DNA from: Basidiobolus meristosporus CBS 931.73
Lineage: Eukaryota > Basidiobolomycota > Basidiobolomycetes > Basidiobolales > Basidiobolaceae
Assembly: GCA_002104905.1 (NCBI GenBank)
Contig: MCFE01000769.1
Location: forward strand, 1-37,965
Length of the DNA stretch: 37,965 bases
Direction: 5' to 3'
The notes beneath the pieces are model-generated. The model did not search any database and was not told where the DNA came from. It saw nothing but the letters and a program-made list of their open reading frames with translations. The position numbers and the translations under genes were made by a program. Positions within the stretch are counted from its first letter, which is position 1, and each line of letters begins with the position of its first letter. Shown here one piece after another: positions 1 to 37,965 of this stretch.

Positions 1-1816
1 ATTATGACGAAAATTTGATCTCAAGTCCACAAATTGTCAGGATTGAATCAGCGCAAAACAATGAAAATTTTTTCACCCCAGAGTACTCTACAACCGTGGT
101 TCAGCCAGAATCAGTGCCCAGGAATATCCCAGAAGTGATCATTCCAGTATCAAATGCCCAGAGATCAAATCGGACAAGAAATAGCCCAAATTACTATATT
201 AATGAGGGTACAAACTTAGCCTATGCCTATTCAGTCCATATTGATGAACCCCAGACTGTAAAAGAGGCCCTAAATAGCCCTCAGACAAAGTTTTGGAGAT
301 CTGCAATGACTGAGGAATATCAGGCCCTGATGGAAAATCAAACTTGGGACTTAGTCAAATTACCAATCAACCAAAAATCAATTGGATGCAGATGGGTCTT
401 CAAGACAAAATACAAGGCTGATGGTACAATTAAAGATACAAAGCAAGACTTGTAGCCAAAGGATACTCTCAAACAAAAGGACTTGACTATACTGAGACCT
501 TTGCACTGGTAGCCAAGTTTAATTCCATCAGATTAATATTGGCTATTGCAGCCAAATATAAGTTTTTTATTCATCAAATGGATGTAAAAACTGCATTTTT
601 GAATGAAGAACTTGATGAGGACATGTATATGGACCAGCCTGATGGGTTTGTTGACCAAGATAACCCCCATTTGGTCTGCAAGCTTAAAAAGTCACTATAT
701 GGTCTTAAACAATCACCAAGAGCCTGGAATTGCAAGATAGATTCTTATTTGGAATCTTTGAGTTGCAAAAGAAGTAATGCTGACTATAGTATATACTATA
801 AGCCAGATAGAGCAAATCCAGTTCTATTAGCTCTATATGTGGATGATCTTATTATAGCCGCCAATAACCTAGAAACATTGGAAGAGACTAAATCCAGCCT
901 ATCTAAGGAGTTCAAGATGCCTGATCTAGGAGAACTTAGTTACTACTTAGGGATTAAGTTCTCCATAGACAGAAGTACCCAGACTATTACCCTAAGCCAA
1001 TCCAAGTATATTCAAGATATACTAAAGAAGTACAAAATGGAAGACTGTAAACCAGCAGCTACCCCAATGGAGACAAACCTTAACTTGGTCAAACCTCAAC
1101 CAAATCAAGAGAGCTTGGTGCCATCTGAAAGCCCTGACTTTCCTTATCAATCTATGGTTGGCAGTCTGATGTATATCATGCTTGGAACACGTCCAGATAT
1201 CTCATATTCAGTGGGAGTTGTCAGCCAACATAATCAGAATTATGGATCTGATCATATTGCAGCAGTTAAGCGGATTTTTAGATACCTAAAAGGAACTGCT
1301 GATATCTGCTTAAGATACACTTATAATGATTCAGAACAGGATCTTGTGGGATACTCTGATGCTGATTGGGGACAAAATTTGGAAGACAGAAGATCCACCA
1401 CAGGATACACCTTTCTTTACTGCAGAGGAGCAATTTCATGGAATTCAAGAAAGCAACCAACCGTAGCACTTTCTACTACAGAGGCAGAGTATATGGCAGC
1501 CTGTGAAGCTACAAAAGAAGCAATGTGGTTAAGAAAGCTCTTTGCCAATTTAGGCCTATGTCAAAAAACGCCTATTACATTATTTCAAGATAATCAAGGA
1601 TGTATACAATTAGGTAGAAATCCAACTTTTCTTGCTAGAACCAAGCACATAGATATTAGACATCATTTCATATGTGAAGCTATAGAGAATAACTTAGTTA
1701 GCTTAGTTTACTGTTCTACAGATGAAATGATTGCAGACATATTTACCAAACCATTAGCTAGAGACAAGTTTGAATATCTTAGGTCAAAATTAGGACTAGT
1801 CAGTATGAACATTTAG
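1..1816 (+). pseudogene. Ty1/copia polyprotein, 3' half (RT and RNase H), one frameshift
   Basis: C-terminal part of a Ty1/copia Pol polyprotein that enters from outside the window; the frame is open from the first bases. The linker and start of RT are read to a stop at 455 (WRSAMTEEY, WDLVKLP, CRWVFKTKYKADGTI). The rest is in another frame, open from about 437 (YKARLVAKGYSQ, MDVKTAFLNEE, KKSLYGLKQSPRAWN, YVDDL at 836-850, STTEAEYMAA near 1475) to a stop at 1814-1816. The two frames meet in an A-rich stretch near 431-437, where one missing base explains the break. All other RT and RNase H landmarks are intact, so the copy is young. A polypurine tract (1819-1827) and a 3' LTR follow directly. 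Gag, protease and integrase lie outside the window. Confidence 0.9.
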
Positions 1817-1827
1817 CTGAGTGGGAG

Positions 1828-2176
1828 TGTTGTAAAAATTCATATTTCCACCTAAATATTCACCTAACTTAGTCACTTAGATCATCACCTTCAAATCCTA
1901 GAGAATACTGACCAAATTCCTTGTCGGGATTTACTTAGAATATTTTCACCAAAATACCAGGTACCCAGAACATGAAAATTCTCAAAGTTGTCCAAACAGC
2001 CCCAAACTTTGCACACATGTTCTTGGGACCGTCCTTAACCTATTATACGTGTTTGTAATGCCAAGACCAGGTAAAAGTATAAATACCACTTTTACATTCA
2101 ATAAATCATTAAGAGAAAACCACATAATCTACTTGTTCTCCCAATCACTTCCAATATCTCCAAGACTCTTACAACA
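1828..2176 (+). repeat. Copia 3' LTR (349 bp) with polypurine tract
   Basis: Begins TGTTGTAA and ends TTACAACA, a perfect 8-bp terminal inverted repeat, immediately after the purine tract GAGTGGGAG (1819-1827) that ends the copia element. Length matches the solo copy at 18799-19147 exactly. The target-site duplication cannot be checked because the 5' LTR is outside the window. This LTR family is the main repeat of the window. Confidence 0.93.
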
Positions 2177-2387
2177 AATAGTACCATTCATTTTTGTGAC
2201 ATGATACAAGTTACAGGAGCTAGATTCAGAGTGCCATGGGTATTGAGTACTAGATGCATGTCTTCAATTCTTCTGTGCACTTACATATCCTGCACAACAT
2301 TTATCCAAAAAAAGGTCAAAAAATGGATTTTCTCCAACACAATGGATGAAACACAGGGGCTACTTTGCATGAAGATGTAGAGCTATG
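2177..2387. other. Unassigned spacer between copia LTR and second copia fragment
   Basis: AT-rich sequence with no open frame and no LTR or RT motif. It may be more of the decayed copia element that follows, but nothing in it supports that. Confidence 0.3.
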
Positions 2388-3192
2388 TTTGCTGACTATA
2401 GTATATACTATAAGCCAGATAGAGCAAGTTCTATTCTATTGGCTCTACATGTGAATGATATTATAGCCACTAATAATCTCAAAACATTGGAAGTGACTAA
2501 ATACAGCCTATCTAAGGAGTTCAAGATGCCCTATCTGGGTGAACTCAGCTAGTACTTGGGGATAAAGTTCCCCATAGACAAAAGTGCCCAGGCTATCATC
2601 CTATGCCAATCCTAGTATACTCAAAATGTACTAAAGAAGTACCAAATGGAAGACTCTAAACCAGTAGCTACCCCAATGGAGACAATCCTTAACTTGGTCA
2701 AAACTCAACCAAATCAAGAGAGCTTGGTGCCATCTGAAAGCCTGACTTTCCTTATCAATCTATGGTTGGCAGTCTGATGTATATCATGCTTGGAACATGT
2801 CCAGACATCTCATATTCAGTGGGAGTTGTCAGCCAACAAAATCAGAACAATGGATCTGATCATATTGCAGCAGTTAAGCGGATTTTATATACCTAAAAGG
2901 AACTACTGATTTCAGCTTAAGATACACTTACGAGGATTCAGAACAGGATCTTGTGGAATACTCTGATGCTGATTGGGGATGAAGTTTGGAAGACAGATGA
3001 TGCACCGCAGGATACACCTTTCTTTACTGTAAAGGAGTAATTTCATGGAATTCAAGAAAGCAACCAATCATGGCACTTTCCACCACAGAGGCAGAGTATA
3101 TGGCAGCCTGTGAAGCTGCAAAAGAAGCAATGCGGTTCAGAAAGCTTTTACAGATTTAGGCCTATATCAAAAAACACCTAATACTTTATTTC
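2388..3192 (+). pseudogene. Second, decayed copia RT/RNase H fragment
   Basis: Aligns by eye with 775-1595 of the first copia element: shared TGCTGACTATAGTATATAC start, the CTAAGGAGTTCAAGATGCC block, the AGAGCTTGGTGCCATCTG block and the ACAGAGGCAGAGTATATG (TEAEYM) block. It carries many stops, small indels and substitutions and encodes no protein. Similarity stops abruptly at about 3192 after TTTATTTCAAGATA, before the end of the RNase H domain and without an LTR, so it is a truncated older copy lying beside the younger one. Confidence 0.85.
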
Positions 3193-3890
3193 AAGATATT
3201 CCAGAGTTGCTCCTTTTAGCATCCTGAGAGAATCAAGCTTGAGCGCTAAGGTAGAGGTGAATACTTTGATAAGCAATGATGTTAACAATTGAAGGTATCC
3301 AAGGTCCTGAACAAATTCAAACAGCTTTACTTGTAGCTGATGCAAAAGGAAAGGATGCCAATCCAATTGCTCCTTCAGAAAGCGGTAAAAAGTGCTAAAC
3401 ACATATGAGCATAGAGATGCTATAACTGCCATAGATAGACTACCAAAATCTGCACATACCAGAGCTACAAACTAAAGTTCTCAGATACAGCATATGGAAT
3501 ATGGAGCATCTCTAACTTACACTCTTGCAAACAGTTATTTTGTACTGCAGATGAACCCAACTTGAATCCAACAACAAGGTCAGCACAATATCAGAAGCTT
3601 GAAATTCTTGACCTAGTTAATGGGTTTTCCACATGGACAATGGTTTAATCCTGCAGGTGGATTCAATATGGATCAGCCACCAGAATCCCTCATCAAGGCC
3701 ATCTCAATGCCAGTAGCTTGAAATTCTTGGTTGCAATGTTCCCTACAATAACAAATTTAGTCTTGCAGGTGAATCCAATCCAGATTAGTCATCCAGATCC
3801 CTCAATGAGGCCATTGTAGAGCTGGCAGCAAAGCCTCATCAACCTTCCACATGATCTTATGGCAAGATCATGATGCTTTTTGGCTGGTTT
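3193..3890. other. Gene-free stretch with short degenerate direct repeats
   Basis: No gene recognised. Near 3590-3840 a block of about 120 bp occurs twice in loose form (AGCTTGAAATTCTTG ... GCAGGTGGATTCAAT ... CCAGAATCCCTCA, then AGTAGCTTGAAATTCTTGG ... GCAGGTGAATCCAAT ... CCAGATCCCTCA). A related block recurs near 4515-4590, tying this stretch to the duplicated region that follows. Confidence 0.45.
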
Positions 3891-5135
3891 TACTACCAAA
3901 AAAAGCAAGAGACTTGATGGTGTTTGAATGGTCCTTTGGAAAGACTGGCATGTCATTTTGATGGTCTTAGCATGTTCTATATTTACTTGAGCAGACCAAA
4001 CAAGCCAATCTGTGTAATTGCTTTATACATCAAAAAGATGATGGTGTTTTGATAGCCTTTTTGCAGACCACTGTTTGCATTATCATGGCAGTACAGCAGC
4101 TTACAGCTAGTGCTGTGTAATGTAATAGTACTAATTGAGCAATTGGTATTTCCTTTTTCTTACTCCCCTTGGACCATTCACATATTCCACTGTAAATTCA
4201 CCCCTGTTTACTTGCTTACCCACTATTATCATGGATATGCTGACATACCTCTATCACCTCAACTTTACAACTTCTTAGTGTTGTACCTGCAAAGTTGCTA
4301 TCTACCATATATTGCTAGTAACATACACCTCTTGCAAATAAAAGCTTGGCTGCTACCACTTTTGCTATGAATACTTCCGGAATATCTGCAAAAAACTTTT
4401 TGGTACCTGGCCCATATATTCCTTCTCCCTGTTGGATTGTAGTCACCCTTGTAGGTATGCTTTGGTACTTGTTTGTGTGAATTCCATACTGAAACCCTAT
4501 GAGTTATAATTTGGTCCCATGGGAGGATCCAATTCAGATCTGCCATCAGGATCCTGTGGTGAGACCATCATATTGCTGGCAGCTTGGAGTTATTGACGCT
4601 CTTCACAATTTTATTACATGATTGCAAAAGTGTTTTGATTATTTTACTGCTGGATAAGCTTGACAGTGTTTTAGCTATTCCTAGTTAGTATTAGCATGGC
4701 ATTCTGACAGTCTTGATCCAGTCAACAATTCTTTGAGCAGACCTAACAAGCCAGCATATGCAAAAGCCATACATGGGAAAAAACCTGACAGTGTTTTAAC
4801 AGCTTTAATGCAGACATTTATTGGCATTATAAAGCACTACAGCAGCCTAAAGCCATTATTGCTAATGCTACCTACTACTTTTATCACCTCAACTTTATAG
4901 CTTTTCAGTGTGATTCTTGCAGAGTTGCTGTATACCTTGTATTGATGGCAACATATATATATCTTGCAAACACATGCTTTGTTGTTACCACTTGTGCCAT
5001 GAATACTTCTTGGATATCTGCAAAGTACCTTTAGTACCTGACAACTGTATTCCTTCTCCCTACTAGATCCTAGTCCCCCTTATAGGTGTGTTCTGGCTCT
5101 TGTTTGTATTAGTTTCATATTTTAGGGTGCAGAAA
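3890..5135. repeat. Two degenerate tandem copies of a roughly 500-700 bp repeat
   Basis: About 3890-4500 and 4630-5135 match each other in order: TTGAGCAGACC with AACAAGCC, TGGTGTTTT / CAGTGTTTT, CAGCAGC, TATCACCTCAACTTTA, GCAAAGTTGCT / GCAGAGTTGCT, ATGAATACTTC, GGATATCTGCAAA, TATTCCTTCTCCCT and TTGTAGGT / TTATAGGT. Neither copy has a credible reading frame. It is an old tandem duplication of unknown origin; the ORFs over it are chance. Confidence 0.6.
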
Positions 5136-5359
5136 CTGGCCTGTACCCAGGAAAAACCCAGCATACTCTGGTAAAGCTGTCCTAGAGGAAAATAGCAGCT
5201 AGTTGCATCCAACGCACCCTTGCCATACTCAACTGATTACCCCACATTGGGGCTGATTAGCTTCTAAATGTCAAAGGCACAGGTATCTCAATGTGTACAA
5301 CAGTCCTTAGTACTTTTCAACTTTTCCTGGCTGTCCTCTTTGTGTCAATTCATCATATC

Positions 5360-5945
5360 CATAACAGACTTGAAGGTAATATACTTGATGAGATTGGGAT
5401 ATGGTAGTGCCTGCAACTTGACTTGACTTCTTATCTCCCCACACATCTGCTCCTTAGGAAACTCCCAAAAGGTGAAGTAAAGTCCAATATTCTCAGCAAA
5501 CCAGGCAAGATTGAGTAGCAAATCAATACAGTAGTGTATTGTTGAAGAGATTGGGATATGGTAGTACTTGTGACCTGACTGCCAGGTCTTTCACTGCTAC
5601 TTTGTCTGAGTGCTTCCTGTGTTAAACTATGTCTTCTCCTTGATAAGTCCTGCTCTGATGCATCTATTTTGGCCTGCTTGTCCCTTGCTGGCACTCTGCA
5701 GGCAACCTGACACTTCTTTCTTGCTTGTTTTATGCCCTCAGCCCATGCTGTGATGGGCTCCTGAGGTAGCCACTGGTTTTTATCACCACCAGGCCATTCA
5801 CTGCCACTTTGACTGAGTGCTTCTTGTGTGAAAGTATGCTTTTTCCTTGATCAATGTTGTGCTGGTGCATCTGTGTCTGCCTGCTTGTCCCTTATTGGCA
5901 CTCTGCCAGCTACCTGATGCCTCTTTGATGCTTGTTTGGAGCATG
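5360..5945 (-). repeat. Degenerate tandem repeat encoding a repeated peptide
   Basis: Two copies of about 215 bp (about 5545-5730 and 5775-5945). On the minus strand both encode the same peptide pattern: one reads QVACRVPARDKQAKIDASEQ, then SRRRHSLTQEALRQSSSE; the other reads QVAGRVPIRDKQADTDAPAQ, a stop, then SRKKHTFTQEALSQSGSE. Agreement at the protein level in one frame suggests the unit once coded. It lies downstream, on the same strand, of the transposase-like remnant at 5946-6620 and may be its tail. No family recognised. Confidence 0.5.
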
Positions 5946-6620
5946 ATCCACTTCTGGATAAATATTCCAACAATGTCCACATATGACTTCCAATGCTTCC
6001 AATGTACTCTTGGTAGATATAGCTTCAGAAAGCCACTTGAATAAATACATATGCAGCTCATCCAGTTGTTGCACTTGTATTGTTGCATATGTGCATGAAT
6101 ATTGATTGGAGCCCATGAGAAGTACCTAGGGTAGCAGATACTCTGTAACATCTTGCAAATTCTTCAAATTTCTCTGGCATCTCAAAGGGCTCATTTAGCA
6201 TGAAATGCCCCATGTACAACTTGGTTGTCAGTAAAGGGATGTTGTTAAAAAGCAAATGCATTGCTCCCAGTGGTGATCTTTTGCTCCAACAGATACCCTC
6301 TATCTTAAGTATCTCTGGCTTCCAATTAATTCCATATTGCAGCCAATGGCTTATAGCTTGCCAACTTTGCTGCAATTGCATGCAGACTTCTGTATGTTCT
6401 CTCTGTGGAAAGATGATGTTCTTAGTGCTGGTTTTTGGGTAATAATAATGTGTGTTAACTTGGGTTAGGACCGCAATTAGGATTGCAGTCATACCTTTTT
6501 TTGACTGCACATACTTCCCAAAGTACAAAGATGAATGCATTTGTTAGGCATCCCTGCACATCTCCATGCAAGCAGAACGCAACAGTTCCCATTTTAAATC
6601 AAGTGATTAACATTTTACCT
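5946..6620 (-). pseudogene. Possible Tnp2/Plavaka-like transposase remnant
   Basis: On the minus strand, broken by stops and frame changes, a pattern resembles the region of Tnp2/CACTA- and Plavaka-type transposases that runs into the PMHxLFxN motif: a GDVQGCLTNAF stretch, cysteines spaced like the transposase zinc-binding part, an RT...LQ...W linker, then WKPEILKIEGICWSKRSPL and AMHLLFNNIPLLTTKLYMG. The last segment is the best evidence. The catalytic residues are not visible, no terminal inverted repeats were found, and the peptide repeat at 5360-5945 follows on the same strand. Assignment rests on pattern memory only. Confidence 0.35.
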
Positions 6621-8560
6621 TACTCTATGCATAACCCTAGGGTTAACCTACCCTGCTTGATGCTCCACCATGTCATATGGTCAAATTTCAAAATTTCAAT
6701 TTTTTTTGCTTTTTTGCATATTGTGCTCATTCCCTATACTCTTGCATTATTCCTAATCTAAAAACATACTCATCCCTGAAATTTACCCATTTTTTGGCAT
6801 TTTTGGATTTTTCACTTCATGCTGTATTCCATTTGTGTGTATGCAACCAATACACTGGCAATCCAATTTAATTGGTCTTGTGCTTTTGGATTTGTTCATC
6901 AATATAACTACCCCAATAAATGCGCGTCCTATCCATCATGTCACATCACTTAATTACAAATCATGTTTCTTGTCTAAATTTAACCCTACTGATCATCAGC
7001 TTGTGCACTTGATTTGGATTGATCCAATCTATGGGCCTAACAGTGTTATTGCCAAGCCATTGCTAGTTGAATTATTATGTAATACAAGAAAATTGTTGCT
7101 TCTTGCTCAAACTTTCCCAATCCATTGGCAACACCATTGTGATGCTACACCCAGCAGAAAACAGCCATATCAACTAGGTTGCTTCTTGACTTTTCCTCTT
7201 TTTAAGCCTATTTTCTCCTCAATTTTGCACCATTAATTCTCCTAACAATCAAAAAATGTCCAATCCGGCAGAGATGGTACACACACATAGCCCTCATTGT
7301 TGTGCATCTTCTTGTTAAAGCAGCTCTGGGATACCCAACCATGTTGGTGAGATATTTGGAAAGAACTGTGCACCTGCTGCTCTATAGGTACTCATCAAGG
7401 GATGTTACTCTTACAGAGTAAGCAGATTCTGTATGCTGGGTAAGGTTGCCATAGCATGTGTGCAATGCTTGAGGGTACTTAGTCAGCATTCAAAATTGTA
7501 GTGCCCCAAGTGCTTTACACTTTAGTTAGAGTATTCTGAGCAAATACAAACCAAGAACCTAGGCACATATGGATGCATCAAAAGTTATGATTGGAGAAGT
7601 CACTTTAAAGGCACTACCAAATATCAAAGTTGGTGTGATGCTGCACCAAGCATTGTGTCAAGCATGCTGACAGTAATTACACCAGCTTTGAGAATACATA
7701 CAATCTGGTCCAGAAGTTGTCACCAGAACCCAACAAGAATTGTAGAGAAGTATAAGCAAGTTGTCAGAGTAGCTTACAAGCCCATTTTTACAATTTTTGT
7801 AGTAATGCTACAGAAAGATTGGTATCAGGGTAATTTCCCTTGAAAAATTGTACAAAGGTTGCAGTGAGAACAAGAATGCAATATAAAGCCTCTGGTAGAG
7901 CAAGTGATATTGGCTCATATACAATTATACTGGGACACACCACACACAGTATAGCAAGCACAGTGCAACAGGTGATACATTTTGTGTGAGAAATATGATC
8001 TCTATCCTCTAGCAAATCCAAAAACTTTAATGCTACAAATTCCAGGTAGTTATAGGGGTTGGTATACCAGAGAAATTCAAACATGGTTAATCAAAATCTA
8101 AAGCTCATAGAGTGAGCCAACATAAGTACTAAAGTGTAAATAGCAAGGGTTTGGGAGCTACAATGGAAGGTGGTAACAATAATAACTTGAATATGAACCA
8201 ACAGCACCAGGTGCTGTGGTATTTTCAACTTCTCTCCGGAAATTTGACAAAAGTGACAAAGATCATAGATAAAAAAGTTCCATCGTGCCTGGAGCCACTT
8301 TCCCTGCTGACTGAATATGTGGTTATTGTGCAACATTGACTACCACTTGAATGCCCGTACTATTTGTATAATCATGATACAGCAATTCAGTATAAATAAG
8401 ATGGAAAACTACCAGATGTGTCAGTTGCTATGCTGCACCCATGTCAAGTCTACGATTTGTGCCACCAGTTCTAGGTTTGCCCTTTTTAGAGTGTCACTCC
8501 ACTGGCCAAGATTTAGGGTAATCAGCACCAAGTACCATCTGATCATGCCGATATAGTTAT
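6621..8560. other. AT-rich gene-free region
   Basis: No gene, LTR or telomere-type tail recognised. Short ORFs occur on both strands but show no domain, no conserved motif and no splice structure. Probably old transposon sequence worn beyond recognition. Confidence 0.4.
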
Positions 8561-9694
8561 CTGACAAATAGTTCTATTGATGAAGCAGGAAAATGAGCCT
8601 ACGCCTATCCGGTATATGCAAATCATTACCTGACTGGATGTAGTATGCGCGAGCCAGACGCTTAGTAGGACTGATATTAGACAATCATGGATGAACCTCA
8701 CCGAACCGATTATTATAGCACCGTTGAGAGGATTCCTAATCTAGCCTTTGATACACGGGCAGTGTGACCAGCAAATGAAAACACCAACCACCAAGACAAG
8801 GGGAAGATTTCCTCCGTATATCCTGAATCGTCTCCGACTGTTGTTTTCGCGGTTGGGTAGCGATATTGTGCAGCAACCATCCATTGTACCTAACATGACG
8901 AGCAAGGATTTCGTTCATGAGGTAACACCGCTGCTACCTGTTGAACAGCATACCGCCAATTGCGATATCCAAAAAATCCTTTGCCGCAGTAATGAACCTC
9001 ACGCTACACTATTTGGATTTCCGGCGCCCATGCCAGCCCAACTTGCAGGATACCACATGCGAGGTGGAGACAATGAATGAAGGAAGTAGTCTCCGAGGTT
9101 CTTCTGGCGAAGGATTGTGTTCTCCTGCCGAAGACGAAGACTTCCCAGGCAGACTGAAAAAGCTAGATCGAATACGCAGTGACATTGGCCATTATCATTC
9201 TAGGCCCAATTGTCTACTTGGGGTTGCTTACAACTGGACAGGGATATTGGGACCCGGCCGGCACGTTTCCAAATCTTTCGATCCCAGTATTCCAACGTAA
9301 GCGTTGCCAAGCCCCATCATCAATCCGTAGTTACGGCCTCCAGCTACAGATGGAAAAGTGGGAGGCCCAAATTCATGGGTTCCGTTCAACACATGCTCAG
9401 AGTACATCAGGGCCGTCTTCTGGATCTTGCGAATGGTGGGTACATTCATTCGAAACCACACTCATGTAAGAATAACTGAAGGCATTTTATTCACTTGGAG
9501 CACGGTAATAAAACTAAATAATTTTTGGGCAGAAAGAACTGTTGGTTGGGGGTAGGATGGGGGAATCTCCACGAGTGGTGGAGGCAGTGGTAAAGATACT
9601 TGGGTAGGGACCAGAAAAGGCTCACTTATTCTGGGGGGATTTTTTTTCACGGCATTCTACAGTTAGAATCGGTGGTAACTGCTCACATAACGAG
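8561..9694 (+). other. Possible decayed protein-coding remnant downstream of the dioxygenase
   Basis: Less AT-rich than the region before it. Two open stretches follow each other: one at about 8748-9080, and one starting with the ATG at 9074 (reading SPAEDEDFPGRLKKLDRIR). From 9179 another frame gives a hydrophobic run (TLAIIILGPIVYLGLL) followed by GYWDPAGTFPNLSIPVF, which looks like a real membrane segment and its flank. Joining it to the 9074 frame needs a shift near 9170, where I find no good intron. This may be the ruin of a membrane protein gene; no family recognised. The last 200 bp before 9695 should hold the 3' UTR of the dioxygenase gene. Confidence 0.25.
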
Positions 9695-11699
9695 TTAGGC
9701 GGTCTTGCCTCTTCCCTTGGTGATGTAGAAGGGGGAGATCAGGTATGGATCGTCATCAGCCTTGAACTGCTCGGGGAATGCTTCCCGGAGCATCCTGGGG
9801 AACACAGAGCCATGGAATCTCTTGTTGTAGGAACCAGTACCAACGGTGTACTCATAGCCCCAGTTGGTTAGTCTGGCTGGGTTGTACTCGTCAGTCAAGA
9901 AGCGGTCATTACGAAGAAGATTGACAGCATCGGCGAGGATGGCCCGAGAGGTGGTGTAGGGAAGACTGATACCACCGTTGGTCTTGGTGCTTTCAACGAC
10001 GATTCCAGGGTAGAGCTCAACGTTATTAGGGTGACGGTAGAGAGCGCGCAGGGTCTTCGCAATACGAGGATCGGGGTTGATCTCCTCGAAAGTCTCGTAC
10101 TCCTTGAGGTTGAAGTAGCGACGGAATTCATTCAATGTGCAGCATCCAGCCATTCTGCTCTGCATGATGCCAGCAATCTCCACATCCTTGAATGAAGTGG
10201 GAACCATACCGGCACCCAGTTTTCCGGCTACGCTGTCCATGGAACTCTTCAGAAGATTCACAATGTCTGCATCGGCATAACGATCGTCAGGACCGCGTCT
10301 GAGACCAATGATCAAACCTTTGTCGATGTCCTCGGGCTTGACACCGGGGTCGATGACCGAAAGTTTCTGAGCCAACAGACTGTTGATCTTGTCATGCACC
10401 TCATCGGGCGGAGTGGTCTTGATGATGCTGCTCACCTCCGTCTTGAATTCGCGGTATTGTTGGTTGATCCTGGATTCTTCGAGCCAACGGGTATCCTTCT
10501 CACCTAGAGCAGAGTGCCATCTGTAAACAAAGTTGAACTCCAAAGAGACAGCGTTGCCGTTTCTGGAGTCACTCTTAGGGGGCTCCATCAAAGGATCCAG
10601 CGTGAAGTCGGTGTCGGCCGGGAGACCCAGGATGCATCTTACGTAGTTGTGAAGGATCAGATTTGCGTAGCAAGCACCGTTGATCAAGCGTGCGGTTTGG
10701 AACAAGTGCTCGTCCTGAACATCTTCGCCACGGTTGGCACTGAATCGGTTGTCTTGGTTGATCTCGAGAAGCTTCTGGGCGATGAAGTTGTGGTTACGTG
10801 AGAACACGATCAAGAGTGCGCCCACCCCAGGAAGCAGGAAGGTCACTCGTCGGTCGGCAAAGGAGTCAGGTCGGATCAATCCCTTCTTTCCGGTACGGAT
10901 GGACCATTGGGACTCCTTAGAGTCGCCATACAGGACACTGAGGTCGGCGTATGAGGTGGCCTGGTTAATCATGGGATTGGTAGGGGAGGAGTGGAACAGG
11001 TCGTGGGTGATCAGTGTGGCAAGATGGAACAGAAGGGTGTTGATGTTGAACGGATGTGGAACGAACTTGTCTCCTCTGTCCAATAAGGTGTCGAAGAGAA
11101 CATCAGGCGCAGGTAGGTAGTTGTCGGTGAGACGAATGCGCTTGGATGTTACGCTGCGAGCGTAGGGAGTATTGGCTTTGCCCATGTTTGGGTAGATCAC
11201 CGAATTGTTCGACCCATCCGCTTCACGGTATCCATACTCAGGGAATACATACTGGGGCTTCTGGAGGTCATCCCAGAACTGCTGGATGAGCTTGCGTTGG
11301 ATGCCGATGCTGGCGGGGTCGTTTTGCGGGAGCTTGGCGACGATTTGCATGAGACGTTCGAATGGAATGCTCCTACAAAGTGGAGAAGGCACGATGTGGC
11401 CCTGAGTTAGTAACGAGCGCGAAATCCAAGCCAAATCTGCGGAAATACCGGTCGTCCATGGGCTTGGATTTAGGAGAAACCACTTCTTGGAAGCCGAACT
11501 TGAGGGTACCAACGACATCGGAGGGAGGAAGCTGCAAGAACTCATTCAAGGCATTGATGTACTTGATAAAGTCCCTGCTTATAAAGAACTGGACGGTCTT
11601 GCTGAGGACTGTCAAACCAAACAAGACAATTTGGGCAGCGATGGTCACGCTGAAGTATACCGCATAAACACCGAGGTTGACAATGCTGAGGCCCAACAT
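9695..11699 (-). CDS. Heme fatty acid dioxygenase (psi-producing oxygenase type), no P450 domain
   Basis: Animal-heme-peroxidase-fold fatty acid dioxygenase of the Ppo/linoleate diol synthase family, which puts molecular oxygen on oleic or linoleic acid to give hydroperoxides. Two exons, 11699-11449 and 11372-9695, joined over a 76-nt intron (GTATTT donor, TACTAAC branch site, TTTGTAG acceptor); the join restores the family pattern DDR..xE.L...AKLP and gives 642 residues. Key residues are present: distal heme His207 (THDLF), catalytic Tyr367 and proximal His370 (YRWH). SADGSNN-, PYAR-, LFDTL- and YTTSRAIL-type family blocks are also visible. Residues 5-40 are strongly hydrophobic, a likely membrane anchor that the classical soluble enzymes lack. 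The protein stops after the dioxygenase domain, so it lacks the C-terminal P450 half that isomerises the hydroperoxide in most Ppo proteins. Transcribed divergently from the lipase at 12161. Substrate and product are inference. Confidence 0.93.
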
Positions 11700-12160
11700 T
11701 GCGTATTGCCGAAAATAAAGTGCAAGAAAAGTGCAAGAAAATCCGGAGATGCTGGAACTCCATGAAAACCGAGGGAATATTTATAGTCTTGGCTGGGTGT
11801 GTGGCTTGCGGCTTAGCTTTATCTTGTAGAACCATTGAAGCGCAGTGTTGAAAAATCAGCATGAAAATAGTTTGGCCCAGTATTCACAATGGTAGGACAA
11901 TTTAGGCTCAGTGCTGACGTTGTAAGATGGAAGGAAACCAGTAGAGCTCTGAGTCAACCAGATGAAAATGGAAAGAAATTGTTCGTTATTTAATTTAGCA
12001 ATCTTTATGATCAATGCTCTTTGGGCGTTCCATGCTGGATTGCATTAGGCAACAGGAAATCCGGATAAGAGCCGCCTGTTATTTACGAAATACTCTTATA
12101 AATGACGACCTGATTACTTCCCCAGTTGTATCTCCAACCACTCACACCAATACGTCGTAA
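11700..12160. promoter_or_regulatory. Shared divergent promoter region, dioxygenase / lipase
   Basis: The 461 bp between the two divergent start codons must hold the promoters and 5' leaders of both genes. No clear TATA box or known operator was recognised. A bidirectional promoter would give co-expression; that is inference from layout. Confidence 0.5.
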
Positions 12161-13939
12161 ATGGGTGCCAATGATCCGACCGCCAAACCATCCCAGCCGG
12201 GCCCGAGAGAGGTGAATGTGCAGCTGCCGCTTGCCCATCATGCTGCCACTTCGCCGTATACATTTGCCGAGTTTCTGAAGAATACGGTTGGTTCGGTCTT
12301 GAAGACCCTCTATTACAACTATACCATGCTCTTCTACGATCCGGTGAACTTCTTCACAACCATCCTTATTTACATCACCCTCATCATTTTGATGAGCATA
12401 GTGACCATTGTTGTGGATCTCCTCAATAAGGCCGACATCATCGAGCGTATCAGTGAAAAAATGGGTCATGGCCTAAGCTTCATCAACTGGGTAGGGAGAT
12501 ATAGCTCAGTCTTTATACTAATTGCATGCTAATCCACTTCCGAACATAGGGAAGCCCCACCATGTTCGATGAAGGTGGTGCCTACATTGAGAGAGCCTCG
12601 CTGTATCTGTCGCAGTTCTCCACAGATGAGTCCGTTTACGGAAACCAAGACGACACTGATAAGATCACGATTCAGACAAAGAATTTCAGTCCAAGCGTGG
12701 CGATGGCCTGCACACTCCTTTCTGCTCTCGTATATGAGCTAGACGATAATAAGCCAGCCGAGAAACGAAAGAGGCCTTCGATGCTTTCCTATTACGCTGC
12801 GAAGTGGAATCTGAACTTCGTCAAAGCTAGTGAGATGAAGGTGGTTGGTGGTGGCCCGTATTGTGGGGTCTTCGTCGGGATGAGGCCCAGGCCATACATG
12901 GTTGTTGTTTTCAAGGGTTGGTTATGGCATTGATCCACTCTCGGACTGTACTGATATATCTTTGCTTCAGGCACAAGCCCATTCGATTCTGCTGAATGGC
13001 TCTCTGACGCCACTTTAACGCGCACGCAAGCCAGCTCCTATGTGTACGGTGAGGTGCACTCTGGGTTTTTCAACAAACTGTTCCCTCAGCAATCGGCAAT
13101 AGGAAGGGTGAAGAGATCAAGTCCCTATGCTGAGATCATCCATTGTATCTCCCAAAAAGCTAAGGAATTCCAGACCGAAGGCTCGATCACTGAAATCCCA
13201 CTGTGGGTGACTGGCCACTCCTTAGGTGCTGCCTTGGCGAGTCTTTTCTTTGCTAGATTACTGAAAAGTAAAGATGATCTTGATTATGCAACAACTGGTT
13301 TGGTTCTCAAGGATGGTTACACATTTGGGTGCCCCGCATTAGGTACAGTTCAGCAGATTCGGAGTGGAGATCCATTCACTATCCATGAGATGGCTAACCC
13401 TACTTTGGAACCTAGGTGATGGCCGTTTTGCCAGCGAGTTCGCCTCCCAAACTAATTTGCCACTGAACAACCAGTCTACTCTTTGGCGAGTTGTCAACGA
13501 TGCGGATATTGTAGCCCGTATTCCCCCAGGAAATGATGATCTTGATACACTGCGGTTCTTCACATCTGCTGATTTCACCAATTACGCACACATTGGTCAA
13601 TCACTGCGTTTGTTCACCGACGGTAGAAACCCCGCTCTGCAACCTACTCGCTTCTCCTCTACCCTCTTCATCCCGAACATCGAGATCGGAGACAGAGGGT
13701 CACTGCTACTAAAGTGCTGGCATTTCGTCAGGGATTTCTTGCCCGTTGGTCTAACCAATGACTATCGTCCACTGCGAGAGAAGAATGTGATCACCATCGG
13801 TGAGCTTTTCATTCCCAAGATCTTTGCAGATCATTACCCCAGCCGATATTTCTGGAGCCTGCAGAAATCCCTGCGTTTCTTAACCAAGACCGGTACAACA
13901 CAGCCCTCCCCAAGCGAGAAATTGGATGCGCCAAACTGA
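12161..13939 (+). CDS. Membrane-anchored class 3 lipase
   Basis: Alpha/beta hydrolase of the Lipase_3 family (fungal triacylglycerol lipase type). Four exons: 12161-12490, 12550-12916, 12971-13342, 13416-13939, with introns of 59, 54 and 73 nt, all GT...AG with credible branch sites (GCTAATCC, ACTGATAT, GCTAACCC). They give an uninterrupted 530 residues. Residues 64-86 form one transmembrane segment after a cytosol-type N-terminus. The nucleophile is Ser316 in GHSLG, the acid probably Asp387 (NDADIVARIPP, matching the family DIVPxxPP block), and the base probably His496 (ADHYPSRYF, comparable to the DHLSYF histidine of Rhizomucor lipase). VVVFKGTSPFDSAEWLSD matches the usual oxyanion/lid entry region. 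All triad residues are present, so it is likely active. It sits head-to-head with a fatty acid dioxygenase and could supply its substrate. Reading it as several short genes would be wrong. Confidence 0.92.
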
Positions 13940-15240
13940 GAGGCTGCCCCCTGCTATTGTTATCACTCGTATAGCCCTTGTGCACCCAACATATTGGGAA
14001 CGTCTAGCCATATGTATCATTGGTACCATTCGCAAAACAAGGTTGCTAGATGCAAGTTATCCAACAACTTATTCCAAAAGATATTCAATAAATCACTATC
14101 CCATAAGATACATGATGGTTTTTTCGGCGCTCCTGTCGATGTGGTTCATGGCGTGGCTAGAGGTAAGTGCAAGATTCTCTGGATGTTGTGGAGAGATTGG
14201 GCTAAGCTAGGACCACTTCGTTTGCATGTCGCACAAAGTGGTATTGTGTGGGTTGTGTTTGCTTCCATGGCTGTAACAATTAATAATTGCCACATCTATC
14301 TTGTGTGTGGGTGTAGGTTTCACCAGAGGGATGCTTATTTTGGCAAAGATAACCTTGAACTACCCCCAAAACGGCTTGTAAACCACGTCTCAAGATCACT
14401 TCTGTTCACTTGATTATACATGCATCAAGAGGAGTGGCTTAGCTGGAAAACAAGATCGTTGCGTTACGTCAACAGGATGCGCAATTTTGGATAGACGGGT
14501 TGATTCATTGATCACAACAATCCGACTGAGATCATCAAACGTTGAGGGCCACCTCAATAACCAGAGCACAACCATGCATTCCACTACACCAACCGGTTAA
14601 GCCACCAGCCGTCATACGCACTACCTTGGCGTAATGTATTGTTTCTCACCTGAGTTCCAAATATGGCCTCGTCGCTCTGCTTTCCAAGAATGGTTAAGAA
14701 TCTTCAGCTGCAGCTATCTTTCACTAGCCATTCTTACCACCACCTTGCTATCCTTTGTTCCCTTTTTTACTCCGCTGGCATTATTAAGTCTGGCCGGAAG
14801 CAGATACATTGCTATATTTGGTCAGATCTATCAAGGATTGTGAATGGTCGATTGACGGACAATGGTCGACATGTGAACCTGATTTGTGATGTGTGAACTT
14901 CCACGAAACCCAACAATGATCTTGGGGTGAACTGGCTCTGTGTAATAGTCGTGATTGTTCTTCCGGCAGGGAGTCGCCGGGCACTCTTGATCCTGGCTCA
15001 GTCACCCCCGAAGCTCTTCACCATATATCTGAGCATTTCTGCAGAAATGCATGATCAGGATCAATTTGTTGGTAAGGTTACACACAGCCAGATGAATGGA
15101 AGCACTGCCATGCCGTACGTGTATTACACCCTCTCCAATGGAGCTTGGATGGTCTGTTTCCTTGTCATGCACAAGGGGCAGCACCCGGTCAGGAGTGACT
15201 CATTAGCTTTGGTAATCTTTACTTAAAGCGGTGCTGACAG
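13940..15240. other. Intergenic region downstream of the lipase, no gene recognised
   Basis: Begins with the lipase 3' UTR; AATAAA-like sequence (CAATAAATCA) lies near 14088. Several ORFs of 60-139 codons occur, the longest at 13994-14413, but none has a recognisable domain, signal peptide or introns that extend it. Confidence 0.4.
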
Positions 15241-18200
15241 GTCCAAAACCTTCAATCGGGCTTGCATGTTGCTTGTCAATTGCTCTCCTTCCCTTTCCAT
15301 GGCTGTCTTGCCCATTATTTCTCGGCTGGGTATGACGAACTGGCGTTATAATAGGGATCAATGCTAAACCTGATGACTAGATGACTCATATCTTGCTGGG
15401 GATACTAGTTGGAAATCGGCCTGATGGAAGCATAGCTGACAATCCCAAGGAATGTTAGTTACTCTGGAATTTCGCCAATGCTCTAGCTGATTAGTAATCG
15501 CCGTGAGTGTCTGACGCCACTGCAGGCAAGCACTTCTGACGAAAGTCCATCATCGCCAGCATGGGGATGAGTGATGTGTGTCACCGCCGGTGTGGTGGTG
15601 TACCCACATCATTTCCCATCGTTGAGTCGGACTCACCCACATGAACTGGATTTTAGCAAACATGCAATATATGTGAGATGGTGCTCCGTTGGTTGAGTGT
15701 GGATAGCGAACCACACCCTTTGTCTGTAGTTTAAAGGATAAGCCACCATTATCCTAGTTTCAGAATATAAACAATCGCCTTTGTTAGATGCATGGAATAG
15801 TTGGGCATTTTCCCAGCTGATGCATCACTATTAGCTGTATCGAGAATTAGGCCCCTGGTGACCAGAGCACCCTTCACAATGACAAATACAAAACATTAGC
15901 TCATAAGTTTCATCGGGCTCTAAGGCGCTGAAAAGCAGGGATCCTCGACTCCCTAGCTCTTGTGTGCCCTGAGAATACGTGGAGACTTGATAGGACCTTG
16001 TAAGAGTGGAATGATAAATTGTTCTGAAACATTGCCAGATTTCTCAAATATATGCGGGTGGCTTATCTCCAAGCCTAGAAATGATCAATAGTGTTATTTA
16101 CATTATGTTCAAAAATTTGGCGTGTTGAATGGTCACTGGATACTGTGACATCCAAATCTCCAATAGCATTAGATCCACAACAGCATCCTATCACATGCCT
16201 CCGTTAACCTCGGCTTGGTATTTATATACATTTTCTTCAATTTCAGCAAAAATGAGGAATTGCACATGAACCCTGTTTAAGAATTTGATGCGTATTCTTG
16301 GCAAACAATGCAGAGGGAGAGTCAACGCCTATCGAAAGCTCTGTTAATCGTTAAGATGATGAGGAAAATTACCCAACGTTGTATGTGCTATATAGATCCT
16401 CTATTTGCAACCCTGAATATGTAATCTCTATAATACCGCCACCATTATCCCATCTAGCTTACTATAGAAGGGAGCGATCTCCCCCAGACCATGACTCAGC
16501 CATTGGTACTCAATATGCCACAAAAAGATGAGCAATATCAATCTGTTCGAATAACTGACTTTTTGGGCACGTAAGCGCTGCAGCATCTAGAGGTACGTAC
16601 GCAAATTTACAGCCATCCTTCCTTGTGGCACCCTCACAAGAGTTAAGGGCCATAGCGCGACCAAAACTGATTTTCCGACTAGCCTGGTTTATTCAGGAAT
16701 CATGCGGTATGACTGATGCATCCCAATCACATTCGTTTGCGATTTACATTTGGTACTAATGCACCGCACCAAATCCTAAGAGTCCATGGAGTATTGTGGC
16801 TTGTATGGCAGGTAAATACTGCTGGTAAATCACTTTTGAAAGATTTTGGAGAATTCCTGGCTACATTATTGATTATTACTGATCCCAGCCAACCATGTGC
16901 TATATTCTTTAGGCTAGCGACCAAGTTATTGAAATGAGCAAAAGTTTCAAGCTCCTCGGATTGGTCTCAAACCTTGAAGCATTCTTATGATTAGATCTGA
17001 AGGGTTATATTTATTTTGATTTATTGCAGTAATCAAAACTAACCAGATTATTTCGCCTAGTGGATACTGAAAGATGAGCTCAACAAATTAATATATTTCC
17101 AAATGCCCATCAGCTCCAAATGAAGTAAAGCCAGTCAGATCTTGAGTGAGAATAGTCAGCCGCTTGGTTATATAGCTCAGACTTAGCCTATATATAACTG
17201 AATTAGCACACACTTTGCATAATCTGCACCATACAGAGAAATGTATGTTTGATATGAGTGAGGAATTTGGCACAACTTTAAGATTACCCATATTCCAGGG
17301 ACTAGATATTTTGGCACAGTGCTCCAATTAATTCTCAGCAGTAAGTTTGAGTACATTACTCTACCTTTTGTAGGCTGTGATCACAATGAGTTAGTGAATA
17401 GAATATCCAGGTGTGGCTATAAATTAACAACATCTTATGCAGTATGTTAATGTTCAACTGTTATCAATAAAGAAGAAACAATGTCAGTACCAACAGTCTC
17501 AATATTCAGTAGTTCAGTAGTACATTTGAGCTACTCTGGATAGGTACTCTGTTATTATGGTGCACCTATACCCAGCAAACAGGTGTAAGGTTATATTGTA
17601 AACTTCTAATAATATCACGTATTGTCTTGCAATAAAAATGTTGGAAAGTCATTGGGTAAACTTAAACCCTTGAGGAGCTTTCCTAACTATCCCTGAGACA
17701 AAACTTAAGAAAAGGCTGGCTGAGTGCCTGCATTATTTGCTGACTCCTGGTGTCTGGAAATACTAACTCCTAATTTTTCAGGCACCAGCTATTTGGCAGA
17801 CAAGTGCACATATTTTCCAGGCAGAGACTAAGACATCAAGCATTCATACCAATTATAGTACTCAGCTCCCTACTATACTGACCAAAAGTTACAACTGCAA
17901 ATGAGAAGGAAAAAGCCAGCTGAGTTCTGGTAAAGTGCCATTAGAATACTAGCTCAACACCAGCAGACTAGCAGGTAGGTTCCAAATCTGGCATTTTCAT
18001 ATGTAGCTTCTTTATTTTTTAGCTACAGTCTTATCTGAGCATTCAGCATCGGTAGTTCAAGTTGCCATATTTGCCTATTTAGGCATATATCAAAATACCT
18101 CTCCATTAGGGTAAAATATTTGCATCTTGTTCACACTCAACCATCTGCCTATCATAATAATGCCATAAGCAAATATGTCTCCATCAACATAACTGTGCTT

Positions 18201-18585
18201 TCAATCTTTGCCTCTCTTATATTGTCCTGTGTATGTCTATTCTGTGCAACAGGAACTCATATGAGTATAAACTCTCCAAGAGACTTCTTTAAGGTTATGC
18301 TAAGACCTAATCTTCTGAGTAATATGCTGCTGACTACATCCATAAAGTGTCTAACTAAATGTTTGAAGGGAAAGCCCCAGCTGAAAGCCAGAACAGTATC
18401 ATCAGAATGCTAGATATTCTTCAAGTGAGTGCCAAGAGTGATATTGTTCATTGCACAAGAGGTGCCATGTTGCCAGTCCTGCCATATTTCAGGGACATTA
18501 TATCCTAGGTAATCATAAATTATCAAATGAAGTATAGTCCAATAAGTTAAAATATAAAATATGGATCCATTCATAGAAGCCCAAA
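15241..18585. other. Long gene-free region
   Basis: No ORF with recognisable content. Composition changes from mixed (to about 16900) to clearly AT-rich (16900-18585). Within the AT-rich part, loosely similar phrases recur (AAGCCAGCTGAGTTCTGGTAA near 17915; AAGCCCCAGCTGAAAGCCAG near 18371; GGCTGGCTGAGTGCCTG near 17715), hinting at an old dispersed repeat. No LTR termini or tRNA found. Confidence 0.4.
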
Positions 18586-19370
18586 TGTTTTAAGAGTTTT
18601 GGTGATATTGGAATATAATGGGAGATCAAGTAGACTATATGGCTCTTACTTAATGATTTATTAAGTGTAAAGTGAAATTGTACTTCTACATGGCCTTGGC
18701 AAGGCAAACACACAGAATTTGATAAGAAAGGTCCCATGTGCATTTGTGCAAAAGTGGCATTAATACTTTTACATGGTCTTAGCATAAAAAGTACATAGTG
18801 TTGTAAAAATTCGTAATTCCACCCAAATATTCACCCAACTTAGTCACTTAGATCATTACCCTCAAATCCTAGAGAATACTGACCAAATTCCTTGTCGGGA
18901 TTTACTTAGAATATTTTCACCAAAATACCAGGTACCCAGAACATGAAAATTCTCAAAGTTGTCCAAACAGCCCCAAACTTTGCACACATGCTCTTGGGAC
19001 CTTCCTTAACCTATTCTAAGTGTTTGTAATGCCAAGACCAGGTAAAAGTATATATACTACTTTTACATTCAATAAATCATTAAGTGAAAACCACATAATC
19101 TACTTGTCCTCCCAATCACTTCCAATATCTCCAAGACTCTTACAACACATAGAATAGGTCTAGTAAGCCCTCACAAACATGTGTGCAAAGTTTGTGGCTG
19201 TTTAGACAACTTTCAGAAATTTCATGATACGGGTTCATGATGCTTTAGTGAAAATGCTAAAAGTAAGTATTGGCAAGAAAATTAGTCAGAGTCACTCTAA
19301 GATCTGAACGTAATGATCTAAGTGACTAAGCTAGGTGAATACCCAGGTAGAATTATGAACTTTCACATCA
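18586..19370 (-). repeat. Minus-strand copia LTR remnant, interrupted by a solo LTR
   Basis: Both flanks of the insertion at 18799-19147 match the reverse complement of the copia LTR: TTAAGAGTTTTGGTGATATTGG at its beginning, AATGATTTATTAAGTGTAAA, then after the insertion AGAATAGGT..CAAACATGTGTGCAAAG and GGTGAATACCCAGGTAGAATT at its end. The left flank looks like two partial LTR pieces run together (a repeated TACTTTTACATGG phrase), so the site has taken more than one insertion. Confidence 0.7.
18799..19147 (+). repeat. Solo copia LTR with 5-bp target-site duplication
   Basis: 349 bp, TGTTGTAA...TTACAACA, nearly identical to the LTR at 1828-2176. Flanked by CATAG on both sides (18794-18798 and 19148-19152). 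It is inserted in an older minus-strand LTR. A complete LTR with matching duplications and no internal region is the product of LTR-LTR recombination. Confidence 0.95.
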
Positions 19371-19412
19371 TTCAGTTTAATATTCAAATTAACTAATCCT
19401 CATTGCAATCAT

Positions 19413-20111
19413 ATTGTGAAAATTTGCAGTTCCTCCTGAATATGCAACCAACTCAGTCACATCTATCTTTACTTACAAACTCTAGAAAATACTGACAAGA
19501 CTTCTTATTGGGATTTACTTGGAATATTTACACCAAAATATCATGTACCCGGATCATGAAATTTGTCAAAGTTGTCCAAACAGCCCCAAACTTTGCACAC
19601 ATGCTCTTGGGACCTTGCCAAACCTATTCTACATGCTTGTTATGCTTGTTGTAAAATTTGTAATTCCACCTAAATATTCCCCTAACTTAGTCACTTTGAT
19701 CATTACCTATACTTTCAGAGAATACAGACCAAATTCCTTATTGGGATTTACTTTGAATATTTTCACCAAAATCTCTGGTATTCAGAACATAAAAATTATT
19801 GAAGTTGTTCAAACATCCCCAAACCTTGCACACATGTTATTGGGTCCTTCCTAAACCTATTTTATGTGTTTGCTGTACTAAGACCATGTAAAATATAAAT
19901 ACTACTTTTATGTTGAATAAATCATTAAGTGAAAACCGCATACTCTTCTTGTCCTCCTAATTACTTCCAATATCTCCAAGACTCTTACAACAATGCTAAG
20001 TCTATGTGTAAGTATAAATACTACTTTTAAGTTCAATAAATCATTAAGTGAAAGTTACATTAACAATTTTTTCTCCTAATTACCTTGGATATCTCCAAGA
20101 CTCTTACAACC
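19413..20111 (+). repeat. Older plus-strand copia LTR, split by a younger one
   Basis: Left half 19413-19646 (TTGTGAAAATTTGCAGTTCC ... ATGCTCTTGGGACCTTGCC) and right half 19993-20111 (TATAAATACTACTTTTAAG ... CTCCAAGACTCTTACAACC) are the two parts of one diverged LTR. The insert at 19647-19992 separates them. Confidence 0.8.
19647..19992 (+). repeat. Nested solo copia LTR with ATGCT target-site duplication
   Basis: 346 bp with TGTTGTAA/TTACAACA ends, flanked by ATGCT at 19642-19646 and 19993-19997. More diverged from the 1828 copy than the 18799 copy is, so it inserted earlier. It sits inside the LTR at 19413-20111. Confidence 0.93.
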
Positions 20112-20339
20112 ATTGTGAGGTACTCAAGCTTATCTTTAGCCCATGGTCTGGTAAATATGACTGCAATCATTTCATTTATGGGACAGTGAATAACCTAACC
20201 AAGTGTTTCCCTATAGCTACATGTATAAATTGATGTCTACATCCATGTGTTTAGCTGTGGCATGAAAAGCAAGATTTTACCTCATTATACACATCACTAA
20301 TTATCTTGAAATAATGCAATAGGAGCTCTTTGGCATAAG

Positions 20340-21260
20340 CCCAAGTCTTTAAAAAGCTATCTTAGCTATATTGTTACTTTCTTAGCTTCACAGGCTGCCA
20401 TATACTCCACCGCTGTGGTGGAAAGTGCTAAGGTTGGATACTCTGTTGAGTTCTTTGAGGTTGCAAAGGCAAATTCTGTGGTGGATCCTCTTTCTTCTAA
20501 GTTTTGTCCCCAATCTGCATCCAAGTTTCCACAAGATTCTGTTCTGGGTACTTATAGCTGTACATAAAGCAGACATTAGTGGCTGATTTTAAGCATTTTG
20601 AAATCTGCTTTACTGCAACAATATGTTTGGATCTATAGTTTTTATAATGCTGATTGAGAACTCCCAATGAATATGAGATATCTAGGCATGTTTATCACAT
20701 AAGATACATCAAACTGGTGGCCATATATTTGTAAGGGAGCTCTCTGCACTCAGATGGCTCCAAGCTATATTGATTTGTGTGAGTTCTAACCAAGCTGAGA
20801 TTTGTTGCCACTGGGGTTACAGCAAGTTTACAGTCTTTCATTTAGTACTTCTTGAGAATATCTTGAGTATATTTGGACTGCCTTGGGGTGGTTACCTGAG
20901 TATCTCTGTATATGGAGAATTTTATCCCTAAGTGGTAATTGAGCTATCTAAGATTAGACATTTTCAGCTTCTTCAACAGGCTAGAGTTAGTGTCTTCTTA
21001 TATTTTATTGCTATTGATGGCTCTACTGAGATAATCCATATTAAGAGAGAATAGAACTGGATTTGCTATGTCTGAATTATAATAGATACCATTGCTGGCA
21101 GTACTTCTCCAGATACTCAACAATTCTGATAAAAATATACTGTTCAGTTTCAGGCTCTTGGAGATTATCCAATGACTATGCTGACATTTTTTAAGCTTGC
21201 AGACCACCTGGGATAAGCATAATAAGTAGGCCCATTGGGCTGGTCCATGGTTATTTCCTC
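20340..21260 (-). pseudogene. Decayed minus-strand copia RT/RNase H
   Basis: Read on the minus strand from 21260 downwards: NEEITMDQPNG, VCKLKKCQHSHWIISKS, IYYNSDIANPVLFSLNMDYL, then a line through DCKL..VTPVATNLSL to an RNase H piece near 20388-20576 with stops. These align with NEEL..MYMDQPDG, VCKLKKSLYGLKQSPRAWN and IYYKPDRANPVLLALYVDDL of the element at 1-1816. The catalytic YVDDL has become NMDYL. Only about 20 bp separate the RT start from the minus-strand LTR at 21281, so all sequence from gag to integrase has been deleted. Confidence 0.8.
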
Positions 21261-21280
21261 ATTAAGTTTGTTGCTCATGA

Positions 21281-21730
21281 TGTTTTAAGAGTCTTGGAGA
21301 TATTGGAAGTCTTCTGGGAGGACAAGTTGATTATGTGGTTCTCACATAATGATTTATTGAATGTAAAAGTAGTATTTATACTTTTACATAATCTTTACAT
21401 AAAAAGCACATAGAATAGGTTAAGGAAGGTCCCAAGAACATGTGTGCAAAGTTTGGGGCTGTATGGACAACTTTCAGAATTTTCATGATCTGCGTATCTG
21501 GTATTTTGGTGAAAATATTCCAAGTAAATACCAACAAGGAATTTGGTCAGTATTCTCTAGAATTCAACAACTTTGAGAATTTTCATGTTCTGGGTACCTG
21601 GTATTTTGGTGAAAATATTCCAAGTAAATCCCAACAAGGAATTTGGTCAGTATTCCCTAGGACCTTAAGGTAATTATCTAAGTGACTAAGTTTGGTGAAT
21701 ATTTTGGTGGAATTACAAATTTTTACAACA
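21281..21730 (-). repeat. Minus-strand copia LTR carrying a 100-bp internal tandem duplication
   Basis: Reverse complement of the copia LTR, from TGTTTTAAGAGTCTTGG to TTTTTACAACA. It is about 100 bp longer than the 349-bp family length because about 21470-21569 is repeated at 21570-21669 (GGTATTTTGGTGAAAATATT at 21500 and again at 21600). This should be the 5' LTR of the remnant at 20340-21260. Confidence 0.85.
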
Positions 21731-21963
21731 GGCAGCACATATAGGTAGAGTATGTTTAGGAAGGACTCAACAACATGTGTGCAAGGTCTGGGGCTGTTTG
21801 GAGGCTTTGAAATCTTAACTTACTGTGTACCAGCTATGTTGGCAAAGATATTCAAAGTAAATCCCAACCAGGAATTTGGTCAGTATTCTCTAAGATTTGT
21901 AGGTAATGATTTAAGTGACCAAGTCAGGGGAATATTTAGGTGGAATTATAAATTTTTACAACA
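21731..21963 (-). repeat. Partial minus-strand copia LTR
   Basis: Runs from AGAGTATGTTTAGGAAGGACTC to a complete LTR terminus TTTTTACAACA at 21963. The other end of the LTR is missing. It directly abuts the LTR at 21281-21730. Confidence 0.75.
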
Positions 21964-22040
21964 ATTAGATCCACCCAACTCTCCAGCAGAGGTGAAAGTC
22001 TCAGTATCAGCAATAGTAGATATTCCAGAGAGTGACAGCT

Positions 22041-22210
22041 TAAAGTTTGGAGCTGTTTGGGCATTTTCAAGATTCTTCATGTTGTGTGTATTTGACATTT
22101 GGTGACAATACAACAAGTAAATCCCAACAAGGAAATTGGCTAGAATTATCTAGGATTTGTAGGCTGTGATCTAGCTGACAAAGTTAAGTGAATATTCAAA
22201 ATTTACAACA
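22041..22210 (-). repeat. Partial minus-strand copia LTR
   Basis: TTAAAGTTTGGAGCTGTTTGG ... AAATCCCAACAAGGAA ... AAAATTTACAACA, a third and more decayed LTR end in the cluster. The roughly 75 bp before it (21964-22040) are not LTR. Confidence 0.65.
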
Positions 22211-24005
22211 GATGGAAGGTCAAATGGCTTTACACTTTAAGATCTTGGCAAAAATCCAGCCATGCTTGCTAAAAGTATGAATGCTTTATTACTATTGCCA
22301 GTCCAGGCTTCAGAGTTAATGACGCACCAAAGCCCAGTAAAAATTTCGAATGTATTGGTCAAATGTGTACCATTGGAATTTCGTCAAATTGGGAATGCTC
22401 ATCAACCATGGATTGCGAGTCCATCTAAAGCAATCCGTTGATGAATCGTCAGTGCGTTACCCGATATGACATGAAATAAATCAAGGAATTCTACGACTCG
22501 AGGGCCCGAAGTACCTCACCGCAATTAGGCACCCCGAATCCTGGCCGACGTTTAGTTACCAACGTTTCCATAATCATGGAGAGCCGACAAAAATGACCCA
22601 CCAAGCTCATCTCGAAACAAGTTCCAACCGATATTTGGTAATCCAGGCGTGAGCTAAATAAAATCTCGATGAATGATTGGGCACATGAGCGATTGTTTAC
22701 AGCCAGTGCAAGGCTTTGTACGCAGCACAAGGACAGTCAACTATGTTGAAATCGAAATCCATCGGAGCAACAATTATGTATGGATGCCAATATTGGGAAA
22801 TGCCAATGTTTCGAAAATACTGGGCCTTCAGGACTTGTAGCTCAATAAACCTATGTCCAGTACATAACTCACGAAATCCATGTCAGCCATGTAAATTGTA
22901 TGATGTAGTTACCATGACTCGTATCGTTGATCCTCATATGCGCTTTTGATTTCAGCAGGCTCCATCATACAATAATGATCCGCTGGATACGACCAATCAC
23001 TTTGACTGACGTAGTTAGGGTTAGTGCTAGTGATAGCGTCATCACGAATTAGTTAAATTCAATCCATCAGGTTGTATAATTCATCGCGAGGATCGCATCA
23101 AAGTTATGAAACTTTGGGCTTCAACGATGATCCAGAATTCAGTCCAAAATGCCAAATATGACTATTACACGTTGCGCTAAATGCTACGAATAGCAAAAGT
23201 ATTGCTAGGACGCATTTGATTGGCAGGATCCCATGATTGAGTTTTCGCTTGGATGGGAAGCAATAGAAAGCCTTTGCTGCTCTTGCAAAGCGTAGATCAA
23301 ACAATCACATCGCAGATCCTCGCATCAGTTGAAGTTTACGAAACGCGAAGCTAGGGCGATGTATGGCAAATATCGAAACATCACGTCATGAATGTTAGGT
23401 TAATCTGTTCGAGGATGATACAGCTTGGCATAGGTGTGGACGCGATTCGATGAGCAATTTCGGAAGCGTTCGCGTCGTAGGCAAAGTGACCATCTTTTCC
23501 CACACGGTTCCTCGATCCTCTGTCGATGCGCCAAGATATACGCGACGTGATCGATATCCGAGAATCGAGCTACTTTGACCAAAGAGGGTGGACGGTGAGC
23601 AACTTGATTGGGCATTATCAGCATTAGGGCATATGCTAATCCTCCAATTTAGAAAAACGCACTGAACCCGCGTCGAAGCACACATAAGGCCCAAAAGTGG
23701 ACAGGATAAGGTTTGCCACCCGCATCGTAATTTCGTCTTGATTGAGCATATCAGCTTCTGGGTATAGCTTCCATCGATTCAATGATTGTGAGGCATACCT
23801 GATCTAGCTAATCATAGGAAACTCCTGGATGGAGTCTCTACGCATTTGGGATCACGAAACTGAAACAAGGCAATTTGGGAGGTCCCATCAACCACAAACC
23901 CAAGCAGTTCCTTTTAAATCATCTAGTCTTAATTATAGCGCGCCGGACTAGGTGGTTAAGCCACTTCCATGTTGCTATCGATTTTGCGCACCTCTACCGT
24001 GTGTG
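22211..24005. other. Gene-free region between LTR cluster and secreted-protein gene
   Basis: Composition is more balanced than the LTR cluster. No intact gene. On the minus strand near 23395-23640 two overlapping frames each look partly coding (for example FSDIDHVAYILAHRQRIEEP in one, GHFAYDANASEIAHRI in another), which could be a frameshifted gene fragment; no family recognised. No LTR, tail or RNA gene seen. Confidence 0.35.
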
Positions 24006-24013
24006 TATATAAG
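24006..24013 (+). promoter_or_regulatory. TATA box of the small secreted protein gene
   Basis: TATATAAG, 60 bp before the ATG at 24073, in a pyrimidine-rich leader. Confidence 0.6.
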
Positions 24014-24072
24014 CAATCCGGCCCGCTCTACGTCGACAGTAACCGGTTTGGTCTTTACTTATTTCCTCGGCA

Positions 24073-24516
24073 ATGAACTCCATCTTCACATTCGTCTTGG
24101 CTGCACTTGCTTCCCAGATCGTTGCTCAGCCTACTGAGGCTCCTGTGTGCCCTGATTGGTCGGTTGCTCCCCTGCAACATCGCTGGAGCCACGCGGATAC
24201 CTTTGTTGCAAATGATCCAGTCATTCTCCGGTGGAACACCACCAACGGCAACCTTGAGTACATCCAAGATGTTGCACTATTCAGCGCCAATAACAACGAG
24301 TTTCTCCACACCCAGTATCGCAGCTACCCTGGGGCTGTTGCCACCACTGGAGAGCTCTCTTTCGCACTGAGCGTGCCTCTCTGCTTGCAACGGGAGGGTG
24401 TGTACTATCTTGGCGTATATGGCACCACGTTGGAAGGCGACAGCTGCTTCAAGAAGTCCCCTGATTTTCAACTTACTGCTGATCCACAGGGTGACTACAG
24501 TGTTTGTTATTTGTAA
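24073..24516 (+). CDS. Small secreted protein, possible KRE9/Ig-like fold
   Basis: 147 residues, no intron needed. Residues 1-18 are a clear signal peptide (hydrophobic run, cleavage expected after IVA). The mature part has four cysteines (26, 104, 125, 145), enough for two disulfides, and an N-glycosylation site at Asn55. The layout ADTFVANDPVILRWNTTNG, a VALFS strand, then LSFALSVPLCL and GVYYLGVYG resembles the Ig-like domain of KRE9/KNH1 and related fungal cell-wall proteins, but lacks the Ser/Thr-rich tail and GPI signal of those proteins. It is likely exported to the wall or medium; a role as an effector is only a possibility given its size and subtelomeric place. TATA box 60 bp upstream. 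Confidence 0.8.
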   Translation: MNSIFTFVLAALASQIVAQPTEAPVCPDWSVAPLQHRWSHADTFVANDPVILRWNTTNGNLEYIQDVALFSANNNEFLHTQYRSYPGAVATTGELSFALSVPLCLQREGVYYLGVYGTTLEGDSCFKKSPDFQLTADPQGDYSVCYL

Positions 24517-25260
24517 TTTATTTGATCGTGCTTGGTCCCGTGACCGCTCACAGATTAGTGTATGTATTATTCAGAATTGTAACATTAAAATTTCGAAATC
24601 TACTTGTCCCACGAATTCCGCCTTGCTGAGGTTTCAAACAACCGGCAGGTATTTACCATATTGTGACGTTTTGCATTAGCGTTGGAAAGCGCGGTTCTAT
24701 TGGGCCAGATCGGCATCTTCATGGTGGTCAAGGCCAGGCTTGGCTTGGATTCAGGGGGCGTGGCGTCAATGGATTGAATGGCGGTTTCCGAGACAAGCCC
24801 CTCCCCGCTGGACGCCTTGGGTCTCGGGGGATTTGAACTGGTCTGGCCTAACCATTACAGCACCCGATCTGGTTTGGCCAGTGGCCCTCATGACCCGGGA
24901 TTGCACAACGATGGAATTCCAGAAGATAATTTGGTGGAAGTTCGTACCACAATCAAACGGTGGCCGCTCATAAATAGGTGCTGCGGCTGCCAATGGTTGA
25001 TACATCTCAGGGAGTGGGGTCTTGAAAATCGGGCCGCTCTCCAAATGCGCCACCCTGAAATACCCATCCGTCTTAAAACTTGTTATCGCCTAGCTCGATC
25101 TCCAGCTTGGGCTTGGTCATTGCTGCCGGAATGCACTTTTGACGTAATCGACCAAGCTGTACAATCCCCGTATAACCTACAACTTCATTGGATTAGGCCC
25201 GAGTCAGCATAAGCGATGAGGTATGTCTGATCCTTACTCTGTACAGTAAACGAGGATTTC
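24517..25260. other. Intergenic region between secreted protein and acetyltransferase genes
   Basis: ORFs on both strands at 24740-25212 are overlapping and featureless. A tRNA-like fragment on the minus strand (about 24822-24870) has a B-box-like GTTCAAATCC but too little space for an anticodon arm, so it is not called as a gene. Confidence 0.4.
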
Positions 25261-25262
25261 GC

Positions 25263-25269
25263 ATATAAG
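25263..25269 (+). promoter_or_regulatory. TATA box of the acetyltransferase gene
   Basis: ATATAAG, 49 bp before the ATG at 25318, followed by a CT-rich leader. Confidence 0.5.
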
Positions 25270-25317
25270 CACGTATTCTGCTCAGCCAGCCCTATATTCT
25301 TCTCTACTTCAAACAAT

Positions 25318-26205
25318 ATGCCCTCGGAAGAGCTCTTCATCAGTCCAGCCACGCGCGAGGATCTTGAACTCATTTACACATGGGGCGACAAGGAAGGCTG
25401 GAACCCCGGCGTCCACGATCATGTCACTAATTTTGCCGCCAATCCTGAAAGGTACTTCGTGGGTCGTTTGGGCAACAAGGTTGTATGCAGCGTTGCCGTC
25501 TTTGAGTACTCGCACGATGTGAGTTTCATCGGTTGGTATATCGTGTTGGATGAGTACAGAGGAAACGGATACGGACTTCAGATTTTCAAGCATGTGATGG
25601 AGCTTGTCAAAGGACAGAACGTTGGTCTCGATGGTGTCGAGGCTCAGCAAAAAAACTACGCGAAGTTGGGCTTTGTTAAAGAATATAACAATGAGCTTTA
25701 TGGTGGAACGCTCTCCGAGGTACCTGAGCTTACCTTCTCCTTTAGGAATGAAAAATTCGTTTCTCTTGATCAAATTCCTGTTGACAAGATTGCCAAATTT
25801 GAGTTTGAGCAGACCGGCATTTTGCGTGTAAAATATTGGAGTGCGTGGTTAGCACAGCCCGAATTGCTATCCTATGCAGTTGTCGATGAACACGATAATA
25901 TATTGTCGACCATTACCGCCCGCAAGACCAACAATGGTTCTTACGCTATTAGTCATGTATACGCTACTGAATACCAATATGTCGAAGCCGTTCTATCCAA
26001 GGCGTTTGAGGAGCTTAAAGCAAGCTCCAGCGGGCCTGTCCAGTATCATTTGGCGGCTAACGATAAAAACCCCAAAGCTAAAGCTATCATCACAAAGCTT
26101 AAATCTGTGCCCATCATAAGCTTTGGAAGAATGTGGACACAAGGCCTTCCTAAAGGGACTAAACTCGAGAATGTTTACTTTTCGGGATCACCGGAATCGG
26201 GTTAA
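25318..26205 (+). CDS. GNAT-family N-acetyltransferase, two-domain type
   Basis: 295 residues, single exon. The N-terminal half is a GNAT domain: a start strand (LFISPATREDLELIYTWGDK), a YFVGRLGNKVVCSVAVF strand pair, then the acetyl-CoA pyrophosphate loop R81-G-N-G-Y-G86 (motif A, R/QxxGxG/A) followed by the helix LQIFKHVMEL, and the typical late YAKLGF motif. The C-terminal half (about 150-290) has a second alpha/beta layout (YAVVDEHDNILSTITARK) that matches the lower-conserved second domain of two-domain acetyltransferases such as the Acetyltransf_18 type. No signal peptide, so intracellular. Substrate unknown. Alone on the plus strand 800 bp after the secreted-protein gene; no sign of a cluster. 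Confidence 0.88.
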   Translation: MPSEELFISPATREDLELIYTWGDKEGWNPGVHDHVTNFAANPERYFVGRLGNKVVCSVAVFEYSHDVSFIGWYIVLDEYRGNGYGLQIFKHVMELVKGQNVGLDGVEAQQKNYAKLGFVKEYNNELYGGTLSEVPELTFSFRNEKFVSLDQIPVDKIAKFEFEQTGILRVKYWSAWLAQPELLSYAVVDEHDNILSTITARKTNNGSYAISHVYATEYQYVEAVLSKAFEELKASSSGPVQYHLAANDKNPKAKAIITKLKSVPIISFGRMWTQGLPKGTKLENVYFSGSPESG

Positions 26206-26697
26206 AGGTGATGATAATAAACCATATCGTTTTGATTTAATGTTGTGGTAAGGATGCTCCTGATATCTGAATTTGTCTACAGTCTGGCTTTGCTTTTCGG
26301 CACAGATACATCAACAATCATATCAGTTTGTTGTAGTTCTGAATATAAGCGTATGGGAAGAAGCACTTGAAGAGTACAATACGGTATTACACATTGATAT
26401 TGTGCTTTGCTGTGACTTTAATGTTCAGACTTCGATTTCAGTCATGTGGTGGCTGCTAATGTGAGATTAGAGATACTTGTTTGCAATTCAAATCAGGTGG
26501 CTAATACTACTAAATATAACAGTTGTCACAGGATAGCATGCACTCAAGCCATAGGTGTAGTCATGTGATCCTATTGTATTTCAATCTAATGAGAACAAGG
26601 TTTGTGTCATCTTAAGGTCGGCTTCTACAATAACAAGGTAATACAATATCCATCTGACCCATATAACATTACCATAACCTAGTTGGTTCCAATATAA
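26206..26697. other. Intergenic, no feature seen
   Basis: AT-rich 3' flank of the acetyltransferase gene. No reading frame or repeat of note. Confidence 0.4.
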
Positions 26698-26765
26698 GGT
26701 TAGAGGGGTAACAATCACCAACAAGTGAAATCTTTATATCAATAACTCAAAATAAAGCCAAGTGC
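26698..26765 (-). mobile_element. Interstitial fossil of the telomeric retroelement 3' tail
   Basis: Reads GGTTAGAGGGG, then ATCACCAACAAGTGAAATCTTT on the plus strand. Read on the minus strand this is the same AAAGATTTCAC..loop..GGTGA tail and C-run that ends every element in the terminal array. The hairpin is TCACT-TGTT-GGTGA, keeping the stem through one U-G pair. Sequence beyond about 26765 is not recognisably LINE. It lies about 5.8 kb inside the start of the array and about 11 kb from the chromosome tip. Confidence 0.65.
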
Positions 26766-26917
26766 TACATGGGTAGCATTTTACCAGTGAATAAACAGAA
26801 GGGTTGTTTTGTAAGAGTCAACAAGAAGATTCACTAAGCTCAAGAGGAGCTAAAGTGGTGCTTAATGGTACTGGGTGGATAACTAATGGAAGTAGTGGCT
26901 TACCTATTGTGAAAGCT

Positions 26918-27602
26918 CAGCAGATACTGGGAGTGAATGAGAGTACATGTAGATCATGTGGTTTCACTTGATGATTTATTAAATGTAAAAGTAGTGTTCA
27001 TATTTATATATGCTTGTGGCAAGACAAGCAAGCAGAAAATGGTTAAGAAGGTCCCAAGAGCATATATACTAAGTTTGAGGCTCTTTGGACATCTCTGAGA
27101 TTTTTCATGTCTTGAGTGTTGTACAGGTTTTGAAGATATTGGAAGTGATTGAGCAAAGAAGCTGATAATGTGGTTTTCTATTGATGAATTATTGATTGTA
27201 AGAGTAACATTCAAACTTTTACATGCTCTTGGCATAACAAACATGTAGAATATGCTAAGGAAGGTCCCATGAACATGTGAGCAGACTTTGAGGCAGTTTG
27301 GACAACCTTAAGAAACTACATGTTTTGGGTGCCAGATATTTTGTTGATAATATTCCTAGAAAATCCCAACTAGAAACTTGTTTATAGTCCTTTAAGATTT
27401 GTGGACAATGATCTAAGTGACTAAGCTAGGTAAATATTTAGGTGTAATCACAAGATTGACAACACTGGGTGCATACAATCTTGAGGACAAAATTACCAGT
27501 ATATCCCAACAAAGAATTTGACCAGAACTCTACAGGATTTGTAACTGAGATCAAGTGACCAATCTAACAGGATGTAATGGTGTAATTACAGAGTTTACAA
27601 CA
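26918..27602 (-). repeat. Old minus-strand copia LTR, split by a nested LTR
   Basis: Left part 26918-27116 (GATGATTTATTAAATGTAAAAGTAGTG, GGTTAAGAAGGTCCCAAGAGC) and right part 27465-27602 (AGTATATCCCAACAAAGAATTTGACC ... GTTTACAACA) fit together as one diverged LTR around the insert at 27117-27464. Confidence 0.75.
27117..27464 (-). repeat. Nested minus-strand copia LTR (348 bp)
   Basis: TGTTGTACAGG...GATTGACAACA, full family length and minus orientation. The flanks (CTTGAG / CTGGG) no longer match as a clean duplication, consistent with age. Confidence 0.85.
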
Positions 27603-29559
27603 AGAAAAACCCAATACCCTCACTTGAACAGGATGTGCTATTGTAGGAATATTGAAACCAAGGTAATATACAATACTAATAAATTAGCTTGGCTATTGAA
27701 GAATGAAGTAAGTGCTGACAAGTAGAGCACTGTAATGCTCCAAATGAGGTGGAGGGAAAGCCTATAGTACTTGTGCTCCAGGAAACAATTGGTGTGGTTA
27801 TTCCACTAATACATGGTGAAAAGCTTAATTCAGGCATGCTAGCTTGGATATCTGGCTCTTGAAATAATACTTTCACATGAAGGCTCAATTGGCAATAGCA
27901 TATTGATGTAGATTCTTTATTTGACATTGAAACAGCCATAAATTGTACCTGAATAAGTAGTGCAAGTCTCTCCATAGGTTACATCTATTATTCATGCCAT
28001 TAAAGGATTCCATTACAGAAATACCTGACACTTGCTAAATACCTGCAGAAATTCAATTTTCTTTGATGCTACAACAATCAACATTAGAAGCTCTAGCCTT
28101 CTTGAGTACAGATATATACATCTCCTAGACAGTGTTGTCCATGAGTAATCCTTGTACCAAACGTGGAAATAGTCAGCATGCTAATTCCAGAGATATATGC
28201 ACGTTAATGATTGATTCAGAAATACCAGCAGAACACCAGCTGAATATCATTTGAAATAAGGTGTAGAACTACAGTGACTATAGGTTATAATTCAAGAACA
28301 ACGTTGTATATTAGAGTTGCAATTCCTTCTAGCCCCATCAAATAAGTAGTATGGTAATACACTAAGTTTGGCAAGTATATGTAAATACAAGATTCCGTAT
28401 TTAATACCTGAACACTGCTCGAAGTCATAGGAAGCAATATCATTAGGCATCTACAATCTACTTAGTTGCACAGTAAAATTCTTGGATTGAAATTCAACCC
28501 CACCACTTAACTTCCCTAAAATTGCGAAGATTGAGAGCTTTCCTATTCTCGTCAACCTTGAATTATCATCGACAGCTTTACAGTTATGAACAAGATTGTC
28601 TTTCTAGCATCTAGGCAAATACTATTGAGTGATTATCGAGGGTATTGAAAGTAATCTGGAGTACTCAACATTCTCTGCGGTTATTAAGCGGTTTTTTGAC
28701 TTGTGTTTATACTTTGTGTAGATATTTTTAGTAGTAATGATACGAATGTTCTGAGGCAGATTCCAGGAAGCAATGTGTAAAGTTTGGGGCCACCGAGATG
28801 AGTTCGAAATTTCAACGACTTCCAGGGCTTCAGCCCAGGTGGCTTAGGAGTTGTAGTTGAGCATAGTAATAATGTGAGTGCTTACGTAAGCTTTGAGCTT
28901 AATCGAAGTTGCATGAAGCATATAGTAATGTTATCTGAATTTATTAGGGGATGAACATGCATCCGCCATTTTACTGAACATTTCCTGAGCAAAAAAATAC
29001 GGGATTCTGGGAGTTTTACGCAACAACAAACCCGAAGTTCTTGTCAGCGATTCCACACTTGTAAAGTAACATCAAGCTACGTACATCAAGCCACATGAAA
29101 GCTTCACAAACCCGGACTTTCTATCCGAAAAATATCACCATTCAATGTTTACGAGGCACAACTCCTGGCTGTTTGGACTTTTGATATTCATGGTTTAGTC
29201 TCATCGAATCTGGCATGCAAAAGCTTGTAAACCTAATTTGCGGTTACATGTCTAGAAAAACGGAGTAACACCATTGTATTGGAGGCATGTTGGGTAGAGA
29301 CAACATTTGGTTTTACTTGAATAATTGTAACCAGAAGTGCATTTGTAGAATCCAATACTATCTATTACAAACTCAACCAGGCTCCTATCATGGCGAATAG
29401 GACGTATGGTTGCTCTATGAGACTTCGTGTGACCATAGTACAAACTCAGTTAAGCACTAGGAGTGCCATGCGATGTTCAGCAACGTGTTTCGTAGCCAAT
29501 CAACCATTAGGTACATCTGGGCTGAAATCTCAAGTAATTGCCAAGCATTACCGGACTCT
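27603..29559. other. Gene-free region before the PAF-acetylhydrolase-like gene
   Basis: No gene recognised. A minus-strand ORF at 27676-27975 has no domain. 27600-28450 is AT-rich and repeat-like; 28500-29550 is more balanced and looks like unique sequence. Confidence 0.4.
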
Positions 29560-29567
29560 TATAAAAT
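29560..29567 (+). promoter_or_regulatory. TATA box of the PAF-acetylhydrolase-like gene
   Basis: TATAAAAT, 34 bp before the ATG at 29601, giving a very short leader. Confidence 0.55.
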
Positions 29568-29600
29568 CGATACACAAGTCACATCATTTGTTTATTCAAA

Positions 29601-30707
29601 ATGAAGATCATACGCTTTACGATGGTAGCTTCGGCCGCCCTGAAGGTGATGCTGGTACAAACTGCGTCTTCCCGGCTCCCATTTCCCGCTCCATCTGGTA
29701 GGTTCAAGGTTGGGACAGTTGAGTTGCACCTGGTAGACCGCAATCGAACCGATCCGTACGCACCTACCATGCAAAATCGGGATCTTATGGTCCAGCTGTT
29801 TTATCCCACTAAACGTACCAAAGGGTATCCTCTGTCATCATACATGCCTAAAGGCACCGCTGAAATTTATAATCAAATCCTTGAATTGGCGAACAATACT
29901 ATTCAAAGGGTTAAAATACAAGCATATCGGGGTGCTCCCATTGCCAATTCTAATTTACCAATTGTGATATTTTCTCCTGGTTTAGGGGTATCGCGTTGTC
30001 TGTGCACCGCATCAGTGTTAGATATGGCTAGCCGTGGCTACCTAGTAGTGGCTATAGATCATCCATACGATACTGGAATTGTGGAATTCCCAGATGGAAG
30101 GTTGGTCCTGGGAGTCCTGCTTGACCCGACTCTTGAACAGACTGAAAAGGCTGTGTTGGTCCGCACTCAAGACGCTAGCTTTGTCTTGGACCTGCTTGGT
30201 ACATCAGAAAGTAGACGACTGATTCCAGGCTTAAGACAAAAGCTAAATACTCATGAGGTGGTCATGTTCGGACACTCACTTGGAGGAGCAGCCTCAGCAT
30301 CTGCCATGCTGACTGATACTCGCATTATTGGTGGGGTCAACCTTGACGGCTGGTTCTGGGGTCCAGTAGTCGACCAGGGGTTGGATCGGCCCTTTCTTAT
30401 GATAAGTAGTTCTCAAGTTGAAATCGATCCTGCAAATACCTGGCCAAGATTATGGTCAAAGCTACGGGCTTGGCGTTTTGAGCTCCAACTAGCGGACTCT
30501 GAACATATGACTTTCTCAGATTGGCCGCTATTGATTGATGTATTCAACTTAACCAAGGCCAGTGTTGGCTCTATCAACGGAGCTCGTGCCATGGAGATCC
30601 AGCAGGCCTATATAGCTGCGTTTACTGAATCTGTTTTTCGCCACAAAATTGCGAAACTTTTGCTGGGGCCTGATTCGAGATATCCCGAGATCTCCTTCAA
30701 ACATTGA
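29601..30707 (+). CDS. Secreted PAF-acetylhydrolase-like alpha/beta hydrolase
   Basis: 368 residues, single exon. Residues 1-24 look like a signal peptide. The body matches the plasma PAF-acetylhydrolase / lipoprotein-associated phospholipase A2 family, which releases short or oxidised acyl chains from phospholipids. LPIVIFSPGLG (120-129) is the oxyanion-hole strand-turn, GYLVVAIDHPY (146-156) the next strand, GHSLGGA with nucleophile Ser226, NLDGW with Asp249, and DSEHMTFSDW with His302, all in order and spacing for the family. RDLMVQLFYPT is the usual first core strand. The triad is complete. It is the third lipid-acting gene in the window, after the lipase and dioxygenase, but lies 16 kb from them. 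Start chosen at 29601 because of the AAAATG context and the TATA box; Met8 is an alternative. Confidence 0.88.
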   Translation: MKIIRFTMVASAALKVMLVQTASSRLPFPAPSGRFKVGTVELHLVDRNRTDPYAPTMQNRDLMVQLFYPTKRTKGYPLSSYMPKGTAEIYNQILELANNTIQRVKIQAYRGAPIANSNLPIVIFSPGLGVSRCLCTASVLDMASRGYLVVAIDHPYDTGIVEFPDGRLVLGVLLDPTLEQTEKAVLVRTQDASFVLDLLGTSESRRLIPGLRQKLNTHEVVMFGHSLGGAASASAMLTDTRIIGGVNLDGWFWGPVVDQGLDRPFLMISSSQVEIDPANTWPRLWSKLRAWRFELQLADSEHMTFSDWPLLIDVFNLTKASVGSINGARAMEIQQAYIAAFTESVFRHKIAKLLLGPDSRYPEISFKH

Positions 30708-30710
30708 GTA

Positions 30711-30803
30711 CTATGCCAGTCTTTCAATGCTCCAATGGGTTCTATGCCAGTCTTTGAATGCTCTTTTGGGTACTATACCAGTCTTTCAATGCCCTATTCT
30801 TTT
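30711..30803 (+). repeat. Three tandem copies of a 31-bp repeat
   Basis: CTATGCCAGTCTTTCAATGC units start at 30711, 30742 and 30773, each 31 bp with a few differences, beginning 3 bp after the stop codon of the PAF-acetylhydrolase-like gene, so they lie in its 3' UTR. Confidence 0.9.
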
Positions 30804-30956
30804 TGTATACCCAGCTAACCCTCACCCCTGAATATTCGCATGCTCAGAGCTGTTCACCTTCCTAGGGCATACGCCTATTGTGTCAGGGTTCATAAATGTT
30901 GAAGTAAAGCTATAGTCACTGATAATCTCAGATAATGACGGCAATACCAAGAGTCC

Positions 30957-31855
30957 TTGAAAATACTAAACTGCTTGTCAATTTCAGCTGGATATTATTG
31001 GGCCGCAGCGCTCTACTTTGGATCAATTCGATACGTTGGGAAAAGGACTAGTATTGATCTCCAACGCATCGATACTACCAGAGTCAAAGATAATGAAATG
31101 TTTATGGTTTGGAATTATAAAGCTTATCAAAATCAATTAAGTTGGGAATATAAAAACGCAAATGAAGAAAATATATACCAACTAATTACTCAAATTTCCT
31201 TTCAATCCCTTTGTAAATCAGCTTCTGTCACTGGTGGTGTAGTGTCATCATTTATTATCGGGAATCCTGAGGGAGATGAGATTGACTTAAAATGGGTTGG
31301 TGGAAACCCCAGTCTGGTTCAAACTAACTACTACTTTGACAACATTAAATATTATAAGCACTATGGACATGCCAAGAATGCAACAGTTGGGAGTGAAACT
31401 TCTGCTGGCCTCAGTAAATATATGATGCGATGGGAAGAGAAACTAATCAATTCCTGTGCCAACAAGATAGTCAGAACCGCTCTGAGAAAAGATACCTACA
31501 ACCACATAATAAAAAGAGTCATTATCCTAGCCTGTTTGACTTTGGATTTGTGACATTAATGCTTACAATAGTGGCACATTGAATTGGCTGGTGGGCCAAC
31601 TGATTGGTGCAAACCATGTACCAAATATAAAGTCTACTTTGAATCTATTGATATGCAATATAAGCATAGTTTGAATCTTCCTTGGGATCCACCCAAGATC
31701 CCTGCATTCATTTCTTCTACTGCAGATACACTCCTACTCATTTCTCAAAAGTAAAAACAAAGTCTACAACTGGTAAGAATGCTGGTTCTGTGCAAATATT
31801 CAGCACTGTCCTCATGGGTGCCACTTTCTTGTTCATGAACTATGCACTGAGCTGA
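30957..31855 (+). pseudogene. Broken GH16 Crh-type cell-wall transglycosylase
   Basis: Remnant of a Crh/Utr2-type GH16 enzyme, which links chitin to beta-glucan in the fungal wall. The frame at 30957-31553 holds GGVVSSFI, then DEIDLKWVGGNPSLVQTNYY, the GH16 catalytic block; the position expected to be the second Glu is Lys (codon 31290-31292), so the acid/base residue is lost. After the stop, further pieces appear in other frames: ELAGGPTDWCK near 31580, YFESIDMQYKHS near 31640, and a hydrophobic GPI-type tail (GKNAGSVQIFSTVLMGATFL) ending at a stop at 31853-31855. The N-terminal signal region is not convincing. Frameshifts, stops and the lost Glu agree that it is dead. Confidence 0.72.
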
Positions 31856-32299
31856 ATCCAATTTTTACAGTTATCAATAGTTTGACTTGAATAAAATTGC
31901 TGCTTGTTACAAATCAGCATCCTAATGTTATTTATCAAATTGTAGATAATATGCACAAACAATTGGCCAACTACATGCAAGGATATTTATAAATCAATGG
32001 GCAACCTTTCAACTGCACCATGATGCGCAAGGAGGCCATTTTACAGAAACAGATTCCCAACTTATCACCTTGTTGACGACAAACATTCTGCACTACAAAT
32101 AATGCTGACCATCATTAAGATCATCCATAGTAAGGCCCAAGCAATTGTGCTGCAACAATTTGAAATATATGATGTTAATTCCTACTTGATGTATACTGAC
32201 AATGTTGCACCAGTATCTATATGGAATATTGTTTGATATCCTTTTTGGATAGAAACAAACACAGGTGCAGCTATTGGATGTAGTACTCATTGTTATTTT
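31856..32299. other. Unassigned stretch before the subtelomeric array
   Basis: AT-rich. Scattered open pieces (for example QLANYMQG, CTMMRKEAILQKQIPN) suggest an old transposon, but no family is recognised. Confidence 0.35.
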
Positions 32300-32476
32300 T
32301 GTTGTAGGATTTTTGGAGATAATGGAAGTGATAGGGAGAACAAGTAGATTATGTAATCTTCACATAGTGATTTAATGAGTGCAATACTAGTTTTATACTT
32401 TTACATAGTAATGGAAAGACTGACACATAAAGTATGCTCAAAATAATCCCAAGAACATTTGATCAAAGTTGGGTTA
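32300..32476 (-). repeat. Copia LTR cut off at the start of the telomeric array
   Basis: Minus-strand LTR from TGTTGTAGGATTTTTGG to CCCAAGAACATTTGATCAAAG, about half of the family length, then it stops at GTTGGGTTAGGGG, where the first telomeric tail begins. It is the innermost edge of the terminal array. Confidence 0.8.
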
Positions 32477-32573
32477 GGGGAGAGAAAGTCACCAAGTTGG
32501 TGAAATCTTTATTTGAGTCAAGAACTAATCTAAGTACAAATACAGAAGCCAATTAAGAAGTCTAGAACCTTTC
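32477..32573 (-). mobile_element. Short 5'-truncated telomeric retroelement, tail 1
   Basis: About 97 bp. Minus-strand 3' end: AATAAAGATTTCACC-AACTT-GGTGACTTTC, then CCCC merging into TAACCC. Upstream sequence (to CAGAAGCC, AGAACCTTT) matches neither the LINE nor the SINE-like element, so it may be a third family. It is bounded by TTAGGGG on the inside and TTAGGGTTA on the outside. Confidence 0.7.
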
Positions 32574-32665
32574 TTAGGGTTAGGGGGGAGGAAAGTCACC
32601 AAGTGATGAAATCTTTATTTACTTATGACAAGTATCCAAAGAAGCCATGTTAATCTGAAGTTATT

Positions 32666-32784
32666 CCTAGAAAGCTAGGTCTGAGAGATATCTTCCTGGT
32701 AAGCCAGGTCTGAGAGTTGAGAAGCTGAGTGGTACTATATTTCCTAGTTAGCTAGGTCTGAGAGAGGTTTCCTGGAAAGCCAGG
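32666..32784 (-). other. Four-hairpin module in the SINE-like element
   Basis: Four short inverted repeats on the plus strand: CCTAG-AAAG-CTAGG (32666), CCTGG-TAAG-CCAGG (32695), CCTAG-TTAG-CTAGG (32743), CCTGG-AAAG-CCAGG (32771), most followed by TCTGAGAG. They form two pairs spaced 29 and 28 bp, 77 bp apart. The fourth stem pair alternates A-T and G-C with both sides changing together. All four recur in the copy at 34417-34664. Confidence 0.75.
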
Positions 32785-33042
32785 CCTGAGAAGTGAGAAT
32801 CTAAGTTTATCTGAGTTGAGTTGTACTGGTTTGCGGTGGCTGAATTGTGGCCGGAATGGCCAGTAGACTGTGGGAACTGAGATGAAATTCTGGGCAATCA
32901 CTGGCCAAGTTTACTAGGCAAATTTGGCCAATTAGCATTTCAAGGATTTCAGCCAATCAGAGCCTTTACTTTGCCTGATGGTTGATCAAGCCATCTTCCA
33001 ATGAGCACACATCAATTTATTAATCAAATTTTGCTGGATCCA

Positions 33043-33096
33043 GGATTTGAACCCACAACCATGGGTATGGAAGGGTTAGGGATAACCACAAGGCTA
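33043..33096 (-). promoter_or_regulatory. Pol III type 2 internal promoter (A and B box)
   Basis: Minus strand: A-box-like TAGCCTTGTGG (33096-33086) and B box GGTTCAAATCC (33053-33043), 43 nt apart start to start. The flanking arms no longer fold as a full tRNA, so this is a tRNA-derived promoter and not a tRNA gene. Confidence 0.62.
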
Positions 33097-33110
33097 AGTG
33101 TTCTTGGTTA

Positions 33111-33374
33111 GGGGGGGAGACAGTCACCAACAGGTGAAATCTTTATTTCAGTTGAAACAAAGAAGCCAGCACTACTGTTGTAGCTTTGATACAAGAGTGT
33201 GTAGCTGAGGGCAATTTGTAGGTAAGTTATTAAGAAGTGATGATAGTTCTTCAGTGCTCAAGACACTGTTCAGGGGGAAGGGGGGTAGCAAGAGAGGTAG
33301 GAATGACTTGTGAACAACATTAATGAGGGGAATGTGATAAGGCTTGATATTCATCATAAAGGGAGTGTGCTGCT
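33111..33374 (-). mobile_element. 5'-truncated copy of the telomeric LINE
   Basis: About 264 bp, roughly 97 percent like the 3' end of the LINE at 34767-37730 by eye. It encodes the same C-terminus (HTPFMMN, YHIPLINVVHKSF, STEELSSLL, HTLVSKLQQ stop) and the same 3' tail with TCACC-TGTT-GGTGA and C7. The likeness ends exactly at GTGCTGCT (33374), where an LTR begins. Confidence 0.9.
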
Positions 33375-33820
33375 TGTTGTGCATCAACATTTAAACTTAG
33401 CCAATTTTACTCTGTTTGAAAATCTAGTACCCTAACTGATTTTCCCTAACCCAAACATAACAAATCCCAGTTACAGTTTATTTTATCCCACCTCAGAATC
33501 TATTTTTAGCTATCACACCTGATCTATTTTCAAATGGTCATTACGTTATCAACCTATCTGCTAAGCCTTCCCAGGTGATTAGTCATCTGAGATCTATCCA
33601 ACCACGGTGCAGTTGCCAAGACATCAGTTGATTGATGATGTAATTTTCATTTATCTTATGCACCTATGAACACCCAAATTTATCTCAATCAATCCAGTCC
33701 CTTGGCGCTTACTAAGTCAACTTGATCAGAAAAGTATAAATAAAGTTTACTGAACCTTTTGGTTTAGTGTGTGTCTCAACAAAATTAAGATTCTGTCTCA
33801 GCAAAAATAAGAATCCAACA
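33375..33820 (+). repeat. 5' LTR of a different LTR retrotransposon (446 bp)
   Basis: Begins TGTTG at the point where the LINE copy stops and ends CAACA at 33820, giving matching TGTTG/CAACA ends. It contains TATAAATAAA at 33735-33744 about where an LTR promoter should lie. Sequence is unrelated to the copia LTR. A primer-binding site after 33820 was not identified. A gag-like frame follows on the same strand. Confidence 0.6.
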
Positions 33821-34110
33821 ATTCCGTTCTAGTTTCTATCCAAGCCTAGTATATCTAGCACTCCAAAGAACACCAAGCCTAGCCTGCCTAGCAAACAAAT
33901 ATCATTGTCTTTATAGCCAACCCAGCTATATCCAAGACCAATATTAGATCAGAATCTTTCTGCTAATATTTCCGCCACTCTCTGACAATTCTAAGATTCT
34001 GCACTTAATTGTCCCTTTGGTTCAGTTAAACCATTCAAGAGTTCTATTACACTTTCTCTTGGATACAACATTTTTTTCGTTGAATTCCATTACATTCAGC
34101 CAATCAGAAG

Positions 34111-34416
34111 ATGTCCTCAGCAGCAAGCAATGCAAACCTTTCCATGTTGGAAGAGGCCAGAAGAAATCAGGAAGAACTTACTGAACAGCTTGAAAACATC
34201 ATGCTTGAAAGAAATACCATGATGCTTGAGCACTCAAAGCTTGCCAAAACAAGATCTGATAATCACCGTAGAGATGAACTCCTTGAAGTTATATCCGGTT
34301 ACCAAGATGAAATTGGAATAATTAAGGAAGCACTGGAGAATATTGCCATAGTAATTGACAGCATTGTAAATCCGCCAAGCCTTGCTCTGCATCAGCCACC
34401 AAGAAGTCATGCCTTA
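34111..34416 (+). pseudogene. Truncated gag-like ORF of the LTR retrotransposon
   Basis: ATG at 34111, about 100 codons: MSSAASNANLSMLEEA, then a glutamate/lysine-rich coiled-coil-like stretch to residue 85, then a proline-rich PPSLALHQPPRSHA segment. This suits the N-terminus of a Ty3/gypsy-type Gag. It is cut at 34414-34416 by the telomeric junction CTTAGGGGGGG; the frame runs on by chance into the next element to 34488. No pol sequence remains. Confidence 0.6.
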
Positions 34417-34664
34417 GGGGGGGAGGAAAGTCACCAAGTGGTGAAATCTTTATTTACTTATGACAAGTATCTAAAGAAGCCAAGTTAATCCAAAGTTATT
34501 CCTAGAAAGCTAGGTCTGAGAGATATCTTCCTGGTAAGCCAGGTTTGAGAGTTGAGAGGCTAAGTGGTACTATATTTCCTAGTTAGCTAGGTCTGAGAGA
34601 GGTTTCCTGGAAAGCCAGGCCTGAGAAGTGAGAATCTGAATATATCTGAGCTAAGTTATACTGG
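34417..34664 (-). mobile_element. 5'-truncated copy of the SINE-like element
   Basis: About 248 bp, closely similar to 32583-32830, including all four hairpins and the tail (TCACC-ACTT-GGTGA, C7). The match ends after TATACTGG. A short telomere-like filler (GTAGGGTGTAGGTTA) joins it to the next tail. The tRNA-like head is missing. Confidence 0.82.
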
Positions 34665-34679
34665 GTAGGGTGTAGGTTA

Positions 34680-34733
34680 GGGGGGAGACAGTCACCAACA
34701 GGTGAAATCTTTATTTCAGTTGAAACAAAGAAG
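34680..34733 (-). mobile_element. Minimal LINE copy: only the last 54 bp
   Basis: Holds just the LINE 3' UTR end: CTTCTTTGTTTCAACTGAAA, AATAAAGATTTCACC-TGTT-GGTGA and C6. Its 5' end is joined directly to TTAGGG repeats. This is the shortest insertion in the array and shows that the tail alone marks an insertion. Confidence 0.85.
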
Positions 34734-34734
34734 C

Positions 34735-34766
34735 TTAGGGTTAGGGTTAGGGTTAGGGTAGGGTTA
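34735..34766 (+). repeat. Interstitial telomere repeats
   Basis: Four TTAGGG units, one shortened unit (TAGGG) and a final TTA between the minimal LINE copy and the full LINE. Same orientation as the terminal telomere. Confidence 0.95.
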
Positions 34767-34778
34767 GGGGGGAGACAG

Positions 34779-34792
34779 TCACCAACAGGTGA
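34779..34792 (-). other. Conserved 3'-tail hairpin of the LINE
   Basis: Minus strand TCACC-TGTT-GGTGA, 5-bp stem and 4-nt loop, ending 12 nt before the telomeric TAACCC. It follows AATAAAGATT. The same stem is present in all seven tails of the window, including those of unrelated elements. Likely the recognition element for the reverse transcriptase. Confidence 0.75.
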
Positions 34793-34826
34793 AATCTTTA
34801 TTTCAATTGAAACAAAGAAGCCAGCG

Positions 34827-37595
34827 CTACTGTTGTAGCTTTGATACAAGAGTGTGTAGCTGAGGGGAATTTGTAGGTAAGTTAATAAGAAGTGATGATA
34901 GTTCTTCAGTGCTCAAGACACTGTTCAGTGGGAAGGGGGGTAGCAAGAGAGGTAAGAATGACTTGTGAACAACATTAATGAGGGGAATGTGATAAGGATT
35001 GATATTCATCATAAAGGGAGTGTGCTGCTGCAGATATTGCTGCCAAAGGTCTGTCAAGTACTTCAGGTAGGCCAGCTTGGGTTTTTCTGACTGCAGAATA
35101 AATTCAGCAAACTTCTTGACTTCAGGATCTCCAAGTATGGTTCTCCAGCAGGAGCCAGGTGTTGTGTGGTGTGTTCTCTTCCAGGCCTTAATCAGTGGGT
35201 TGTTGCAGTTGTGAAGTCTGAGGTATAATCTGGTTCTTAGGTAGAGAAGTCTGATCTTATAGGGCATAAACCCAAAAGCACCAAGAATAGCATGTCTGTA
35301 GGGGCATTCAGGCAAATGAGGCACCAAGGAGGTAATGCACCATACTGCAAACTTGTCAAGCTTAGTGCAGTCTCTAGAAGTAAGAGAGAGAAGTGGTAAG
35401 CCAAATTCCAGGACAGGGAAGACAAACTGCTTGAGTAGAAGGATGCAGCTGGGAGCTGAAGTTGTAGGAGGAGTAACAGCCAGTAGCTTGTGGAGTGCCT
35501 GTCTTGCTAGGATAATTCTCTTCTTCAGGTGTGCTCCAGAGTCTAGTCCAGTAGGAAGGAAAGGAAAGCCAAGATATGTAGCAGAAACCTGAGCAGGTAG
35601 AGTGGAGTTCTCCAAGTTGATGGGAGTGCCCAAAGGTACTGTCTTTGCAATGGAAAGCTGGAGATTATTCTTCTGCAGATACTGGTGGATGGTCTGGGAG
35701 ACTTGTTGCACATTGGAGGAGGATATTCTGATGTCATCAGCAAAGAGAGTAACCAGGCAGTCAGCTGAGAGTCTTGGGAAATCATTCAGGAAGATGGCAA
35801 ACAGTATAGGGCCAAGCACAGAGCCTTGAACCACTCCATTAGGAACTGAGAACACTGGTGATTGCTCACTTGGGTGCAGAATTCTTGCTTGTGGATCCAG
35901 AAACAGAGACCTGACAAGGAGGGTGAGAGAGGTACTGGAGAAGCATTGCAACTTGGACCAAAGCAGATTTCTGTCAACTGAATCAAAGGCCTTAGTAATA
36001 TCAAACAGAACAGAGGGATACTTGCACTGGAGAGAGTGATCTTGGCTAAGTATGACTGCATATTCCAAGGAGAGGCCAGGAACAAAGCCAAACTGTGCAG
36101 GATGAAACTTGAGGGAGTCAGAGTAGAGCTCCTGAGCAAGCAGAAGCTCAAACACCTTTCTGCAGGTGGGCAGCAGAGATATAGGTCTGTAGGAGCTAGG
36201 ATCCAGGTGCTTTCCTTTACCCTTGTACAGTGGCAGAACATTTGCAAAGGACCACTCCTCAGGAGTAGAAAGCTGGGCTGAGCATTGCTGAAACAGTGGA
36301 AGCAGAAGTGCAGACATGGCCTTGGTACTAGTCTTCAGAAGCTCATAGGAGATTGTGTCCACACCTGGAGCAGTAGAGTTGGGAAGCCTCTTGAGCACAT
36401 TATGGATTCTCTCTTGATCAAGTGCAAGTGGGATGGGCAGAGTCTTGAAGTCAGGATGAAAGCCAGGAGTTGAGTACTGCTTTGTAGAGAAGAAGATGTT
36501 AGCCAGCTGTTCTGTTGAAGGTAACTTCCTGGAAGAGGGCCTCATTGCCCTGTAGAGTCTTGATACTGTTCTTGTTATAGAGTTGGAAGATTGCAGAGGC
36601 AAGGAACTCATAATATGATCCCAGAGCTGAGTATGCAGAGTGTGGTGAATTGCCTTGGAGTGGTGTATTGCTGTCAGGAGGAGTTTCTCTGTTTTTGGGT
36701 TAGGGAAACTCAGATAGCTTTGTTGCAGGGCTGAAACAATAGATTCCCATTTTCTTGAGGTAACAGCAGTAGTCTTGCATGGCAGTGAGAGGGAGGCAGA
36801 CACCAGAATCAGATGCTTCACAAAGAGCCAGGCATAGTTGAGATCATCTGGCAGAGAAAGTAGCAAACTGGCAAGCTTCAAGTAGTTCCCAAAGTCTTTC
36901 TTCTGATTCTTGGTAGCTTTGTGGGTGAGCACAGTAAGTTTTGGCAGCTTCTTCTTCACAACTGGTTGCATAGAAAGGGACCAGGCTGGGTGGTCAGAGG
37001 CTCTCAAGGATCCTAGCTCAGCTGCAGAGAATTGCTTAACTTCATTCACAAAGTAGAGGGCAGCAGCAGAAGGGCAGATCCAGTCAACACATCTTTTCTC
37101 AGATTGAGCACCTAGTGCTAGCAGATGGCTTTCTCTCAGGAAGTTCAGTAGGAATGTAGACCTTGGCTTCATTCTTGCAGTCAGAGTAGTCTTGTTCTCA
37201 GGATGGGGAATGTTGAGATCTCCAAGCAAGATAATAGGTGTTGATATAGATTGCTGGTATTGCTGAACATTCTGGCATATAACTTGCACTTCCTGAAGGG
37301 GGAGACTTGGAGGCAGATAGCAGAGCACCAGACTGATAGTTGGCAACTGGAGAGCAGCACAGTAAGGGGAGTAAAGAGGAACACAGAGCTGAGGAGTATT
37401 GATGGTAGAAGAGATGAAGCAGATAGAGGATGTATTCTTTGTTCTAGGAGTAGAAAAGCAATATAGATTAGTCAAAAGTATAGAGGGTAGCTGGACATCA
37501 ATCAAACACAGGAGGGAAAATCTTGAAAGAAGTCTCTCTAGAGTTGGTCTTGATGGCTGTATGCTGTTGCAGTTAAGTAACAGAACTTCAGGTAG
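34827..37595 (-). CDS. LINE ORF2: APE endonuclease and reverse transcriptase
   Basis: 922 codons open from the codon after a TGA (37598-37596) to TAG at 34829-34827. The endonuclease is apurinic-type: a LLLNCNSIQPS start, GDLN at 37223-37212, CVDWI, and SDH at 36998-36990. The usual first-domain Glu (xxQE) appears as Asp in LCLIDVQ. The reverse transcriptase has its motifs in order: APGVDTISYELLK, SYRPISLLPTC, DITKAFDSVDR, GVVQGSVLGPILF, and the active site FADD (35744-35733), then the thumb-like LGFPFLPTG. The C-terminal 250 residues show no RNase H and no clear zinc knuckle. No stop or frameshift spoils the frame, so it may be functional. No ATG lies near the start of the open frame; the first useful Met is at TARMKPRS. 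Translation may need readthrough of the TGA or a non-ATG start. Confidence 0.9.
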   Translation of the reverse strand, partial: LPEVLLLNCNSIQPSRPTLERLLSRFSLLCLIDVQLPSILLTNLYCFSTPRTKNTSSICFISSTINTPQLCVPLYSPYCAALQLPTISLVLCYLPPSLPLQEVQVICQNVQQYQQSISTPIILLGDLNIPHPENKTTLTARMKPRSTFLLNFLRESHLLALGAQSEKRCVDWICPSAAALYFVNEVKQFSAAELGSLRASDHPAWSLSMQPVVKKKLPKLTVLTHKATKNQKKDFGNYLKLASLLLSLPDDLNYAWLFVKHLILVSASLSLPCKTTAVTSRKWESIVSALQQSYLSFPNPKTEKLLLTAIHHSKAIHHTLHTQLWDHIMSSLPLQSSNSITRTVSRLYRAMRPSSRKLPSTEQLANIFFSTKQYSTPGFHPDFKTLPIPLALDQERIHNVLKRLPNSTAPGVDTISYELLKTSTKAMSALLLPLFQQCSAQLSTPEEWSFANVLPLYKGKGKHLDPSSYRPISLLPTCRKVFELLLAQELYSDSLKFHPAQFGFVPGLSLEYAVILSQDHSLQCKYPSVLFDITKAFDSVDRNLLWSKLQCFSSTSLTLLVRSLFLDPQARILHPSEQSPVFSVPNGVVQGSVLGPILFAIFLNDFPRLSADCLVTLFADDIRISSSNVQQVSQTIHQYLQKNNLQLSIAKTVPLGTPINLENSTLPAQVSATYLGFPFLPTGLDSGAHLKKRIILARQALHKLLAVTPPTTSAPSCILLLKQFVFPVLEFGLPLLSLTSRDCTKLDKFAVWCITSLVPHLPECPYRHAILGAFGFMPYKIRLLYLRTRLYLRLHNCNNPLIKAWKRTHHTTPGSCWRTILGDPEVKKFAEFILQSEKPKLAYLKYLTDLWQQYLQQHTPFMMNINPYHIPLINVVHKSFLPLLLPPFPLNSVLSTEELSSLLINLPTNSPQLHTLVSKLQQ

Positions 37596-37730
37596 TCAGG
37601 CAGAGATTGTAGCTTCTTCAGAGGCAGCATTGACAATGTGACCTGCAGAGTCCCAGAGCTCTTCAAATGGTGCATCACTTAAGTCAGCAAGGAGGGAAAT
37701 GGCATGGTTCTTGAGGAAGTATGCCACATA
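37596..37730 (-). pseudogene. C-terminal remnant of the LINE upstream frame (ORF1?)
   Basis: 44 codons in the same frame as ORF2 (YVAYFLKNHAISLLADLSD, then FEELWDSAGHIVNAASEE, ISA) ending in TGA followed by CTA. It is cut at its start by the terminal telomere. It has no recognisable domain. It could be the end of ORF1 or, if the TGA is a mutation, a stretch before the endonuclease in a single ORF. Confidence 0.55.
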
Positions 37731-37965
37731 GGGTTAGGGTTAGGGTTAGGGTTAGGGTTAGGGTTAGGGTTAGGGTTAGGGTTAGGGTTAGGGTTAGGGT
37801 TAGGGTTAGGGTTAGGGTTAGGTTAGGGTTAGGGTTAGGGTTAGGGTTAGGGTTAGGGTTAGGGTTAGGGTTAGGGTTAGGGTTAGGGTTAGGGTTAGGG
37901 TTAGGGTTAGGGTTAGGGTTAGGGTTAGGGTTAGGGTTAGGGTTAGGGTTAGGGTTAGGGTTAGG
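37731..37965 (+). repeat. Terminal telomere, about 39 TTAGGG units
   Basis: Uninterrupted TTAGGG to the last base, G-rich strand running outwards as expected for a right-hand chromosome end. One unit is short (TTAGG, 37818-37822). The array begins directly on LINE sequence at CCACATA. Confidence 0.98.

Follow-up and report, generated by a model that had tools for sequence, protein, structure and literature searches.

Telomere-associated non-LTR retroelements in head-to-tail arrays at chromosome ends of Basidiobolus meristosporus

Head-to-tail arrays at chromosome ends of Basidiobolus meristosporus CBS 931.73 are likely the product of a guild of non-LTR retroelements specific to telomeres, through reverse transcription primed by the telomeric G-strand and subsequent capping by telomerase. 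This model draws on features of the sequence, namely the orientation and junctions of the copies, the tail they share, ORFs that are intact and under selection, the caps, the short tracts, microhomology, and telomerase-domain matches. Telomeric LINEs are already known; an APE-type group in a fungus, with a telomere-specific SINE-like partner, looks new. Telomere-specific retroelements are few, and Basidiobolus adds an apparently independent APE-type case from an early-diverging fungus, beside telomerase-type caps.

Layout of the array in the window

The window (the whole stretch of DNA analysed, 37,965 bp) is a contig end of this strain. All six tails of the original prediction were located, with G-runs on the plus strand (C-runs on the element strand) starting at 32477, 32583, 33111, 34417, 34680, and 34767, and the hairpin motif of the tail starting at 32488, 32595, 33123, 34430, 34691, and 34778 (+); no hairpin motif was found on the minus strand of the window. 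The "two, perhaps three" families proposed for these copies resolved into three: A (tail at 32477), B (32583 and 34417), and C (33111, 34680, and 34767). The features are as follows.

32474..32480, plus: most centromere-proximal junction, TTA and G-run, adjoining non-element subtelomeric DNA (read directly)
32477..32573, minus: family A LINE, tail-only copy with 3' end at 32477, recognised by its tail loop (GTTG) and linker (AGAGAAA) and by alignment to the L040 copy
32574..32582, plus: interstitial telomeric tract TTAGGGTTA ahead of the next G-run
32583..33107, minus: full-length copy of the SINE-like family B, whose 5' end at 33107 reads CCAAGAAC, with A-box-like motif and B box
33111..33374, minus: family C LINE, truncated at its 5' end (263 nt match a full-length C copy at 97%)
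33375..34413, no strand assigned: other DNA inside the array, probable LTR retroelement piece, end at 34413
34417..34664, minus: family B, 5'-truncated, joined to the preceding DNA via TTAGGGGGGG
34680..34734, minus: family C, 55-bp tail-only copy
34735..34766, plus: interstitial telomeric tract, the longest in the window, with one imperfect unit
34767..37728, minus: family C LINE, truncated in ORF1, with the terminal telomere as cap (~99% to other copies over the stretch)
34830..37595, minus: ORF2 of 922 aa, with an APE-type endonuclease at its N-terminus (NCN, LID, GDLN, VDW, SDH) and RT (FADD), from profile matches and motif columns
37596..37598, minus: UGA stop, then CUA, between ORF1 and ORF2 in the same frame
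37599..37728, minus: 3' part of ORF1
37729..37965, plus: terminal telomere, (TTAGGG)n, 237 bp

The entire telomeric sequence at the junction 32474..32480 is GGGTTAGGGG. The array of six copies held as far as its tails are concerned, but the stretch 33375-34413 is foreign to these families. Similarity to family C stops at 33374; the stretch that follows contains a 111-aa open frame, recurs in parts in other contig ends, and probably derives from an LTR element. A single TTAGGG links its end to the tail at 34417. Rfam and ARAGORN scans of the window returned no matches.

Junctions, strand, and telomeric tracts across the genome

A search pattern with a fixed hairpin stem located the tail motif at 1,544 places genome-wide. 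A perfect TTAGGG lies within 12 nt upstream at 1,225 of these and is absent from this space at 319, some of which may have mutated repeats or long G-runs; CCCTAA occupies it at none (0/1,544). The detailed sample comprised 41 contig pieces (265,819 bp), mostly picked around ORF2 copies, with 103 tails. TTA and a G-run directly precede 93/103 of them, in agreement with the predicted G-strand junction, and the predicted orientation, with 3' ends towards the centromere, is seen at the 102/103 that lie on the plus (telomere) strand. Many copies in opposite orientation had been named as evidence against the original prediction; the single exception (1/103), C1257:2880, lies close to the left end of its own contig. 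The association goes beyond chance: among the first 85 tails, TTA precedes 76/85, compared with 33/462 of the other G-runs of at least 4. Under exact matching, 10/103 junctions show less than TTA ahead of the G-run, and the one on C343 has no telomeric base.

The strand rule extends to both ends of contig C424, where tails and SINE 5' ends are on the minus strand in the first 1.2 kb and on the plus strand past 311 kb. On 27 contigs of known length above 60 kb, no more than 25 kb separates any of the 79 tails (79/79) from the contig end that its 5' side faces, in a sample chosen around ORF2 copies. At least one tail, that at C402:165365, probably lies far from a chromosome end, since other C402 tails lie 79 kb further on.

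An assembly artefact, in which repeats were wrongly joined at contig ends, is hardly credible. Contig orientation is indeed non-random (telomere words 7,428 vs 81) and the repeats are located at contig ends; however, the junction grammar is kept at 1,225 of the 1,544 places, and 49/51 scored ORF2 copies are stop-free. We also consider it very unlikely that the arrays arose mainly from recombination and break-induced replication between chromosome ends, and not from new insertions. A few ends do share an identical junction, the 103 tails reducing to 96 unique junctions, and pre-cap sequence is common to C427 and C853, and to C324 and C1281, but, compared over the 40-bp left flank and the loop, 96/103 junctions differ from one another, and their truncation points are many and varied.

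Interstitial tracts are short, with a median of 12 bp and a maximum of 32 by exact match. As exact matching undercounts tracts holding an imperfect unit, they were recounted with such units included, which gave a median of 13 bp and a maximum of 48, with 17/103 exceeding 18 bp. The 17 terminal TTAGGG arrays in the sample span 136-237 bp and bear out the predicted telomeric caps. A "cliff" at two repeats was considered and dropped; the counts per repeat number (68, 19, 2, 4 at the 93 junctions with TTA, exact match) approximate a geometric series.

These lengths bear on an alternative resembling TRAS/SART, in which the APE-type domain nicks the G-strand within a run of TTAGGG repeats, the nick serves as the site of copying for the RNA, and the repeats on the distal side are joined back on; mostly short tracts would survive because long interstitial tracts break and are lost. 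We regard this as a real possibility, though short of probable. According to PMC7367193, stable inter-MoTeR tracts in the rice blast fungus were no shorter than AGGG and no longer than (TTAGGG)2, with breakage of those above this length, a range close to that found here. However, uniform targeting within a telomere of ~200 bp should leave long tracts at many copies; with imperfect units counted none above 48 bp was seen, and only 13/103 tracts go beyond two repeats by exact match, 6 of them reaching three.

Truncated 5' ends abut TTAGGG with excess microhomology: the mean overlap is 1.80 compared with 0.76 expected, 20/35 joints overlap by at least 2 nt (null 0.19), and a mean as high occurred in 0/10,000 simulations. 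The test rests on 35 joints because the remaining junctions were unmatched, 33/96 unique junctions having a neighbour that matched none of the four references, or were unaligned to the last base. Dropping two possible regular 5' ends left 18/33 joints with at least 2 nt and a mean of 1.73. As a 5' end for family C, AGTAAAGG proved too narrow, with 2 matches. GACTAATTTAAAGAGG is followed by GTTAGGG at 5/9 places and runs on at the rest, so that two or more 5' ends may exist in the family.

Microhomology at truncated-end joints would also be compatible with template jumping. Here transcription would continue into the adjoining repeat, so that the RNAs already end in one or two CCCUAA units; at the 5' end of one RNA the RT would switch to the 3' end of another and lay down several copies in a single event, with no action of telomerase in between. 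At least A+GGG is present at 102/103 junctions and about one or two units at 87/103 (exact match), as this reading would have it. We nevertheless judge it unlikely: family B, if a pol III transcript, is not expected to read through likewise, tracts of 18-27 nt do occur left of the G-run, and terminal caps overlap as well, with only 3 truncated ones scorable.

The capping step of the G-strand-primed model calls on telomerase. The telomerase RNA-binding domain has two matches at C880, both above the cut-off; they cover part of the domain (positions 48-133 of 133), and one of them spans a stop in an intron-free reading. A telomerase gene is probably present.

Element families and their proteins

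At least four families, A, B, C, and D, have a common tail consisting of a hairpin (CACC-loop-GGTG) and a C-run of mostly 4-7 C. The corresponding G-run of 3-9 is present at 103/103 sampled tails, and its length is family-specific, being 6-7 in 39/46 tails of C, 4 in 11/15 of A, and 4 in 7/8 of D; the C-run would therefore be part of the element RNA. The several families of the original prediction thus hold, and to them are added the fourth family D, the SINE-like character of B, and the confinement of the likeness between B and the LINEs to the tail. Families A and C are two related but well separated LINE families with APE-type endonuclease and RT, while D is an ORF1-only element with the shared tail. 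Family B is a SINE-like element of ~514 bp (512-516 bp to the hairpin in full-length copies), with an A-box-like TAGCCTTGTGGTTA at +11 and a B box GGTTCAAATCC at +54 in 15/15 full-length copies, the window copy included. Its longest ATG frame is 35-64 aa, and its likeness to A, C, and D is limited to the last ~37 nt. Short, non-coding, and furnished with putative pol III promoter boxes and a LINE 3' tail, B fits the features of a SINE; ARAGORN at default found no tRNA in it. A SINE likewise borrows a LINE 3' hairpin in UnaL2/UnaSINE1 of eel, but such tail-sharing pairs are not known to be telomeric.

A profile search with ORF2 matched RVT_1 (2.6e-25) and Exo_endo_phos_2 (2.4e-4, under its curated cut-off), and no further domain. 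The predicted APE-type endonuclease is upheld by its motif columns, with N8, Y93, D126, N128, D171, D201, and H202 aligned, although the profile match falls below the cut-off. Position 33 is Asp instead of Glu, a metal-binding position where 44/45 relatives have Glu. The other catalytic residues are kept, apart from an Asp-to-Asn change in 1/28 C copies. The best PDB matches of ORF2 were to L1 ORF2p across the RT part, and the endonuclease part alone gave nothing in the PDB up to E 10. With an APE-like domain preceding a non-LTR RT in ORF2, A and C classify by sequence as APE-type non-LTR retrotransposons (LINEs). By RT the LINEs fall into a group of their own, made up of seven rows (SH-aLRT 100, stem 1.62), in a tree without R1 reference sequences where long branches meet.

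The scored ORF2 copies, of which 49/51 are stop-free, are 98-99% identical. In family C, pN/pS is 0.174 for the endonuclease part and 0.178 for the RT, as computed on stop-free copies only, which favours low values. By these ratios the endonuclease is under purifying selection despite the Asp-for-Glu substitution. Such selection argues that cutting matters, whereas a model of priming at ends only has no need of cutting. The value of 0.174 and the other catalytic residues, which are retained, thus favour nicking inside the array, but the Glu-to-Asp change at the metal-binding position speaks against it.

ORF1 and ORF2 of family C lie in one frame around UGA-CUA in 140/140 matches, and the UGA may be read through. 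UGA-CUA is a putative leaky stop context. The available text of PMC5009743 offered no support for it.

Proposed mechanism and relation to known elements

In the G-strand-primed model, the ORF2 protein of A and C would recognise the shared 3' tail hairpin, and the C-run of the RNA would pair with the G's of the telomeric strand, where reverse transcription would begin, so that the 3' end would come to lie on TTAGGG at the centromere side and the 5' end tipward. Families B and D, with the same tail, presumably use the same LINE enzyme. Copying would often end early, the cDNA end being held by 1-4 nt of microhomology; telomerase would then extend this end with TTAGGG, and the next element would join before the new telomere has grown beyond a very short length.

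More tentatively, and with doubt prevailing, the ends may be jointly maintained: the LINE enzymes would be the first to act where ends are broken or almost bare, with their own, the telomere-specific SINE, and the ORF1-only RNAs, and telomerase would only finish the cap, the 5' ends (cDNA ending GG) and 3' C-runs having evolved to resemble telomere primer and template. With more than 1,200 junctions, and with one telomere target common to two LINE families that stand well apart and to a SINE-like partner, priming at natural ends versus endonuclease nicks becomes directly testable, as does the division of chromosome ends between retroelements and telomerase. The conserved Asp-for-Glu and the UGA-CUA ORF boundary are two more testable oddities.

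HeT-A/TART/TAHRE of Drosophila form head-to-tail arrays with the 3' end towards the centromere, as here, and stand in for telomerase. Basidiobolus shows no such replacement, having 17 terminal TTAGGG arrays and telomerase-domain matches. Endonuclease-deficient Penelope-like elements (Athena, Coprina) are alike in setting their 3' end directly on telomeric G-strand repeats, but have another class of RT and no APE-type domain. TRAS/SART of silkworm carry poly(A) tails and an R1-clade RT. The tails here end instead in a C-run (103/103). As described in PMC4700185, TRAS/SART resemble the present elements in being LINEs confined to telomeres, in having an ORF2 that encodes both endonuclease and RT, and in living in a host that has telomeric repeats, but their target is TTAGG, cut between T and A.

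Among fungi, MoTeR1/MoTeR2 of Magnaporthe oryzae also point their 5' end tipward, leave short TTAGGG tracts in arrays, and include a second element with common 3' sequence; the putative endonuclease of MoTeR1 is restriction-like, and its 5' end carries variant repeats (PMC7367193). The Basidiobolus elements differ in their APE-type endonuclease before the RT, their C-run tail, and their SINE-like partner. FoTeR of Fusarium oxysporum is likewise a non-LTR element found at chromosome ends only and in fixed orientation, with TPRT proposed for it, but belongs to a CRE-like clade with a C-terminal REL endonuclease and has ~3-7 TAACCC copies after its 3' side (PMC12857005). The predicted contrast with restriction-type fungal elements is borne out by these descriptions of FoTeR and MoTeR1 with REL-type endonucleases (PMC12857005, PMC7367193). 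The C-terminal restriction-like endonuclease with CCHC-like motif of the CRE-like MoTeR/FoTeR is missing from Basidiobolus ORF2, and a C-x-C-x-H-x-C motif of the printed spacing is absent from ORF2 of C. The other MoTeR/FoTeR feature, location at telomeric repeats with the 5' end facing the tip of the chromosome, is shared by the Basidiobolus elements.

Orientation and position of the element tails

All six tails claimed in the original prediction were recovered in the window, in one orientation as predicted, with G-runs (the plus-strand reading of the element C-run) starting at 32477, 32583, 33111, 34417, 34680, and 34767. Other features of the window include:

9698-11545, minus strand: peroxidase ORF, matching a heme peroxidase of the early-diverging fungus Basidiobolus meristosporus CBS 931.73 at 100% identity across 91% of the ORF
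Right end of window: terminal telomere, TTAGGG, 237 bp

A Copia-type RT (RVT_2, 4.9e-54, frame 539-1816) occupies the left end (3-1816), and a tandem repeat of 119 bp (1.8 copies) lies at 19894-20110. Just inside the array, a PAF acetylhydrolase-like gene (29601-30707) adjoins a GH16-like open frame (30957-31553; 4e-11, partial domain).

Junctions were read at 103 tails from 265,819 bp of sequence in 41 contig pieces, a sample that is not random because pieces were picked mostly around ORF2 copies of the two related LINE families, C and A. The general grammar of a junction is TTA, then the G-run, a family linker, and the hairpin. At least TTA preceded the G-run in 93 of the 103 tails; TTA stood before 33/462 other G-runs of at least 4, versus 76/85 tails in the same comparison. 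The tails were on the plus strand in 102/103 cases, and the single minus tail belongs to a contig whose left end is close by.

Independently of this sample, a search of the whole genome (89.0 Mb, 1,311 contigs) gave 1,544 tail matches (1,416 forward, 128 reverse), while the reversed-pattern control of the tail motif had 0 matches genome-wide. TTAGGG occurred within 12 nt of 1,225 of the 1,544 and two units at 283; the same genome-wide pattern search found CCCTAA beside none of them. The telomere word has a like strand bias (7,428 forward vs 81 reverse): nearly all telomere words are on the plus strand, the contigs having been laid out so that the telomere is on the right. The strand rule seems to hold at both ends of contig C424, where SINE 5' ends are on the minus strand at 141 and 669 and on the plus strand at 311,582 and 312,331. 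In the 27 contigs >60 kb with known length, all 79 tails, from the sample around ORF2 copies, lay within 25 kb of the contig end on their 5' side. One exception in position, a tail at C402:165365-165409 with two TTAGGG units, lies ~79 kb from its contig's other tails and is probably an internal relic, or else marks fused chromosome ends; one of the two is likely.

Four families with a common tail

Assignment by tail loop placed all but 2/103 tails in four families. Family C (47/103, of which two are variants) is the window's LINE, with full copies of ~4.6 kb, and family A (15/103) is a second LINE; several coding stretches of their DNA align at ~67% identity, and the ORF2 of A is 44-51% identical to the relatives P0001-P0004. 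Family B (31/103) is SINE-like. Its 15 full-length copies run for 512-516 bp before the hairpin, and each has an A-box-like motif (+11) and a B box (+54); the copies are not independent. Its longest ATG frame is at most 64 aa, and 209 intact B 5' ends occur in the genome. ARAGORN at default called no tRNA on B, leaving tRNA descent unproven. Family D (8/103; one whole copy read) encodes one protein of 242 aa matching the C-terminal part of the C ORF1 (35%, 1e-21; 80 bits vs a shuffled maximum of 25), and ORF2 is absent from that copy.

The likeness of B to A, C, and D is limited to the last ~37 nt, and D and A have their last 75 nt in common. The common part reads AAATAAAGATTTCACC-loop-GGTGAC, then linker, then C-run, and its hairpin is present in all four minimum-energy folds; the whole-tail fold is clearly better than shuffles in C only (z: C -3.86; A -1.83; D -1.54; B -0.24). 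G-run length is family-specific (C 6-7 in 39/46; A 4 in 11/15; D 4 in 7/8; B mostly 5-6), so the C-run belongs to the element RNA.

Inside the family C 5' UTR (L041 3519-3530, L042 2718-2729, others), TTAGGGTTAGGG was identical in the 12/12 copies found by flanks. In L012 (5376-5676) and L039, a family C copy is followed, close to the end of the contig, by a tandem repeat of 86 bp.

ORF2 and its upstream boundary

A single UGA (window 37596-37598, minus strand) separates ORF1 from ORF2 in the same frame, and in those copies of A and C that were read, ORF2 has no ATG ahead of its endonuclease motif. Both families have the stop in an identical context, TCTGCC-TGA-CTAC, at 36/36 places found by the endonuclease motif, and family C boundary flanks gave 140 genome-wide matches with any codon in the gap and 140 with TGA. 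UGA CUA is a leaky stop context. An in-frame ORF2 behind one UGA, lacking an ATG and in constant context, points to the boundary of both LINE families as a candidate for stop-codon read-through in a non-LTR element.

In family C, ORF2 spans 922 aa and is stop-free in 49/51 scored genomic copies (from 1,388 candidates), matching RT at 2.6e-25 and, weakly and below the curated cut-off, an APE-type endonuclease (2.4e-4). Alignment to 47 more distant RT proteins showed the catalytic endonuclease positions to be conserved with one exception, a metal-binding Glu replaced by Asp. This Asp was found in 3/3 own-group rows covering the site (of 6), 28/28 stop-free C copies, and 5/5 A copies; the distant proteins have Glu in 44, Asp in 1, and a gap in 2. 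Asn replaced D171 in 1/28 C copies. From stop-free copies only, pN/pS for the endonuclease part and the RT was 0.174 and 0.178 among C copies and 0.285 and 0.162 among the 5 copies of A, with 0.372 for the C ORF1 (7 copies); by these values the endonuclease shows no decay. The RT tree unites A, C, and P0001-P0005 (SH-aLRT 100; A with P0005, C with P0001, P0002, and P0004) on a long stem (1.62), and the placement of this group is unsure because long branches meet there.

Telomere-specific fungal LINEs are already published, MoTeR (PMC7367193) and FoTeR (PMC12857005), and both are described with REL endonucleases, agreeing with the restriction type given in the original prediction. Literature searches, mostly outside subscription papers, gave no match to phrases for a telomeric SINE, and this system was not named among the matches listed for SINEs with telomere specificity, Basidiobolus telomeres, B. 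meristosporus retrotransposons, APE endonucleases with telomeres, or early-diverging fungi with telomeres. Such negatives are not proof of absence.

Junction tracts and mode of addition

The simplest account is that a telomeric G-strand end would prime reverse transcription on the C-run of the element RNA, truncated copies then being closed by telomerase. Telomeric DNA between elements is short: a median of 12 bp including the G-run (maximum 32) by exact match, and 13 (maximum 48) with imperfect units allowed, exceeding 18 bp in 17/103 and 24 bp in 10/103. Terminal TTAGGG arrays measured 136-237 bp (n=17), lower bounds since they lie at contig ends. The short tracts suggest addition on nearly bare chromosome ends. 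Ordinary endonuclease-dependent insertion, which selection on the endonuclease favours, could leave the same picture through survivorship, since stable tracts between MoTeRs in Magnaporthe are also reported to be at most (TTAGGG)2, with longer ones breaking (PMC7367193).

Closure of truncated copies was examined in 35 clean joints. From 96 unique junctions, 33 without a matching neighbour and 4 full-length ends were left out, as were those with an alignment short of the last base or less than TTA. Element and telomeric tract overlapped by a mean of 1.80 nt vs 0.76 for random joins, a mean reached in 0/10,000 simulations. Overlaps were at least 1 nt in 32/35 (null 0.48) and at least 2 nt in 20/35 (null 0.19), or 18/33 without two joints that are a possible regular C 5' end; the only 3 scorable truncated terminal joints overlapped by 1, 3, and 3. 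In cDNA sense, 5' ends finish in GG (B TTCTTGG; one C form AAAGAGG; the single whole D copy GGTGGG), which would suit telomerase or the C-run as template. The telomerase RNA-binding domain gave two partial matches (C880:173109-173423).

At window 34417, a single TTAGGG links the B tail to unrelated DNA. A probable LTR retroelement piece within the array (33375-34413) ends at this attachment, which could represent healing of a broken end by element B.
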